Of a stretch of DNA of 64,000 bases, positions 1 through 64,000 are shown one piece after another. A program made the translations under genes and the position numbers. The DNA is taken from NCBI RefSeq assembly GCF_031020795.1, contig NZ_JAVHJP010000005.1:189362-253361 (forward strand), in the 5' to 3' direction. Source of the DNA: Hydrogenophaga pseudoflava. Lineage in GTDB: Bacteria > Pseudomonadota > Gammaproteobacteria > Burkholderiales > Burkholderiaceae_C. Numbering within the stretch: position 1 is the stretch's first letter; each line of letters begins with the position of its first letter. The notes below the pieces were generated by a model. That model was given only the letters and a program-made list of their open reading frames with translations. It was not told where the DNA came from and ran no database searches.

Positions 1-1393
1 CCTCGCGCGCCGCCGCGGTGGCCGCCTGCGCCTGCTCGACCACGGTGGCCAGCATCTCGGCGGCCTTGACCTGGGCGGTCACGTCGGTGGCGTACTTGAC
101 GACCTTGAAGGGCTTGCCGTTGAGGTCGAGGATGGGGTTGTACGAGGCCTGGATCCAGATCTCCTGGCCACCCTTGCCGAGGCGGCGGTAGCGGCCGGCG
201 TCGAACTGGCCGCGGCCCAGGCGCTCCCAGAACTCGCGGTAGGCCGGCTGGGCGCGTTCGACGGGGTCGACGAACATGCTGTGGTGGTGCCCCTGGATCT
301 CGGCCAGCGAGTAGCCCAGCGCGCCCAGGAAGTTGTCGTTGGCGCCCAGGATCCGGCCGGTGAGGTCGAACTCGATCACCGCCTGGGCCTTGCTGATGGC
401 CTCGATCTGGCCACTCCAGTCGGCCGCCTGCAGGCGCTGCGCCGTGATGTCGGTGGCGTACTTGACGACCTTGACCGGTTTGCCGGCGGGGTCGAGGATG
501 GGGTTGTACGAGGCCTGGATCCAGACCTCCTTGCCCCCCTTGCCGATGCGCTTGTACTGGCCGGCGTCGTATTCGCCGCGACCCAGCTTGTCCCAGAACA
601 TCCGGTACTCGGGAGTGGCCGCATGGGCAGGGTCGACGAACAGGCTGTGGTGCTGGCCGCGGATCTCGTCGAGCGTGTAACCCAGGGCGCGCAGGAAGTT
701 GTCGTTGGCGGTCAGCACCTTGCCCGTGAGGTCGAACTCGATCACCGCCTGCGATTTGCCGATGGCCTGCACCTGGCCGCTCCAGTCGGCCGCCTGCAGC
801 TGGGACCGGGTGACGTCGGTCGCGATCTTGATGACCTTGGTGACTCGGCCGGCCTCGTCCCTGACGGGCGCGTAGGTGCCCTGGATCCAGACCTCGCGGC
901 CGTCCCGGGCGATGCGCTTGAACACATCCGCATGGGTCTTGCCCGCGTTCAGCCCGTCCCAGAAATCACGGTAGGCCGGCGAGGACACCACGGCCGGCTC
1001 GACGAAGATGCGGTGGTGCTTGCCCACGATCTCGCTTTCGCTGTAGCCCAGCAGCCGGCAGAAGTTGCCGTTGGCCTTGAGCACCTGGCCCTGGGTGTCG
1101 AACTCGATGTAGGCGTAGCTGGTGTCGATGGCCGTGAGGATGCCGGCGGCGATGGCCCTGGCGTTCTGGCGCTCCGACTCGGCCTCGGTGGTCACGCGGT
1201 CCAGCTGCTGTGTGAGCTCGGCGATCCTCGCCTCCGCCGAAACGCGGGACCGCTCCTTCTCCTGCAGCGTCTGCGCCCATTGCGCCTCTGCGGCCGCACA
1301 GGCCTTTTCCTTGTCCTGCAGCGCCTGGGACAGCTGGTCCAGCTCGGTGCCGGCGAAAACGCGGGCAATCCAGGGGGTGTGGGTCTGTGTCAT
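1..1393 (-). CDS. PAS-repeat chemoreceptor or sensor (3' end outside window)
   Basis: Open minus-strand frame of 464 visible codons that runs off the left edge. It starts at an ATG overlapping the cheA stop by four bases (ATGA). Residues about 1-75 form a charged, probably coiled-coil N-terminus. Three consecutive PAS domains follow, each about 122 residues, with the PAC-type signatures GKGGKEVWIQASYNP and VVKYATDVT. There is no membrane segment or signal peptide in the visible part, so it looks cytoplasmic. The visible end (ATVVEQAQAATAAARE) looks like the start of a helical linker. Its place directly after cheA favours a methyl-accepting signalling domain beyond the edge, but a histidine kinase or GGDEF output cannot be excluded. 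PAS domains usually sense redox state, light or small ligands; no cofactor can be assigned here. Confidence 0.85.
   Translation of the reverse strand, partial: MTQTHTPWIARVFAGTELDQLSQALQDKEKACAAAEAQWAQTLQEKERSRVSAEARIAELTQQLDRVTTEAESERQNARAIAAGILTAIDTSYAYIEFDTQGQVLKANGNFCRLLGYSESEIVGKHHRIFVEPAVVSSPAYRDFWDGLNAGKTHADVFKRIARDGREVWIQGTYAPVRDEAGRVTKVIKIATDVTRSQLQAADWSGQVQAIGKSQAVIEFDLTGKVLTANDNFLRALGYTLDEIRGQHHSLFVDPAHAATPEYRMFWDKLGRGEYDAGQYKRIGKGGKEVWIQASYNPILDPAGKPVKVVKYATDITAQRLQAADWSGQIEAISKAQAVIEFDLTGRILGANDNFLGALGYSLAEIQGHHHSMFVDPVERAQPAYREFWERLGRGQFDAGRYRRLGKGGQEIWIQASYNPILDLNGKPFKVVKYATDVTAQVKAAEMLATVVEQAQAATAAARE
72..1168 (-). repeat. Three tandem PAS-coding repeats with a 366-bp period
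   Basis: The same landmark (start of the segment coding for VVKYATD or VIKIATD) occurs at 87, 453 and 819, an exact 366-bp period (122 codons). The first two units are very similar at the DNA level, including a shared gggttgtacgaggcctgg segment. The third unit is more diverged. This indicates recent internal duplication within the receptor gene. Confidence 0.85.
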
Positions 1394-3474
1394 GGCGCGG
1401 GTCCTTCTGCAGGAGCGGATTCGGTGGACGGAAGAGGTTGTGGGGACACGGCGTGGCGCGGTCGCGCGTGGGACGGCGGATGGATCGCCAGCTGGCACAG
1501 CGAGGCCACGTCGAAGATCAGGGCCACGTCGCCGTTGCCCAGGATGGAGGAGCCGGACATGCCGCGCAGGCTGCGGAACATGCGGCCCAGCGGCTTGATG
1601 ACGGTCTGGTGCTGGCCCAGCAGCTGGTCGACCAGCACGCCGTAGCGCTGGCCGCCAAAGCGGATCACCACGATGCTGACCCGGTCGGGCTCGGGCGAGT
1701 CCAGCGCGTAGAGCTTGCGCAGGCTCACCACCGGCAGGGCCTGGCCGCGCAGCTCGGTCACGCCGCGGCCGCTGGCGTCCATCTCGGTGGCGCTGGAGCG
1801 GCTCTCGATCACCTCCACCACCGCGTCGAGCGGGAAGATGAAGCGCGAGTCGCCGACGCCGATCAGGAAGCCGTCGATGATGGCCAGCGTGAGCGGCAGG
1901 CGGATCTCGATGGTCGAGCCCGCGCCCTCCTCGCTGGTGAGCTGCACCGTGCCGCGCAGCGCCTCGATGTTGCTGCGGACCACGTCCATGCCGACGCCGC
2001 GGCCACTGAGGTTGGTGACCTTCTCGGCGGTGGAGAAGCCGGGCGCGAAGATGAGCTTGAGGATGTCGGCGTCGGCCGGCACCACGCCGGGCTCCACCAG
2101 GCCGCGCTCCCAGGCGCGCGCCAGCACCTTCTGGCGCTGCACGCCGCGCCCGTCGTCGGTGATGCGGATCAGGATGCTGCCCGACTCGTGGCAGGCCGAG
2201 AGCACGAGCCGGCCCTGCGCGGGCTTGCCGGCGGCGGTGCGCTGCTCGGGTGTCTCCAGCCCGTGGTCCAGCGCGTTGCGCACCAGGTGCATCAGCGGGT
2301 CGGCGATGCGCTCGACCACCGACTTGTCCAGCTCGGTGTCACCGCCGACGATCTCCAGCTGCACCTCCTTGCCCAGCTCGGCGGCGGTGTCGCGCACCAC
2401 GCGGCGGAAGCGCGAGAAGGTCTCGCCGATGGGCACCATGCGCAGCTGCAGCGTGCCGTTGCGGATCTCTTCGATCAGCTGGTTGATCTGCTCGTTGGCC
2501 TCGATCAGCGAGCCCTGGCGCGACTGGCGCGCCAGCAGCGAGGCGCCGGCGCCGGCGATCACGAGTTCGCCCAGCAGGTTGATGACGGCGTCCAGCCGGT
2601 CGGCCTGCACGCGGATGAAACGCTGCTCTTCGCCGCCTTCGCGCGGCTTGGCCACCACGGCCGGCGTGCGGACGGCGGCTTCGGGCGCCGCGACCACGGC
2701 CGCCGGGGCGTCCGCCACCGGCGGTGCCGGGGGCGTGATCTGCAGCGTGCAGTCCTCCCGCACGAAGCTGAAGGCCGCCTCGATGGCGTCCTGGTCGGCC
2801 GCCGTTTCCAGTTCGAAACCGAAGGCCAGGTGGCAGCTTTCGGGATCGAGCGTGTCCAGGCCGGGCACGGCGGAGCGGTCGCAGTGAATGCGGGTGATGG
2901 TGCCCAGGCCGCGCAGGTAGTTCAGGATGGCCAGTGGGTCCATGCCGTTGCGGAAGGTGTCGGGCAGGAAGCCCACCTGCAGCGTCCAGACGCAGGCCGC
3001 GCTGGCGGCGTCCGCCACGGGCGCGTTGGGCGGGGGTGCGGCGTGCGAGGCCATCGGCGCGTCGCCGCTGAAGGCCTGCAGGCGCGATTCGAGGCCGGCG
3101 CGCGCCGCGGCCTCGTCGGCACTCACCGCCCCGCCCGCCTGCGCCAGACGGATCAGGAAGCGGATCTGGTCGTTGCACTGCAGCAGCAGCGTGCCCATGT
3201 CGGGCGTGAAGGCGACCAGACCATCGCGCAGGCGGTCCAGCAGGGTCTCGACGTGGTGGGTGAAGGCCACCACCTCGTCCAGGCCGAAGATGCCGGCCGA
3301 GCCCTTGACGGTGTGGGCGCAGCGGAACAGCGCGCCCAGCAGATCGCCGTTGCCGGGCTGGTCTTCCAGCTCCAGCAGCAGCTGCTCGATGGCTTCGAGC
3401 TGCTCGTCCGATTCGCTGATGAAGGCGGGCAAGGCCTCGGCGATGAAGCTCTGGTCGGCGTCCTGTGCGTTCAT
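1390..3474 (-). CDS. cheA: Chemotaxis histidine kinase CheA
   Basis: 694-residue kinase that phosphorylates the response regulator encoded two genes upstream. Residues 1-105 are the Hpt domain with phospho-acceptor His54 in RCAHTVKGSAG. A P2-like region follows at about 170-265, then the dimerisation helices. The HATPase carries the N box LVRNALDHGLE, DDGRGV and GRGVGMDVV, and a C-terminal CheW-like domain couples it to receptors. The start was chosen at the ATG giving MNAQDADQSF, which overlaps the stop of the STAS gene by four bases (ATGA); longer upstream frames lack an Hpt-compatible start. Its own stop overlaps the PAS receptor start in the same way, so the genes look translationally coupled. 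No CheW, CheR or CheB is visible; they may lie to the left of the window. Confidence 0.97.
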   Translation of the reverse strand: MNAQDADQSFIAEALPAFISESDEQLEAIEQLLLELEDQPGNGDLLGALFRCAHTVKGSAGIFGLDEVVAFTHHVETLLDRLRDGLVAFTPDMGTLLLQCNDQIRFLIRLAQAGGAVSADEAAARAGLESRLQAFSGDAPMASHAAPPPNAPVADAASAACVWTLQVGFLPDTFRNGMDPLAILNYLRGLGTITRIHCDRSAVPGLDTLDPESCHLAFGFELETAADQDAIEAAFSFVREDCTLQITPPAPPVADAPAAVVAAPEAAVRTPAVVAKPREGGEEQRFIRVQADRLDAVINLLGELVIAGAGASLLARQSRQGSLIEANEQINQLIEEIRNGTLQLRMVPIGETFSRFRRVVRDTAAELGKEVQLEIVGGDTELDKSVVERIADPLMHLVRNALDHGLETPEQRTAAGKPAQGRLVLSACHESGSILIRITDDGRGVQRQKVLARAWERGLVEPGVVPADADILKLIFAPGFSTAEKVTNLSGRGVGMDVVRSNIEALRGTVQLTSEEGAGSTIEIRLPLTLAIIDGFLIGVGDSRFIFPLDAVVEVIESRSSATEMDASGRGVTELRGQALPVVSLRKLYALDSPEPDRVSIVVIRFGGQRYGVLVDQLLGQHQTVIKPLGRMFRSLRGMSGSSILGNGDVALIFDVASLCQLAIHPPSHARPRHAVSPQPLPSTESAPAEGPAP

Positions 3475-3779
3475 GGGGTGGCTCCCTGGGCGGTGCGGTC
3501 GGACAGCCAGCCGGCCAGCCCGAGGGCGGCGCAGGCGTCGACCAGCGGTGTGCTCGGCTGGGCCAGCCGCAGCGCCTGCGAACGGTCCTCCAGGGACCGC
3601 GCCAGCGACAGCAGCAGCTGCACGCCGGCGGCGTCGACCTGGTCGACCGCAGAGGCCTCCAGCGTCCAGCCGTCGCCGCTGTCGGCGGTGTGCTCGGCCA
3701 GCCAGGTGCGCGCCTGGGCGCACAGCTCGCTGGCGGTGTAGATGGTCAGCTCGGGGGGGAGGCGGCGCTGGGCGTCCAT
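3471..3779 (-). CDS. STAS-domain protein in the chemotaxis operon
   Basis: 102-residue single-domain STAS protein, the fold of anti-sigma-factor antagonists. The helix following the signature strand reads VDQVDAAGVQLLLSLA. The position that carries the phosphorylatable Ser or Thr in SpoIIAA-like proteins (the D-S/T-S/A-G type motif) is Ala here, so classic partner-switch phosphorylation looks unlikely. It sits 10 bases after cheY and overlaps cheA by four bases, which implies a role in this chemosensory array, for example as an adaptor or nucleotide-sensing accessory. Function beyond the fold is not known. Confidence 0.85.
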   Translation of the reverse strand: MDAQRRLPPELTIYTASELCAQARTWLAEHTADSGDGWTLEASAVDQVDAAGVQLLLSLARSLEDRSQALRLAQPSTPLVDACAALGLAGWLSDRTAQGATP

Positions 3780-3789
3780 GGCAGCCCCT

Positions 3790-4161
3790 TCACGGCAGGA
3801 TCAGCTTGGACACCGCGTCCAGCAGCTGCGGCGGGTTGAAGGGCTTGACGATCCAGGCCTTGGCGCCGGCGGCCCGGCCCTGCTCCTTCTTGGCGTCCTG
3901 TCCTTCGGTGGTGAGCATGACCACCGGCGTGAACTTGTGGCGCGGGTGCTTCTTGACCTCGGTGACGAAGGCAATGCCGTCCATGTTGGGCATGTTCACG
4001 TCGCTCACGATCAGGTGCACCTTGGCCGCCTTCTCCAGCTGCGCCAGGCCCTCCTTGCCGTCGCCGGCTTCGAGCACGTCGTAGCCCGCGCGGTTGAGGG
4101 CCAGCTTCACCACCGTGCGCAGTGAGCTGGAGTCGTCGACGATCAGGATGGTCTTGGCCAT
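3790..4161 (-). CDS. cheY: CheY-like response regulator
   Basis: 123-residue single receiver domain. The acidic pair is Asp9-Asp10 (LIVDDSSS), the phospho-acceptor is Asp54 (SDVNMPNMDG), the switch Thr is in MLTTEG (about 84-85) and the conserved Lys is Lys106 (VKPFNP). There is no output domain, so it acts as a diffusible phospho-signal from the CheA two genes downstream. It is the second gene of the operon, 23 bases after the soluble receptor gene. Residues GIAFVTEVKKHPRHK match the alpha-3/beta-4 region of CheY rather than transcriptional regulators. Confidence 0.95.
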   Translation of the reverse strand: MAKTILIVDDSSSLRTVVKLALNRAGYDVLEAGDGKEGLAQLEKAAKVHLIVSDVNMPNMDGIAFVTEVKKHPRHKFTPVVMLTTEGQDAKKEQGRAAGAKAWIVKPFNPPQLLDAVSKLILP

Positions 4162-4184
4162 GCGGGTGCTCCCTGTGAGAAGAA

Positions 4185-5243
4185 TCAGAAGAAGGTGGTC
4201 TCACTGCCCCCGCTCTTTGCGGGGAGTGACTGCGCGCCCGCGGTGGCCTGGCGCTGCTCGTCGGTCGTGTAGCCCGCGGTCAGCAGCGTCTCCCACTCCG
4301 ATGCGTCGGGCACCCGCCCCTCGGCCAGCGACACCTGGAGTCGCCGGGCGGCCTCGTCCATCGAATGGCGCACCTGGTCCACGATCTGGTTGACGCGGTC
4401 CTGGAACTGAAAGGCGATCAGGAGCTGCTCGACCTGGCCCTTGACCATGGCGCCGCGCTCGCGCAGTTCGGCGGCGCGCTGGTGCAGCCCGCTGACGGCG
4501 CCATGCATCTGCTCGATCACATCGTTGACGATCTGGCCCGACGACTGCACCGACTGCCGGTCGCTGGCCGCCTGCTGGTCGGCGTCGCGCAGCACGGTCT
4601 GCATGTGCGACCCGAAGCGGCCGACCTGGTCCGCGATGTTCTTGCCCGTGCTGCCCGACTCACCGGACAGGCGGCGCACCTCGGCCGCCACCACCGAGAA
4701 GCCGCGCCCGCTCTCGCCCGCACGGGCGGCCTCGATGGCGGCGTTGATCGACAGCAGGTTGGTCTGGCGGGCGAGCTTGCCGACGTCCTCGGCCATCTGG
4801 GCCAGGCTCTCCGATGCGGTGGAGAGAGACCGCACCGAGCCGACCATGCGGTCGCGCGATTCGACAAAGCCCGAGAAGCGGGCCAGCAGCTCGTGCAGCC
4901 GCTCCTCGCACCGGGCCAGCGTGTCGGCGCGGGTGTCCACGTCCGAAGCACTCATACCCGCGCCAGTGTCCGCGGCCACGATGGCGTCCAGTTCCTGCAG
5001 GATGGTGGTGAAGCCGCCCAACAGGGTCTGCGTGGCCTCGTGCATCTGTTCCTGCGCGGTGCCCAGGTGGGTTGACCACAGCGCCGAGGCCTGGCTCAGG
5101 CGCTGCGCCACTTCGTCCAGGACAGGTGCGGCCGCCGGCCGGGACGAGGCGGGCAACAGGCGGGCGAACGGCTGCATCAGCCAAGCGCCCAGTCCGCCGG
5201 ACCGTTCCGCCAGCGGGGCATGGGGGTGCAACAGGACGGGCAT
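4185..5243 (-). CDS. Soluble methyl-accepting chemotaxis protein
   Basis: 352-residue chemoreceptor with no transmembrane segment. The conserved signalling hairpin tip is at about 165-215 (NLLSINAAIEAARAGESGRGFSVVA, quoted here in part: IEAARAGESGRGF and VVAAEVRRLSG). The first ~60 residues are not a recognisable sensor domain. The ATG at 5243 is the only Met start before the conserved part; an upstream TTG at 5309 is possible but less likely. No strong ribosome-binding site is visible. As first gene of the cheY-STAS-cheA-PAS receptor unit it probably forms part of a cytoplasmic array. A sigma-28-like element lies upstream at 5331-5356. Confidence 0.88.
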   Translation of the reverse strand: MPVLLHPHAPLAERSGGLGAWLMQPFARLLPASSRPAAAPVLDEVAQRLSQASALWSTHLGTAQEQMHEATQTLLGGFTTILQELDAIVAADTGAGMSASDVDTRADTLARCEERLHELLARFSGFVESRDRMVGSVRSLSTASESLAQMAEDVGKLARQTNLLSINAAIEAARAGESGRGFSVVAAEVRRLSGESGSTGKNIADQVGRFGSHMQTVLRDADQQAASDRQSVQSSGQIVNDVIEQMHGAVSGLHQRAAELRERGAMVKGQVEQLLIAFQFQDRVNQIVDQVRHSMDEAARRLQVSLAEGRVPDASEWETLLTAGYTTDEQRQATAGAQSLPAKSGGSETTFF

Positions 5244-5330
5244 ACCAAAGTGCTCGAAGTGAATGAATGAGCAGTGATCCTGTCGACCGAACGCACTCAG
5301 CCGCAACAAATCGAATCACCGGTCTCTTCA

Positions 5331-5356
5331 CTATCGACCAGTCCGAACCGGGCTTA
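5331..5356 (-). promoter_or_regulatory. Possible sigma-28 promoter for the chemotaxis operon
   Basis: On the minus strand TAAG (5356-5353) is followed by GTCGATAG (5338-5331). The latter matches six of eight positions of the flagellar/chemotaxis sigma consensus GCCGATAA. Spacing is one base shorter than ideal. It lies about 90 bases upstream of the first receptor gene. Confidence 0.35.
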
Positions 5357-5363
5357 AGCCCGG
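5348..5363. repeat. Perfect 16-bp palindrome CCGGGCTTAAGCCCGG
   Basis: Perfect inverted repeat between the end of the rlmN-like gene and the chemotaxis operon. It overlaps the proposed TAAG element. It could fold as a hairpin ending rlmN transcription (no T run follows) or be a binding site for a dimeric protein. Confidence 0.6.
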
Positions 5364-5402
5364 AACAATGGCTGGGTATACCCGCTGTTTGACCGAGCGG
5401 TT

Positions 5403-6455
5403 TCAGGCCAACGGCCGGATCGGCACGCTGCGCCGCAGCGGCCGTTCGGGCTGCTCGGCCCGCGCCCGCAGCTGGCCGCAGCCCCCGTCCACGTCCTGCC
5501 CCGCCGACATGCGCAGCTTGGTCAGGATGTGGCGGCGGTGCAGGCGGCGCGCCATGTCGGCCGCCTTCTCCCAGCTTGGGCGCTGGTAGGGCATGCCTTC
5601 GGTGGTGTTGTACGGAATCAGGTTGAGGATGGCGTACTTGCCCGTGAGCAGGCGCACGAGGCCCTCGATCTCGTCGTCGCCGTCGTTCACGCCGTCCAGC
5701 AGCGTCCACTGGTATTGAATGGGGTAGCCGGTGGCGCGGGCGTAGGCCTCGCCGGCGTCGACCAGCTCTTCGGGCGAGAGCAGCGGCGCGCGCGGCAGCA
5801 GCTCGCGGCGCAGCTCGGCCTTGGTGGTGTGCAGCGACAGCGCCAGCGCGGGCTTGACCGCGCCGCGCGGCAGTTCATCGAACACGCGCGGGTCGCCCAC
5901 GGTGGAGAACACCAGGTTCTTGTGGCCGATGTTGCCGGCCGTGCCCAGCAGCTCGATGGCCTCCATGACGTTGTCCAGGTTGTGGGCCGGTTCGCCCATG
6001 CCCATGAACACCACCTTCTTCACCGGCCGGCGCGTGCGCGCCAGCGCCACCTGGGCCACGATCTCGGCGCTGCCAAGCTGGCGGATCAGCCCCGTGGTGC
6101 CGGTCATGCAGAAGCGGCAGCCCACGGCGCAGCCCACCTGGGTGGACACGCACAGGCCGGGCGTGCGGTCGGGCAGCAGCAGCACGCTTTCGACCAGCTG
6201 GCCGTCGCCCAGTTTGACCAGCAGGCGTTCGGAGCCGTCGTCGCCGGGGTGGGCCGATGCGAGCTGCGCGAGGCCCGCGAGTTCGGTCTCCAGCGCCGGC
6301 AGGGCGGCGCGCAGCGTGGCGGGCAGGAAGTGCTCGATCTGCCGTTTGCCCGCCGTCTGCGGCAGGGCGTTGCTCCACAGGCGGAGCACACGGTGCTGGT
6401 GTTTGGGCAGGGCGCCGAGCGCGCCCAGGCGCTCGCGCAATTCAGAGATTCGCAT
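5403..6455 (-). CDS. RlmN/Cfr-family radical SAM RNA methyltransferase
   Basis: 350-residue radical SAM enzyme. The [4Fe-4S] motif CX3CX2C is at Cys109, Cys113 and Cys116 (GCAVGCRFCMTG). The family motif GMGEPAHNLDNV follows, and the C-terminal catalytic Cys326 is in DVDGGCGQLRA, as in RlmN. These features predict methylation of an adenine in 23S rRNA or tRNA through the two-cysteine mechanism. The start ATG at 6455 gives the usual helical N-terminus; a -10-like GACAAT lies seven bases upstream. The sequence is shorter and more divergent than housekeeping RlmN (CMTG in place of CSTG), and its neighbours are not the usual ispG/ndk context, so it may be a paralogue. I leave the symbol blank for that reason. 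Confidence 0.85.
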   Translation of the reverse strand: MRISELRERLGALGALPKHQHRVLRLWSNALPQTAGKRQIEHFLPATLRAALPALETELAGLAQLASAHPGDDGSERLLVKLGDGQLVESVLLLPDRTPGLCVSTQVGCAVGCRFCMTGTTGLIRQLGSAEIVAQVALARTRRPVKKVVFMGMGEPAHNLDNVMEAIELLGTAGNIGHKNLVFSTVGDPRVFDELPRGAVKPALALSLHTTKAELRRELLPRAPLLSPEELVDAGEAYARATGYPIQYQWTLLDGVNDGDDEIEGLVRLLTGKYAILNLIPYNTTEGMPYQRPSWEKAADMARRLHRRHILTKLRMSAGQDVDGGCGQLRARAEQPERPLRRSVPIRPLA

Positions 6456-6462
6456 GCCCGGG

Positions 6463-6468
6463 ATTGTC
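6463..6468 (-). promoter_or_regulatory. -10-like GACAAT, seven bases before rlmN-like ATG
   Basis: The minus-strand hexamer GACAAT ends seven bases before the start codon, with no Shine-Dalgarno between. Transcription would begin at or next to the ATG. No clear -35 is visible. Confidence 0.45.
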
Positions 6469-6531
6469 CCTGAGGGTCGCGCTGAACGCCGTCCCGGCAC
6501 AGAATGCGCCTTCACAAGGAGACTCCCCACG

Positions 6532-7404
6532 ATGAAGTCCGTGTCATTCATCCAGCGCAACACGCAAGGCCACTGGGTCGGCGACGGCTTTCCGGTGCGC
6601 ACCCTGTTCTCGTACAACGACGACCCCGCCGCGTTCTCGCCCTTCCTCATGCTCGACTACGGCGGCCCGGTGGTGTTCGAGCCGACCACGAAGCGGCGCG
6701 GCGTGGGCGCCCACCCGCACCGCGGCTTCGAGACCGTGACCATCGTCTACGACGGCGAGGTCACGCACCGCGACTCGTCCGGCGGCGGCGGCACCATCGG
6801 CCCCGGCGAGGTGCAGTGGATGACCGCCGCGGCGGGCATCGTGCACGAGGAGTTCCACAGCGAGGCCTACGCCCGCAGCGGCGGCCCGTTCCGCATGGTG
6901 CAGCTGTGGGTGAACCTGCCGGCGCGCGACAAGATGGCGGCGCCCGGTTACCAGGGCATCACCGCGGCGCAGATCCCGACCCTGCCGCTGACCGACGCGA
7001 GCGGCGCCGCCGCCGGCACGGTGCGCCCCATCGCCGGCACCTTCGACGGCACCACCGGCCCGGCCCGGACCTTCACGCCCATGCAGGTCTGGGACGTGCA
7101 GCTGAAAGCCGGCCACACCGTGACGCTGCCCGCGCCCGAGGGCCACACCACGGTGCCGCTGGTCTACCAGGGCCGGGTGAAAACCGCCGACGGCCAGGAA
7201 GCCGGCGACGCGGAAATGATCGTCTACGCCCGCGACGGTGAAGGCGTGCAGCTCACCGCGCTGGCCGACACCACGCTGCTGTGGCTGTGCGGCGAACCCA
7301 TCGACGAGCCGGTGGTGGGCTACGGCCCCTTCGTGATGAACACCCCGCAGGAAATCCAGCAGGCGTTCGTCGATTTCCAGAGCGGCAAGATGGGGAGGCT
7401 CTGA
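6532..7404 (+). CDS. Pirin-family protein (first of tandem pair)
   Basis: 290-residue bicupin. The N-terminal cupin has the pirin metal-site signature AHPHRGFETVT (two His plus Glu region) and the later GIVHEEF His. The C-terminal pirin domain spans about 165-285. Bacterial pirins are reported as quercetinase-like dioxygenases or as redox or metabolic regulators; the substrate here is unknown. The start at 6532 follows a good ribosome-binding site (aaggaga at 6516-6522). The next pirin gene begins one base after the stop, so the two are co-transcribed. Confidence 0.93.
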   Translation: MKSVSFIQRNTQGHWVGDGFPVRTLFSYNDDPAAFSPFLMLDYGGPVVFEPTTKRRGVGAHPHRGFETVTIVYDGEVTHRDSSGGGGTIGPGEVQWMTAAAGIVHEEFHSEAYARSGGPFRMVQLWVNLPARDKMAAPGYQGITAAQIPTLPLTDASGAAAGTVRPIAGTFDGTTGPARTFTPMQVWDVQLKAGHTVTLPAPEGHTTVPLVYQGRVKTADGQEAGDAEMIVYARDGEGVQLTALADTTLLWLCGEPIDEPVVGYGPFVMNTPQEIQQAFVDFQSGKMGRL

Positions 7405-7405
7405 C

Positions 7406-8272
7406 ATGTTGGAGATGCTGATCACCGCGCGCCCCGGCGACCTCGGCCACGGCCTGACCGTGCGGCGCGTGCTGCCGTACGCCAAGCGCCGCCACGTGGG
7501 GCCCTTCGTCTTCCTCGACCACGCCGGCCCGGTGACGCTGGCACCCGAGCATGTGCGCGCCGCCGATGTGAGGCCGCACCCGCACATCGGCCTGTCCACC
7601 GTGAGCTACCTGCTCAGCGGCATGATCACGCACCGCGACAGCCTGGGCATCCGCCAGGACATCCGCCCCGGCGACGTGAACTGGATGACCGCCGGCCGCG
7701 GCATCAGCCACTCCGAGCGCTTCACCCACCCCGACTCCTTCGCGGGCGGCGGGCTGGAGCTGATGCAGTTCTGGGTCGCGCTGCCCGAGGCCGACGAGGA
7801 GTGCGAGCCTGCCTTCGACCACTACCCGCAGGCCCTGATGCCCGAGCGCGAGGAGGACGGCGTCTGGTGGCGCCTGTTCGCCGGCAGCGCCTACGGGCTG
7901 ACCACGCCGGTGCGCACGCACTCGCCGCTGTTCGCGCTGCACGCGCAGCTGCGGCCCGGCGCCCCGCTGGCCCTGCCCCCTGGCCACGCCGAACAGGCGG
8001 TGTACGTGGCGCGCGGCGCCGTGACCCTCGGCGACACGACCGCGGAGCCCGGCCAGCTGCTGGTGTTCACCGGCGAGGGGGATGCGGTGACGGCCGGCCC
8101 CCAAGGGGCGACGCTGATGGTCTTCGGCGGCCAGCCGCTGGGCGAGCGCCACATGTTCTGGAACTTCGTGTCCTCGCGCAAGGAGCGCATCGAGCAGGCC
8201 AAGGCCGACTGGCAGGGCGGCCGCTTCGCCCTGCCGCCGGACGACCACGACGAGTGGATCCCGCTGCCCTGA
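7406..8272 (+). CDS. Pirin-family protein (second of tandem pair)
   Basis: 288-residue bicupin related to, but clearly different from, the preceding pirin. The metal site region reads RPHPHIGLSTVSYLL and the second His part GISHSER. The HPHIG form (in place of HPHRG) with GISHSE resembles the YhhW-like branch of pirins. It starts one base after the upstream stop, with gggagg about 10 bases before, and is probably translated from the same message. Two different pirins in one operon may form a pair with distinct substrates or one catalytic and one regulatory subunit; this is inference. Confidence 0.92.
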   Translation: MLEMLITARPGDLGHGLTVRRVLPYAKRRHVGPFVFLDHAGPVTLAPEHVRAADVRPHPHIGLSTVSYLLSGMITHRDSLGIRQDIRPGDVNWMTAGRGISHSERFTHPDSFAGGGLELMQFWVALPEADEECEPAFDHYPQALMPEREEDGVWWRLFAGSAYGLTTPVRTHSPLFALHAQLRPGAPLALPPGHAEQAVYVARGAVTLGDTTAEPGQLLVFTGEGDAVTAGPQGATLMVFGGQPLGERHMFWNFVSSRKERIEQAKADWQGGRFALPPDDHDEWIPLP

Positions 8273-8313
8273 AGGCGCGCATTCGGTCACACCCGGGCAC
8301 CTGAGGGCCGCGG

Positions 8314-8319
8314 CACAAT
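8314..8319 (+). promoter_or_regulatory. -10-like CACAAT, six bases before ATG of cNMP-binding gene
   Basis: CACAAT followed by gccggg and then the ATG. The six-base spacing would put the transcription start on the A of the start codon. No ribosome-binding site is present. Confidence 0.45.
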
Positions 8320-8325
8320 GCCGGG

Positions 8326-8946
8326 ATGTCCCTTTTCGACCGACTGTTCGGCACCCGCTCTGCGGAACAACCCGGGTCGCGCCCGCCGGCCGACCGCCGG
8401 GCCGCGGTGGACGGTTCGTCCGCGGCCCACGAGGCCGCCCGCCTGCTGCGCGCGCCCACGGCGCTGATGCAGCTCAGCGAGGCCGAGGCGCTGACCGTGG
8501 TCGGCTTCATGCAGCCCAAACGCCTCAAGAGCGGCACGACCATCATCCGCCAGGGCGAGGCCACCGACACCGGCTACATGGTGCTGGTGCTCGAAGGCGA
8601 AATCACCGTGGAGACGCTGATCGCGCGCCGCGTCAACCCGGTCACCGTGACCGTGCTCGGCCCGGGCAGCCTGATCGGGGAGATGGCCCTGGTCGACGGT
8701 GGCGCGCGCTCGGCCTCCTGCACCGCAAGCACCGACGTGGCCTGCGCCGTGCTCACGCGCGAAGCCCTGGAGGCACTGACCGCGGAACAGCCGGCCACCG
8801 CCGCCAAGCTGATGGCCGCCGTGGCCCAGCGCCTGGCCGAGCGCCTGCGCGACAGCGGCCACAAGCTGCAGGTCTACAGCCAGCTGGTGCAGACCATGCA
8901 GGGTGAGATCGACAGGCTCATGCCGACGCCTGACCAGCGCCGCTGA
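8326..8946 (+). CDS. Cyclic-nucleotide-binding domain protein without HTH
   Basis: 206-residue protein with one cNMP-binding (Crp-like) beta-roll at about residues 60-165. The phosphate-binding cassette reads GSLIGEMALVDGGARSAS, which keeps the Gly, Glu and Arg normally used to hold cAMP or cGMP. The C-terminal helices (about 160-200) carry no helix-turn-helix, so it is probably a ligand-binding regulatory subunit and not a transcription factor. The N-terminus (about 1-35) is low-complexity. It follows the pirin pair by 53 bases but has its own -10-like element. Confidence 0.85.
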   Translation: MSLFDRLFGTRSAEQPGSRPPADRRAAVDGSSAAHEAARLLRAPTALMQLSEAEALTVVGFMQPKRLKSGTTIIRQGEATDTGYMVLVLEGEITVETLIARRVNPVTVTVLGPGSLIGEMALVDGGARSASCTASTDVACAVLTREALEALTAEQPATAAKLMAAVAQRLAERLRDSGHKLQVYSQLVQTMQGEIDRLMPTPDQRR

Positions 8947-8968
8947 AGCGCCGCGTGGCGTGGGCCGC

Positions 8969-10528
8969 TCAGGCGGCGTGCAGCTTGAACACCTTGACCG
9001 CGTCCAGCAGATGGGTGGCTTGGTCGCGCAGGCTGGCGGCGGCGGCGGCCGACTCTTCGACCAGCGCCGAGTTCTGCTGGGTCATCTGATCCAGGTTCGC
9101 GACCGCCAGGTTCACCTCGCCCACACCGGTCGCCTGCTCCTGATTGGCCTGGCGCATGGTGCCGACCAGCTCGTTCACCCGTTGTACCGACTCGACAATC
9201 TGCTGCATGGTGTGGCCGGCGCTGTTCACCAGCGCGCCGCCCGACTCCACCCGCTGCACCGATTCGCTGATCAGGTCCTTGATCTCCCGGGCCGCCTCGG
9301 CCGAGCGTGTGGCCAGCGACCGCACTTCCGACGCCACCACCGCAAAACCGCGCCCGTGATCGCCCGCGCGGGCCGCCTCGACGGCGGCATTGAGCGCCAG
9401 GATGTTGGTCTGGAAGGCGATACCGTCGATCACGCCGGTGATGTCGGCGATGCGCCGCGAGGAGTGGGTGATCTGGTCCATGGTGGTCATCACCTCGGCC
9501 ACCACGCGGCTGCCATCGGCCGCACTGTGCGAGGCCTGCTGCGAGATGTCGCCCGCCTGGTTGGCGGCGGCGGCGTTGCGCGTCACCGTCTCGTTGATCT
9601 CGGCCATGGCGGCCGCCGTCTGTTCCAGGTTGGACGCCGTCTGTTCGGTGCGGCCCGACAGATCGTTGTTGCCGGCGGCAATCTCCGAGGCCGCGGTCTC
9701 CATGCTGTGCGCCGACTCCTGCACCATGCCCACCATGCGCCGAAGGTTGGCGCTCATCATGGCCATCGAGCGCAGCAGCTGCCCCACCTCATCGTGACCG
9801 TCGCGCACCCGGATGTCCTGGCTGATGTCGCCCTGGGCGATGGCGTGCGCCACCCGGTTGGCCTTGTTCAGGCCCTTCACGATGGAGCGCGAGATGCTGC
9901 GCGCGAGCAGCACCGTGACCACCAGCGTCGCGCCCACGATCATCGCCAGCTTGCGGACATACGAAAAGAGTTCGGCCTTCAGGTCGTCGATGTAGATGCC
10001 CGAACCGATCACCCAACCCCAGGGCTCGAAGCCCTTGACATAGGACAGCTTCTCCACCGGCCGGTCCTGTCCCGGCTTGGGCCAGAGGTAGGGCACGAAG
10101 CCCTGCTGTTCTTTGCGGACCTTGTCGGCGAAGGCCACGAACAGCGCCAATCCGTTGGGGTCCTTCATGCCACTCACGTCGGTGCCATCCAGCGCCGGCT
10201 TGATCGGGTGCATCACGACCCGCGGGGTCATGTCGTTGATCCAGAAGTACTCGTTGCCTTCGTAGCGCAGCTTCGAGATCGCGCCCTTGGCAAGCGCCTG
10301 GGCGGCCGCGCGGTCCATCTGTCCGCTGGTTTCCAGCCCGTGGGCCCAGGCCACGATGCCATGCGCCACCTCCACGGTGCGCCGGGTGGCATCCTGCCGC
10401 GCGGCGTAGCCGTGCCGGTAGGTTTCAACCCCCTGCCACGCCGCCAGAGCCACCAGACAGGCAATGCCCAGAAACGCCAGGAACCGCAGTTTGGCCACGA
10501 TGGACCAGCGCTGAAACCAGTAATGCAT
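8969..10528 (-). CDS. Membrane methyl-accepting chemotaxis protein, single-Cache sensor
   Basis: 519-residue transmembrane chemoreceptor. TM1 is at about 14-32. The periplasmic sensor resembles the sCache_2 family (NEYFWINDMTPRVVMHPIKP, GWVIGSGIYIDD). TM2 is at about 190-210, then HAMP, then the methyl-accepting helices with the tip FQTNILALNAAVEAARAG. It ends FKLHAA with no NWETF-type tether. The start ATG at 10528 is preceded by agaggga and begins just before TM1. sCache_2 receptors often sense small organic acids; the ligand here is unknown. It is convergent with the cNMP-binding gene and monocistronic. Confidence 0.93.
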   Translation of the reverse strand: MHYWFQRWSIVAKLRFLAFLGIACLVALAAWQGVETYRHGYAARQDATRRTVEVAHGIVAWAHGLETSGQMDRAAAQALAKGAISKLRYEGNEYFWINDMTPRVVMHPIKPALDGTDVSGMKDPNGLALFVAFADKVRKEQQGFVPYLWPKPGQDRPVEKLSYVKGFEPWGWVIGSGIYIDDLKAELFSYVRKLAMIVGATLVVTVLLARSISRSIVKGLNKANRVAHAIAQGDISQDIRVRDGHDEVGQLLRSMAMMSANLRRMVGMVQESAHSMETAASEIAAGNNDLSGRTEQTASNLEQTAAAMAEINETVTRNAAAANQAGDISQQASHSAADGSRVVAEVMTTMDQITHSSRRIADITGVIDGIAFQTNILALNAAVEAARAGDHGRGFAVVASEVRSLATRSAEAAREIKDLISESVQRVESGGALVNSAGHTMQQIVESVQRVNELVGTMRQANQEQATGVGEVNLAVANLDQMTQQNSALVEESAAAAASLRDQATHLLDAVKVFKLHAA

Positions 10529-10611
10529 GAGATCCCTCTGAGTTGAATCCGCCTTCGGCAGCGGCGTGAGCAGCCCCAGTCTGGAGCGCCTTTCTCTCAT
10601 GCAATCGGTCG

Positions 10612-10656
10612 ATGAGCCCGGAAATTGAGTGCTTTATGTCACGCTTGCGGGCTCAT
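10612..10656. repeat. Inverted repeat ATGAGCCCG/CGGGCTCAT between mcp and alx
   Basis: Perfect 9-base inverted repeat (10612-10620 and 10648-10656) with a 27-base loop. It lies downstream of the terC/alx stop and upstream of the chemoreceptor gene. It has no T run, so it is not a textbook terminator. Confidence 0.4.
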
Positions 10657-10688
10657 TCGGCGCGGGCGCGGCCAAGGCGCCCGACGCC

Positions 10689-11639
10689 TCAGGTGTTGGG
10701 CGCGGTCTTGGCGCTCCAGACCATGGTGACGGCCAGGATGCCCAGCACCACGCCCAGCGACACCGCCACCGGGATCTTGAAGATGTCGATCAGCATCATC
10801 TTGCTGCCGATGAACACCAGGATCACCGCCAGACCGTAGTTCAGCAGGTGGAAGCGGCTGGCCGCGGCCTGCAGCAGGAAGAACATGGCGCGCAGGCCGA
10901 GGATGGCGAACACGTTGCTGGTGAGCACGATGAACGGGTCCTTGGTGATGGCGAAGATGGCCGGGATGGAGTCCACCGCAAAAATCACGTCGGTCAGGCC
11001 CACCATGGCGATCACCATCAGCAGCGGCGTGGCGATCTTCTTGCCGTTCTCGATGGTGAAGAACTTTTCACCGTCGTAGTGCTTGCTCACCGGCATCACG
11101 CGGCGCAGCAGCTTGAGCGCCGGGTTGTCGTCCAGGCTCTCTTCCTTGCCGGCGGCCCACCACATCTTGACGCCGGTGAGGATCAGGAAGGCGCCGAACA
11201 CATAGAGGATCCAGTGGAACTGCGCCAGCAGCCAGCCGCCCACCAGGATCATGATGGTGCGCAGCACGATGGCGCCCAGGATGCCGATCATCAGCACCCG
11301 CTTCTGGAAGGCCGGCGGCACCGCGAAGTAGGTGAAGATCAGCAGGAACACGAAGATGTTGTCCACCGCCAGGCTCTTCTCGATCAGGTAACCGGTCAGG
11401 AACTCCAGCGACTTCTCGTTGGCCAGCGCGGTCGAGCCGGTGGTGTCCTTGATGGCCCACCACAGCAGACCGTTGAAGACGAAGCTCACCGCCACCCAGG
11501 CCAGCGACCAGTTGAGCGCCTCCTTCACGCCCACGGCGTGCGCGCCCTGCTTCTTGAGCACGACGAAGTCAACGAACAGGGCCGCGAGCACGAAGGCGAC
11601 GAAGACGCCCCAGAGCCAGAGGGGTGCGATGGTTTCCAT
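10689..11639 (-). CDS. alx: TerC/Alx-family membrane protein (probable Mn2+ exporter)
   Basis: 316-residue polytopic inner-membrane protein of the TerC family with about eight or nine transmembrane helices. Family motifs seen are LSLEFLTGYLIEKSLAVDNIF (in part: EKSLAVDNIFVFL) and the symmetric VIFAVDSIPAIFAIT, whose acidic residues (Asp in AVDN and AVDS) lie in the membrane. Alx/TerC members export manganese and may help metallate secreted proteins. The ATG at 11639 is the start that fits the first helix. A long leader carrying a yybP-ykoY riboswitch precedes it, and the sequence aaaagg close to the start is the likely ribosome-binding site. Confidence 0.93.
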   Translation of the reverse strand: METIAPLWLWGVFVAFVLAALFVDFVVLKKQGAHAVGVKEALNWSLAWVAVSFVFNGLLWWAIKDTTGSTALANEKSLEFLTGYLIEKSLAVDNIFVFLLIFTYFAVPPAFQKRVLMIGILGAIVLRTIMILVGGWLLAQFHWILYVFGAFLILTGVKMWWAAGKEESLDDNPALKLLRRVMPVSKHYDGEKFFTIENGKKIATPLLMVIAMVGLTDVIFAVDSIPAIFAITKDPFIVLTSNVFAILGLRAMFFLLQAAASRFHLLNYGLAVILVFIGSKMMLIDIFKIPVAVSLGVVLGILAVTMVWSAKTAPNT

Positions 11640-11684
11640 GAATGACAGACCTTTTCTTGAGGACGGTGTTGATCGGATGAAGAA

Positions 11685-11836
11685 CACCCTCCAAGGTCTG
11701 GCCGGGACCGGGCATGGCGCCCGGCCCGGGGCATCCGGCGGCCTCTCGGTGAAGACCGCGTACTGACGGATGCCCCACCCGCCGAAGCCGGGCTGTGCGT
11801 CCGGTGGCGGGCTGGTTACTCCCCTTGATGGGAGCC
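11685..11836 (-). ncRNA. yybP-ykoY (manganese) riboswitch upstream of alx
   Basis: The minus-strand leader shows the hallmark elements of this class: CAAGGGGAGTAACC near the 5' side, CCGTCAGTACGCGG in the third stem, and CAGACCTTGG at the 3' side. P1 can form between CAAGG and CCTTG (flanked by CTCC and GGAG). P2 forms by CCCGCC with GGCGGG. P3 is a perfect 10-base pair stem, GGGGCATCCG with CGGATGCCCC. The class binds Mn2+ and is known in front of alx/terC and mntP genes. The downstream AAGGTCTG, which includes the ribosome-binding site, is complementary to CAGACCTT in the aptamer, giving a plausible translational switch. Confidence 0.88.
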
Positions 11837-11839
11837 GCG

Positions 11840-11845
11840 ATTGTG
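11840..11845 (-). promoter_or_regulatory. -10-like CACAAT for the riboswitch transcript
   Basis: CACAAT on the minus strand lies just upstream of the first P1 bases, placing the predicted transcription start at about 11833, exactly where the aptamer begins. Confidence 0.4.
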
Positions 11846-12004
11846 CAAGCGCCTTGCATGTCCGCCGCCGGGAAGGTTCTTCCGGAAAAAACAGAAAGTG
11901 GCGAGGAGTCACATCCGGTTTCGATTGCTGACAACTTGCCGCTTCATTCCCTTGAGCCCCGGGCGATACAGCCAGGGACCAACCCACGGAAAAGGAGGCG
12001 TCAG

Positions 12005-12331
12005 ATGATGTTCACGAACAACACGGACGAGTGGCTGCAGGAGGTCGATCTCTGGAACCGGCGCGAGACCGAAGACCTGCTTGCCACACTGGAGCAACGG
12101 CAATCGGTCGGCATGTTCGAGTTCGCGTCCAGCGACGACCGCGGGCGGGGCTACGTGATGACCCCCCACACCAACAGCGTCCTGGTTTTGGCTTCGGACG
12201 CGGAGCGCCTGGCACTGGCCGAGCGGCTGCGCCGCTCCCTGCGCGGGGAGTGGGACAGCTGCCTGATGGTCTACATGAGCGCAGCACCAGCCACCGGAAC
12301 AGCCGATGGGGCGCGGTCGCGCCTGATGTAG
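12005..12331 (+). CDS. Small hypothetical protein
   Basis: 108-residue acidic cytoplasmic protein with no recognised family. It starts at tandem ATGs after a strong ribosome-binding site (aaaaggaggcg at 11990-12000). The sequence has a helical N-terminus (DEWLQEVDLWNRRETEDLL), a central beta-rich stretch and a helix around ERLALAERLRRSLRGEW. The strong ribosome-binding site supports that it is translated. It is convergent with metH1, one base apart. Function unknown. Confidence 0.7.
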   Translation: MMFTNNTDEWLQEVDLWNRRETEDLLATLEQRQSVGMFEFASSDDRGRGYVMTPHTNSVLVLASDAERLALAERLRRSLRGEWDSCLMVYMSAAPATGTADGARSRLM

Positions 12332-12332
12332 C

Positions 12333-13379
<1,047 letters not shown>

Positions 13380-13388
13380 GATCCCGCG

Positions 13389-13394
13389 ATTGTA
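13389..13394 (-). promoter_or_regulatory. -10-like TACAAT before metH1
   Basis: Near-consensus TACAAT nine bases before the metH1 ATG on the minus strand, with no ribosome-binding site between. A leader of at most about three bases is predicted. Confidence 0.5.
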
Positions 13395-13476
13395 GGAAAC
13401 GGTCCCCGGCCGGCCGTGGTCATGGGCTTCGGCGCCGACCCTGTTTTCTATACTGAGCCGCTTCAGGAGGTGTGTC

Positions 13477-14058
13477 GTGCAACTGCGTGAGGGCCCATGG
13501 GCCGCTGGCCCGGGCCACCGGGCGTTGGCATGGGGGCTTTGCGCCCTGCTGGCGGGCTGCGACCAGATCGGCACGTGGGGCGCGGAGCGCAGCCACACGG
13601 TGCTGGCGGTGATCGAGCGGGCGCCGGGCCCGTTCGGACAGGTGAGCTGGCACGCGGACTACCGCGCCGAGGACTGCCCTGCGGGCGCGCCGTCCGGTGG
13701 CGACTTGAGCGTGCCCCTGCCGGTCGTACACAAGGGCGGACAGCACTACGAGACCACGATCCCCGCTCGCCCGGCGGCCGGCGCGGAACAGGACCGCTGC
13801 CGCTGGCGGCTGGTGTCCACCTCGGCCCGTTTTGCGGCCACCGCCGCCGAGGGCGACGAGGTCTTCGAGGCCCGCCTGACGGCCGAGGATCTGACGCGGG
13901 AACGGCCGGTGGTCCTGTACTACTGGCGCGGCACCTACCCGCGCATGCCGGGGGCGATCATCACCCGCTCGCTCGGGGAGCCGGACCGCCAGGTGTTCCG
14001 TCCCGAATTCCAGAACCAGCTGTTCACCATCACGCTGACGCCCCGGGCGGCCAGTTGA
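13477..14058 (+). CDS. Predicted lipoprotein of unknown function
   Basis: 193-residue secreted lipoprotein with a lipobox LLAGC (Cys at about residue 28) after a hydrophobic segment. The start is GTG at 13477, supported by caggagg seven bases upstream. The mature part is probably beta-rich, with two Cys residues (EDCPAG and DRCRWR) that could form a disulphide. No family recognised. Divergent from metH1 and upstream of the rhodanese-recQ pair. Confidence 0.8.
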
Positions 14059-14096
14059 CCCGCCCGCCGCCGCGGCACTGGGGCCGTGGCCTCAAC

Positions 14097-14102
14097 GACA
14101 AT
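14097..14102 (+). promoter_or_regulatory. -10-like GACAAT before rhodanese gene
   Basis: GACAAT eight bases before the ATG at 14111, without a ribosome-binding site. It would serve the rhodanese-recQ transcript. Confidence 0.45.
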
Positions 14103-14110
14103 ACGCCTCC

Positions 14111-14526
14111 ATGAAACACCTGCTCCCGACCGAGGCTTGGGCCTGGCTGCAAGACCAGACCGCGCAGCGCGCCGCCCGGGGCCTGGAGCCCCCGCTGTTC
14201 GTCGATGTGCGCATGGAGATCGAGTCGCTCTACGTCGGCCGGCCGCCCGGCGTGGTGCACATCGCCTGGTACGAGTACCCGGACCTCACCACCGATCCGA
14301 GGGCTTTTGCCGCCGCCGTGGAAGCCGAGGCCGGCGACAAGGCGCGCCCGGTGCTGCTGATCTGCCGCAGCGGCAAGCGCACGCAGGACGCTGCTGCCGC
14401 GCTGGAAGCCGCCGGCTTCACGGACGTGCTGCACGTGGTGCACGGTTTCGAAGGCGATCTGGACGACCAGTTCAAGCGCAGCACGGTCAACGGCTGGCGC
14501 CACGACGGCCTGCCCTGGGAACAGAT

Positions 14527-14530
<4 letters not shown>
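14111..14530 (+). CDS. Rhodanese-like domain protein
   Basis: 139-residue single rhodanese domain. The active-site loop is LICRSGKRT with the catalytic Cys that would carry persulphide sulphur. The N-terminal strand has the usual FVDVRMEIE, and HIAWYEYPD matches the region that in many single-domain rhodaneses reads H(I/V)P. Likely a cytoplasmic sulphur-transfer protein; partner unknown. Its last bases overlap the recQ GTG start (GTGA), so the two genes are translationally coupled. Confidence 0.92.
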
Positions 14531-16422
<1,892 letters not shown>

Positions 16423-16593
16423 AGCCCGCCGGCCTTGCGCCGATACGGCTGTCAACCATCGTCTGACCACCCGACCGCCCGTCGGAAATGGGGCTGTTTT
16501 CCGGTCCATTTCTCTCAAGACCCCACCCCGCCCGCCGAAGAACCAGAGGAAGCCGGTGGACTGCCGGCACCAAGACTTCAGCGGAGAGTGACC

Positions 16594-16935
16594 ATGTTTT
16601 TCAAGCTGCCCTGGTTCGGACAGAAAGAAGCCAGCTACCACGACACCCAGGTCCTGGAAATGGACTTCCTGGTGAGCGAATTCGAGGACGCCGTGTCCGA
16701 CATCCAGGACCCGCTGCGCACACGGTTGCACGCAGCCCTGCTGGCGTGCCGCAACCCGCAGGACCTCTGGTTCCTGCGCGGCAAGCTGTTCAACCTGATC
16801 TCCAAGCACCACTGCGAAGGCGTGGCCCACCAGCGCGTTTCCCGGCTGGACCAGAAGCTGCAGTTTTTCGTGAACCACCACCCGGACCACACCCCCGAGG
16901 AACTGCCGTCGGGTCCGATGGCCCTGTTGCACTGA
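16594..16935 (+). CDS. Small hypothetical protein
   Basis: 113-residue predicted helical cytoplasmic protein, starting at ATG 16594 after ggagagtg. Notable are a His-rich segment (ISKHHCEGVAHQRV and FVNHHPDH) and many aromatic residues at the N-terminus (MFFKLPWFGQ). No family recognised. The 171 bases between recQ and this gene hold no other gene. A GC-rich hairpin follows it at 16956-16990. Confidence 0.65.
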   Translation: MFFKLPWFGQKEASYHDTQVLEMDFLVSEFEDAVSDIQDPLRTRLHAALLACRNPQDLWFLRGKLFNLISKHHCEGVAHQRVSRLDQKLQFFVNHHPDHTPEELPSGPMALLH

Positions 16936-16955
16936 CCGGGACCGGCCCGGTCACA

Positions 16956-16990
16956 GAAGCCGCCGCGCGCCGCAGGGTGCGGGCGGCTTC
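16956..16990 (+). terminator. Possible hairpin terminator without T run
   Basis: GAAGCCGCC (16956-16964) pairs with GGCGGCTTC (16982-16990). No T tract follows, so it could only be a weak or Rho-assisted end for the small gene upstream. Confidence 0.3.
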
Positions 16991-17050
16991 GCCATTTCCG
17001 GCGCGCCGTCGGCGGGTGCCCGCACCGGTGCATGGCCATCTCGCCTTTCC

Positions 17051-17056
17051 TAGAAT
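17051..17056 (+). promoter_or_regulatory. -10-like TAGAAT before glutamine amidotransferase gene
   Basis: TAGAAT seven bases before the ATG at 17064 with no ribosome-binding site. This is one of the clearest leaderless candidates in the window. Confidence 0.5.
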
Positions 17057-17063
17057 CCGGGCC

Positions 17064-17786
17064 ATGTCCCATGCTCCCCTGCTCATCCTCAAGACCGGCT
17101 CCACCCATGCCCACATCCGCGACCGGCTGGGCGACTTCGACGACTGGATCGCCGCCGGGCTGCGCGAGGGCGGCGCCACGGTGCTGGCGACACACGACGC
17201 ACAGGCCGGTGGGTTGCCCGACGCGCCCGAGCGGTTTTCGGGCGTGGTGCTCACCGGCTCGCACAGCATGGTGAGCGAGCGCGAGCCCTGGAGCGAGGCT
17301 CTCGTCCCCTGGCTGCAGGCCGCTGTCGCTGCCGGCACGCCGGTGCTGGGCATCTGCTACGGCCACCAGCTGCTGGCCCACGCGCTGGGCGGCGAGGTGA
17401 CCCACCACCCCGACGGTGTGGAGATCGGCACCGTGACCGTGGAGCGCCATGCCGCGGCGGCCAATGACCCGCTGCTCGGCGGCCTGCCAGGGCGCTTTCC
17501 GGCGCAGGCGGTGCACTGGCAGTCGGTGCGCCGCCTGCCTGCAGACGCCGTGCTGCTGGCCGGCAGCGCGCACGAGGCGCACCACGCTTTCCGTGTTGGC
17601 GAACGCGCCTGGGGCGTGCAGTTCCACCCGGAGTTTTCCGACGCGGCGCTGCGCGCTTACCTCGACGGATTGGGGCCGACGCTGGCCACAGAAGGGTTGG
17701 ATGCAGCACAGATTGCCGCCGCGCTCAGCCCGACGCCCGAAGCCGCCTCGGTGCTGCCCCGATTCGCCAGACTGGCGCTGGCCTGA
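17064..17786 (+). CDS. Class I glutamine amidotransferase-like protein
   Basis: 240-residue GATase-1 domain protein similar to the stand-alone GMP-synthase-like amidotransferases. The nucleophile elbow is GICYGHQLLA with the catalytic Cys, and the His-Glu pair is FHPEFS. GSHSMVSERE is the typical loop of this stand-alone group. No synthetase domain is attached, so it may hydrolyse a gamma-glutamyl compound or supply ammonia to an unknown partner. Convergent with the AAA+ gene: the stops are adjacent (17786/17787). Confidence 0.88.
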   Translation: MSHAPLLILKTGSTHAHIRDRLGDFDDWIAAGLREGGATVLATHDAQAGGLPDAPERFSGVVLTGSHSMVSEREPWSEALVPWLQAAVAAGTPVLGICYGHQLLAHALGGEVTHHPDGVEIGTVTVERHAAAANDPLLGGLPGRFPAQAVHWQSVRRLPADAVLLAGSAHEAHHAFRVGERAWGVQFHPEFSDAALRAYLDGLGPTLATEGLDAAQIAAALSPTPEAASVLPRFARLALA

Positions 17787-20201
17787 TCAGTGGACAAAGC
17801 CCATGCCGCGTGCTTCGCGCACCTCGGGCTTGATGCGGTGCTCGGCCTCGAGCTGGGCCAGAAACTCCTCCGGCGGCAAGGTCTCGGCCAGGATCTCGAC
17901 CTGCCGCTTGACGGCCGCGAAGTCGCCGGGACACAGCTGCTCCAGCTTCGCCAGCCGTGAGCGGATCGCATCCGTCAGGCCGGCCTCGTCGCCGGCCAGC
18001 GCCTCGACCACGAACATGCGCTCGCGCTGGTCCCTGCGCAGCGGCTTGAACCGGATCTTGAAGGTGAAGCGCCGCAGCGCCGCCTGGTCGATCGCGTCCA
18101 TGAGGTTGGTGGTGCAGACGAAGATGCCGTTGAAGCGCTCCATGCCCTGCAGCATCTCGTTGACCTCGGTCACCTCGTAGGTGCGCTGCGCGCCGCGCCG
18201 GTCCTGCAAAAAGCTGTCGGCCTCGTCCAGCAGCAGCACCGCCTTCTCGGCCTCGGCCTCGCGGAACATGGCCGCCATCTGCTGCTCGGTCTCGCCCACG
18301 AACTTGCTCACCAGATCGCTGGCGCGCCGGATCATCAGCGGCCGTTCGAGCTGCTTGGCGATGTGCTCGGCCAGCGCGGTCTTGCCGGTGCCCGGTGCGC
18401 CGTGGAAACACAGGCAGCCATGGCCACGCGCCTTGAGCGCCTCAACGATGCGGCCGATCTCGTAGCGGGACTCGACGTTCAGCATGTCCAGGCTGTACTG
18501 CGTGACTTCCGGGCGCATGCCCGCGTCGGGCCGGCGGCCCAGCGCCAGATCGGCGTTGCGCAGCTGGCGCTCGATCAGCTCGTCCAGCGTCGGGCTGGTG
18601 TCGGCCGCCACCTTCCTGCGCCGTCCCGGCACCTTGACCGGCGCGGCCGCCAGATGCGCAAAGCGCACCGCAGTGCGGATCTGCGCCGGCGTCAGCCCCT
18701 TGCGCGCGGTCAGCCGCGCCACCAGCGCCTCGGACACCGGCTCGCCTTCCAGCGTCTTGCGAACGAGCTGCTCACGCGCGCCGGGCGGCGGGCTCTTGAG
18801 TTCCAGGTGGTAGGCGAAGCGGCGGCGGAACGCCGGGTCGATCTGCTCGATGCGGTTGGTCACCCAGATGGTCGGCACCGCGTTGGATTCGAGGATCTGG
18901 TTGACCCAGGCCTTGCCGCTGACGCTGTGGCTCTGCGGCGCCGGCACCTGCTCGGCACGCGCCATGAACTGGGCCGCCTCGCTGCTGATGGGCGGAAACA
19001 CGTCCTCCACCTCGTCGAACAGCAGGGCCGAATGCGCCGTGCCCTTGAGGAAGACCTGGGCGATTTGCAGAGAGCGGTAGCGGTCACGGCCCGAGAGCGC
19101 GTTGCCGTCGCGGTCGGCGTATTCCACCTCGAACAGCTCCAGCCCCGCGGCCTGCGCGACCACGCGCGCCAGCTCGGTCTTGCCGGTGCCTGGCGGGCCG
19201 TAGAGCAGGATGTTGACGCCCGGCTCCTTGCGCGCCACCGCCTCGCGCAGCAGGCCGCTGAGCAGGCGCACGTCGTCGGCGACGTAATCGAAATCCTTGG
19301 GCGTGAGCGCCGAGCGTGCCGCCGGCCGCGTGAACACCGCCATCAGCTCGCTCTCGCTGCGGTACTCGCGCATCAGCACCGGCGGCAGCTTCTCGCTGAC
19401 CTTCATCAGGTCGGCCAGGTCGGTGATGTTGTGTTCGGAGATCAGGTTCTCCACCATGCCGATGCGTTCCAGCCGCGAGCCGGCGCGCAGCGCCTCGCCC
19501 ACTTCGCTGGCCTTCACGCCGGCCACGTCGGCGATCGCCGCGTAGGCCTCGGGTGCGTTGTTGACCTTGAACTCCACCAGGATGGAGCGCAGGTCGCGCT
19601 GGTAGCGCGCCAGCGTGCCGTAGAGCAGCAGCGCGCGCTCGGCGCGGTTGAGCTGCAGCAGGTTGGCCAGCGCGTCGATGTTCTTCTCCACCAGCGTGCT
19701 CTGCTTCTTCAGCGCCTGGTTGAGCCAGTCTCCGGTCACTGCCAGCACCGACAGCAGGTCCTTGGGCGACTCCTTGGCGTACTCGTCGAGATAGAAGAAC
19801 AGCGTGCCTTCCTCATAGGGGCCGCGCCAGACGCCGTAGCGCTCCATGAACGCGGCCGTGGAGAGCTGCTCGTTGCCGGTCCAGAGTTCGTTGTCCTTGC
19901 AGCGGCGGGCCAGGAACTCGCGCAGGCGCGTGAGCACGGTCATCGGCCAGACCAGGTGGCGGCCGGCCAGCGCCAGCAGGGTGTTGAGGTCGCGGCGCAC
20001 GTTGAAGCGCTGCCCCTGGCGGGCGGCGAGCGTGAGCACGAAGTGCGAGCACATCAGGTCCAGCACCGGCGCCTGGCGCAGCCCGGTCGGCACGAACACG
20101 CGCGCGTCCGACGCCGGGCTGTGCCGGGGTTCGGGGCCCGGGCGCGCCTCGGCCGGGCGCGGCGCCGCCGGCATGGCGCGCTGCAACAGGCGTTTGCTCA
20201 T
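17787..20201 (-). CDS. Tandem AAA+ ATPase
   Basis: 804-residue protein with two AAA+ modules. Residues about 1-300 form a helical N-terminal region without a recognised domain. The first module has Walker A GPPGTGKTE (about 331-339) and an unusual Walker B LLFDEVED. The second has Walker A GAPGTGKTA and Walker B LLLDEADS, with the arginine-finger region AALRRFTFKIRFKPL. The order (N domain, two ATPase rings) recalls Cdc48/p97-type unfoldases, but the N domain is different. The ATG start is backed by ggaggtg eight bases upstream. It is transcribed alone. Likely remodels a protein complex; no substrate or partner gene is evident. Confidence 0.88.
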   Translation of the reverse strand: MSKRLLQRAMPAAPRPAEARPGPEPRHSPASDARVFVPTGLRQAPVLDLMCSHFVLTLAARQGQRFNVRRDLNTLLALAGRHLVWPMTVLTRLREFLARRCKDNELWTGNEQLSTAAFMERYGVWRGPYEEGTLFFYLDEYAKESPKDLLSVLAVTGDWLNQALKKQSTLVEKNIDALANLLQLNRAERALLLYGTLARYQRDLRSILVEFKVNNAPEAYAAIADVAGVKASEVGEALRAGSRLERIGMVENLISEHNITDLADLMKVSEKLPPVLMREYRSESELMAVFTRPAARSALTPKDFDYVADDVRLLSGLLREAVARKEPGVNILLYGPPGTGKTELARVVAQAAGLELFEVEYADRDGNALSGRDRYRSLQIAQVFLKGTAHSALLFDEVEDVFPPISSEAAQFMARAEQVPAPQSHSVSGKAWVNQILESNAVPTIWVTNRIEQIDPAFRRRFAYHLELKSPPPGAREQLVRKTLEGEPVSEALVARLTARKGLTPAQIRTAVRFAHLAAAPVKVPGRRRKVAADTSPTLDELIERQLRNADLALGRRPDAGMRPEVTQYSLDMLNVESRYEIGRIVEALKARGHGCLCFHGAPGTGKTALAEHIAKQLERPLMIRRASDLVSKFVGETEQQMAAMFREAEAEKAVLLLDEADSFLQDRRGAQRTYEVTEVNEMLQGMERFNGIFVCTTNLMDAIDQAALRRFTFKIRFKPLRRDQRERMFVVEALAGDEAGLTDAIRSRLAKLEQLCPGDFAAVKRQVEILAETLPPEEFLAQLEAEHRIKPEVREARGMGFVH

Positions 20202-20357
20202 GAGGACACCTCCAGTCTAGACAACGGGGCATGCGGTCCGCGAAAGCGGATTGGAGCGGACCATAACCCAGCTTCATCCATCATGGAAGAGCATGATCCA
20301 GCGCGGTCCGGCGAGTTGTGGGGCCTTTCCCGCTCACTTGTGACAATCGTCCGGCGG

Positions 20358-20363
20358 CACAAT
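20358..20363 (+). promoter_or_regulatory. -10-like CACAAT before threonine dehydratase gene
   Basis: CACAAT six bases before the ATG at 20370. A second TGACAAT lies at 20341-20347. Either could initiate the transcript; no ribosome-binding site is visible. Confidence 0.4.
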
Positions 20364-20369
20364 CGGTCC

Positions 20370-21569
20370 ATGCTGGAAAAAAGAGACATCGACGCCGCCG
20401 CTGAGCGCCTGAACGGCCAGGTGCTGGACACCCCTTGCGTGGAATCGCGCACGCTTTCGCAGCTCACCGGCTGCCAGGTGTTCCTCAAGTTCGAGAACCT
20501 GCAGTACACCGCGTCGTTCAAGGAGCGCGGTGCCTGCAACAAGCTCTCCCAGCTGTCGGCCGACGAACGGGCGCGCGGCGTGGTGGCCATGAGCGCCGGC
20601 AACCACGCCCAGGGCGTGGCCTATCACGCCCAGCGCCTGGGCATCCGCGCGGTGATCGTGATGCCGCGCTTCACCCCCGGCGTGAAGGTCGAGCGCACGC
20701 GCGGCTTCGGCGCCGAGGTCGTGCTGCACGGAGATACCCTGGAGGCGGCGCGCGCGCACGCCTACGCGCTGGCCGAGCAGCAGGGGCTGGTGTTCGTGCA
20801 CCCGTACGACGATGAGGCCATCGTCGCCGGCCAGGGCACGGTGGCGCTGGAGATGCTGCGCGCGCAGCCCGACATCGACACGCTGGTGATCGCCATCGGC
20901 GGCGGCGGCCTGATCGCCGGCATGGCGACGGCGGCGCGCGCCGTGCGGCCGGACATCCGGATCGTCGGCGTGCAGACCGAGCGCTTCCCGGCCATGTACA
21001 ACGCCATCAAGGGCACGCACCTGCCGCAGGGCAGCAGCACCATCGCCGAGGGCATCGCGGTCGGTACGCCGGGCGTGATCCCGCAGGCCATCATCCGGGA
21101 CAAGGTCGACGACCTGCTGCTGGTCGACGAGGGCGACATCGAGCAGGCCATCGTGATGCTGCTGGAGATCGAGAAAACCCTGGTCGAGGGCGCGGGAGCG
21201 GCCGGACTGGCCGCCGTGCTCAAGCACCCGGAGCGCTTTGCCTCTCGCAAGGTGGGCCTGGTGCTGTGCGGCGGCAACATCGACCCGATGCTGCTGGCCT
21301 CGATCATCGAACGCGGCATGGTGCGGGCCGGCCGGCTCGCGCGCGTGCAGGTCAGCGCACGCGACGTGCCCGGCAACCTGGCGCGCATCACCGCCATCGT
21401 GGCTGAGGCTGGCGCCAACATCGACGAAGTCCACCACCAGCGCGCCTTCACCCTGCTGGCGGCGCAGAACGTGGCGATCGAGCTGGTGCTGCAGACCCGC
21501 GGGCGCGAGCACGTGCAGCAGGTGATCGACGCGCTCAAGGCCGCCGGCTTCGACGCCCAACTGATGTAA
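20370..21569 (+). CDS. Threonine ammonia-lyase (catabolic type) with ACT domain
   Basis: 399-residue fold-type II PLP enzyme. The PLP lysine lies in SFKERGA (Lys about 50), the phosphate-binding loop is GGGGLIAG and SAGNHAQG contacts the cofactor. One C-terminal ACT domain (about 325-399, ARDVPGNLARITAIVAE) marks the shorter biodegradative or isoleucine-insensitive form, unlike biosynthetic IlvA with two regulatory domains. Product is 2-oxobutanoate from Thr (or pyruvate from Ser). The next gene, a hotdog thioesterase, starts six bases after the stop. Confidence 0.92.
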   Translation: MLEKRDIDAAAERLNGQVLDTPCVESRTLSQLTGCQVFLKFENLQYTASFKERGACNKLSQLSADERARGVVAMSAGNHAQGVAYHAQRLGIRAVIVMPRFTPGVKVERTRGFGAEVVLHGDTLEAARAHAYALAEQQGLVFVHPYDDEAIVAGQGTVALEMLRAQPDIDTLVIAIGGGGLIAGMATAARAVRPDIRIVGVQTERFPAMYNAIKGTHLPQGSSTIAEGIAVGTPGVIPQAIIRDKVDDLLLVDEGDIEQAIVMLLEIEKTLVEGAGAAGLAAVLKHPERFASRKVGLVLCGGNIDPMLLASIIERGMVRAGRLARVQVSARDVPGNLARITAIVAEAGANIDEVHHQRAFTLLAAQNVAIELVLQTRGREHVQQVIDALKAAGFDAQLM

Positions 21570-21575
21570 CCCGCC

Positions 21576-22001
21576 ATGAACCCACCCGAAGAGACGCTGA
21601 ACACCGATACCCTGCAGGCCTGCCTGTCCGACTGGTTCGCACCCTGGATCCAGGCGCTGGGCCTGCGCGTCGAGTCGTTCCAGACCGACGAGGTGGTGCT
21701 GCGGCTGCCGCAGAACGACCAGCTCGCACGCATCGGTGGCATGGTCTGCGGTCAGGCCATGATGGCCGCCGCCGACACCGCCATGGTGCTGGCCATCGTG
21801 ACCCGGCTGGGCACCCGGCGGCCGATGACCACCGTGCAGCAGAACAGCAGCTTCCTCAAGCCGCTGTCGAACCAGGACGCACTGGTGACGGCGCGCGTGG
21901 TGCGGGCCGGCAAGAACCTGGTGTTCGGCGAGATCGACATCGCCGGCGCCCTCGACGGCAAGAGCGTCTGCCGCGCCAGCACCACCTACGCGCTGCTCTG
22001 A
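21576..22001 (+). CDS. PaaI-like hotdog thioesterase
   Basis: 141-residue single hotdog domain of the PaaI/thioesterase superfamily. Catalytic region is GGMVCGQAMMAAADTAM, and TTVQQNSSFLKPL is the second family stretch. It probably hydrolyses an acyl-CoA thioester as a tetramer. Six bases after the threonine dehydratase gene, hence co-transcribed; the pairing may reflect removal of a CoA ester formed from 2-oxobutanoate, but that is a guess. Confidence 0.85.
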   Translation: MNPPEETLNTDTLQACLSDWFAPWIQALGLRVESFQTDEVVLRLPQNDQLARIGGMVCGQAMMAAADTAMVLAIVTRLGTRRPMTTVQQNSSFLKPLSNQDALVTARVVRAGKNLVFGEIDIAGALDGKSVCRASTTYALL

Positions 22002-22086
22002 AAGATGCCGAGGGTTCGGCCGGGTGCGGCACGGGCCGGTCGGCTTTAGAATCCGCGTTGATTTTTCTCAATCCCGGAGACGCCCC

Positions 22087-22230
22087 ATGGCCCACGCCCC
22101 CCACGACAGCCACGCCGATCAGCCCCAGGACGTGGTCGAGTCCATCGTTCCGCACATGCCCGTCGTGCTGCCCGTGGCCGGCGCGGTGCTGATCTTCCTG
22201 CTGGCCTTCATCGCCGTGTTCATGGCCTGA
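22087..22230 (+). CDS. Small single-pass membrane protein
   Basis: 47-residue protein with a His/Asp-rich N-terminus (MAHAPHDSHADQPQ) and one C-terminal transmembrane helix (VLPVAGAVLIFLLAFIAVF). The ATG at 22087 has cggaga six bases upstream. A TAGAAT at 22047-22052 can serve as promoter, and a clear terminator follows. These signals support a real gene. The topology suggests a tail-anchored or small accessory subunit of a membrane complex; no family assigned. Confidence 0.75.
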   Translation: MAHAPHDSHADQPQDVVESIVPHMPVVLPVAGAVLIFLLAFIAVFMA

Positions 22231-22251
22231 AACCAGCTTCGGTCTACGAAC

Positions 22252-22280
22252 AAAGCCGCCCACCGGGCGGCTTTTGTTTT
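22252..22280. terminator. Rho-independent terminator, probably bidirectional
   Basis: Stem GCCGCC/GGCGGC with flanking A tract and TTTTGTTTT run. It lies between the small membrane protein (+) and the convergent DUF4440-like gene (-) and has T-rich tails on both strands. Confidence 0.85.
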
Positions 22281-22289
22281 GGAGTCCGC

Positions 22290-22679
22290 TCAGCCGGCGA
22301 CCACCGTGCCCTGGTGGTACACCGCCTGCCAGCGCGCGCCCTCCCGCCGCCACAGCGTCGTGCGCCGCGTGACCCGGCCCGGCTGGTGCAGGCGGTAGGT
22401 GAGCAGCCAGACGTCCTCGCCCACCCGCTGCAGGTGGTGCTCGTCGGTCTGCCAGCTCGCCGGATCGGGCCGGCCGGGGCGCTGCGCCAGCACCTGGCGT
22501 GCGAAGGCCCGGCTGTAGCGGCGGCCGGTGGCGCCGGTCTCCCAGAAGCCGGGCGCCACCAGCCGGTCGAAGTCGGCCAGGGTCGCGTCCGCAAAGGCCG
22601 CGTGGTAGAGGTCTTCAAGGGTTTTGAGCTCGTCCAGCACGGGCGCCAGACCGGATTCCAGGGTGAGTTCGGGTTCCAT
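22290..22679 (-). CDS. NTF2-like (DUF4440/SnoaL-type) protein
   Basis: 129-residue protein with the helical start and curved sheet pattern of the NTF2-like superfamily (LEDLYHAAFADATLADFDRLVAPGFWE, in part: TLADFDRLVAPGFWE, then WLLTYRLHQPG and WRREGARWQAVYHQGT). These small cone-shaped folds bind hydrophobic ligands or act as isomerases; no catalytic residues can be named. ATG start at 22679; no clear ribosome-binding site. Function unknown. Confidence 0.75.
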   Translation of the reverse strand: MEPELTLESGLAPVLDELKTLEDLYHAAFADATLADFDRLVAPGFWETGATGRRYSRAFARQVLAQRPGRPDPASWQTDEHHLQRVGEDVWLLTYRLHQPGRVTRRTTLWRREGARWQAVYHQGTVVAG

Positions 22680-22998
22680 GGCGCGACTCTAGCGGCTCCG
22701 CCACACCGTACCCCCGCCGGCATTCATGCATCAGGTTATGCAAGGCTTGCATGTAACTTGCCGGTAACTGACCACCCTTCTTTTTTAAAATTGAGCGGTT
22801 AGGCCGACACGCGGACCAGAACCCGGGATCACCCGCCCCCTTTCTGGCTGTCGCGGTGCATCCGCAACCGCCCTGCAGCCCCGAGCGCCGACCGCCCTTA
22901 TTGCCCAAGGGATCTTGCACAGCCGCCCGCCACCGTTCCGTGGCCCGCGGCTGTTGGTGTCTCTTGGCCGCCGCTTTCAAACTACCGGAGCCTTTTCG
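22680..22998 (+). promoter_or_regulatory. Long leader and promoter region of pckG
   Basis: This 319-base gap holds no gene. An AT-rich patch at about 22758-22795 contains TAAAAT (22786-22791), a likely -10, so the transcript would have a leader of about 200 bases. The leader is GC-rich with several short inverted repeats but matches no riboswitch class I recognise. Confidence 0.45.
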
Positions 22999-24873
<1,875 letters not shown>

Positions 24874-24903
24874 TCCGGAGCCATCCGGGGTCCCGACCCA
24901 AAC

Positions 24904-24938
24904 AAAAAGCCCCCCGGCGTCCGCCGGGGGGCTTTTTT
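24904..24938 (+). terminator. Rho-independent terminator after pckG
   Basis: Perfect stem AGCCCCCCGGCG/CGCCGGGGGGCT type hairpin followed by six T. The A tract on the other side makes it usable for the convergent gene as well. Confidence 0.9.
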
Positions 24939-24959
24939 CATGGGTGGTCTGGAAAGGCT

Positions 24960-25508
24960 TTACAGATAGGGCAGGTAACCCGTCTGGCGGCGCACTTCCA
25001 TCCGGGCCCAGCGGCGGATCGGCGAAGCGAATCCCGTGTCCATGCCCAGCGGCGCCAGCGCGTCCGAGAAGTCGTTGGCAGCGGGCGCGGTGGGGTTGAG
25101 TTCTTCGGCCAGCTCGGCTTCGCGGGCACGGGCTTGCATCAGTTCGGCCTTGAGGCGCGGATCGGTGCGGGCCAGATCCCAGAGGCGGGCCTCAGCGCGG
25201 GCTTCGGCCAGCGAGCGCGACCAGCTGTCGAGCGAGCGCAGCGTGACCTGCGCCGCGCGGCGGGCGGTGCCGGCGAACAGTGCAGAGCCGGCGAAGATGA
25301 CGACCCACAGTGCGACCCAGCCGAGGAACAGGTGGCCATCGGCCCAGGTGCCGATCATCTGGTCGGCCAGCACAACCAGCGCGGCCACGGCGGCGGCGAG
25401 CAGCATGGTGGCCAGGCTGCGAGAGCCGTCGAAGCGGCGGGGGGCGCCACGTTTGGCACTGGTGCCCAGGCCGACGGAGGCGGGAGAGGAAGAGAAGACG
25501 GTGCTCAT
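24960..25508 (-). CDS. Hypothetical membrane protein
   Basis: 182-residue protein with two adjacent transmembrane helices (about 32-50, LATMLLAAAVAALVVLAD, and 58-80, LFLGWVALWVVIFAGSALF) and a long helical cytoplasmic tail (LAEARAEARLWDLARTDPRL). Start ATG at 25508 is preceded by aaaggag. Divergent from a LysR gene, which might control it. No family recognised. Confidence 0.7.
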   Translation of the reverse strand: MSTVFSSSPASVGLGTSAKRGAPRRFDGSRSLATMLLAAAVAALVVLADQMIGTWADGHLFLGWVALWVVIFAGSALFAGTARRAAQVTLRSLDSWSRSLAEARAEARLWDLARTDPRLKAELMQARAREAELAEELNPTAPAANDFSDALAPLGMDTGFASPIRRWARMEVRRQTGYLPYL

Positions 25509-25589
25509 GGCGAACTCCTTTGGGAAACGGTCTTTTGGACGGGTGAATACTAGGGTGAACCCTGATGTCACGCCACTTTATTTTTGTGA

Positions 25590-25602
25590 TGAATTACATT
25601 CA
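25590..25602. promoter_or_regulatory. LysR-type binding site TGAATTACATTCA
   Basis: Perfect T-N11-A inverted repeat (TGAAT, three bases, ATTCA) ending five bases before the LysR start codon. The position suits autorepression and shared control of the divergent membrane-protein gene. Confidence 0.6.
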
Positions 25603-25607
25603 CAGAG

Positions 25608-26600
25608 ATGATGAATGAGACCAACTTCCGCACCCTGGACCTCAACCTGCTGAGGGTGTTCGACGAAGTCATGGCCGAGCGCAACCTCACCCGCGCCGCG
25701 CACAACCTCGCGATGACGCAGCCGGCAGTGAGCAATGCGCTCAAGCGCCTGCGGGAACACCTGGGCGACGAACTGGTCCGGCGCTCGGGCTACGGCGTGG
25801 AGGCGACGCCGGTGGCGCTGGCGCTGTGGCCCACGGTGCGCGACGCCCTGGCCCAGCTGCGGGAGTCCCTGTCCCCGGCCGGCTTCGAGCCCGCCACGGC
25901 GGCCAACGCCTTTGTGCTGGCCATGGCCGATGCCACGGCGGCCAAGCTGGTGCCCGGGCTGGTGGATCTGCTGGAGAAAGAGGCCCCGGGGGTGAATCTG
26001 CGCATCGTGCCGCTCACCACGCGCGATCCGCGCGAGCTGCTGGAGTCGGGCTCGGCCGACCTGGCGATCGGTCACTTCCCCGGCGTGATCGCCGAACTGA
26101 CCGCCATTCACCTGCAGGAGCACAGCCCGCGTTTCCTGCACCAGCGGCTCTACGACGGCGAGTACGTGGTGGTGATGCGCCGCGACCACCCCCTGGCCCG
26201 AGCGCCGCTCACGCTCGATGCCTACTGCGCCGCGCGCCACCTGCTGGTGAGCTTCTCGGGCCGGCCCTTCGGCTTTGTCGACGAGGCGTTGTCCGCCATG
26301 TCGCGCCAGCGCCGGGTGGTGATCACCGTCAACCAGTTCTTCACCGCGGGGCGCGTGGTGGCCAGCACCGACCTGCTGACCGTGCTGCCGCGCCATTTCG
26401 TCGAGGTCACCGGGATCGAGTCGGCGCTGACGCTGCGCGAGCTGCCGCTGCCGGTGCCTGTGGTGCACGTCGACGCCCTGTGGCACCGGCAGTCGGCGCA
26501 CAACGGCGCGCACCGCTGGCTGCGGCAGGCGGTCGAGCGGGCGGCGCGGCGCGGCTTCGCGGAGACCGCAGCGGAAGCTGCAACGACAATTGCGGGATGA
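25608..26600 (+). CDS. LysR-family transcriptional regulator
   Basis: 330-residue regulator. N-terminal winged HTH at about 10-70 (LLRVFDEVMAERNLTRAAHNLAMTQPAVSNAL; key part LTRAAHNLAMTQPAVSNALKRL), then a periplasmic-binding-like effector domain at 95-310. The HTH start LDLNLLRVFDEV places it near the NodD/LeuO-like branch. Tandem ATGs at the start; a T-N11-A site sits just upstream. Its stop overlaps the start of the metallophosphoesterase gene (ATGA). Effector unknown. Confidence 0.92.
   Translation: MMNETNFRTLDLNLLRVFDEVMAERNLTRAAHNLAMTQPAVSNALKRLREHLGDELVRRSGYGVEATPVALALWPTVRDALAQLRESLSPAGFEPATAANAFVLAMADATAAKLVPGLVDLLEKEAPGVNLRIVPLTTRDPRELLESGSADLAIGHFPGVIAELTAIHLQEHSPRFLHQRLYDGEYVVVMRRDHPLARAPLTLDAYCAARHLLVSFSGRPFGFVDEALSAMSRQRRVVITVNQFFTAGRVVASTDLLTVLPRHFVEVTGIESALTLRELPLPVPVVHVDALWHRQSAHNGAHRWLRQAVERAARRGFAETAAEAATTIAG
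26585..26590 (+). promoter_or_regulatory. -10-like GACAAT inside the end of the LysR gene
   Basis: GACAAT six bases before the metallophosphoesterase ATG. It lies within the last codons of the LysR gene and may give a leaderless transcript of the downstream gene. Confidence 0.4.
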
Positions 26601-27427
26601 AGCTGCAACTGCTCAGCGACCTGCACCTCGAAGCCGACGCCGGCTTCATCGCCACGCCCGCGCCGGACGCCGACCTGCTGGTGCTCGCGGGCGACATCGG
26701 TTCCTACCAGAAGCGGCGAGACGGCACGGTGATGGACGAGCCCGACTGGGGGCTGCGGCGCTTCTCGCCCCTGCCGCAGCACGGCGGCTGGCCGACGCCG
26801 GTGCTGTTCGTGCCGGGCAACCACGAATACGACAACCTCGACTGGGACGAGGCGCACGCGGGTCTGCGCCGCGCCTGCGACCGGCTCGGCATTGCCTGGC
26901 TGGAGCGAGAGACGCTGCGGATCGACGGCGTGCGCTTCATCGGCACCACGCTCTGGAGCGACTACGACGCGCTGGCGCCGGCAGACGCGACCGAGACCGA
27001 GCGCCTGCGCCTGCGCGAAAAGGCGTTTCGCGCCGCGAACTTCTATCTCCACAAGATGGCCGGTCTGCGCGCAGGCGCCCTGTTCGACGCGGCCGCCATG
27101 CGCGAGCTTGCACTGGAATGCCAGGACTGGTTGCGCGCTGCGCTGGCGCAGCCGCACGGTGGGCCCACGGTCGTGGTGACGCATTTCGCGCCGACCCTGC
27201 ACAGCGCCGACCCGCGCTACGGCCTGGCGCCCGGCACCGCCGGTTTCTGCAACGCCCTGGACGAGTTGCTGCCGCAGGCCGATCTGTGGCTGCACGGCCA
27301 CCTGCACTGCGCCACCGACGTGCTGGTGGGCCGCTGCCGCATCGTGGCCAATCCGCTGGGCTATGCGCGCAAGGGCGAGCAGGACGATTTCAGGCCCACG
27401 CTGACGGTGAATGTGGAAATCCCATAG
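26597..27427 (+). CDS. Calcineurin-like metallophosphoesterase
   Basis: 276-residue metallophosphoesterase. All motifs are present: SDLHLE (Asp, His), AGDIGS (Asp), GNHEYDN (Asn, His), THFAPT (His) and HGHLHCATD (paired His). These bind two metal ions for phosphoester hydrolysis. Cytoplasmic; no signal peptide. Starts within the LysR stop (ATGA), so it may be coupled to it, or transcribed from its own GACAAT. Substrate not predictable. Confidence 0.92.
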   Translation: MKLQLLSDLHLEADAGFIATPAPDADLLVLAGDIGSYQKRRDGTVMDEPDWGLRRFSPLPQHGGWPTPVLFVPGNHEYDNLDWDEAHAGLRRACDRLGIAWLERETLRIDGVRFIGTTLWSDYDALAPADATETERLRLREKAFRAANFYLHKMAGLRAGALFDAAAMRELALECQDWLRAALAQPHGGPTVVVTHFAPTLHSADPRYGLAPGTAGFCNALDELLPQADLWLHGHLHCATDVLVGRCRIVANPLGYARKGEQDDFRPTLTVNVEIP

Positions 27428-27498
27428 GAAAAAGACCACACCCCGCGCTTACACTGGCGCGATTCGCCCGCCAAGGGCCACACAACCGGAGAGACACC

Positions 27499-27921
27499 AT
27501 GAAGATCCTGCTCGCTGTGGACGGCAGCGCATACACCAAGAAGATGCTGGCCTACCTGACCACCCACCTGGAGGTCTTCCACCCCGAGAACGAGTTCACG
27601 ATCTTCACCGTGCAGATGCCCTTGCCTCCGCGGGCGCGTGCCGCCGTGGGTGCGGAGGTCGCCAACAGCTACTACGCCGAAGAGGCCGAGAAGGTGACCG
27701 CACCCGTGGTCAAGTTCCTCAAGCGCCACGGCATCGAACCCAAGGTCGTGCACAAGACCGGTACCCCCGGCGAACAGATCGCCAAACAAGCCGACGCCGG
27801 CAAGTTCGACCTGGTGATGATGGGCTCGCACGGTCACAGCGCCCTGGGCAACCTCGTGATGGGCTCGGTCGCCACACAGGTGCTGGCGCACTGTGGCGTG
27901 CCGGTGATGCTGGTGCGCTGA
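27499..27921 (+). CDS. Universal stress protein UspA family
   Basis: 140-residue single Usp domain. The ATP-binding loop MMGSHGHSALGNLVMGSVATQVL (key part GSHGHSALGNLVMGSV) is intact, so it belongs to the ATP-binding UspFG-type group. VDGSAYTKK starts the fold. Start at 27499 with cggaga upstream. Expected to be cytoplasmic and induced in starvation or stress. Convergent with the tetR-type gene 17 bases downstream. Confidence 0.95.
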   Translation: MKILLAVDGSAYTKKMLAYLTTHLEVFHPENEFTIFTVQMPLPPRARAAVGAEVANSYYAEEAEKVTAPVVKFLKRHGIEPKVVHKTGTPGEQIAKQADAGKFDLVMMGSHGHSALGNLVMGSVATQVLAHCGVPVMLVR

Positions 27922-27937
27922 CGCGCCCGCGCCGGCC

Positions 27938-28576
27938 TCAGCGCTGGCGCAACCCGTCGAAGCAGGTGCTGAGCACCAGGTCGATGATCTGGCCGTCGCT
28001 GTACAGGCCGGAACCCTTGAGGAACCCCAGCACCGGGTCGCAGGCCCGTGCATAGAGGGTGTACAGCACCGCGATCGGCGGCAGGCCCGGGTTGATGGTG
28101 CCCTGCCGCTGGGCCGCCTCGATCCATGCGCCCAGCCGGTCGCTCACATCCATCAGCCCGTCCACATAGGCCTTGTTGGTCGTCAGGGCCGCGCGCAGGC
28201 TGGAGTTCTCGCTGGGCAGCGAGGGCATCTCACCGGCCAGCTGCACCTCCATGGTCCAGCGCGCCACCTGGCGCAGGAGCTCCAGCGGCGGCGCCTTCGG
28301 ATCAAGCGTGTCCAGGAAAGCCCGCGCCCGGTTCATCACCTTGACCATGGCGGCCGCGGCCAGGTCTTCCTTGCTCGGGAAGTGCTTGTAGAGGCTGGCC
28401 TTGGCAATCCCCACCTCGGCGGCAACCTCGTCCACCGTCATCGCCTCGAAACCCTTTTCGGCCAGCAGCCGGTTGACCGCCGAGACGATGGCGTCCTCGC
28501 GCGCCAGATGCATCTGTTCGCGAAAACTGCGTTTGGGGACGTTGCGGGGGGACGAGGAGGAAACAGCGGTGGTCAT
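27938..28576 (-). CDS. TetR-family transcriptional regulator
   Basis: 212-residue TetR repressor. The HTH lies at about 30-75 (TVDEVAAEVGIAKASLYKHFPSKEDL; key part VGIAKASLYKHFPSKE). The C-terminal domain (about 100-205) contains a variable ligand pocket. ATG at 28576 was chosen; a longer frame reaches 28636 but starts inside the promoter region. It is divergent from the two fasciclin genes and probably controls them and itself through the two ATACTG-N3-AGT boxes between. Confidence 0.9.
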   Translation of the reverse strand: MTTAVSSSSPRNVPKRSFREQMHLAREDAIVSAVNRLLAEKGFEAMTVDEVAAEVGIAKASLYKHFPSKEDLAAAAMVKVMNRARAFLDTLDPKAPPLELLRQVARWTMEVQLAGEMPSLPSENSSLRAALTTNKAYVDGLMDVSDRLGAWIEAAQRQGTINPGLPPIAVLYTLYARACDPVLGFLKGSGLYSDGQIIDLVLSTCFDGLRQR

Positions 28577-28634
28577 GGTGAATCTTTGGGCAGCACTCGC
28601 ATTGTGCCGCAAATGGACGCAGAAGTTGATAACC

Positions 28635-28669
28635 ATACTGTCAAGTGCATTTATTATACTGAGCAGTCA
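28635..28669. promoter_or_regulatory. Twin TetR-type operator boxes and divergent promoter
   Basis: Two copies of ATACTGnnnAGT (cores 28637-28646 and 28658-28667) are spaced by exactly 21 bp. A perfect minus-strand TATAAT (28658-28653) lies between them. The AT-rich patch contrasts with the surrounding sequence. Confidence 0.5.
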
Positions 28670-28783
28670 CTTTTTGATCTCATGAGACTAATATCACGCC
28701 CGGACAGCAACGGACCCTGATTTCGGAGTGACCAACTCCACTGCCGGCTGTCTCTATCCACCCCATGCCTGAAGGAGACCGAG

Positions 28784-29293
28784 ATGCCGATCCCGAGACG
28801 TTCCCTGCTGCTGGCTGGTGCCGCGGCAGGCCTTCTGACCGCCTGTGGCGGCGGTGACGACGACCACGCCCCGCCGAACATCGTGGCCACGGCCCAGGCC
28901 ACGCCCAACCTGAGCATCCTGGTCGAGGCGGTGGTGGCCGCCGGTCTGGTCGACGCCCTCAGTGCGCCCGGTCCGCTGACCGTGTTCGCTCCCACCAACG
29001 CGGCGTTCGCCGCGCTGCTGTCCGAGCTGGGCGTCACCAAGGAAGCGCTGCTGGCCGACAAGCCGCTGCTGACGGCCGTACTGACCTACCACGTGGTGTC
29101 CGGCCGGGTGCTCAAGGACCAGGTGCCGGTGAACACCCCCATCGCGACCCTGCAGGGCGCGACCTTCAGTGTCGGTGCCGACCTGCGCATCACCGACGGC
29201 CGGGGCCGCCAGGCGGCCATCGTCGCCACCGACATCCTCTGCAGCAACGGCGTGGTGCACCTGATCGACCGGGTCATCCTGCCGCCGGCCTGA
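28784..29293 (+). CDS. Fasciclin (FAS1) domain lipoprotein
   Basis: 169-residue lipoprotein with signal peptide and lipobox LLTAC (Cys about 21), then one FAS1 domain. FAS1 box H1 reads [16 protein letters not shown] and H2 [14 protein letters not shown]. Such domains mediate adhesion or matrix contacts on the cell surface. Start at 28784 with gaaggaga upstream. A second FAS1 gene follows after 50 bases, probably in the same operon, divergent from a TetR regulator. Confidence 0.93.
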
Positions 29294-29343
29294 TGGCCCG
29301 TTCTTCTTTTCCCCCTGTCCTCAACCCCTCCAAGGAGTTACCC

Positions 29344-29799
29344 ATGAAGAAGTCCCTGATTGCCTCCGTCATCGCCCTGGCCACCCTGGGGTCCGCCCAT
29401 GCCAAGGACATCGTCGACACCGCGGTCGCGGCCGGCTCGTTCAAGACCCTGGCCACGGCCCTGCAGGCCGCCGGTCTGGTCGATACGCTCAAGGGCAAGG
29501 GCCCGTTCACCGTGTTTGCGCCCACCGACGAAGCCTTCGCCAAGGTGCCCAAGGCCGACCTGGATGCGCTGCTGAAGGACAAGGCCAAGCTGACCGCCGT
29601 GCTGACCTACCACGTGGTGCCGGGCAAGGTGATGGCCGCCGACGTCAAGGCCGGCAAGGTCAAGACGGTTCAGGGCAGCGAGATCACCGTGGCCACCACG
29701 GGTGGCGTGAAGGTGGACGCCGCCAACGTGGTGAAGACGGACATCGTCGCCGACAACGGCGTGATCCACGTCATCGACAGCGTCATCATGCCGAAGTGA
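29344..29799 (+). CDS. Secreted fasciclin (FAS1) domain protein
   Basis: 151-residue protein with a standard signal peptide ([20 protein letters not shown], cleaved before KD) and one FAS1 domain: H1 [17 protein letters not shown]2 [15 protein letters not shown]. It lacks the lipobox of its upstream paralogue, so it should be free in the periplasm or secreted. ATG at 29344 with caaggag upstream; a longer frame to 29293 has no signal-peptide logic. The gene ends in a strong terminator. Confidence 0.95.
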
Positions 29800-30763
29800 C
29801 GCCGGCACTCCTGCGCTTGGAACCCCGCCCCGGCGGGGTTTTTTGTGTCCCGGCGGGCTGCAGGGTGCGCGTGGCCGCCTCCGTCAGGGCCGCGGTCAGC
29901 GCGTCCAGCACATCCGAACTCAGGTTCCAGCAGTGCCAGTACAGCGTCACGCTCAGCCGGTGCCGCGGCGCCAGGTTCACCAGCTCGCCGCTGGCGAGCT
30001 GCTCGCGCACCAGCAACTCCGGCAGCACGCTCACGCCCCAGCCGGCCTGAACCGCTCGCAGCTGTCCGACGCTGGACGGCACGTACAACTGCTTGAGCCC
30101 GACACGCGGCAAGCCGAAGGCCTGCTCCACGAAGCCGTGCTGCTGGTAGTCCTTGCGATTGAACGCGACAAAAGGCAGCTGATGAAAATTGTGGGCGCTG
30201 AGGCCCTTGGGGCAACGGCTGCGGGCGAAATCCGCCTGCGCCACGGCCACATAGTCCATGCAGCCCAATGGCACCATCCTGCAGCCGCGCAGCGTCTGCC
30301 CCAGCGAGGTGACGCAACCCAGCACCTGGCCCTCGCGCAACCACTCCTGGGTGAATTCCTCGTTGTCGGTGATGATCTCCACCGGCAAGCCCTGTCGCGC
30401 CAGCGCGTCCAGCGCGGGCAGTGCCCAGGTGGCAATGCTGTCGGCGTTCATGGCCACCGAAATGCGCTCCTCGTCGCGGCTGGCGCCGGCCGCGCTGGGC
30501 GCCAGTTCCTTGAGGTCCTTTTCCAGGTCGGCGCGCAGCAGCCGCATCATCTTGGCGTGCTTGAGCATCAACTGCCCCGCCGGCGTGGGCTTGAGCGGCC
30601 GGCTGCGCACGATGAGTACCGTACCCACCTGCGCCTCCAGCGCACGCAGGCGTTGCGACACCGCCGACTGTGTGATCGACAGGCGCTGCGCCGCACGTTC
30701 GAAGCCCCCCTCTTCGATGATGGCGGCCAGACACTCCAGGGCGTCAGGGTCAAAGGTGCTCAT
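29786..30763 (-). CDS. argP: LysR-family regulator ArgP/LysG type
   Basis: 325-residue LysR regulator closely following the ArgP (IciA) pattern: [24 protein letters not shown], then an effector domain that in E. coli binds Arg or Lys. ArgP proteins usually control an amino-acid exporter next door; no lysE/argO is visible here, so the target is unknown. Start at 30763 with ggagaa upstream. The last codons overlap the end of the convergent fasciclin gene by 14 bases, and the tail of about 25 residues (rich in Pro, Gly, Arg) is encoded across the terminator hairpin, so the tail may be non-functional. Confidence 0.88.
29821..29844 (+). terminator. Rho-independent terminator after the fasciclin genes
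   Basis: Stem AACCCCGCC/GGCGGGGTT with six T. It lies within the 3' coding end of the convergent argP gene. Confidence 0.9.
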
Positions 30764-30782
30764 GGGTTCTCCGCGCGTTGGG

Positions 30783-31694
30783 TCAGCCGGTCTTCTTCAC
30801 CTTGACCGGCAGCACCTTGGCGTCGCCCTCGGCGGGGATGACGCGCTCGCTCATCCAGCGCAGCAGGTCGAGCCACATCTGGCGCATCTCGGCGTCCAGC
30901 GGGGTGCGGATGGCGCTGGGCAGCTCGATGGTGACCACCGGCATGCCCTTGTGCACGCCACCGTAGTTGCCGAGGCTGCCCGGGAAGATGCCGACCTGGT
31001 CCAGGTAGAGGCGGCCCAGGCGGGCGGGCGGCACGGTGGGGCCATCGAAGTCAAGCACGCCGTAGGGCGCGTGGATGCTCACGATCAGGTCGGGCTGGAA
31101 GCGCTCCATCTCCTCGTGAAAAAACTTCGACTCGGGCTCGGACAGCGGCTTGGGACCGGGCCAGCGGCGCGGGTCTTTCTTCGTGCGCTGCTCCCAGTAG
31201 ATCCTGGCGTCGCGCGCCCAGTTGGGGGTCGGGAAGTTGCGGTTGAGGTCGACGCCGCGGGCGTTGACCCGCTGGGCCGGCCGCGCCATCAGGCCGTCGG
31301 GGTTGAGGGCGGGAATGAAGCGCCAGTGCACATTGGACGGCGTCTCCACCGCGCGCTGGATCCAGTGCAGCGCCACCGCGGCCGAGGACAGCTCGTCGCC
31401 GTGCATGGCGCCCACCACCAGCACCCGCACCTTGGCGTCGGGGGCCATCACGTCGCGCTGGTACAGGGTTCGGCCCTGCACCGACACACCGCCGTTGGAA
31501 GGCCTGAGCTGGGCCGCGTGGCAGAGCGGCGCTTTCACGTTGGGCAGGCGGGCGACAAACTCGATGCAGGGGTCCACCGTCTTGTCGGCGACAGGTGCCG
31601 TCGGCGCACCAGAGGCGCCCGCGTGGGCGGCCAGCGCCAGTCCCAGTGTGAGGAGCGGGCGAGCGGACAGGGAAAAACGGTGGTCACGGGTCAT
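30783..31694 (-). CDS. M14-family zinc carboxypeptidase, secreted
   Basis: 303-residue protein with a signal peptide ([17 protein letters not shown]). The zinc ligands are in GAMHGDE (His, Glu) and SIHAPYG (His); the catalytic Glu is in VTIELP; LNRNFP is the substrate-binding Asn-Arg of M14 enzymes. The pattern (MHGDELS, DLNRNFPT) resembles the murein peptide amidase MpaA branch, but the signal peptide places this one in the periplasm. ATG at 31694 has a TAGAAT seven bases upstream. Only 25 bases from the end of the flavoprotein gene, so partial read-through is possible. Confidence 0.87.
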   Translation of the reverse strand: MTRDHRFSLSARPLLTLGLALAAHAGASGAPTAPVADKTVDPCIEFVARLPNVKAPLCHAAQLRPSNGGVSVQGRTLYQRDVMAPDAKVRVLVVGAMHGDELSSAAVALHWIQRAVETPSNVHWRFIPALNPDGLMARPAQRVNARGVDLNRNFPTPNWARDARIYWEQRTKKDPRRWPGPKPLSEPESKFFHEEMERFQPDLIVSIHAPYGVLDFDGPTVPPARLGRLYLDQVGIFPGSLGNYGGVHKGMPVVTIELPSAIRTPLDAEMRQMWLDLLRWMSERVIPAEGDAKVLPVKVKKTG

Positions 31695-31701
31695 GACCAC
31701 G

Positions 31702-31707
31702 ATTCTA
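31702..31707 (-). promoter_or_regulatory. -10-like TAGAAT before carboxypeptidase gene
   Basis: Minus-strand TAGAAT ends seven bases before the ATG at 31694, in the short gap after the flavoprotein gene. It suggests the carboxypeptidase has its own leaderless start. Confidence 0.45.
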
Positions 31708-31719
31708 TGGACCGCTCCC

Positions 31720-32991
31720 TCAGTCGTCCTTTTCGCCGGGCTCGTACAGGGTTTCGCGGCCCATGCGGTCGAGGATGAGTTCGGCCGTCCAGGGCAGCAT
31801 CAGCGCGCCGCAGCGGCTGTCGCGGTACAGGCGCTCCAGCGGCAGGTGCTTGAGCATGCTCTGGCCGCCGCAGGTGCGAATGGCCAGCCGCGCCAGGTCG
31901 TTGGCGCCTTCCATCACCGCGTGGTGCGCGGCGTAGAGGCGCAGCTTCTCGTCCTTGCTCGGGTTGGGCTTGGCCTCGAAGATGGCGCGGGTGAACAGGC
32001 TCTTCATCGACTCGAGCTGCAGCCGCATCTGCGCCACCGTGATCTGCTTGGTGGGGAACTGGCGGCGCTTGATGGGTGGCTCGCCCGGCACCTCGCCGCG
32101 CAGGTACTGCACCGTGAAGTCGTAGGCCGCATTCGCCACGCCCAGGTAGGTGGGCGCGAGGGTGAAGAACATGGCCGGCCAGGTCTGCGCGCCCTTGAAA
32201 TAGATGCCGCGCGGCATGAGCTGCTCGTCGTCGCTCACGAACACGTCCTTGAACGTGAGGTTGCGACTGACGGTGCCGCGCATGCCCAGCGGGTCCCAGT
32301 CGCCACTGATGGAGAAGCCCTCGGACGTGGCCGGCACGCTGATGTAGAGCGTGTCGCGCGCGTCGGGGTGCTGGTCGCCCTTGTCTTCGGTGCAGAGCAC
32401 GCCGTAGTAGTCGGCCGCGCCCGAGAGGCTCGCCCAGATCTTGCGGCCGTTGATGAGCCAGCCGCCCTCGACCTTCTTTGCCGTGGTGCCGAAGGGCGCG
32501 CGGCCGGCCGCGGCCGCCGTGCCTTCGCTGAACGGTTGCGCGTAGAGCTTGCCCCCGTTCACGATGCGCGCGAAGTGCAGCTTGCGGCGCGCGGCGTGTT
32601 CGGCGCGCTGCTCCTCGCTCATCGCAATGCCGTCGGCCAGCACGCCGGTCCACATGGTGGAGCAGATGTGCATGTTCCAGGTCAGCGCGGTGGCGCCGCA
32701 GAAGCGCCCGATCTCGGCCGCGACCATCATGTAGGTCGGGAAGTCGGCCCCCGCGCCGCCGAACTCGGTGGGCACGCAGAGCTTGAGAAAGCCCTGCTCG
32801 CGCAGGTCGTCGTAGTTGGCGAAGGGGAAGCTGGCTTCCTGGTCCCACAACGCGGCGCGCGCGGCGAACTTGTCGCGGCCCAGCGCATGCGCCCTGGCCA
32901 GCCACTCGCGCTGCAGCGGCGTGAAGGGAAAGTCGCCCACCGCGGGCGTGAAGTCCAGACCGGTGACCGGGTTGACGGGGCGGGTACTCAT
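31720..32991 (-). CDS. Acyl-CoA-dehydrogenase-fold flavoprotein, candidate flavin-dependent hydroxylase
   Basis: 423-residue protein with the acyl-CoA dehydrogenase fold: N-terminal helical domain, middle beta domain (GMRGTVSRNLTFKDVFV) and C-terminal helices. In dehydrogenases the end of the fold reads RDAR...IYEGT with the catalytic Glu; here it is YRDSRCGALMLPWTAE (389-404), so that Glu is absent. Group D two-component monooxygenases (HpaB/C2, DszC, HsaA types) share this fold and lack the base. With a flavin reductase gene divergent and a NicX-like dioxygenase in the same operon, a hydroxylase role is the better inference. Start at 32991 has gaggaga upstream; 38 bases after the hydrolase gene. 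Confidence 0.8.
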   Translation of the reverse strand: MSTRPVNPVTGLDFTPAVGDFPFTPLQREWLARAHALGRDKFAARAALWDQEASFPFANYDDLREQGFLKLCVPTEFGGAGADFPTYMMVAAEIGRFCGATALTWNMHICSTMWTGVLADGIAMSEEQRAEHAARRKLHFARIVNGGKLYAQPFSEGTAAAAGRAPFGTTAKKVEGGWLINGRKIWASLSGAADYYGVLCTEDKGDQHPDARDTLYISVPATSEGFSISGDWDPLGMRGTVSRNLTFKDVFVSDDEQLMPRGIYFKGAQTWPAMFFTLAPTYLGVANAAYDFTVQYLRGEVPGEPPIKRRQFPTKQITVAQMRLQLESMKSLFTRAIFEAKPNPSKDEKLRLYAAHHAVMEGANDLARLAIRTCGGQSMLKHLPLERLYRDSRCGALMLPWTAELILDRMGRETLYEPGEKDD

Positions 32992-33029
32992 GCGGATGTC
33001 TCCTCTTTGGGGTGTGTGATCGGGCAGAT

Positions 33030-33848
33030 TCAGTGCAGGTCCGGGCGCGTCCTGGGCGCGGATTCGCGGAGGAAGTCCAGCAGGATGCGGTCGAACTCGT
33101 CGGGCGCTTCCAGGTTCATCAGGTGGCCCACGCCGGCCATCTCGGTGTAGCGCGCGTTCGGGATCGCCTGCGCCATCTGCTTCATCACCGCGGGCGAGGC
33201 CACGCGGTCGAACTCCCCGCCGACCAGCAGCGTGGGCACGCCGATGTGGGACAGCGCGGCCTGGCGGTCGAAGGTGACGATGCAGTCCAGCGCGCGCCGG
33301 TAGGTGGCGGCCGGCACGCGGCCCATGCACTGCTCGGCCAGGCGCACGCCCTCGGGCAGTGAGCCCGGGCCGACCATCTGCGGCACCAGCTTCGCGGCCA
33401 TGTCGGCCATGCTCTGGCCGGCGTCCAGCGGCGCGGTGCGCTGGGCGATGAACTGCCGGGCCCAGGCCTCGGCGTTCTGGCCGTCGCTGCGTTTGCCGAA
33501 GGCCGCCGAGGTACCGCAGAGCATGAGCTTGCGCACCTTGTCGGGCCGGCGCGCGATGACTTCCTGCGCCACCATGCCGCCCATGCTGTGCCCCACAAGG
33601 ACCACGCTCTCGCACTGCAGCGCGTCGATGAGGTTCACGCAACTCTGCGCCAGGCCCTTGAAGGTGTAGGGCTCGATGGGTGCGCTGTGGCCGTAGCCGG
33701 GCATGTCCCAGGCCACCGCGCGGTAGCCCACGCTGGCCAGGGTTTCGACCTGCGGCGCAAAGGCCAGGTGCCCGCCACCGATGCCGTGCAGCATGAGCAC
33801 GGTGGTGGCGCCGTCGCCCAGTGTCGTGAAAGTAGGGAGGCTGTTCAA
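33030..33848 (-). CDS. Alpha/beta hydrolase, candidate N-formylmaleamate deformylase-like
   Basis: 272-residue alpha/beta hydrolase. Catalytic triad candidates are Ser88 in GHSMGG, Asp214 in GGEFDRV and His242 in GVGHLMN; the oxyanion loop is HGIGGGH. The frame must begin at a TTG (33848) that overlaps the stop of the NicX-like gene (TTGA), with gaaaggtga upstream; the next Met is already inside the first strands. In nicotinate degradation the enzyme after NicX is NicD, an alpha/beta hydrolase that removes formate from N-formylmaleamate; position and size fit that role. Esterase or lactonase action on a related ring-opened product is the alternative. Confidence 0.82.
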   Translation of the reverse strand: MNSLPTFTTLGDGATTVLMLHGIGGGHLAFAPQVETLASVGYRAVAWDMPGYGHSAPIEPYTFKGLAQSCVNLIDALQCESVVLVGHSMGGMVAQEVIARRPDKVRKLMLCGTSAAFGKRSDGQNAEAWARQFIAQRTAPLDAGQSMADMAAKLVPQMVGPGSLPEGVRLAEQCMGRVPAATYRRALDCIVTFDRQAALSHIGVPTLLVGGEFDRVASPAVMKQMAQAIPNARYTEMAGVGHLMNLEAPDEFDRILLDFLRESAPRTRPDLH

Positions 33849-34897
33849 GAGATCACCTTTCCGGCGTCGACGACGACCGTGCCATCGAGCGACACGGTGC
33901 AGTCGCGCATGGGCCAGTCGAAGTGGCCGCGGGTGTAGCGGCCGGCGGTTTCGTTGGCGCCCGTGCTGTAGAGGAAATTGCCCGCAAAGGCGCGCAGCTC
34001 GGTGCCGTTGAAGTCGCGCTTGTCGTACAGCGCCATGCTGTCCCAGCGCGCGGCGTCGCTCAGGCCATAGCCCACATGGCTCACCGCGTAAGCTTCTTTT
34101 TCTCCCCAGGCTGCGAAGTAGCTGCGCAGCAGCTCGGCGTCCACGCCGCCGCCGTCGATGTGGGTCACGTAGTCGTGCTCGATGGTCAGCGTGATGGGGC
34201 GTTCGATGTAGCGCTTGAAGGTCAGGTTCACGTCGCCCTCGGCCAGCACCAGCCGGCCGCTCACGCTGCCCGCCGCCGGAAAAGCCAGCACCAGGCCGCC
34301 AGGCCAGTGCGTGAGCGTGCCGGGGCGCGTGGTGCTGCCCCAGTTGCCGCCCACCACCGCGCCGTGCAGCGAGATGGACAGCTCGGTGCCGGCCGGCGAG
34401 GTCACGCGCATGGCCTGGGCGCCGCGCAGACGCTTCACATGCGCCTTCACCCGCGCCTCGGTGGCATCGTCAGGCAGCAGGCGCGCCAGTGCCTCGGGGT
34501 GCTCGTTGCTCACGTAGACGATGCGCGGCTGCGTGATGCCGTTGCCCTGCAGGATGGCCGGCAGCTCGGGCGCGTGCATCAGGCCCTCGACCGTGCAATC
34601 GATCACCAAGGTACAGGCCTGCAGTGCCGCGATCACCGGCAACTGCTGTTGAATGGCCGGTGATGCCCCGGTGGAGCGGGTCACGGGTTCGCCCGCGGCG
34701 CCGAACACCGAGGGCAGGGTCAGCACGAAGGCCGGGGCACCGATGCGCGCCGCCGCGAGGCGCGCCAGTTCGACCAGAACCGGACGGCTCTGGCTTTCGC
34801 CGAGAATCGCAACCGTGTCGCCCGGCTGCAGCGCACAACGCCGCAGCACCGCTTCAAACGCGTCGATCCAGGCGGGTTCGATCCGCTCCTGCAACAT
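33845..34897 (-). CDS. nicX: NicX-like 2,5-dihydroxypyridine 5,6-dioxygenase family protein
   Basis: 350-residue protein, the same length as Pseudomonas putida NicX. Shared stretches are YAVSHVGYGLS, VTHIDGGGVDAELLRSY, AFAGNFLYSTG and RDCTVSLDGTVVV. The Fe(II) ligands of NicX (His, His, Asp; as I recall His265, His318 and Asp320) match His274, His325 and Asp327 here with the same His-X-Asp spacing. NicX opens the 2,5-dihydroxypyridine ring to N-formylmaleamate. The fold also resembles M29 aminopeptidases, so such an annotation may appear in databases. ATG at 34897 with aggagac upstream. First gene of the unit with the hydrolase and the flavoprotein. Exact substrate unproven. Confidence 0.83.
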   Translation of the reverse strand: MLQERIEPAWIDAFEAVLRRCALQPGDTVAILGESQSRPVLVELARLAAARIGAPAFVLTLPSVFGAAGEPVTRSTGASPAIQQQLPVIAALQACTLVIDCTVEGLMHAPELPAILQGNGITQPRIVYVSNEHPEALARLLPDDATEARVKAHVKRLRGAQAMRVTSPAGTELSISLHGAVVGGNWGSTTRPGTLTHWPGGLVLAFPAAGSVSGRLVLAEGDVNLTFKRYIERPITLTIEHDYVTHIDGGGVDAELLRSYFAAWGEKEAYAVSHVGYGLSDAARWDSMALYDKRDFNGTELRAFAGNFLYSTGANETAGRYTRGHFDWPMRDCTVSLDGTVVVDAGKVIS

Positions 34898-34955
34898 GGG
34901 TCGTCTCCTGTTTTGGGGGGCCTGCCATCGGGGAAATGGTGGCCGCGGACACATT

Positions 34956-34965
34956 ATTCATGAAT
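34956..34965. promoter_or_regulatory. Palindrome ATTCATGAAT in the nicX/flavin reductase gap
   Basis: Perfect 10-bp palindrome in an AT-rich patch of the 87-base divergent gap. MarR proteins bind such AT-rich palindromes, and a MarR domain is encoded by the adjacent gene. It directly precedes a TATAAA. Confidence 0.5.
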
Positions 34966-34970
34966 TTTCA

Positions 34971-34976
34971 TATAAA
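34971..34976 (+). promoter_or_regulatory. -10-like TATAAA before flavin reductase gene
   Basis: TATAAA eight bases before the ATG at 34985 and five bases after the ATTCATGAAT palindrome. A repressor on the palindrome would block it. Confidence 0.5.
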
Positions 34977-34984
34977 TTGCAGCC

Positions 34985-36046
34985 ATGTCCCCGTCCCGTG
35001 CCGCCGGCCACTCCGCCCAACCGCCCGATTTTTCGCCGCGCGACTTCCGCGCGACGCTGGGCATGTTCGCGACCGGCGTCACCATCGTCACGGCGCGCAA
35101 CGACCAGGGTGAACCCGTCGGCCTGACGGCCAGCTCGTTCAACTCGGTCTCGCTGGACCCGCCGCTGGTGCTGTGGAGCCTGGGCAAGGCGGCCGGCTCG
35201 ATGGCGGTGTTCAGCAACGGCCGGCACTACGCGATCAACGTGCTCGCCGCCGACCAGCAGGCGCTGGCGGAGCGGTTCGCCGCGCGCGGCGTCGACCGCT
35301 GGGCCGGTGTGGCCTTCAGCGACGGCGCGGGTGGCGCGCCGCTGCTCGAAGGCTGCGTCGCCACTTTCGAGTGCTTCAACCGCAGCCAGTACACCGAGGG
35401 CGACCACGTCATCTTCGTGGGCGAGGTCGAGCGCTGCGCGCGCCGCGCCGACGCCTCGCCCCTGCTCTACCACGGCGGGCGCTTCTACACCGAGCACCCC
35501 CTCCACGGCGCACCGGCCGACGCGAGCGCGCCGCAGCCGCCCGACGGCCGCTTCGTCGGCAGCTACCTGGGCTACCTGCTCGGGCAGGCCAGCCACGCGG
35601 TCTACCGCGACTTCGAGAACGCCATCGCCGCCCAGGGCCTGACCCACATCGCCTGGCGCGTGCTGGCCGTGCTGCACGACGCCGCGCTCAGCCACCCCGG
35701 CAGCCACCCCAACGGCCAGGGCGCCATCGCCGTCGGCCAGCTGGCGCACGACGTGCTGGCCAAGCAGCCCACCGTCACCAAGCTCGTGCAGCGCATGGCC
35801 GAGGACGGTCTGGTGCAGCTGCTGGCCGACCCCGCCGACCAGCGCCGCACCCTGGTGGTGGCCACCAACGAAGGCCGGCGCATCGCCGCCGCGCTGATCG
35901 AACAGGCCCGCGCGCAGGAAAGCAGCCTGCTCTCGCGCTGGTCGGCGCACGAAGCGGACACGCTCAAACGGCATCTGCAACGCCTCGTGAACGAGGAGCC
36001 CCCACGCTCCGCCGCTGCGCGGGTCGCTGCCCCCCGCGGGGGCTGA
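34985..36046 (+). CDS. Flavin reductase fused to a C-terminal MarR domain
   Basis: 353-residue fusion. Residues about 20-180 are a flavin reductase domain of the HpaC type (TLGMFATGVTIVTAR, LTASSFNSVSLDPPLV, GRHYAINVLA), which makes reduced flavin for a partner oxygenase. Residues about 190-340 are a complete MarR winged helix (IAVGQLAHDVLAKQPTVTKLV, wing ADPADQRRTLVV). The same architecture is known in the C1 reductase of Acinetobacter p-hydroxyphenylacetate hydroxylase, where the MarR part senses substrate and controls flavin reduction. Here it may do that, repress the divergent nicX operon, or both. The final residues (RSAAARVAAPRGG) are low-complexity. Confidence 0.88.
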   Translation: MSPSRAAGHSAQPPDFSPRDFRATLGMFATGVTIVTARNDQGEPVGLTASSFNSVSLDPPLVLWSLGKAAGSMAVFSNGRHYAINVLAADQQALAERFAARGVDRWAGVAFSDGAGGAPLLEGCVATFECFNRSQYTEGDHVIFVGEVERCARRADASPLLYHGGRFYTEHPLHGAPADASAPQPPDGRFVGSYLGYLLGQASHAVYRDFENAIAAQGLTHIAWRVLAVLHDAALSHPGSHPNGQGAIAVGQLAHDVLAKQPTVTKLVQRMAEDGLVQLLADPADQRRTLVVATNEGRRIAAALIEQARAQESSLLSRWSAHEADTLKRHLQRLVNEEPPRSAAARVAAPRGG

Positions 36047-36108
36047 TCCGGCTTGGGGCGGCCCGGCGCCGGATCGCCCGTTCACCTTTGCGCTACCCTC
36101 CTGCCCCC

Positions 36109-37008
36109 ATGACCGCCGTCCAACGCAAAGACCACCTCGACACCTTCGCCATCACCGTTCTGGTGGCCTGCTGCGCCTTCTGGGGCTTCCAGCAGATCCT
36201 GATCAAGTTCGCCGGCCGCGAAATCCCACCGCTGTGGCAGGCCTCGGTGCGCATGGCCGGCGCCACCGCCCTGCTCTGGCTCTGGTGCCAGTTCCGCGGC
36301 GTGAAGCTGTTCAACCGCGACGGCTCGCTCAAGGGCGGCCTGCTCGTGGGCCTGCTGTTCGCGGCCGAGTTCTGCCTGATCTACCTGGGCCTGCAGCACA
36401 CCAGCGCCTCGCGCCTGACCGTGTTCCTCTACACCAGCCCGTTCTGGGTGGCCGTGCTGCTGCCGCGCTTCGTGCCCTCGGAGAAGCTGCGCAAGATCCA
36501 ATGGGTCGGCCTGGTGATCGCCTTCAGCGCCGTGGGCATCGCGTTCAGCGAAGCCTTCCTGCACGGCTCCGCGCCGGGCCAGTGGAAGGGCGACGCCATG
36601 GGCCTGGCGGCCGGCATGTTCTGGGGCCTGACCACCATCGCCATCCGCACCACCAAGGTGGCCGGCGTCCAGGCCGAGAAGTCGCTGTTCTACCAACTGA
36701 GCGTGACCGCCGTGGTCTGCCCGCTGCTGTCGCTGGCGCTGGGCGAGACCTGGTCCTTCGACTACTCCGCGCTGGCCTGGGGCTCGGTGTTTCTGCAGAC
36801 CGCCGTGGGCGCCTTCGCCAGCTACCTGGCCTGGATGTGGATGCTGCGCCACTACCCCGCGACGCAGATGAGCACCTTCACCTTCCTCACCCCGCTGTTC
36901 GCGCTGGTCTTCGGCGTGGTGCTGCTGGGCGAGCCGCTGACGCTGCAGCTGGTGCTGGCGCTGGTGGGCGTGGCGACGGGGATCGTGCTGGTGAGCCGCA
37001 AGGGCTAA
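36109..37008 (+). CDS. EamA-family transporter (DMT superfamily)
   Basis: 299-residue inner-membrane protein with ten predicted helices in two EamA repeats (first about 12-140, second about 160-295). Typical features are FWGFQQILIKF in helix 1 and LLGEPLTLQLVLALVGVATGIVL at the end (key part GEPLTLQLVLALVGV). Such proteins often export amino acids or metabolites. It follows the flavin reductase gene by 62 bases and may belong to the same catabolic region. No clear ribosome-binding site before ATG 36109. Confidence 0.9.
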   Translation: MTAVQRKDHLDTFAITVLVACCAFWGFQQILIKFAGREIPPLWQASVRMAGATALLWLWCQFRGVKLFNRDGSLKGGLLVGLLFAAEFCLIYLGLQHTSASRLTVFLYTSPFWVAVLLPRFVPSEKLRKIQWVGLVIAFSAVGIAFSEAFLHGSAPGQWKGDAMGLAAGMFWGLTTIAIRTTKVAGVQAEKSLFYQLSVTAVVCPLLSLALGETWSFDYSALAWGSVFLQTAVGAFASYLAWMWMLRHYPATQMSTFTFLTPLFALVFGVVLLGEPLTLQLVLALVGVATGIVLVSRKG

Positions 37009-37030
37009 ACGACTTCAAGCATCGGCAAGG

Positions 37031-37258
37031 TCAGTGACCGCGGAAGCGCGCCCACAGCACCAACGTCACGACCACCACCAGCACCCCCACCCAGGTCAGC
37101 ACATGACCCAGGGTGGTGGCGCACCCGAAGGTGAATTCGTTGGCGACGCACCGGACCTCGTCGCCCTGCGTCATCCAGCGGTAGATCGCCGTGCCTGCGG
37201 TGAAGCAGACCGACAGACCCACCAGGGTCAGCGCGATCACCTCCAACAGCTTCTTCAT
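37031..37258 (-). CDS. Small hypothetical membrane protein
   Basis: 75-residue protein with two transmembrane helices (about 6-26, VIALTLVGLSVCFTAGTAI, and 51-70, LTWVGVLVVVVTLVLWA) and two Cys in the short outside loop (VRCVANEFTFGCATT) that could pair. ATG at 37258 with gggagg upstream supports translation. Unknown function. Confidence 0.65.
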   Translation of the reverse strand: MKKLLEVIALTLVGLSVCFTAGTAIYRWMTQGDEVRCVANEFTFGCATTLGHVLTWVGVLVVVVTLVLWARFRGH

Positions 37259-37370
37259 TTGCAGCCTCCCGGAATTGGCTGTCTGAAACACTAACACCAA
37301 GGCCCGGGTTCGCGCGCCCGAAGGGGCGGTGGATCGGCCCGGAGGCCGACCCACGACTTCCCTCCATCCC

Positions 37371-39167
37371 TCACCGCAGGTGGTGCACCGCCGCCTGCCC
37401 GTACACCGGCGTGTCCAGCCCCTCATACCGCGCCTTCAGTTGCAGCGACAGGAACTGCGAGTAGTGGCGGCTCTGGTGCAGGTTGCCGCCGTGGATCCAG
37501 AGCTGCTTCTGGTTGGTCGGCTTCCACATGTTGCGCAGTTCGCCTTCCCACGGCCCCGGGTCCTTCGTCGTGCTGGAGCCCAGGCCCCAGACCTTGCCGA
37601 CGCGGTCGGCCACTTCGGGCGACACCAGGTCGGCCAGCCAGTGGTTCATCGAGCCGTAGCCGGTGGCGTAGACGATCAGGTCGGCCGGCAGTTCGGTGCC
37701 GTCGGTGAGCGTCACGCTCTTGGGGTTGATGCGCTCGATGTTCACGCCGCTCTTGAGCTTGATGCTGCCGTTGGCCACCAGCTCGCTCGCGCCGACGTCG
37801 ATGTAGTAGCCCGAGCCGCGGCGCAGGTACTTCATGAACAGGCCCGAGCCGTCGTCGCCGAAGTCGAGCAGGAAGCCCGCCTTCTCCAGCCGGCTGTAGA
37901 GGTCCGCGTCGCGCTTCTTCATCTCCTCGTACACGGGGATGTGGAAGCTGTGCATGATCTTGTAGGGCACGCTGGCGAAGATCAGGTCGGCCTTGTGGTG
38001 GTCGATGCCGTTCTTCACCGCCTCCTCGCTGTACAGCCCGCCCAGCGCCAGCTCCATCAGCGAGTTCGACGGCGCAATGTGCGTGCTCGTGCGCTGGATC
38101 ATGGTGACGTCGGCGCCGTGTTCCCACAGCGCCGCACAGATGTCGTGCGCCGAGTTGTTGGAGCCGAGCACCACCGCCTTCTTGCCCGCGTACTTTTCGG
38201 GGCCGGGGTGCTTGCTGGAGTGGTGCTGGTCGCCCTCGAAGGTCTCGGCGCCCGCGATCTTGGGCACGTTCGGGTAGCCCGAGACCCCCAGCGCGAACAC
38301 CAGCTGCTTGGGCCGCAGCGTCACCTCTTCACCGTTGCGGTCGACCACCACGGTCCACTCGCCCTTGGCCTCGTCGTAGCTGGCCTTCTTGGCGGTGGTG
38401 GAGCCCCAGTAGTTGATCTCCATGACCTTGGTGTACATCTCCAGCCAGTCGCCCACCTTGTCCTTGGGCGCGAACACCGGCCAGTCGTCCGGGAAGGGCA
38501 GATACGGCAGGTGGTCGTACCAGACCGGGTCGTGCAGGCACAGGCTCTTGTAGCGGTTGCGCCAGCTGTCGCCGGGCCGCGGGTTCTTCTCGACCACGAT
38601 GGTCGGCACGCCCAGGCGGCGCAGCCGCGCGGCCAGGATGATGCCGCCCTGCCCGCCGCCGATGATGACCACGTAGGGCTGCTCTTCGTAGCCCAGCCGG
38701 GCCTGCTCGTCCTGCCGCAGTTCGAGCCAGCTCTTGCGGCCCTTGTGCACGCCGTGTTCGGCGCCCTTGATGCGGCGAGGCCCCTTCTTCTCTTCAAAGC
38801 CCTTGAGCTCGACCATGGTGGTCAGCAGGGTCCAGGCCTTGTCGCCTTTGAGGCGCAGGTGGCCGCGGCCGCGCGAGACGCGGGTCTCGAAGGTGAACCA
38901 GGCTTCGGTGACGCCGTCGGCCTCGGTGGCCTCGCCGTCGAGCTGGAAGTTGGACGCGCCCGCGTCGGCCTGGCGCGCGGCGAGCATGTCGCGCACCGCG
39001 TCGTGGCCTTCCTGCGTGCGGATGTTCCAGGTGAAGGACACGAGGTCGCGCCAGTAGCAGTCGGCGTCGAAGAGGGGCAGCACGTTGTCGGGATTGCCGG
39101 AGGCCAGGGCGGCTCCGAAAGCGTCCAGCCAGCGCTGGGCCCGCTGGGAGGGCGTGTTTGCAGTCAT
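37371..39167 (-). CDS. NTF2-domain/flavin monooxygenase fusion (FMO-like)
   Basis: 598-residue protein. Residues 1-125 are an NTF2/SnoaL-like domain (WLDAFGAALASGNPDNVLPLFDADCYWRD; key part NVLPLFDADCYWRD). The rest is an FMO-type oxidoreductase with the FAD motif GGGQGG (170-175), an NADPH motif GSNNSAHD (335-342) and a Baeyer-Villiger/FMO-like segment FEGDQHHSSKHPG (310-322). ATYGY-type motif near the end is ATGYGS. Likely oxygenates a small ketone, amine or similar compound. ATG at 39167 has caggagac upstream. A sigma-54 promoter and TGTCAC sites precede it, and an AcoR-type activator gene lies upstream, so expression should be substrate-induced. Confidence 0.9.
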   Translation of the reverse strand: MTANTPSQRAQRWLDAFGAALASGNPDNVLPLFDADCYWRDLVSFTWNIRTQEGHDAVRDMLAARQADAGASNFQLDGEATEADGVTEAWFTFETRVSRGRGHLRLKGDKAWTLLTTMVELKGFEEKKGPRRIKGAEHGVHKGRKSWLELRQDEQARLGYEEQPYVVIIGGGQGGIILAARLRRLGVPTIVVEKNPRPGDSWRNRYKSLCLHDPVWYDHLPYLPFPDDWPVFAPKDKVGDWLEMYTKVMEINYWGSTTAKKASYDEAKGEWTVVVDRNGEEVTLRPKQLVFALGVSGYPNVPKIAGAETFEGDQHHSSKHPGPEKYAGKKAVVLGSNNSAHDICAALWEHGADVTMIQRTSTHIAPSNSLMELALGGLYSEEAVKNGIDHHKADLIFASVPYKIMHSFHIPVYEEMKKRDADLYSRLEKAGFLLDFGDDGSGLFMKYLRRGSGYYIDVGASELVANGSIKLKSGVNIERINPKSVTLTDGTELPADLIVYATGYGSMNHWLADLVSPEVADRVGKVWGLGSSTTKDPGPWEGELRNMWKPTNQKQLWIHGGNLHQSRHYSQFLSLQLKARYEGLDTPVYGQAAVHHLR

Positions 39168-39217
39168 GGGTTGTCTCCTGTGATGCCGGCCTCGGTGCGG
39201 GCCGGTGCCTTGTGCAT

Positions 39218-39233
39218 CACAAGACGCGTGCCA
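39218..39233 (-). promoter_or_regulatory. Sigma-54 promoter of the FMO gene
   Basis: Minus-strand TGGCACGCGTCTTGTG matches the -24/-12 consensus TGGCAC-N5-TTGCA except for T in place of C in TTGC. It lies about 50 bases before the FMO start codon. Confidence 0.7.
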
Positions 39234-39288
39234 TGCGGGCGGCGCGCGCAAGTGCTTGATCTGCTTGCAGATTTCAAGCAGCGATGGG

Positions 39289-39335
39289 TGTCACAACCCG
39301 TGCACCTGTCACCCACCCGGAGTGACAGCTGTCAC
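39289..39335. promoter_or_regulatory. Upstream activator sites with TGTCAC half-sites
   Basis: TGTCAC occurs at 39289, 39307 and 39330. The last is part of a perfect 14-bp palindrome GTGACAGCTGTCAC (39322-39335). The palindrome centre is about 96 bases upstream of the -24 element, normal for an enhancer-binding protein. Confidence 0.6.
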
Positions 39336-39443
39336 GGCATCTCCGGCGCGCAGTGTCTGATGCCAGAACGCCGCGGAACCGGCTTTGCCGGGCCGCCAGC
39401 GTTGCCCCCCTCTGGGGGTCGCGCGCAGCGCGGCAGGGGGCGT

Positions 39444-41354
<1,911 letters not shown>

Positions 41355-41436
41355 GGCGCGTCTCCGGGACAAAGGCTGGCAGGCTGCGGAAAGCCTTGCA
41401 CCTTCGGATCAGCGCGGGGTGGTGTCAATGGAGGGT

Positions 41437-41562
41437 TTACCCGGGGAGGCGGTGGACAAGCCATTGGTCAATGACCTCTTGGACACGGGCTGCGTATCTA
41501 GCCCCTCCAAACAGCCATCCATAAAGAGTTGGTCGATCAGCTGCGGAGCAGCATTGAGCCAA
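41437..41562 (-). pseudogene. Coding-like remnant after the SHOCT gene stop
   Basis: Directly after the TAG stop of the SHOCT lipoprotein, the same frame stays open for 41 codons to a TAA. The translation (LYGWLFGGARYAARVQEVID is the core) looks protein-like and recalls the C-terminus of LysR effector domains. It has only a TTG as possible start. It may be a decayed gene end left by rearrangement. Confidence 0.25.
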
Positions 41563-42060
41563 CTATTGACCGCTCAGTAGCCGCCTCTTCTGCTGATCAA
41601 ACTCAACATCGTTGAGCAAGCCTCGCTTCTTCAGATCCTCCAGCTTCAGCAGTTCCGAGTACAAGTCTTTTGGCGCCTGAACGGAGCCCGACGGCTGAGG
41701 CGCAAGAGGCGACTTCACCTCAATGACTTGATCCGGCACCTTTTCCAATCTTGGTCTGCCGAGTTGCGGATCCCCTTCAGAAAGACACATGAACTGGACT
41801 TCCGCAGTTGCGTTTTTGCCGAAGGCCATGTCTGACTGTTGGGTGTTTATCACCTGAACCTTTTTGCCAAGACCAGCACAGTGTTTTTGCGCTTCCGCAA
41901 AAGCCAATGCCTTTGCCTCCGTACCGCTAAAACCCCCGGGGCTCTTGCCCTGACTACCGATCATGTAAGTGTCTTGTCCAATCTGAATGACACCAGTTGT
42001 AGACGTACACGCAGATAGAAGCAGCACGAAAGCAGCCACCACATACCTTTGACGTTGCAT
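41563..42060 (-). CDS. SHOCT-domain lipoprotein
   Basis: 165-residue lipoprotein with lipobox LLLSAC (Cys about 17-18). The C-terminal 30 residues are a SHOCT domain (LLKLEDLKKRGLLNDVEFDQQKRRLL; key part LKKRGLLNDVEFDQQK). The middle has Cys residues in QKHCAGLG and VQFMCLSE. Start ATG at 42060 with ggaggagag upstream. Base composition is clearly less GC-rich than the surroundings. Role unknown; SHOCT segments act in oligomer formation. Confidence 0.85.
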   Translation of the reverse strand: MQRQRYVVAAFVLLLSACTSTTGVIQIGQDTYMIGSQGKSPGGFSGTEAKALAFAEAQKHCAGLGKKVQVINTQQSDMAFGKNATAEVQFMCLSEGDPQLGRPRLEKVPDQVIEVKSPLAPQPSGSVQAPKDLYSELLKLEDLKKRGLLNDVEFDQQKRRLLSGQ

Positions 42061-42311
42061 CTCTCCTCCAGAAACCGGTTGAAAGAAGATGGTATCAAGG
42101 TGATGTCCCAAGTCGAAACGCGCCGACCCGTCATGACCTCAATCGATATTGCCGCTCTAAGGCGGGTGAAAGGCGTTATTGGCACAGGGGACTTGCAGCA
42201 AACTTGGCCAATGAGTCATCGGACAGTTTGCATCTGAGGTGCGTCGCGCCTGCTTTGGACACCTTCCAGCTTGGTCAACCCGGCAGTTCGCTGGACGGTG
42301 AAAAGTCGCTC
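42061..42311. other. Non-coding lower-GC gap
   Basis: Between the SHOCT gene and methionine aminopeptidase gene. No open frame with a start signal, no RNA gene and no clear promoter were seen apart from the SHOCT ribosome-binding site at the left end. Confidence 0.5.
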
Positions 42312-42353
42312 ATTCACCTGTTGCCATCAAAAAATGCAATCCAACAGGTGAAT
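42312..42353. repeat. Perfect 12-bp inverted repeat at end of map gene
   Basis: ATTCACCTGTTG (42312-42323) and CAACAGGTGAAT (42342-42353) with an 18-base A-rich loop, four bases after the map stop. It can form a hairpin in the 3' untranslated RNA, but no T run follows it directly. Confidence 0.65.
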
Positions 42354-42357
42354 CCTT

Positions 42358-43134
42358 TCAAATCAACGACTTATCCCACGTCGTCAGCACCTCAAACCCC
42401 TGCTCCGTCACCGCCACCATGTGTTCCCACTGCGCCGAGAGCGAGCGGTCCTTGGTCACCACCGTCCAGCCGTCGGCCAGCTGGCGGGTCTCGCGTTTGC
42501 CGGCGTTGAGCATGGGTTCGATGGTGAAGACCATGCCGGCCTCCAGCCGCAGGCCCTGGCCGCGCTGGCCGTAGTGCAGCACGTTGGGTTCGTCGTGGTA
42601 GATCTGGCCGATGCCGTGGCCGCAGTACTCGCGCACCACGCTGAAGTGCTCGCGGTGCGCGACGCTCTGGATGGCGTGGCCCACGTCGCCGAGCGTGGCG
42701 CCGGGCCGCACCTGCCGGATGCCGGCCAGTAGTGCTTCGTAGGTGGTGTCCACCAGCCGCCGCGCCAGGGTGCTGGGCGTGCCGACGCAGAACATGCGGC
42801 TGGTGTCGCCGAACCAGCCATCCTTGAGCACGGCCACGTCGATGTTGACGATGTCGCCGGCCTTGAGGATCTTGTCGGCCGCGGGGATGCCGTGGCAGAC
42901 CACGTGGTTGACCGAGGTGAGGATGGTCTTGGGGTAGCCGTGGTAACCGAGGTTGGCGGGGATGGCGCCCTGCACGTTGACGATGTGTTCGTGGCAGAGG
43001 CGGTCGAGCGCTTCGGTGCTGACGCCGGGCACGACGTGCGGCTCGATCATGGCCAGCACCTCGGCGGCCAGCTGCGCAGAGCGCCTTGCCATGACCAGTT
43101 CGTCGGCGCTGCGGATGGGGACGCTGCGCGCCAT
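42358..43134 (-). CDS. map: Type I methionine aminopeptidase
   Basis: 258-residue Map that removes the initiator Met from new proteins. Metal ligands are visible in NIDVAVLKDGWFGDTSR (two Asp), HGIGQIYHDEP (His), FTIEPML (Glu) and WEHMVAV (Glu), and the substrate His in VVCHGIP. Length is normal for type Ia. The housekeeping map usually precedes rpsB-tsf or follows other genes; here it follows a ParD-like gene with a four-base overlap (ATGA), so it may be a second, specialised copy. Confidence 0.95.
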   Translation of the reverse strand: MARSVPIRSADELVMARRSAQLAAEVLAMIEPHVVPGVSTEALDRLCHEHIVNVQGAIPANLGYHGYPKTILTSVNHVVCHGIPAADKILKAGDIVNIDVAVLKDGWFGDTSRMFCVGTPSTLARRLVDTTYEALLAGIRQVRPGATLGDVGHAIQSVAHREHFSVVREYCGHGIGQIYHDEPNVLHYGQRGQGLRLEAGMVFTIEPMLNAGKRETRQLADGWTVVTKDRSLSAQWEHMVAVTEQGFEVLTTWDKSLI

Positions 43135-43403
43135 CAGTGGCGGCCTTTGGCGGTGGCCGCGGCGGCGGTCTTGGGTGGCGCGGCCGTGCCGAGGGTGGCG
43201 GCGTTGGTGAGGTCGAGGCCGCCGCTGAGTTCGGCCTGGATCAGCAGCTGGCAGATGGCGCGGTAGTCGAGATCCGGGTGCATTTCGGTGAGCATGCCGA
43301 CGCGCATCCAGTGCTCGGCCTGCGCGTTGATGGACCGGCTCAGCGCCGTGCCCGCGACCCGCAGGTTCTCATGCATCTGGTCGGAAATCTTGACGATGCC
43401 CAC
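43134..43403 (-). CDS. ParD-like antitoxin-family protein
   Basis: 89-residue protein. The first 60 residues (VKISDQMHENLRVAGTALSRSINAQAEHW; key part SRSINAQAEHWMRVG) resemble the ParD-like ribbon-helix-helix family. The C-terminal 25 residues are Ala/Thr-rich and look disordered. No ParE toxin follows; the overlapping downstream gene is methionine aminopeptidase. ATG at 43403 with ggag upstream. An inverted repeat covers the promoter, as expected for an autoregulated RHH protein. Confidence 0.75.
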   Translation of the reverse strand: MGIVKISDQMHENLRVAGTALSRSINAQAEHWMRVGMLTEMHPDLDYRAICQLLIQAELSGGLDLTNAATLGTAAPPKTAAAATAKGRH

Positions 43404-43414
43404 GGGTGGACTCC

Positions 43415-43449
43415 ATATGAAACATATACGGATTGTATTTGCTTCATAT
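43415..43449. promoter_or_regulatory. Promoter and operator of the ParD-like/map operon
   Basis: AT-rich patch with inverted repeat ATATGAA (43415-43421) and TTCATAT (43443-43449) around a minus-strand TACAAT (43437-43432). The layout suits a repressor that covers the -10 element. Confidence 0.5.
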
Positions 43450-43523
43450 CGTCTCTGGTTCTGGCTGTGGCACCGTTCGTGGGCAGCGCGGAACCGGGCG
43501 GTGGCTTGATCAGAACAGCGGGC

Positions 43524-44066
43524 CTATGCCCCGGAACGCTCGAAGTACCGCTGATAGAAGCCCAAGTACCTGGTGTTCACCTGCAGACAGGTGAGCTGTG
43601 AGTACTTCAAGCGTTCTATCTTTGACCACCACTTGCCTGTTCCGCTGAACGACTGAAACTCAACCTGCGCTGCGGTTGCACGAACGGGCCGCCCTATGGC
43701 GAATTCAGGAGATGGTCCGAGTTCTCGCTCAAGGATCATCAAGGGGCAGTGCTCAGAAAGTTGTCGAATCAGCGTGCCCCAATCATCGAGCTCCAGCGAC
43801 ACCGGCGTTTGCGATCCGGGACGAATGCCTTCTTTCTTCAGAAGGCGTTCCTGAAACTCATCGGTAGCAGTTCGCCGCACTTCGGTGATGTCGCTTCGAC
43901 GAAGAACCATGAGCCCGTCGATCTGAAAGTCATAGACGTACTCGAGAGCCAGCAGGTTGTCCGACAGCCCGACGAGGAAGCCCTGAATGCCGTAGCCGTC
44001 GATATCTTGTCGGCGGATCGACACGAGGCGTCGTGACTTCAAAAGGGTGGACAGGGTATGGGACAT
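43524..44066 (-). CDS. Hypothetical protein with Lsm/SH3-like N-terminus
   Basis: 180-residue cytoplasmic protein. The first 65 residues predict a small beta-barrel (SRRLVSIRRQDIDGYGIQGF, LLALEYVYDFQIDG, VLRRSDITEVRR), similar to Sm or SH3-like folds. The rest is mixed. No family recognised. Lower GC than the bulk of the window. It follows another hypothetical gene by 11 bases, so the two form an operon of unknown purpose. Confidence 0.7.
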   Translation of the reverse strand: MSHTLSTLLKSRRLVSIRRQDIDGYGIQGFLVGLSDNLLALEYVYDFQIDGLMVLRRSDITEVRRTATDEFQERLLKKEGIRPGSQTPVSLELDDWGTLIRQLSEHCPLMILERELGPSPEFAIGRPVRATAAQVEFQSFSGTGKWWSKIERLKYSQLTCLQVNTRYLGFYQRYFERSGA

Positions 44067-44077
44067 GCACAGGGTTT

Positions 44078-44566
44078 CTAGCTTGCCGACCAGGTATTGG
44101 TCCGCTCAATTGCCAGGTCGTGCTTGTGGCGCATCAGCGAAATCACCGGCGGGTCTGAAGACAGCACGTGAAAGACCCGGTCTTCGCACCAGAGCACATA
44201 CTCTTTGTAAGGTTCTTCGATCAGCTGCGCGACCGATGTCCGTGACTCAACAAATGTCCGAAACGAGGATGCATCGGCAACATAGAGAAAGCGCCCCTCA
44301 CCCTTTTTCAGCTCCGGGTCGGACTTGTCAAAAGACTCGTTGAAGACGAAGAAGGCGTGCGCATTCGGGAATCTGACTTCAATACACCGACTCTCGGCCT
44401 CGACCCGAACAGGAAAGTAGGGGCCAAGCGCTGTTTCACCGACTTCCACGAACTGCCTCGCCCCTCCCTTGATGCCTTCTACCAATTGGATCGTCAGCGC
44501 ACCGTTCAGCTCTTGTGCGATCGAGTCCAGAAACCAGGTATGTGCTGTATCGAGCACCGCTTGCAT
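44078..44566 (-). CDS. Hypothetical protein
   Basis: 162-residue cytoplasmic protein, helical N-terminus followed by a mixed alpha/beta part (VEAESRCIEVRFPNAHAFFVFNE; key part CIEVRFPNAHAFFVF). No signal, membrane segment or known domain. ATG at 44566 chosen because ggag precedes it; longer frames run into the neighbour. Lower-GC codon use like its partner downstream. Confidence 0.65.
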   Translation of the reverse strand: MQAVLDTAHTWFLDSIAQELNGALTIQLVEGIKGGARQFVEVGETALGPYFPVRVEAESRCIEVRFPNAHAFFVFNESFDKSDPELKKGEGRFLYVADASSFRTFVESRTSVAQLIEEPYKEYVLWCEDRVFHVLSSDPPVISLMRHKHDLAIERTNTWSAS

Positions 44567-44613
44567 AGTGAGTCTCCATTCATCTGAGATGCGACACCGA
44601 ATGGCTGCCTGAG

Positions 44614-44886
44614 TCAAGGCCACTCCCCCGCCAACCACCAGATCCCCACGGCCAACATCACCAGACCAACGATCTCCACCAGGATGGCTGTGCCTGTCTC
44701 CGCCTCATCCACCCCGCCAAAGCGCTCCTGCGGATACCTCCCCAGCGTCACGACACGCAGCAGGCACCAGCCGATCGACCAGCCCACGGTCTGGACGCAC
44801 ACATCCCAGGCCAGCCACCAGAGGAATCGCAGTACGCCGAGCACGAGGCCTCTGGGCGCATCCAGCCAGTCGGGGACATCGATCAT
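44614..44886 (-). CDS. Hypothetical membrane protein
   Basis: 90-residue protein with two hydrophobic segments (about 14-45, Trp-rich, VLRFLWWLAWDVCVQTVGWS, and 66-88, AILVEIVGLVMLAVGIWWLA). No family recognised and no strong ribosome-binding site before ATG 44886, so the start is uncertain. It lies between the two-gene hypothetical operon and a VOC gene, all on the minus strand. Confidence 0.6.
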   Translation of the reverse strand: MIDVPDWLDAPRGLVLGVLRFLWWLAWDVCVQTVGWSIGWCLLRVVTLGRYPQERFGGVDEAETGTAILVEIVGLVMLAVGIWWLAGEWP

Positions 44887-44901
44887 TTATTACTTCCAGG
44901 T

Positions 44902-45345
44902 TCAACGCGATGGACGGGGCGATCCAGGCGCCGCATGGGCGGGCCCTTTGAGTTCAATGATGTTGCCGTCCGGGTCGCAGAAGTACAGGGAGAGCCCTTC
45001 ACCTTCCGCGCCAAAGTTGGTGCTCGCCGGGCCCCTGGGAACGACGCCGTGTTCGGCGAGGTGCGCCACGATGCGCTGTTCGTCGAAGGGCTCCACCCGC
45101 AGGCAGAGGTGGTCGACGTTGCGCCCTTCCGCCTTCGGCCCCTCTCCGCCGATCCGACCCAGCGGTCCGTCGATGGACACGAGGTCCACCATGGACGCGC
45201 CCGCCCGCAGGTGCACCAGGCCGAGTTCGGGCCGCTCGCGCGCGAGGTGGCAGCCGAGCACGCGCTCATAGAACGCCACACTGGCGGCGAGGTCCCGCAC
45301 ACGGAACACGACGTGATCGATGCGTTCGACAGTGAAGGGCAACAT
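44902..45345 (-). CDS. VOC-family (glyoxalase/dioxygenase) protein
   Basis: 147-residue vicinal-oxygen-chelate protein. Two beta-alpha-beta-beta-beta modules are visible: RIDHVVFRVRDLAASVAFYERVLG (key part DHVVFRVRD) and NVDHLCLRVEPFDE, ending in YFCDPDGNIIELKG. His of DHVVF, His of DHLCL and Glu of IIELKG are the usual metal ligands. Similar to small lyases or isomerases of the glyoxalase group; substrate unknown. ATG at 45345. Confidence 0.88.
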   Translation of the reverse strand: MLPFTVERIDHVVFRVRDLAASVAFYERVLGCHLARERPELGLVHLRAGASMVDLVSIDGPLGRIGGEGPKAEGRNVDHLCLRVEPFDEQRIVAHLAEHGVVPRGPASTNFGAEGEGLSLYFCDPDGNIIELKGPAHAAPGSPRPSR

Positions 45346-45369
45346 GGGTGGCGGCGTTGGGAACGGTGA

Positions 45370-46368
45370 TCAACCCTTCTTCGCCAGCCCCAGCCGCTCG
45401 ATCGTCGCCTTCTCGGCCTTGAAGGTGCGCTCGGCGTAAGCGGTGTAGTCGGTCGTGCTCATGTAGATCACCGGCTGGAAGAACTTGTCCAGCGTGGCAA
45501 GCACGGCCGGGTCTTCCAGGGTCTTCCTGAACGCGTCGTGCAGCACCTTCACCACGGCCGGGTCCATGCCCTTGGGGCCGCCGATGCCAAACGGCGATTC
45601 GGTGATGGTGTCCCAGCCGCTTTCCTTGACAGTGGGCACGTCGGGGAAGGCCTTGTTGCGCTGGCTGCCCAGTGTGGCCAGCAGGCGCAGCTTGCCGCTC
45701 TGCACGTGCGGCGCGAATTCGGTGGTGCCGCTCATGACGCGGATGTGGCCGCCCAGGATGGCCTGCATGATTTCGGCCGAGCCTTTGAACGGGATCGGGT
45801 TGAGCTGGATGCCGGCCTTGTCGCTGAATTCTTCGATGGCCAGGTGCGGCGTGGTGCCGGTGCCAGTGTGGCCGTATTCGAGCTTGCCAGGGTTGGCCTT
45901 TGCGTAGGCCACCATGTCCTTGAGCGTCTTGAATGGCGCGTCGGCGGTGCAGGCGATGCCGAAGGTGTAGCCGGTCAGGCAGACGATGTGGGTGAGATCT
46001 TTCACCGGGTCGAAGTTCATCGCCTGCATGTGCGGCAGGCGGTAAATGCCCAGCGGCAGCTGCGTGAGCGTGTAGCCGTCGGGAGCGGCCGTGACCATGG
46101 CCGAAGCGCCCAGCGTGCCGCCGGCGCCGGGCTTGTTCTCCACCACCACCGGCACGCCCAGGACCTTGCTGGCGCTGTCGCCGAAGGCGCGCATCACGGC
46201 GTCGCTGCTGCCGCCGGTGGGCCAGGGTGCGATGAGCTTGATCGGACGGTTGGGAAACTTGTCCTGCGCCAGCACATGGGCCGGCAGCAGGGCGGGGGCG
46301 GCGATTGCGGCGGCCGAGGCGAGGACCTGGCGGCGGTTGAGGGCGACGGGGCGGCGAGGCGGGCTCAT
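45370..46368 (-). CDS. Tripartite tricarboxylate (Bug/TctC) periplasmic receptor
   Basis: 332-residue extracytoplasmic receptor. The signal peptide has a Tat-like twin-arginine start (NRRQVLASAAAIAAPALLPA). Bug features are PNRPIKLIAPWPTGGSSD, VVENKPGAGGTLG and the GYTLTQLPLG region. Such receptors bind carboxylates or amides for TctAB transporters or act as sensors. No tctA or tctB is nearby, which is common for the many orphan Bug proteins of Burkholderiales. ATG at 46368 with aggagaca upstream. Confidence 0.92.
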   Translation of the reverse strand: MSPPRRPVALNRRQVLASAAAIAAPALLPAHVLAQDKFPNRPIKLIAPWPTGGSSDAVMRAFGDSASKVLGVPVVVENKPGAGGTLGASAMVTAAPDGYTLTQLPLGIYRLPHMQAMNFDPVKDLTHIVCLTGYTFGIACTADAPFKTLKDMVAYAKANPGKLEYGHTGTGTTPHLAIEEFSDKAGIQLNPIPFKGSAEIMQAILGGHIRVMSGTTEFAPHVQSGKLRLLATLGSQRNKAFPDVPTVKESGWDTITESPFGIGGPKGMDPAVVKVLHDAFRKTLEDPAVLATLDKFFQPVIYMSTTDYTAYAERTFKAEKATIERLGLAKKG

Positions 46369-46493
46369 GCATGTCTCCTGTGGGGTGTTGGACCAGCCCG
46401 CCAACATAGACCGCCCGGCCCCCGCTGGGAACCGGGGCGGCCCCAAGCCGGCGCCGTTTCAGTCGCGCCGGGGACGCCGCCTGAGCGCGGGGG

Positions 46494-47015
46494 TCAAGCG
46501 CCCGCCTGCTCCCCGGCCAGGTAGTCGGCCTTGCCCAGGTCCACGCCGTTGTGGCGCAGCAGGGCGTAGGCGGTGGTGACGTGGAAGAACAGGTTCGGCA
46601 GCGCCCAGTGCTTGAGATACGCCTCGCCGGTCATGGTGCGGGTCTTGTCGCGGCCCACGGGGAAGGTGATCTGGGCTTCTTCGCGGCCGTCGATGGACGC
46701 GGCGGACACGGTGGCCAGCCAGTCCAGCGTCTTGGTGATGCGGGCCTGCAGTTCGGCGAAGGTGGTTTCGTTGTCTTCGAACTTCGGCGCCTCGATGCCG
46801 GCCAGGCGCGCGGTGCCGTTCTTGGCGGCGTCGCAGGCGATGCGGATCTGCGAAGCGAAGGGCAGCATGTCGGGCGCGAGGCGCATGGTGACGAACACGT
46901 TGGGGTCGAACTTGCGCGCAGCCGCATTGGCCTCTGCCTTGTTCAGGCAGTGCAGCAGGTTGGACAGGGCGGTCTGGAAGACGGGCAGGCTGGCGGACGA
47001 GAGGGTGATGGGCAT
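46494..47015 (-). CDS. DUF1993 family protein
   Basis: 173-residue cytoplasmic helical-bundle protein matching the DUF1993 pattern: FQTALSNLLHCLNKAEANA at the start, FDPNVFVTMRLAPDMLPFASQI (key part RLAPDMLPFASQIRIACD) and a C-terminal FFHVTTAYALLRHNGVDLGK (key part HVTTAYALLRHNGV). The fold is similar to DinB-like four-helix bundles that may bind a metal. Function not established. ATG at 47015. Confidence 0.85.
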   Translation of the reverse strand: MPITLSSASLPVFQTALSNLLHCLNKAEANAAARKFDPNVFVTMRLAPDMLPFASQIRIACDAAKNGTARLAGIEAPKFEDNETTFAELQARITKTLDWLATVSAASIDGREEAQITFPVGRDKTRTMTGEAYLKHWALPNLFFHVTTAYALLRHNGVDLGKADYLAGEQAGA

Positions 47016-47081
47016 GGGCTTGCAGCGGGTGGTGGAGAGGTCCGGCATGCTACGCCAGACCCCGCACCCGTGCAGGCGCCC

Positions 47082-47273
47082 TCACCTCAAGGGGTCGGGC
47101 ACGGTGGGGACGTGCTCCGGCGCCACCACAGCCGCGCCATGTGGCTCGCCATCGTCCAGGGTCTGCCAGTCGCTCGTCAGCAGGTCCATCAGCGCGTGGT
47201 CCAGGCTGTCGATGTCAATGTCCAGGGGCTCGAACAGGCCTTCGGGCTCTACAGGAGAAATGCCGCGATTCAT
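47082..47273 (-). CDS. Small hypothetical acidic protein
   Basis: 63-residue acidic protein (LDIDIDSLDHALMDLL). It is too small for family assignment. A good ribosome-binding site, cggagg, lies seven bases before the ATG, which is the main support. It could be a regulatory peptide or a spurious frame. Confidence 0.45.
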   Translation of the reverse strand: MNRGISPVEPEGLFEPLDIDIDSLDHALMDLLTSDWQTLDDGEPHGAAVVAPEHVPTVPDPLR

Positions 47274-47404
47274 CTGCGTCCTCCGATCTGATCGGTGGCT
47301 GCGCGCAGGAATGGACCGTGCGCAGTGCGATCAGCCGAAAGTGTTCAACAAAGCAGCCGGCTTGACCAGTAACAAGCGGTTTCACCATGTACGCGGCCGG
47401 GGCT

Positions 47405-49507
47405 TCAGGCGGGGGTGGTGCCGGCCCGCTGGTGCGCGTAGGCCACGTACCAGTCCAGGCAGCCCGGGTTGGCCATGGCGTCGCGGTTGATCACCTTCTC
47501 CAGCGGCTGGCCGAGCAGCAGTTTCTTGATCGGCAGCTCCTGCTTCTTGCCCGAGAGGGTGCGCGGGATCTCGGCCACCTGCAGGATCTGGTCGGGCACG
47601 AAGCGCGGCGAGAGCGCGCTGCGGATGGCGCCGCTGATCTTCGCGGAGAGCGCCTCGTCCAGCGCGAGCCCGGGGCGCAGCACCACGAACAGCGGCATGA
47701 AGCTCTCGCGGCCCAGGTATTCGAGGTCCACCACCATGCTGTCGAGCACCTCGGGCAGGGCCTCGACGGCGCTGTAGAGCTCGCTGGTGCCCATGCGCAG
47801 GCCGTGGCGGTTGATGGTGGCGTCGGAGCGGCCGTAGATGACGCAGGAACCGTCGGGGTGGATGCGCAGCCAGTCGCCGTGCCGCCAGACGGCGCCGGCT
47901 TCTTTTTCAAGATCGCCGCCGCCGGGCTTGCGCCCGTGGCCCGGAGGGAAGGTGTCGAAGTAGCTGCCGATCAGGCGGCGGTGGTCGGTGTCGCCGACGA
48001 AGTACAGCGGCATGGACGGGATGGGTTGCGCGCAGACCAGTTCCCCCACGGCGTCGATCACCGGCTCGCCCTGCTCGTTCCAGGCTTCAACCGCGCAGCC
48101 CAGCAGGCGGCACTGCATGTGGCCGGGGGTCTGCGGCAGCTCGCGGTTGCCGCCGATGAAGGCGCCCGCGAAGTCGGTGCCGCCCGAGATGTTGCACCAC
48201 CACATGTCCTTCTGCGCGTCGGTCTTCGCGATGCCGGCGAACTGGGAGGTGCCCCAGCGCTGCGCCTCTTCCGACAAAGGCGATCCCGTCGTTCCCAGAG
48301 CCCGCACCTTCGACAGATCGCCGCAGGTCGAGAGGTCCACACCCGCTTTCAGACAGTTGGCGAAGAAGGCCGCGCCGGCACCGAAGAAGGTCACGCCCTC
48401 GCGCGCCGCGAAGCGCCAGAGCACGGTCCAGTCGGGGTTTTCTTTCGAGCCGCCCGGGTTGCCGTCGTAGATGACGCAGGTGGTGCCGTTGAGCAGGCCG
48501 CTGACCTGCGCGTTCCACATCACCCAGCCGGTGGAGCTGTACCAGTGGTAGCGCTCGCCCCGGCTGTTGGGGTGGTAGCTGCAGCCCACGTCGTTGTGCA
48601 GGGTCTTGAGCGCCATGGCCACGATCACCGTGCCGCCGTGGCCGTGCACGATGGGCTTGGGCAGGCCCGTGGTGCCGCTGCTGTAGACGATCCACAGCGG
48701 GTGGTCGAAGGACAGCCACAGCGGCTCGAAGGCGGCCACCGCCGCGTCGTCGCGCGCGGTGGTGGTGTGGAAGTCGTCGCAGGGCTGTGCCGACTCCAGC
48801 GCGCGGTCCACCTCGGCCGGCTCCCGCGCCAGGTTGGTGTGCAGGATGACGTGGCGCACCGTGGGCAGCGCCGCGCGCAGCTCGGCCACCACGGCCAGGC
48901 GGTCGTGGTCCTTGCCGCCGTAGCTCACGCCGTCGCAGGCGATCAGCGCCACCGGCTCGATCTGCTTGAAACGGTCGAGCACGGCATTCGTGCCCATGTC
49001 GGGCGCGCACACGCTCCACACGCCACCGATGCTCACCACCGCGAGGAAGGCGACCATGGTTTCGGGGATGTTGGGCAGGTAGGCGGCCACCCGGTCCCCG
49101 GGCCGCACGCCGTGGGCCTGCAGGTGCAGCGCCAGCGAGGCGACCTGGCGGCGCAGCTCGGGCCAGCTCAGTTCGCGCCGCTGGCCTTTCTCGTTGTCGG
49201 AAATCACGGCCGGAAAGCCCGCCGCGTGCGCCGCGTCGACATGGCGGAAGACCTGCTGCGCGTAGTTGAACCGCGCGCCCGGGAACCAGTGCGCGCCGGG
49301 CATCACGTTGCGTTCGAGCACGGCCGTGTGCGGCGTGGGCGAGCGCAGGTCGAAGCAGTCCCAGATGCTCTGCCAGAAGGCGTCCAGCTCGGTGGTGGAC
49401 CAGCGCCAGAGTGCGTCGTAGCTGTGAAAGCGCAGGCCGCGTTCGCGGGCCAGCCAGTCCTGGTAGAGGCGGATCTGCGGGGTGTACGGGGGCGGTGTCG
49501 TGGCCAT
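47405..49507 (-). CDS. Acetoacetyl-CoA synthetase
   Basis: 700-residue adenylate-forming ligase that activates acetoacetate with CoA. Motifs: phosphate loop YSSGTTGLPKPIVHG, GVMWNAQ-type STGWVMWN, adenine site and hinge GDWLRIHPDGS with GRSDATINRHGLRMG, and the catalytic Lys in SGKKQELPIKKLL. The N-terminus (PYTPQIRLYQDWLARERG) and length separate it from acetyl-CoA synthetase. ATG at 49507 with caggagac upstream. It is divergent from a TetR gene that starts the TRAP-cyclase-fumarylacetoacetase operon, whose last enzyme yields acetoacetate. Confidence 0.95.
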   Translation of the reverse strand: MATTPPPYTPQIRLYQDWLARERGLRFHSYDALWRWSTTELDAFWQSIWDCFDLRSPTPHTAVLERNVMPGAHWFPGARFNYAQQVFRHVDAAHAAGFPAVISDNEKGQRRELSWPELRRQVASLALHLQAHGVRPGDRVAAYLPNIPETMVAFLAVVSIGGVWSVCAPDMGTNAVLDRFKQIEPVALIACDGVSYGGKDHDRLAVVAELRAALPTVRHVILHTNLAREPAEVDRALESAQPCDDFHTTTARDDAAVAAFEPLWLSFDHPLWIVYSSGTTGLPKPIVHGHGGTVIVAMALKTLHNDVGCSYHPNSRGERYHWYSSTGWVMWNAQVSGLLNGTTCVIYDGNPGGSKENPDWTVLWRFAAREGVTFFGAGAAFFANCLKAGVDLSTCGDLSKVRALGTTGSPLSEEAQRWGTSQFAGIAKTDAQKDMWWCNISGGTDFAGAFIGGNRELPQTPGHMQCRLLGCAVEAWNEQGEPVIDAVGELVCAQPIPSMPLYFVGDTDHRRLIGSYFDTFPPGHGRKPGGGDLEKEAGAVWRHGDWLRIHPDGSCVIYGRSDATINRHGLRMGTSELYSAVEALPEVLDSMVVDLEYLGRESFMPLFVVLRPGLALDEALSAKISGAIRSALSPRFVPDQILQVAEIPRTLSGKKQELPIKKLLLGQPLEKVINRDAMANPGCLDWYVAYAHQRAGTTPA

Positions 49508-49589
49508 TTGTTGTCTCCTGCGGCGCAGGGTAGCAGCGGGTGCGCGGCGGCGCCTATCGCGCAGTTGTCAGGGCAGTGATCGCAAGGGT

Positions 49590-49626
49590 TTGTACGGATG
49601 TTCAACATTTTTGTACGAACGTTCAA
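49590..49626. promoter_or_regulatory. Twin operator repeats between acetoacetyl-CoA synthetase and tetR
   Basis: Two near-identical 16-bp repeats, TTGTACGGATGTTCAA (49590-49605) and TTGTACGAACGTTCAA (49611-49626), spaced by 21 bp. The second contains the palindrome GAACGTTC. Ten bases before the TetR start codon, a likely autoregulatory site that may also control the divergent synthetase gene. Confidence 0.65.
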
Positions 49627-49635
49627 TACCGCTCC

Positions 49636-50385
49636 ATGGTCACCCGTCCTGCCCCCCGAACGTCCCGCGCCCGGTCTGCCGCCGCGCAGGGCACACCGCC
49701 CCGTCCGGACCGGCAGATGGCCATCCTGCTGGCGGCCGAGAAGCTGTTCGCACAGCACGGCTACCACGGCGTGTCGATCCGCCAGATCGCCGAGGAGGCG
49801 CAGGTGCCGCTGGCGCTGGTGGGCTACTACTACGGCCCCAAGAGCGAGCTGTTCCACGCCATCTTCCAGCACTGGCAGGGCACCATCCAGGAACGCCTGG
49901 CGCTGCTGCAGCAGGTGCTGGCCGGGCCGCCGACCGAGGCCTTCCTGCGCCAGGTGGTGGAGGCCTTCGTGCGACCGGTGCTGGTGCAGCGCGCCAGCGC
50001 CGAGGGCGAGTACTACGCCCAGCTGGTGGGCCGCGAGCTGGCCCGCCAGACGCCCGAGACGAACCGGGTACTCACGGAGTTCTTCGACCCACTGGCCCAC
50101 AGCTTCATCGACGCCATACACGCCGCCCGCCCCGGCCACGACCGTGCACGGGCCGCCTGGGCCTACCAGTTCGCTCTCGGCGCACTGCTGCACCACATCA
50201 CCGACCACCGGGCGCCCACGCTCTCGCGCGGGCGCAACCAGGTCTGCGCGCCCGAGGCCGCGGCGCTGCTGATCGACTTCATCACCGCCGGCATCGCGGC
50301 CGTGATGCCCCTGCCCCCACCGGTTTCCCCGTCCCCGCGCCGCAGAGCGCCCTCGCCTTCCACCACCACACGGAGACAAGCATGA
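49636..50385 (+). CDS. TetR-family transcriptional regulator
   Basis: 249-residue TetR regulator. HTH at about 38-80 (YHGVSIRQIAEEAQVPLALVGYYYGPKSEL; key part QIAEEAQVPLALVGYYYGPK). The ligand domain follows, with a Pro/Arg-rich tail of about 20 residues. ATG at 49636; TTCAAT lies eight bases upstream. The stop overlaps the dctP start (ATGA), so it is the first gene of the transport operon and probably its ligand-responsive repressor. Confidence 0.9.
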   Translation: MVTRPAPRTSRARSAAAQGTPPRPDRQMAILLAAEKLFAQHGYHGVSIRQIAEEAQVPLALVGYYYGPKSELFHAIFQHWQGTIQERLALLQQVLAGPPTEAFLRQVVEAFVRPVLVQRASAEGEYYAQLVGRELARQTPETNRVLTEFFDPLAHSFIDAIHAARPGHDRARAAWAYQFALGALLHHITDHRAPTLSRGRNQVCAPEAAALLIDFITAGIAAVMPLPPPVSPSPRRRAPSPSTTTRRQA

Positions 50386-51455
50386 AACGCCGCACCTTCC
50401 AGACCACCCTGTTCGCATCGGCCCTTGCACTCGCCGGCCTGCACAGCGCGCACGCGCAGCAGACCATCAAGCTCACCGCCGCGGGCGGCCACCCGCCGGT
50501 GTTTCTGTGGGTCAAGCTGCTGGACGAGTTCTACATCCCCGAGGTGGACAAGCGCCTGGCCGCGGCCGGCGGCAAGCACAAGGTGGAGTGGACCAAGGCC
50601 TGGGGCGGCACGCTGATCAAGATCGGCGCCGAGTCCAAGGGCATCTCCGACGGCGTGGCCGACTTCGGCTTCGTGGGTACGCTGTTCGAGGCGGCCAAGT
50701 TCCCGATGCAGAACGTGAGCTACGTCGCGCCCTTCGGCACCGACAACCTGGGCGCGGTCGGTTCCATCGTGGCCGACATGCAGAAAAAGATCCCGGCCAT
50801 GGGCGACACCTGGACCAAGAACGGCCTGGTCTACCTGGGCGGCACGGCGCTGGACACCTACCACCTCTGGACCAACTTCCCGGTCAAGTCCATCGACGAC
50901 CTCAAGGGCAAGAAGATCAGTGCGCCCGGCCCTTCGGCCAACTGGGTCAAGAACACCGGCGCGGTCGCCGTGGCGGGTTCGCTGCCGACCTACTACGAGG
51001 ACATCAAGTCGGGCGTGTCCAACGGCGCCATCACCTTCAGCACCGGCGCCTGGGGCGCCAAGCTGCACGAGGTGGCGCCCCATGTGACCAAGGTGAACTT
51101 CGGCGCCATGTACGCAGGTGCCGTGGTGATGAACAAGCGACGCTTCGACGCACTGCCGCCCGAGGTGCAGCAGGTGTTCCGCGAGGTCGGCGCGGAATAC
51201 GACAAGCGCTTTGCCGAGGCGCAGCGCTCCACCGCCGACGCACTGCTGCAGAAGATGGCCGCGGCCGGCGCCACCATCAGCGAGCTGCCGGCCGCCGAGC
51301 GCCAGCGCTGGGCCGACACCATCCCCAACGTGGCACAGGCCTGGGCCACCGACCTGCAGGGCAAGGGCGCCCCGGGCACCGAAATCCTCAAGGCCTACAT
51401 GGAAGGCCTGAAGAAGAGCGGCGCCCAGCTGCCGCGCGACTGGTCGGTCAAGTAA
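50382..51455 (+). CDS. dctP: TRAP transporter substrate-binding protein DctP
   Basis: 357-residue periplasmic receptor with signal peptide (TLFASALALAGLHSAHA, cut before QQT). TRAP DctP features include the Arg-type ligand site region GKKISAPGPSANWVKNTG and the long C-terminal helix. Delivers an organic acid to DctQM encoded next. ATG overlaps the TetR stop by four bases. The ligand cannot be told from sequence; the operon suggests an aromatic- or keto-acid whose breakdown reaches fumarylacetoacetate-like compounds. Confidence 0.93.
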   Translation: MKRRTFQTTLFASALALAGLHSAHAQQTIKLTAAGGHPPVFLWVKLLDEFYIPEVDKRLAAAGGKHKVEWTKAWGGTLIKIGAESKGISDGVADFGFVGTLFEAAKFPMQNVSYVAPFGTDNLGAVGSIVADMQKKIPAMGDTWTKNGLVYLGGTALDTYHLWTNFPVKSIDDLKGKKISAPGPSANWVKNTGAVAVAGSLPTYYEDIKSGVSNGAITFSTGAWGAKLHEVAPHVTKVNFGAMYAGAVVMNKRRFDALPPEVQQVFREVGAEYDKRFAEAQRSTADALLQKMAAAGATISELPAAERQRWADTIPNVAQAWATDLQGKGAPGTEILKAYMEGLKKSGAQLPRDWSVK

Positions 51456-51473
51456 GTCTTGCCTGGAGTTTCC

Positions 51474-52031
51474 ATGAGCCACCCACCGCAGGATGCCTAC
51501 AACCTGCCCCTGCCCTTCGGGCTGCACCGCCTCACCCAGGCCCTCAACGCCCTGGGCACGCTCCTCATCATCGGGCTGATGCTGCTGATCAACACCGACA
51601 TCGTCGGGCGCACCGGCTTCGACGCGCCGGTGCGCGGCGTGACCGAGCTGGTGTCGCTGTCCATCGTGGGCATCGTCTTCCTGCAGCTGGCCGACACCCT
51701 GCGCTGTGGCCGCTTCACGCGCGCCGACATGCTGCTGGACGGCCTCAAGCGCGACCGGCCGGTGCTGGCCGCGCGCCTGCAGGCGCTGTACCACGGGCTG
51801 GGCGCACTGCTGATGGCGGTGATCCTCTGGGCCGCCTGGCCCTCGCTGACCGAGTCCATCGCTTCGCGCGAGTACGTGGGTGCGCTGGGCGACTTCACGG
51901 CGCCGGTCTGGCCGGTGCGGCTGATGATGCTGGTCGGGCTGGCCATGACGGCACTGACCTTCGTGCTGCTGGCGGTGCTGGACCTGCGGCGCGGGCAGTA
52001 CCTGGTGTCCCAGCGGGAGAACCGCTCATGA
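51474..52031 (+). CDS. dctQ: TRAP transporter small permease DctQ
   Basis: 185-residue four-helix membrane subunit (helices at about 25-45, 62-80, 100-120, 145-170). Family features are NTDIVGRTGFDAPVRGVTELV (key part DIVGRTGFDAPVRGV) and the DTLRCGRFTRADML loop. ATG at 51474 with ctggag upstream; an in-frame TTG 15 bases earlier is less likely. Overlaps dctM by four bases. Confidence 0.92.
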   Translation: MSHPPQDAYNLPLPFGLHRLTQALNALGTLLIIGLMLLINTDIVGRTGFDAPVRGVTELVSLSIVGIVFLQLADTLRCGRFTRADMLLDGLKRDRPVLAARLQALYHGLGALLMAVILWAAWPSLTESIASREYVGALGDFTAPVWPVRLMMLVGLAMTALTFVLLAVLDLRRGQYLVSQRENRS

Positions 52032-53344
52032 GCGCCACCACCGTTGCCGTGCTCTCGCTGGTGCTGATGCTGCTGCTGATCTGGGGCGGCCTGCACGTGG
52101 CCGTGGTGCTGGGTCTGGTCTCTTTCGTCGGCGTCTGGATCATCCGCGACGACATCGGCGTGGCGGCCAACCTGCTGGCGCAGGCCTCGAGCGACGCCAT
52201 CGCCAGCCACATCTTCGGCGTGGTGCCGCTGTTCGTGCTGACCGGCTTCCTGGTGGCGCGGGCCGACATCGGCAAGGACGCCTTCGAGGTCGCCAACCAG
52301 CTGTTCCGCCGCCTGCGCGGCGGCCTGGGCGTGGCCACCGTCGCATCCAACGCGGTGTTCGCCGCCATCACCGGCATCTCGATTGCCTCGGCCGCGGTGT
52401 TCACCCGCGTGGCGGTGCCGCAGATGATGCGCTTCGGCTACCAGCCGAAGTTCGCGGTGGGGGTGGTGGCCGGCTCCTCGGTGCTGGGCATGCTGATCCC
52501 GCCCAGCCTGCTGATGATCCTCTACGGCTTTCTGGCCAACCAGTCGGTGGGCGACCTGTTCACCGCTGGCATCGTGCCGGGCCTGTTGCTGGCGGCGGCC
52601 TTCGCCATCGGCATCGTGCTCGCGGCCTACTTCAAGCCATCGATGGTCTACGCGGGCGGCGAGATGCCGGTGCCCGACGGCGAGGACATGAGCCCGCTGA
52701 CCATGGTGCTCAAGCTGGTGCCCATCGTGCTGATGATCGGTGGTGTGCTGGGCGGTCTGTACGGCGGCCTGTTCACCGCCACCGAGGCCGGCGCGGTGGG
52801 CGCGGCGCTGGCGCTGCTGATCGCCGTGCTGCGGCGCAAGCTCACGGCCAGGGCCTTCTGGGAGGTGCTGACGGAAACCGGGCACGTCACCGTGGCGGTG
52901 AGCTTCCTGATCATCTGCGCCAGCATCTACACCCGCATGCTGGCCATGTCGGGCATGCCGCAGTTCCTGATGGAGCTGATCAGCCAAGCCGGCTTCGGAC
53001 CCTTCGCCTTCCTCCTGGTCTACGTGTTCATCATCATCCTGCTGGGCACGGTGATCGACTCGTCGTCCATCCTGCTGATCGTGCTGCCGCTGATGCTGCC
53101 CATCGCCGAGCAGTTCGGCATGAACATGATCTGGTTCGGCGTGGTCACCGTGGTGGCGGTGGAGATCGGCCTGCTCACGCCGCCGTTCGGACTCTCGGCC
53201 TACGTGGTCAAGAGTTCGCTGAACGACCCGCGCATCACGCTGGGCGACATCTTCCGCGGCACCGGGCCGTTCACGCTGATCATGGCCGGCGTGCTGCTGC
53301 TGCTGATGGCCTTCCCTTCGCTGAGTCTGGTGCTGCTCAAGTGA
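52028..53344 (+). CDS. dctM: TRAP transporter large permease DctM
   Basis: 438-residue inner-membrane subunit with about twelve helices; forms the sodium-coupled transport path with DctQ. Typical DctM stretches: AITGISIASAAVFTRVAVPQM (key part SIASAAVFTRVAVP), GSSVLGMLIPPSLLMILYG and LLGTVIDSSSILLIVLPLMLP (key part VIDSSSILLIVLP). Starts in the dctQ stop (ATGA). Length normal. Confidence 0.95.
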   Translation: MSATTVAVLSLVLMLLLIWGGLHVAVVLGLVSFVGVWIIRDDIGVAANLLAQASSDAIASHIFGVVPLFVLTGFLVARADIGKDAFEVANQLFRRLRGGLGVATVASNAVFAAITGISIASAAVFTRVAVPQMMRFGYQPKFAVGVVAGSSVLGMLIPPSLLMILYGFLANQSVGDLFTAGIVPGLLLAAAFAIGIVLAAYFKPSMVYAGGEMPVPDGEDMSPLTMVLKLVPIVLMIGGVLGGLYGGLFTATEAGAVGAALALLIAVLRRKLTARAFWEVLTETGHVTVAVSFLIICASIYTRMLAMSGMPQFLMELISQAGFGPFAFLLVYVFIIILLGTVIDSSSILLIVLPLMLPIAEQFGMNMIWFGVVTVVAVEIGLLTPPFGLSAYVVKSSLNDPRITLGDIFRGTGPFTLIMAGVLLLLMAFPSLSLVLLK

Positions 53345-53382
53345 GCGCGCCCCTCCACCACAAAGACCCCAAGGAGAACCCC

Positions 53383-54186
53383 ATGCCCCGCCGATTCGTC
53401 GACCTTTCGATCTACCTGGAAAACGACGTCATCTCCGACCCGCCGGCCTTCGCACCCAGGATCCAGTACTTCGACCACAAGAACTCCTTCGAGCAGATGG
53501 CGCCCTTCTTCCCGGGCCTGAAGCAGGAAGACCTGCCCGACGGCGATGTCTGGGCGGTGGAGACGATCCAGCTCTCGACCCACAACGGCACCCACCTGGA
53601 CGCGCCGTACCACTTCCACAGCACCATGGACCAGGCGCTGGGCGAGAAGAAGAAGGCCTGGACCATCGACGAGGTGCCGCTGGAGTGGTGCTTCCAGCCG
53701 GGCGTGAAGCTGGACTTCCGCCACTTCGCCGACGGCTACGTGGTCACCGCCGCCGACGTCGAGGCCGAGCTGGCGCGCATCGGCCACACGCTGAGCCCGC
53801 TGGAAATCGTGGTGGTCAATACCCGCGCCGGCAGCCGATACGGCCACAACGACTTCGTCAGCGCCGGCTGCGGCATGGGCTACGACGCCACCATGTACCT
53901 GCTGGAGCGCGGCGTGCGCCTGACGGGCACCGACGCCTGGAGCTGGGACGCGCCCTTCGTCTACACCGCGCAGAAGTACGCCGCCACCCAGGACGCGAGC
54001 CTGATCTGGGAAGGCCACAAGGCGGGGCGCGACATCGGCTACTGCCACCTGGAGAAGCTCCACAACCTCGAAGCCCTGCCGGCGACCGGCTTCTACATCT
54101 CCTGCTTCCCGCACAAGATCCGCGGCGCCTCGGCCGGCTGGACGCGTGCGGTCGCGATCTTCGATGACGCCCTGATGCCCGCATGA
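53383..54186 (+). CDS. Cyclase-family (kynurenine formamidase-like) metal hydrolase
   Basis: 267-residue protein of the cyclase/KynB superfamily. The metal site HNGTHLDAPYHF carries the HXGTHXDXPXH motif that binds zinc or manganese. Members hydrolyse formamides, lactones or isatin-type rings, or cyclise polyketides. ATG at 53383 with aaggagaa upstream. It lies between dctM and fumarylacetoacetase with a four-base overlap to the latter, so it should act on the imported compound before the FAH step. No tryptophan-pathway genes are nearby, which argues against kynurenine. Confidence 0.85.
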   Translation: MPRRFVDLSIYLENDVISDPPAFAPRIQYFDHKNSFEQMAPFFPGLKQEDLPDGDVWAVETIQLSTHNGTHLDAPYHFHSTMDQALGEKKKAWTIDEVPLEWCFQPGVKLDFRHFADGYVVTAADVEAELARIGHTLSPLEIVVVNTRAGSRYGHNDFVSAGCGMGYDATMYLLERGVRLTGTDAWSWDAPFVYTAQKYAATQDASLIWEGHKAGRDIGYCHLEKLHNLEALPATGFYISCFPHKIRGASAGWTRAVAIFDDALMPA

Positions 54187-55514
54187 CCATGACGCTCAAC
54201 CACACCCACGACCCCGCCGCCCGCAGCTGGGTCGAATCGGCCAACGAGCCAGGATGCGACTTCCCGATCCAGAACCTGCCGTTCGGCGTGTTCCGCCGCC
54301 AGGGCTCGGACGAGGCCTTCCGCGGTGGCGTGGCCATCGGCGACCAGGTGATCGACCTGGCGGCGGTGTCGGCGTCCGGCGCGCTGGACGGTCGGGCCGC
54401 CGAGGCCGCCCGGGCCGCGGCACAACCCGCGCTCAACGACCTGCTGGCGATGGGCCCGGCCGCCTGGAGCGCCCTGCGCCACGCGCTGTTCGACGCGCTC
54501 AAGGCCGGCGCCAGCGGCCCGGGCACGGAGGCGCTGCGCGCGAGCCTGGTGCCGCAAAGCGCCGTGGAACACAGCGTGCCCACGCGCATCGGCGACTACA
54601 CCGACTTCTACACCTCCATTCACCACGCGCGCAACGTGGGCCGCGTGATCCGGCCCGACGATCCGCTCACGCCCAACTTCCAGTGGATCCCCATCGCCTA
54701 CCACGGCCGCGCCTCCAGCGTGGTGATCAGCGGCACGCCCTTCCACCGCCCTCACGGCCAGGCCATGGCCCCGGGGGCGGCAGCGCCCGTGCACGGCCCC
54801 TGCCGCCGGCTCGACTACGAGCTGGAAATGGGCTTCTACGTCGGCCCCGGCAATGCCCTGGGCCAGCCCATTCCCATCGCCGAAGCCGAGCAGCACATCT
54901 TCGGCATGTGCCTGCTCAACGACTGGTCGGCGCGCGACCACCAGTTCTGGGAAATGGCGCCGCTCGGCCCCTTCCTGGGCAAGAACTTCTGCACCAGCGT
55001 CTCGCCCTGGATCGTCACCATGGAGGCGCTGGCGCCCTACCGCGTGCCCTTCGCCCACCCGGCCGACGAGCCGCAGCCCCTGCCCTACCTGGACAGCCCC
55101 GCCAACCGCGCGCAGGGTGGCGTGGACGTGCAGCTCGAAGTGGTGCTGCAAAGCGCCCGGCACCGCGCCCAGGGCCATGGCGGCGACCGGCTCTCCGCGA
55201 CGAGCTTCCGCCACCAGTACTGGACCATCGCGCAGATGCTGGCGCAGCACACCAACAACGGCTGTAACCTGCAGCCCGGCGACCTGCTGGGCACCGGGAC
55301 CATCTCCGGCCCGACCTACGAAGAGGCGGGCGCCATCGTCGAACTCTCGCTGGGTGGCACCCGGCAGGTTCCCCTGCCCGCCACGGGCGAGACGCGCAGC
55401 TTTCTGGAAGACGGCGACAACGTGATCCTGCGCGGCTGGTGCGAGAAGCCGGGCGCAGCGCGCATCGGCTTCGGCCGCTGCGAAGGTGTGGTGCTGCCGG
55501 CCGTCGGCGGCTGA
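54183..55514 (+). CDS. fahA: Fumarylacetoacetase
   Basis: 443-residue full-length FAH with the N-terminal SH3-like domain (about 25-130) and the C-terminal catalytic domain. The metal Asp is in DYTDFYTS (Asp141) and the catalytic His is His148, seven residues later as in mammalian FAH; ELEMGF and DWSARDHQ supply the other acidic ligands. Splits 4-fumarylacetoacetate to fumarate and acetoacetate, the last step of homogentisate breakdown. Homogentisate dioxygenase and maleylacetoacetate isomerase genes are absent from the window. Overlaps the cyclase gene (ATGA). Confidence 0.96.
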
Positions 55515-55619
55515 GGGGCGGAGCACCAGCGGGCCTGACCACCTGTCCCGCACCGGATGGGTGCGCAGGCCGATTTGCGCGCAGAATCCCGGCCCATCAC
55601 AACACGAGAAGGAGAAGCC

Positions 55620-56909
55620 ATGGGCCTGCTCAGCTGGACCGAAAAATCCCCCACCACCCTCGCCAACGGCGGCGTCGTCGGACCCGATGAACGCCTGCCC
55701 TGGCCGCAGACCGGCGTGATGGGCGTGCAGCACCTGATCGCCATGTTCGGCGCCACGGTACTCGCCCCCATCCTGATGGGCTTCGACCCCAACGTCGCCA
55801 TCCTGATGAGCGGCATCGGCACCCTGATCTTCTTCCTCGTCACCGGCGGCAAGGTGCCCAGTTACCTCGGTTCGAGCTTCGCCTTCATCGGCGTGGTGAT
55901 CGCCGCCACCGGCTACGCCGGCTCCGGCCCCAACGCCAACATCGGCGTGGCGCTGGGCGGCATCATCGCCTGCGGCGCGCTCTACACCCTGATCGGCGTG
56001 GTGGTGCAGGCGATCGGCACCGGCTGGATCGAACGCTTCATGCCGCCGGTGGTGACCGGCGCGGTGGTGGCGGTGATCGGCCTGAACCTGGCCGGCATCC
56101 CGATCAAGAACATGGCGCCGACCGACTTCGACAAGTGGATGCAGGGCATCACCTTCGTCTGCGTCGCGCTGGTCGCCGTGTTCAGCAGCGGCATGGTGCA
56201 GCGCCTGCTGATCCTGGTCGGCCTCATCGTCGCCAGCATCGTCTACGCCGTGCTGACCAACGGCCTGGGCCTGGGCAAGCCGCTGGACCTCAGCGGCATC
56301 GCCAGCGCCGCCTGGTTCGGCATGCCCAATTTCAGCGCGCCGGTGTTCAGCGCCAACGCCATGCTGCTGATCGCGCCGGTCGCCATCATCCTGGTGGCCG
56401 AGAACCTGGGCCACATCAAGGCCGTGACCGCGATGACCGGCAAGAACCTGGACCAGTACATGGGCCGCGCCTTCATCGGCGACGGCGTCGCCACCATGGT
56501 GGCGGGCAGCGCGGGCGGCACCGGCGTGACCACGTACGCCGAAAACATTGGCGTCATGGCCGCGACCAAGATCTACTCCACCGCCGTGTTCGGGGTGGCC
56601 GGCCTGATGGCCATCCTGCTGGGCTTCAGCCCCAAGTTCGGCGCCCTGATCCAGGCGATTCCGCTGGCCGTCATGGGCGGCGTGTCCATCGTGGTGTTCG
56701 GCCTGATCGCGATTGCCGGCGCCAAGATCTGGGTCGACAACAAGGTGGACTTTTCCGACAACCGCAACCTGCTGGTGGCTGCCATCACCCTGGTGCTGGG
56801 CACGGGCGATTACACGCTCAAGTTCGGCGGCTTCGCGCTCGGCGGCATCGGTACCGCGACCTTCGGCGCGATCCTGCTGTGGGCGCTGATCGGGGGCAAG
56901 AAGCGATGA
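55620..56909 (+). CDS. Uracil/xanthine permease (NCS2 family)
   Basis: 429-residue NCS2 transporter with about fourteen helices. Signature [22 protein letters not shown] (key part [15 protein letters not shown]) is the uracil-permease form (UraA/RutG), and [10 protein letters not shown] carries the substrate-site Glu. Imports uracil with protons. ATG at 55620 with gagaaggagaagcc upstream. The hotdog thioesterase gene overlaps its stop, so both are co-transcribed; a RutG-like role in pyrimidine breakdown is possible, but no other rut genes are seen. Confidence 0.92.
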
Positions 56910-57331
56910 ACGGCGTCTGGACGCAAGACATCTCGGTCCAGATCCTGACCGACCTGCATCGCGACACCGCGGTGCAGCACCTGGGCATGGAGTTCCTGGA
57001 GGTCGGCGACGACTTCATCACCGCGCGCGTGCCGGTGGACAGCCGCACCAAGCAGCCCTACGGCCTGCTGCACGGCGGGGTGAGCGTGGTGCTGGCCGAA
57101 ACCCTGGGCAGCTGCGGGGCCGCCTTCAGCTGTCCGAGCGGCCACCGCGCGGTGGGACTGGACATCAACGCCAACCACCTCCGGGGCGCCACCAGCGGCT
57201 GGGTGACGGGCACGACGCGCCCGGTGCACATCGGCCGCAGCACCCAGGTCTGGCAGATCGACCTCAAGAACGACGCCGGCGAGCTGACCTGCGTCTCGCG
57301 CATCACGATGGCGATTCTTCAACCCCGCTGA
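56906..57331 (+). CDS. PaaI/MenI-like hotdog thioesterase
   Basis: 141-residue hotdog protein. The catalytic stretch is YGLLHGGVSVVLAETLGS with the Glu nucleophile or base in VLAETLG, and GLDINANHLRGA and VWQIDL follow. It resembles the EntH/MenI group that hydrolyses aromatic acyl-CoA esters. Starts in the permease stop (ATGA). Its link with uracil uptake is unclear. Confidence 0.88.
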   Translation: MNGVWTQDISVQILTDLHRDTAVQHLGMEFLEVGDDFITARVPVDSRTKQPYGLLHGGVSVVLAETLGSCGAAFSCPSGHRAVGLDINANHLRGATSGWVTGTTRPVHIGRSTQVWQIDLKNDAGELTCVSRITMAILQPR

Positions 57332-57447
57332 GCAGGGTTCTGGCTCACCCGGCCGGGGCCGCGCCGGGCTGACGCAGATCGGAAGTGGTCAAGAAACAGG
57401 CAGAAGCGCCGATGAGACGGATATCTCCGTTTTGCCCGGACCGCGCC

Positions 57448-58575
57448 ATGAACCCGCCCCTGCCTTCCCCCGACGACGACGACCTCGGCCACTACCTTTC
57501 GGCCATGGTTGCGCACGGCGGCTCCGACCTCTTTCTGTCGGCCGGCACCCCGGCCGGTCTCAAGGTGCAGGGCGTGCTGCGCCGGCTGCAGGAGGAGCCG
57601 CTGTCGGCCGAGCGCATCAAGCGCCTGGCCTATTCGGTGATGCGCGAGTCGCAGATCCGCGAGTTCGAGTCCTCCCTGGAGTGCGATCTGGCGGTCGCCA
57701 TCCACGGCCTGGGGCGCTTCCGCGTCAACGTCTACCGCCAGCGCGGCGAGGTGGCCGTGGTGGTGCGCCACATCAACGCCAACATCCCCTCTCTGGAATC
57801 GCTCAAGCTGCCGCCGGTGCTCTCGCGCCTGGCCATGCTCAAGCGCGGCCTGGTGCTGGTGGTCGGCGCCGCCGGTTCCGGCAAGTCGACCACGCTGGCC
57901 GCCATGCTGAACCACCGCAACCAGAGCACGGCCGGCCACATCCTGACCATCGAAGACCCCATGGAGTTCGAGCACAGCCACGGCAAGTGCATCGTCGACC
58001 AGCGCGAAGTGGGCCTGGACACCAAGTCCTTCAACGAGGCGCTGCGCCACGCGATGCGCGAGGCACCGGACGTGATCATGATCGGGGAGATCCGCGACCT
58101 GGACACCATGCAGCACGCGCTGGCCTACGCCGAGACCGGCCACCTCTGCGTCTCGACCATGCACGCCAACAACGCCAACCAGGCGATCCAGCGCATCCTC
58201 AACTTCTTCCCCGAGGCCGCGCACCGCCAGGTGCTGATGGACCTCTCGCTGAACCTCAAGGGCGTGGTGGGCCAGCGGCTGATCCGCGGCGCGCAGGGCA
58301 GTCTGGTGCCGGCGCTGGAGGTGATGCTGCTCTCGCCCTACATCGCCGACCTGATCCAGAAGGGCCAGATCGATGACATCAAGGAGGCCATGGCCAAGAG
58401 CAACGAGCTGGGCATGTGCTCGTTCGACCAGTCGCTCTACGACCTCTACGAACGCGGCGACCTCACGGCCGAACAGGCGATCGAACACGCCGACTCGCGC
58501 ACCGACCTCTCGCTGCGCATCCGCCTGCACCACGGACAACGCCCCGACACCGCCGGCCTGCGCATGACGGCCTGA
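57448..58575 (+). CDS. pilU: PilT/PilU-type twitching motility ATPase
   Basis: 375-residue secretion-superfamily ATPase that powers type IV pilus retraction. Walker A is GAAGSGKSTT, the Asp box is LTIEDPMEFEH, Walker B RDLDTMQHAL region with MIGEIRD, and the His box HLCVSTMHANNA. The length and divergent C-terminus (YERGDLTAEQAIEHADSRTD) favour PilU over PilT. No pilT is adjacent, although pilT-pilU usually pair. ATG 57448 chosen to match the family; ATG 57412 is also open. The preceding 116 bases hold no other feature. Confidence 0.88.
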   Translation: MNPPLPSPDDDDLGHYLSAMVAHGGSDLFLSAGTPAGLKVQGVLRRLQEEPLSAERIKRLAYSVMRESQIREFESSLECDLAVAIHGLGRFRVNVYRQRGEVAVVVRHINANIPSLESLKLPPVLSRLAMLKRGLVLVVGAAGSGKSTTLAAMLNHRNQSTAGHILTIEDPMEFEHSHGKCIVDQREVGLDTKSFNEALRHAMREAPDVIMIGEIRDLDTMQHALAYAETGHLCVSTMHANNANQAIQRILNFFPEAAHRQVLMDLSLNLKGVVGQRLIRGAQGSLVPALEVMLLSPYIADLIQKGQIDDIKEAMAKSNELGMCSFDQSLYDLYERGDLTAEQAIEHADSRTDLSLRIRLHHGQRPDTAGLRMTA

Positions 58576-58593
58576 AGCCCCGCGCCTTGGCGC

Positions 58594-58926
58594 TCAGCGG
58601 GCGCGCTCGCAGCGTCCCTGCGAGCTGGCCAGACCGCGGAAGTCGCTCTGCCAGGCCAGCCGCGCCACGTCGATCTGGATGCGTTCGTTGTCCAGCGCGG
58701 TGAGGATCACGGTGCCGTTCACCGCAAAGCTGTGCACTGGCACGCCGTCGACGCTGACCGCGCTCACACGCTTGTCGTCGTAGGCCACTTCGACCGTGCG
58801 AACCCAGATCTCCCGCGCCGGGGCGTACACCGCCTCGCACACCAGGCCGACACGGCTGACCGCAGCCAGGGCCATCACCGGCACCGACATCACCAGTGCC
58901 AGCGCCATGAGCAGCAGCGGCTTCAC
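58594..58926 (-). CDS. Hypothetical secreted protein
   Basis: 110-residue protein with a signal peptide (LLLMALALVMSVPVMALA). The start is GTG at 58926, overlapping the stop of the adenosyltransferase gene (GTGA). The mature part is beta-rich and has two Cys (VCEAVY and GRCERAR), one at each end, that could form a disulphide. No family recognised. Confidence 0.7.
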   Translation of the reverse strand: MKPLLLMALALVMSVPVMALAAVSRVGLVCEAVYAPAREIWVRTVEVAYDDKRVSAVSVDGVPVHSFAVNGTVILTALDNERIQIDVARLAWQSDFRGLASSQGRCERAR

Positions 58927-59489
58927 CCCTGGCTGCCCTGCTGCAGCCGCTCGCTCTTCCAGTACACGTCGTCGCCGCCGTTCATGCGGTTGAGCACACG
59001 TGCGAGCACGAACATCAGGTCCGAGAGCCGGTTCAGGTACTGGCGCGGCGCTTCCTTGATCGCCTCCTCGTTGCCCAGGGCCACCAGGTGCCGCTCGGCC
59101 CGGCGCGCCACGGTGCGGCACACATGGGCCTGGCTGGCGGCGCGGTTGCCGGCCGGCAGGATGAACTCCTGCAGACGCGGCAGCTGCTCGTTGTAGGTGG
59201 CCAGCGCTTCGTCCAGCGCCAGCACGGCCTCGGGCTTGAGCAGCTCGTAGCCGGGAATCGACAGCTCACCGCCGAGGTTGAACAGCTGGTGCTGGATCTC
59301 CACCAGCAGCGTGTGCACATCGGCCGGCATGTCTTCGCACAGCAGCAGGCCGATGTGGGAGTTGAGTTCGTCCACATCGCCCATCGCATGCACGCGAAGG
59401 CTGTTCTTGGACACGCGGGCGTTGTCGCCCAGGCCGGTGGTGCCGGCGTCGCCGGTGCGGGTTGCGATCTGTGAAAGGCGGTTGCCCAT
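58923..59489 (-). CDS. Cob(I)alamin adenosyltransferase, PduO type
   Basis: 188-residue PduO-type ATP:cobalamin adenosyltransferase that makes adenosylcobalamin. The ATP site TRTGDAGTTGLGDN is near the N-terminus, and the helical bundle carries FILPAGN and the conserved VCRTVARRAER and YLNRLSDLMFVLAR (key part RLSDLMFVLARVLN). ATG at 59489 with aggaga upstream. Its product is not the form needed by MetH, so an adenosylcobalamin enzyme should exist elsewhere in the genome. Confidence 0.95.
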   Translation of the reverse strand: MGNRLSQIATRTGDAGTTGLGDNARVSKNSLRVHAMGDVDELNSHIGLLLCEDMPADVHTLLVEIQHQLFNLGGELSIPGYELLKPEAVLALDEALATYNEQLPRLQEFILPAGNRAASQAHVCRTVARRAERHLVALGNEEAIKEAPRQYLNRLSDLMFVLARVLNRMNGGDDVYWKSERLQQGSQG

Positions 59490-59698
59490 GGAATCTCCTG
59501 CTGCCGCGGCGCGCCGACGGGCGCACCGCTGCCGGAATTGTCCGTGAAAGCCGGCCGCGGAGGCCATGCTGTAAGCGAAGGCAGGCAAATGTGTCTGAGG
59601 CAAGCAGACCGTGCGGAGGGAAACAGCCGGCAAAAACACTGGCCTCCGGTCCTGATCGACGGTGCAATGGGCGCCCGTCAACATTCAAGGAGAGACCC

Positions 59699-59998
59699 AT
59701 GTCCCGACGCCCATCCCGCCTCACCTCGTTCGAAGCCCGCAGTGTGCTGCTGATTGCCAGCGTCACTCTGGGCGTGGCCGGCAGTGCCTATGCCCAGAGC
59801 ACGGCCGCGCCGGCCTCGGTGGCGGCCGACGCCGAAGTGGCCGCGGCCTTCACCAAGGCCGACAAGAACAGCGACGGCAAGTTGAGCAAAGAGGAAGCCG
59901 CCACCCTGCCGGCCGTGGCCGCCGGCTTCGAGCGCGCCGACACCAACAAGGACGGCACCCTGAGCGCGGCCGAGTTCAGCAAGGCCATGAAGATGTGA
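59699..59998 (+). CDS. Secreted EF-hand calcium-binding protein
   Basis: 99-residue protein with a signal peptide (VLLIASVTLGVAGSAYA, cut before QST) and two EF-hand loops, DKNSDGKLSKEE and DTNKDGTLSAAE, each with the full set of acidic ligands. Periplasmic calcium buffer or sensor. ATG at 59699 with aaggagag upstream. Monocistronic. Confidence 0.92.
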   Translation: MSRRPSRLTSFEARSVLLIASVTLGVAGSAYAQSTAAPASVAADAEVAAAFTKADKNSDGKLSKEEAATLPAVAAGFERADTNKDGTLSAAEFSKAMKM

Positions 59999-60105
59999 GC
60001 TTGAACGTGGGGGCAGTCCCGCGCGTGCTGTTCGCTGCGGAACACCCGGTCTACACTGCCGGCTGACCACGGGCGCGCCAGGCCCGCACCGACCAGGAGA
60101 CCGCC

Positions 60106-61530
60106 ATGAACGCCCCCACCACCCCCTCCCACCTCGCGCCCGAACTTTCGCTGCGCGAGGTGCCGGCCGCCCTGATCCAGGCGCTGCTGGCGCGTTTTGG
60201 CCCCCGCTGCTCCACCGCCCAGGTGGTGCGCGAGCAGCACGGCCGCGACGAATCCATCTTTGAAGTGCCGCCGCCCTCGGCCGTGGTGTTCGCCGAGTCG
60301 ACGCAGGACGTGGCCGATGCGGTGAAACTGGCCGCGCAATACAAGGTGCCGGTCATTCCCTTTGGCGTCGGTTCTTCGCTCGAAGGCCACCTGCTCGCGG
60401 TGCAGGGCGGCATCAGCATCGACGTCAGCCGCATGGACCAGGTGCTCTCGGTCAACGCCGAGGACCTCACCGTCACTGTGCAACCCGGCATCACCCGCAT
60501 GGGCGTGAACAACGCGGTGAAAAGCGAAGGTCTGTTCTTCCCCATCGACCCGGGTGCGGACGCGTCCATCGGCGGCATGACCGCCACCCGCGCCAGCGGC
60601 ACCAACGCCGTGCGCTACGGCACCATGCGAGAGAACGTGCTGGCACTCGAAGTCGTCACCGCGCAGGGCGAGGTCATCCGCACCGGCACGCGCGCCAAAA
60701 AGAGCAGCGCGGGCTACGACCTCACGCGGCTGATGGTGGGCAGCGAAGGCACGCTGGGCGTCATCACCGAGGTCACCCTCAAGCTCTACCCGCTGCCCGA
60801 GGCGATCTCGGCCGCCACCTGCTCGTTTCCCACCATTGAGGCCGCCGTGCGCACCGTGATCCAGGTGATCCAGCTGGGCGTGCCGATCGCGCGCTGCGAG
60901 CTGATCGACGCCAACACCGTGCGCATGGTGAACGCCCACAGCAAGCTGGGCCTGCGCGAGGAACACATGCTGCTGATGGAGTTCCACGGCTCGCCCGCGA
61001 GCGTGAAGGAACAGGCCGAGACGGTGCAGGAGATCGCCGGCGACTTCGGCGGCAATGCCTTCGAATGGGCCACCACGCCCGAGGAGCGCACCCGCCTGTG
61101 GACCGCGCGGCACAACGCCTACTTTGCGGCCATCCAGAGCAAGCCCGGCTGCCGCGCCATCAGCACCGACACCTGCGTGCCGATCAGCCGCCTCGCCGAC
61201 TGCCTGCTCGACTCGGTGGCCGAGGCCGACGCGTCCGGCATCCCCTACTTCCTGGTCGGCCACGTGGGCGACGGCAACTTCCACTTCGGCTACCTGATCG
61301 ATCCGGCCAAGCCCGAAGAGCACCACACCGCCGAGGCGCTGAACCACAAGCTGGTGGCGCGCGCCCTCGACCTGGAAGGCACCTGCACCGGTGAACACGG
61401 CGTGGGTCTGCACAAGATGGACTTCCTGCGCCGCGAGGCCGGCGACGGCGCCATCGCCATGATGCGCACGCTCAAGCGTGCGCTCGACCCGGACAACATC
61501 CTCAACCCTGGCAAGATCTTCGCGCTCTGA
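60106..61530 (+). CDS. FAD-linked oxidase, D-lactate dehydrogenase type
   Basis: 474-residue flavoprotein of the DLD/GlcD group. The FAD-binding PCMH domain is at about 55-235 (PFGVGSSLEGHLLA, GGMTATRASGTNAVRYG; key part ATRASGTNAVRYG). The C-terminal substrate domain has HVGDGNFHFG and CTGEHGVGLHK. It oxidises D-lactate or a related 2-hydroxyacid and passes electrons to the quinone pool or cytochrome c. Start at 60106 with ccaggaga upstream. No Fe-S partner (glcF) follows, which favours a mitochondrial-type D-lactate dehydrogenase. Confidence 0.92.
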   Translation: MNAPTTPSHLAPELSLREVPAALIQALLARFGPRCSTAQVVREQHGRDESIFEVPPPSAVVFAESTQDVADAVKLAAQYKVPVIPFGVGSSLEGHLLAVQGGISIDVSRMDQVLSVNAEDLTVTVQPGITRMGVNNAVKSEGLFFPIDPGADASIGGMTATRASGTNAVRYGTMRENVLALEVVTAQGEVIRTGTRAKKSSAGYDLTRLMVGSEGTLGVITEVTLKLYPLPEAISAATCSFPTIEAAVRTVIQVIQLGVPIARCELIDANTVRMVNAHSKLGLREEHMLLMEFHGSPASVKEQAETVQEIAGDFGGNAFEWATTPEERTRLWTARHNAYFAAIQSKPGCRAISTDTCVPISRLADCLLDSVAEADASGIPYFLVGHVGDGNFHFGYLIDPAKPEEHHTAEALNHKLVARALDLEGTCTGEHGVGLHKMDFLRREAGDGAIAMMRTLKRALDPDNILNPGKIFAL

Positions 61531-61650
61531 GGCGGGCGCGTCCTCCCCGAAGGGGAGCCGGCGCCCCGGGACCTGGGGGTCGGGCCGCTGTGCAGCAGGA
61601 AAATGGCGCAGTACACTTTTTCCTCTGTCACACCCTCTGCAGGTGGTTCC

Positions 61651-62229
61651 ATGAAACAACTCTGCCTTTCCCTGTTGCTGGTGTCCTCGGCGGCCTTCGC
61701 CCAGGACACCATCCGCATCTGCGATGCCAGCGGCTGCTCCGACCGGCCGCGCAACACCGCGACTTTCGAGGCCGAGCTGGCCGCGCAGCCTGATCCGGCC
61801 CAGGACCCCAAGCTGCTGGCGCTGGAGGCCATGGCCGCCAAGGACCCCCGTGCGGCCTACGACCTGGGCCTGCGCTTCTTTCGCGGCGACGGCGTGAAGA
61901 AGGACGGCTACCTGGCCATCAAGTGGATGCGCGACGCCGGCGAACGCGGCGACTTCAAGGCCGCCCAGGCCCTGGGCCGCTTCTACCTGTTCGGCCTGGA
62001 AGAAATGGGCCCGGATCCCGGCGAGGCCGAGCGCTGGCTGATGATGGCCGCCGACAAGGGCGACAAGGAAGCCAAGAAGCTGCTCACCCAGGCGCGCAAG
62101 GCCAAGGAACAGACGCGCACGGACTACGAATGGCGTGAAACCGTGCGCAAGAACGGCTGGGTGGCCGGCTGGTACAGCGGCTACGCCTACCGCACCTACT
62201 GGCGCGATGGCCGCTGGTACTACTATTGA
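61651..62229 (+). CDS. Secreted Sel1-repeat protein
   Basis: 192-residue protein with a short signal peptide (LCLSLLLVSSAAFA, cut before QDT). A Cys pair (RICDASGC) near the mature start may form a disulphide. Two or three Sel1-type helical repeats at about 65-150 (AAYDLGLRFFRGDGVKKD, AAQALGRFYLFGLEEM) suggest a protein-binding scaffold. The C-terminus is Tyr/Trp-rich (WVAGWYSGYAYRTYWRDG) and may be beta-structured. Precedes a CsgG-like lipoprotein gene by 67 bases; the two may form an envelope unit. Confidence 0.85.
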   Translation: MKQLCLSLLLVSSAAFAQDTIRICDASGCSDRPRNTATFEAELAAQPDPAQDPKLLALEAMAAKDPRAAYDLGLRFFRGDGVKKDGYLAIKWMRDAGERGDFKAAQALGRFYLFGLEEMGPDPGEAERWLMMAADKGDKEAKKLLTQARKAKEQTRTDYEWRETVRKNGWVAGWYSGYAYRTYWRDGRWYYY

Positions 62230-62296
62230 GCCCCCGGCAGGCCGACTCATCCGAAGCGGCCTGCCCTATTTTTTGTCTGACACCAGGAAGGTATCC

Positions 62297-63139
62297 ATGA
62301 AACTGAACTCCACCCCCTCCCGCGTTGCGATTGGCCTGGCCCTCGGGCTGACCCTCACGGCCTGCGGCGGCGCGGGCGGCGGCCGCGTGACCACCGGCTC
62401 CAGCCCGACCGCCACCACGGGCGCCGCCGCCGGCGGCACCAGCGTCGGTGCCAACAGCTCCCTGGAGCGCTGCGCCTCGCCCCTGGGCACGCTGGCGGTG
62501 GACGATGGCCGCGACAAGGAGTGGTGGGGCAGCTTCGGCGCCGCGACCCAGGTCACCAGCATCGAGCCGCTGATCCGCCTGGCCGTGGCGCAGTCCAACT
62601 GCTTCGTGATCACTTCGATCGGCAACAACCGCACCGAAGGCAAGATTTCCGCCATCACCGACAAGCAGCGCAACTCGGGTGAGTTCCGCGCCGGTTCGCA
62701 GCAGCAGAAGGGCCAGCGCGTCGCGGCCGACTACTACCTGGAGCCCGCCATCATCATCGACAACGAGTCCACCGGTCAGGTGGTCGGCGCGCTGGGCGGC
62801 CTGCTGGGCGGCCGCAACCGCAACCTTGCCACCATCGCCGGCGGCCTGGAAAGCAAGGCCTCGGTCGTGACCCTGACCATGTTCGACATCCGCTCGGGCG
62901 TGCAGCTGTCGATCTCCGAAGGCAACGCGACCGCCACCAACTACGGTGCCGCGCTCGGCGCCTTTGGTCCCAGCGCCGGTGGCACGCTGGGCGGCTTCTC
63001 GCGCTCGCCCGCCGGCAAGGCCACGGTCGCCGCCTTCACCGACGCCTACAACAACATGGTCATCGCGCTGCGCAACTACAAGGCGCAGGAAGTCAAGGGT
63101 GGCCTGGGCAAGGGCGGTCAGCTGAAAGTTGGCAACTGA
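62297..63139 (+). CDS. CsgG-like outer-membrane lipoprotein
   Basis: 280-residue lipoprotein with lipobox LTLTAC (Cys about 23) and a Gly/Thr-rich linker, then a CsgG/HfaB-like domain: SIEPLIRLAVAQSNCFVITS, AADYYLEPAIII, LTMFDIRSGVQLSISEG (key part DIRSGVQLS). CsgG forms the curli secretion pore; the related HfaB acts in holdfast anchoring. No curli subunits are present, so the role is more likely envelope-structural. ATG at 62297 with aggaag upstream; a terminator follows. Confidence 0.83.
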   Translation: MKLNSTPSRVAIGLALGLTLTACGGAGGGRVTTGSSPTATTGAAAGGTSVGANSSLERCASPLGTLAVDDGRDKEWWGSFGAATQVTSIEPLIRLAVAQSNCFVITSIGNNRTEGKISAITDKQRNSGEFRAGSQQQKGQRVAADYYLEPAIIIDNESTGQVVGALGGLLGGRNRNLATIAGGLESKASVVTLTMFDIRSGVQLSISEGNATATNYGAALGAFGPSAGGTLGGFSRSPAGKATVAAFTDAYNNMVIALRNYKAQEVKGGLGKGGQLKVGN

Positions 63140-63159
63140 TCCAATCCCCACCACAGCAC

Positions 63160-63190
63160 AAAGGCCTCCACTTGGAGGCCTTTTTCTTTG
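63160..63190 (+). terminator. Rho-independent terminator after the CsgG-like gene
   Basis: AAAGGCCTCC with GGAGGCCTTT stem and a TTTTTCTTT run; also usable by the convergent parB transcript. Confidence 0.88.
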
Positions 63191-63205
63191 GGCTTTCGAG
63201 GGTTC

Positions 63206-64000
63206 TCAGCGCTCGCTGCGCAGCTTGTCGATCAGGCCGTTGAGTTCGTCCAGCGAGCCGAACTGGATCGCCAGTTCGCCCATCTCCTCGACGCGGCCGT
63301 GGCGCTTGACGCGCTTCTTGATGCGCACCTCGACCTCGGCGGTCAGCAGGTCGGACAGTTCTTCTTCCACGCGGCGGATGTCGCGCGACTTTTCCTTCTT
63401 GGGCTGCTGCGGCACCAGGTTGAACTCGGCGCCGATCTTCTTGACCAGGTTTTCCGCCTCGCGCACCGACATCTTCTTGGCCGCGATCTGGTTGCCTGCC
63501 GTGATCTGGGCCGCCTTCTCCAGCGACAGCAGCGCGCGCGCGTGCCCCATGTCGATGTCGCCCGCCATCAGCATGGTCTGCACCGGCTCGGCCAGCTGAA
63601 GCAGGCGCAGCAGGTTGGAGGCCGCCGAGCGCGAGCGGCCCACGGCCTGCGCCGCCTGCTCGTGCGTCAGGCCGAATTCCTTCACCAGGCGCTGCAGGCC
63701 CTGCGCCTCTTCCAGCGGGTTGAGGTCCTCGCGCTGGATGTTCTCGATCAGCGCCATCGCGGCCGCCGCCTCGTTGGGCACGTCGCGCACCAGCACCGGC
63801 ACCTCGTTCAGCCCGGCCAGCTTCGAGGCACGGAAGCGCCGCTCGCCCGCGATGATTTCGTACTTGCCGGCGTTGGGTCCGTCGGCCAGCTGGCGCACCA
63901 GGATGGGCTGCATGATGCCCTGCGCCTTGATCGACTCGGCCAGCTCGTAGAGCGCGCCCTCGTCCATGCGCGTGCGCGGCTGGTAGACGCCCGCGACCAT
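63206..64000 (-). CDS. parB: Chromosome-partitioning protein ParB (N-terminus outside window)
   Basis: 265 codons of ParB; the true start lies beyond the right edge and the Met at 64000 is internal. The CTP-binding motifs are GERRFRASKLAG and ENIQREDLNPLEEA (key part ENIQREDLNP). The central HTH for parS binding is EQAAQAVGRSRSAASNLLRLL (key part QAVGRSRSAASNLLRL). The C-terminal dimerisation domain closes at RLRSER. ParB spreads from parS and loads SMC near oriC. No parS palindrome is seen in the visible sequence. Confidence 0.97.
   Translation of the reverse strand: MVAGVYQPRTRMDEGALYELAESIKAQGIMQPILVRQLADGPNAGKYEIIAGERRFRASKLAGLNEVPVLVRDVPNEAAAAMALIENIQREDLNPLEEAQGLQRLVKEFGLTHEQAAQAVGRSRSAASNLLRLLQLAEPVQTMLMAGDIDMGHARALLSLEKAAQITAGNQIAAKKMSVREAENLVKKIGAEFNLVPQQPKKEKSRDIRRVEEELSDLLTAEVEVRIKKRVKRHGRVEEMGELAIQFGSLDELNGLIDKLRSER

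What the first reader, a model, noticed from the sequence alone, without database searches (positions are those of the whole stretch)
31720..36046. Compact candidate pathway for opening an N-heteroaromatic (pyridine-type) ring
One minus-strand unit encodes a NicX-like Fe(II) ring-cleaving dioxygenase (ligands His274, His325, Asp327), an alpha/beta hydrolase in the position of NicD, and an acyl-CoA-dehydrogenase-fold protein. A flavin reductase is divergent. Together they supply hydroxylation, ring cleavage and deformylation. Known nicotinate and picolinate clusters use different hydroxylases (molybdenum enzymes or FAD monooxygenases), so a reductase plus ACAD-fold oxygenase feeding a NicX would be a new combination as far as I know.
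Basis: partly seen in the sequence, partly recalled or inferred. Interest (0 to 1): 0.75.

Follow-up and report, generated by a model that had tools for sequence, protein, structure and literature searches.

The report
Ring-opening gene set feeding anthranilate breakdown
A compact, widely conserved bacterial gene set looks like machinery for opening a nitrogen-containing ring, but its gene neighbours point to indole-type compounds being turned into anthranilate rather than to pyridines; this would put genes to a breakdown route proposed decades ago, and it still needs a laboratory test.

Summary
The four genes are real, correctly placed and conserved as a unit. The 350-residue protein has the NicX fold and its four iron ligands. 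The third gene encodes an acyl-CoA-dehydrogenase fold without the catalytic Glu and CoA-binding Arg. The pyridine reading fits poorly: the glutamate with which NicX holds 2,5-dihydroxypyridine is replaced in 120 of 120 clade members, and no NicE or NicF match lies in any of 103 loci. Of 397 family genomes, 41 of 42 carriers against 187 of 355 non-carriers have the gene I read as 2-aminobenzoyl-CoA monooxygenase/reductase; in some lineages the unit sits beside that gene or beside tryptophan-to-anthranilate genes. Most likely mechanism, inferred: indole is hydroxylated to indoxyl, the NicX-type enzyme splits it to N-formylanthranilate, and the hydrolase releases anthranilate. The placement upstream of anthranilate is well supported; the substrate is not proven.

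The parts
33845..34897 (-). NicX-fold Fe(II) dioxygenase of a separate clade; ligands His274, Ser311, His325, Asp327; NicX Glu177 position is Asn185, clade-specific Glu104
33030..33848 (-). alpha/beta hydrolase, 272 aa (TTG start overlaps the dioxygenase stop by 4 bases); inferred N-formyl amide hydrolase
   Evidence: Pfam PF00561 117 bits; PcaD-like models, all below cut-off; not NicD-like by sequence
31720..32991 (-). ACAD-fold protein, 423 aa, inferred reduced-flavin-dependent hydroxylase; catalytic Glu position Leu399, CoA-binding Arg position Phe275, both invariant in 20 aligned members
34985..36046 (+). flavin reductase (about 35027-35500) fused to a MarR-type domain (about 35576-35992); its last codons lie in a dispersed repeat
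34960..34971 (.). palindrome ATGAATTTTCAT in the divergent promoter, the only ATGAAWWTTCAT in the 4.98-Mb genome; inferred MarR operator
36109..37008 (+). EamA-type transporter, conserved neighbour in Hydrogenophaga and Ramlibacter loci; role unproven
30783..31700 (-). M14 / AstE-like metallocarboxypeptidase, neighbour in many loci of the genus and near relatives; probably not part of the pathway

Best explanation
The unit makes anthranilate from a benzo-fused N-heterocycle, most likely indole. Inferred steps: (1) the flavin reductase supplies reduced flavin to the ACAD-fold protein, which hydroxylates indole at C3 to indoxyl; (2) the NicX-type Fe(II) dioxygenase splits the N1-C2H=C3(OH) double bond of indoxyl, the same N-CH=C(OH) motif that NicX splits in 2,5-dihydroxypyridine, giving N-formylanthranilate; (3) the alpha/beta hydrolase removes formate, giving anthranilate; (4) anthranilate is activated to 2-aminobenzoyl-CoA and passes to 2-aminobenzoyl-CoA monooxygenase/reductase, whose gene cluster is elsewhere in this genome. 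The MarR half of the reductase represses the divergent promoter through one palindrome until the substrate or an intermediate binds. Shown by computation: gene content, conservation, residue changes, the palindrome, co-occurrence with the 2-aminobenzoyl-CoA module. Inferred: every reaction, the substrate and the regulation.
For: Co-occurrence: 41 of 42 carriers of the dioxygenase among 397 family genomes have NF006101 above cut-off, against 187 of 355 non-carriers (p = 6e-10); by genus 23 of 23 against 68 of 103 (p = 5e-4) (lists checked in 105). Three carriers (G181, G268, G320) lack the hydrolase and ACAD-fold genes nearby; without them 38 of 39 (p = 5e-9). Control: canonical nicX carriers 11 of 15, not enriched over the rest (p = 0.29). 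Outside the family draw, 20 of 22 carrier genomes reached through named loci have it. Linkage: NF006101-type gene in 8 of 103 loci, perhaps two lineages; kynA, kynU, kynB in 7 of 103, all Pandoraea. The own genome has the NF006101 gene clustered with enoyl-CoA hydratase, acyl-CoA dehydrogenase and CoA ligase genes. Anthranilate 1,2-dioxygenase model above cut-off in 0 of 23 genomes, though 4 of 23 have weaker relatives. Pocket: Glu177 lost and Glu104 gained in 120 of 120, iron ligands kept in 120 of 120. Precedent: ACAD-fold indole hydroxylases IacA (review table) and XiaF (passages); indole-bound TdsC 5xdc is among the fold matches, rank 46. [quoted passage not shown]
Against: Nothing tests the substrate directly. 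One of 42 family carriers (G251) has the CoA ligase, hydratase, dehydrogenase and RidA-like genes but no NF006101 match; 2 of 22 others lack it. In the genus set 16 of 19 carriers (misses G019, G020, G031, all under 90% complete) against 9 of 17 non-carriers have it, p = 0.07. Co-occurrence is partly shared ancestry and genome size; neither was controlled beyond counting genera. Tryptophan dioxygenase matches in 33 of 36 genus genomes and does not discriminate. The operator is not shared with the 2-aminobenzoyl-CoA cluster (one site in the own genome). The ACAD-fold protein has Leu where 5gj7 has a His that I take to be the catalytic His of group D hydroxylases, so its chemistry is not secured. 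A CoA ligase accompanies the unit in 48 of 103 loci and should not be needed twice. Alphaproteobacterial versions carry a glutamine-synthetase-like gene and an amino-acid permease that this model does not explain. A paper on indole-fed sludge names none of the carrier genera I looked for.
Confidence: 0.48

Rival explanations
1. The unit makes anthranilate (or 2-aminobenzoyl-CoA) from another N-heterocycle such as a 4-quinolone, kynurenate or a substituted indole, by the same hydroxylation, ring opening and amide hydrolysis logic.
For: Same co-occurrence and linkage evidence as for indole; Pandoraea puts the unit beside tryptophan-to-anthranilate genes; the pocket change fits any bulkier ring.
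Against: Cleavage of 3-hydroxy-4-quinolone at C2-C3 would give N-formylisatinate, which needs a further decarboxylation step not seen in the unit; C3-substituted indoles would give ketones, not anthranilate (chemistry, inferred).
Confidence: 0.2
2. The unit degrades anthranilate itself: hydroxylation to 5-hydroxyanthranilate, ring cleavage next to the OH, loss of formate by the hydrolase, then CoA activation.
For: Kynurenine-pathway genes beside the unit deliver anthranilate; loss of Glu177 could make room for the carboxylate; an acyl-CoA ligase accompanies the unit in 48 of 103 loci; a gentisate-dioxygenase-like gene (305 bits, cut-off 442) is near the Aminobacter version. A 5-hydroxyanthranilate route is recalled from older literature on Nocardia, not read here.
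Against: 41 of 42 family carriers already have the 2-aminobenzoyl-CoA gene, so two parallel anthranilate routes would have to travel together; 187 genomes have that gene without the unit's dioxygenase.
Confidence: 0.15
3. One reading: the unit opens a hydroxypyridine through 2,5-dihydroxypyridine and N-formylmaleamate.
For: NicX fold and iron ligands; His105 equivalent kept in 120 of 120 and His189 equivalent in 119 of 120; a NicE-like gene, 56% identical, lies unlinked in the own genome.
Against: Glu177 replaced in 120 of 120; NicE and NicF matches in 0 of 103 loci; in 60 relatives a NicF homologue of 60% or more only in G033, beside a canonical nicX; link to anthranilate catabolism instead. 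Two annotated nic clusters looked at keep the NicC-, NicE-, NicD-, NicX- and NicF-type genes together (Nic names mine).
Confidence: 0.1
4. The ACAD-fold protein is a genuine acyl-CoA dehydrogenase of beta-oxidation and the neighbours are an incidental mixture.
For: Its best Foldseek hits by E-value are acyl-CoA dehydrogenases; a CoA ligase and beta-oxidation genes lie near in some lineages.
Against: Catalytic Glu position is Leu399 and CoA-binding Arg position Phe275, invariant in 20 of 20 (from the 1jqi alignment, for the Glu extended by three residues past its end; the roles are recalled); its best sequence match is 5gj7/5z8t, the latter titled flavin-containing monooxygenase; a flavin reductase domain lies in 83 of 103 loci.
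Confidence: 0.05

Closest known systems
NicX / nic cluster of nicotinate degradation (Pseudomonas putida NicX; annotated clusters in Azospirillum L054 and Caballeronia L055)
   Same: Fold and iron ligands of the dioxygenase; a hydrolase next to it; presumed cleavage of N-CH=C(OH)
   Different: Glu177 replaced and Glu104 inserted; ACAD-fold protein plus reductase instead of an FAD monooxygenase; no NicE or NicF match in the loci; hydrolase not NicD-like; anthranilate context
iif / ind indole-degradation clusters (Acinetobacter, Cupriavidus, Burkholderia)
   Same: Oxygenase plus flavin reductase, anthranilate as product, 2-aminobenzoyl-CoA route downstream in Cupriavidus (review passages)
   Different: iif uses a short-chain dehydrogenase and a cofactor-independent oxygenase and, as I recall, a styrene-monooxygenase-type oxygenase; no NicX-type enzyme is named there
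ACAD-fold indole hydroxylases IacA and XiaF (group D flavin monooxygenases)
   Same: Fold, need for a separate flavin reductase, indole oxidation to indigo
   Different: No close sequence match seen; the catalytic His of this group (XiaF His371) is probably Leu here; different pathways
p-Hydroxyphenylacetate hydroxylase reductase C1 (flavin reductase fused to a MarR-like domain)
   Same: Same domain order, NF045919 205 bits over residues 15-336, 5zc2 as best PDB match
   Different: Below the family cut-off of 340; divergent from a conserved palindrome that tracks the MarR domain, which suggests that the MarR half also binds DNA

Membership tests
NicX (2,5-dihydroxypyridine 5,6-dioxygenase) | NicX fold | tested here: met
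   TM 0.87-0.88 to 7cn3/7cup
NicX (2,5-dihydroxypyridine 5,6-dioxygenase) | Iron ligands His265, Ser302, His318, Asp320 | tested here: met
   kept in 120 of 120 clade members (ligands from abstract and passages of PMC7910607)
NicX (2,5-dihydroxypyridine 5,6-dioxygenase) | Glu177 that holds N1 and O1 of the substrate | tested here: not met
   Asn in the window; N 58, V 32, G 24, T 4, S 2 of 120; Glu in 4 of 4 nic-type sequences
NicX (2,5-dihydroxypyridine 5,6-dioxygenase) | Activity on 2,5-dihydroxypyridine | not testable with these tools
   needs an enzyme assay
nic-type pathway | Linked NicE and NicF | tested here: not met
   0 of 103 loci at E <= 1e-12; an unlinked NicE-like gene, 56% identical, in the own genome
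NicD (N-formylmaleamate deformylase) | Sequence similarity to NicD beyond the general fold | tested here: not met
   29 bits, 21% identity over 177 residues to the Azospirillum nic-cluster hydrolase
Acyl-CoA dehydrogenase | Catalytic Glu and CoA-binding Arg | tested here: not met
   Leu399 and Phe275, invariant in 20 of 20; Glu position extended three residues past the end of the 1jqi alignment; roles recalled
Group D (ACAD-fold) flavin monooxygenase | ACAD fold with a partner flavin reductase | tested here: met
   reductase domain in 83 of 103 loci
Group D (ACAD-fold) flavin monooxygenase | Catalytic His (XiaF His371) | tested here: inconclusive
   a His of 5gj7 aligns with Leu; no alignment to XiaF was made
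HPAH reductase C1 | NF045919 cut-off 340 bits | tested here: not met
   205 bits, nearly full-length match
iif indole cluster | IifA and IifB with their oxygenase | tested here: not met
   the unit's genes belong to other families; the genome was not searched for iif genes

The most novel reading that the evidence does not exclude
A widespread, unnamed bacterial pathway in which a NicX-type iron dioxygenase has been re-tooled from a pyridine to a bicyclic indole ring, carrying out the indole - indoxyl - N-formylanthranilate - anthranilate route for which I found no genes in my literature searches, controlled by a bifunctional protein that is both the flavin reductase of the first step and the repressor of the operon, acting at a single site in the genome.
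Probability: 0.35. Interest if true: 0.8.

Novelty: new variant of a known kind. Interest (0 to 1): 0.62.

Why it matters
Indole is an abundant signal and pollutant; a 2018 review says the iif cluster should not be the exclusive indole-degradation cluster (passages). In the plasmid records whose annotation I saw, the proteins are called peptidase M29 and acyl-CoA dehydrogenase. If the reading holds, it gives genes to the N-formylanthranilate route, extends NicX chemistry to bicyclic rings and offers a simple colour test. Even if the substrate is wrong, it corrects the annotation of a common enzyme family and ties it to anthranilate metabolism.

Tried and rejected
Pyridine reading: rejected as leading explanation. 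Direct anthranilate breakdown: first favoured after the kynurenine genes were seen (note), then lowered because 41 of 42 family carriers already have the 2-aminobenzoyl-CoA gene. Correlation with tryptophan dioxygenase in the genus was uninformative: 33 of 36 genomes match. The growth substrate of Ensifer adhaerens W2 was sought; nothing found. Literature: search listings; abstract, section list and passages of PMC7910607; passages only of PMC9871250, PMC6221969, PMC12538310, PMC4675989, PMC5481743, PMC11434297. No paper was read whole. PMC4675989 has no occurrence of Hydrogenophaga, Ramlibacter, Polaromonas or Pandoraea, so it gives no support. The RNA fold at the 3' end of the reductase gene is not better than shuffles (z -1.19).

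Limits of the counts. The 103 loci (80, 20, L043-L045) and the 125 loci contain some genomes twice, because two tools reached the same genome; many loci are cut by contig ends. Of the 125, L103 and L136 gave under 300 residues and were dropped. In one search, 8 loci of the alphaproteobacterial and nic types were left out and 116 of the remaining 117 counted. In one search the best 80 of 568 were kept. The genomes without a match were not all listed, so genome size was not controlled. The 22 genomes were my choice among the 80 loci. L115 was dropped from the ACAD-fold alignment for a frame error.

Full report
What is there. The window lies in a 4.98-Mb genome whose nearest named match is Hydrogenophaga flava (L065, 96% identical dioxygenase). 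The minus-strand operon is dioxygenase (33845-34897), hydrolase (33030-33848), ACAD-fold protein (31720-32991); the reductase (34985-36046) is divergent. The reductase is a fusion of flavin reductase and MarR domain. The dioxygenase has one relative among solved structures by sequence, NicX of P. putida (193 bits), and its model matches it at TM 0.87-0.88; aminopeptidases AmpT and PepS come next, which may explain the annotation 'peptidase M29' in the plasmid records.

Is it a unit. A dioxygenase match was found in 21 of 60 relatives; by identity 20 are of this clade, 19 of the 36 genus genomes plus G037 of another family, while G033 has only a 39% one. The order reductase / dioxygenase - hydrolase - ACAD-fold is kept in the loci fetched. 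In 103 loci the hydrolase is found in 92, the ACAD-fold gene in 90, the reductase domain in 83, the MarR domain in 75 and a CoA ligase in 48; many loci are cut by contig ends and some genomes occur twice. L162, L169 and L171 have the dioxygenase without hydrolase or ACAD-fold gene in about 20 kb. Alphaproteobacterial plasmids have a related set, about 50% identical, with a glutamine-synthetase-like gene, an amino-acid permease and, in L048, a hydrolase fused to a polyketide-cyclase-like domain.

Why not pyridine. In NicX the substrate is held by Glu177 (N1, O1), His189 (O1) and His105 (passages). In 124 aligned sequences, the 120 of this clade keep the four iron ligands and the His105 equivalent in 120 of 120 and the His189 equivalent in 119, but Glu177 is Asn, Val, Gly, Thr or Ser in 120 of 120 and a Glu (window Glu104) is inserted in 120 of 120. 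The 4 nic-type sequences (L054 and L055 in annotated clusters, L046 beside a NicF homologue, L047) keep Glu177, lack the insertion and have Phe at the His105 position; the paper reports that the H105F mutant stays active (passage). Neither NicE nor NicF matches in any of 103 loci at E <= 1e-12. In 60 relatives, NicE homologues of 56% or more occur in the own genome (unlinked contig) and in G009, G013 and G026, which lack the unit; a NicF homologue of 60% or more only in G033. The hydrolase is not NicD-like in sequence.

What it goes with. In the 7 Pandoraea loci tryptophan 2,3-dioxygenase, kynureninase and arylformamidase lie beside the unit; in L117 all three pass their cut-offs. In L043, L114, L125, L127, L134, L172, L173 and L176 the neighbour is an NF006101-type gene, named salicylyl-CoA 5-hydroxylase/oxidoreductase by NCBI (1110 and 1319 bits in the two scanned, cut-off 1078). 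I take it as 2-aminobenzoyl-CoA monooxygenase/reductase; that identification is recalled. It is supported by neighbouring genes: a benzoate-type CoA ligase (347 bits, cut-off 375), enoyl-CoA hydratase and acyl-CoA dehydrogenase, and a short protein that I call RidA-like from memory (no NCBIfam match at 1e-20). The co-occurrence test used one draw of 397 family genomes at least 90% complete: dioxygenase 42 (E <= 1e-70), NF006101 above cut-off 228, both 41 (lists compared). Fisher: 41 of 42 against 187 of 355, p = 6e-10; genera 23 of 23 against 68 of 103, p = 5e-4; control canonical nicX 11 of 15 against 217 of 382, p = 0.29. The miss, G251, has the rest of the module beside the unit. In the genus set the contrast is weak: 16 of 19 against 9 of 17, p = 0.07. 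In 24 genomes of other families only G037, a carrier, and G045, a non-carrier, are above cut-off. In 22 further carrier genomes that I chose from the named loci, 20 have it, and in 23 genomes none has the anthranilate 1,2-dioxygenase model above cut-off, 4 having weaker relatives. The one-sided dependence (carriers nearly always have the module, the module often occurs alone) suggests that the unit lies upstream and delivers anthranilate.

Chemistry. NicX splits N1-C6H=C5(OH). A bicyclic compound with the same motif whose cleavage gives an N-formyl derivative of anthranilate is indoxyl. ACAD-fold, reductase-dependent indole hydroxylases exist: IacA (review table) and XiaF (passages). [quoted passage not shown] the review holds that iif is not the exclusive indole cluster and that a 2-aminobenzoyl-CoA cluster was vital downstream in its authors' strain (passages). 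The replacement of Glu177 by smaller neutral residues fits a benzo ring where the pyridone amide sat. All this is inference; no substrate was tested. The weak point is the ACAD-fold protein: it lacks the dehydrogenase's Glu and Arg but probably also the His typical of group D hydroxylases. The reductase partner argues for a hydroxylase.

Regulation. The divergent promoter holds ATGAATTTTCAT at 34960-34971. The pattern ATGAAWWTTCAT is present once in the own genome (0.02 expected from the window's base composition) and upstream of the dioxygenase in 15 of 15 genomes searched (20 sites in all; the reversed control pattern occurs once in each of two genomes; positions matched by hand). In 116 loci with enough upstream sequence it is present in 72 of 88 with a MarR domain and 2 of 28 without (p = 8e-13). 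It is present in 6 of 6 loci scored as fused and 63 of 76 scored as split. These loci are not independent. So the MarR domain, fused or separate, is the likely binder; fusion of a flavin reductase to a working local repressor would be unusual, since the MarR-like domain of the HPAH reductase is, as I recall, a ligand-sensing domain.

Verdict. Observation confirmed. Interpretation partly supported: ring opening and reductase-dependent hydroxylation likely, pyridine probably not. Best reading: anthranilate-forming unit, most likely from indole (0.48); some anthranilate-forming substrate, indole or another, about 0.68.

Noticed in passing
window 35981-36080: The stop codon and last codons of the reductase-MarR gene lie in a dispersed, GC-rich element of roughly 80-100 bp; one search lists 39 further partial copies in the genome at 85-100% identity, and six inspected copies match over 79-100 bases at 92-96%.
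   Followed up: partly
loci scored as fused (L029, L030, L032, L065, L069, L082) against split loci: Flavin reductase and MarR are one fused protein in some species and two adjacent genes in others, with the same promoter palindrome in 6 of 6 fused and 63 of 76 split loci.
   Followed up: yes
L048, L049, L051, L052 (Ensifer, Aminobacter, Shinella, Sinorhizobium plasmids): A related unit with, in the annotated L048 and L049, a glutamine-synthetase-like gene and an amino-acid permease, and in L048 a hydrolase fused to a polyketide-cyclase-like domain; in Aminobacter also gentisate-dioxygenase-like, FAH and nitrilase-type genes. Substrate unknown.
   Followed up: partly
L050 (Dolichospermum sp. 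DET69 plasmid, 9998-11245): A lone ACAD-fold relative, 56% identical, on a cyanobacterial plasmid typed as conjugative, without the dioxygenase or hydrolase in the 21 kb looked at.
   Followed up: no
G000 contig C3, L179 9952-12312: A NicE-like gene (56%) beside an FAD-monooxygenase-like reading frame (one TGA inside the match) on an 83.5-kb contig of the same genome: possibly a separate maleate- or nicotinate-type remnant.
   Followed up: no
Polaromonas genomes G067, G068, G069 and some others: The NF006101 match is listed with one in-frame TGA in several genomes; cause not examined.
   Followed up: no
window 37371-41372: A flavin-containing monooxygenase with a SnoaL-like N-terminal domain next to a sigma-54 activator (AcoR-like by my reading), found near the unit only in H. 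flava and a few other loci.
   Followed up: no
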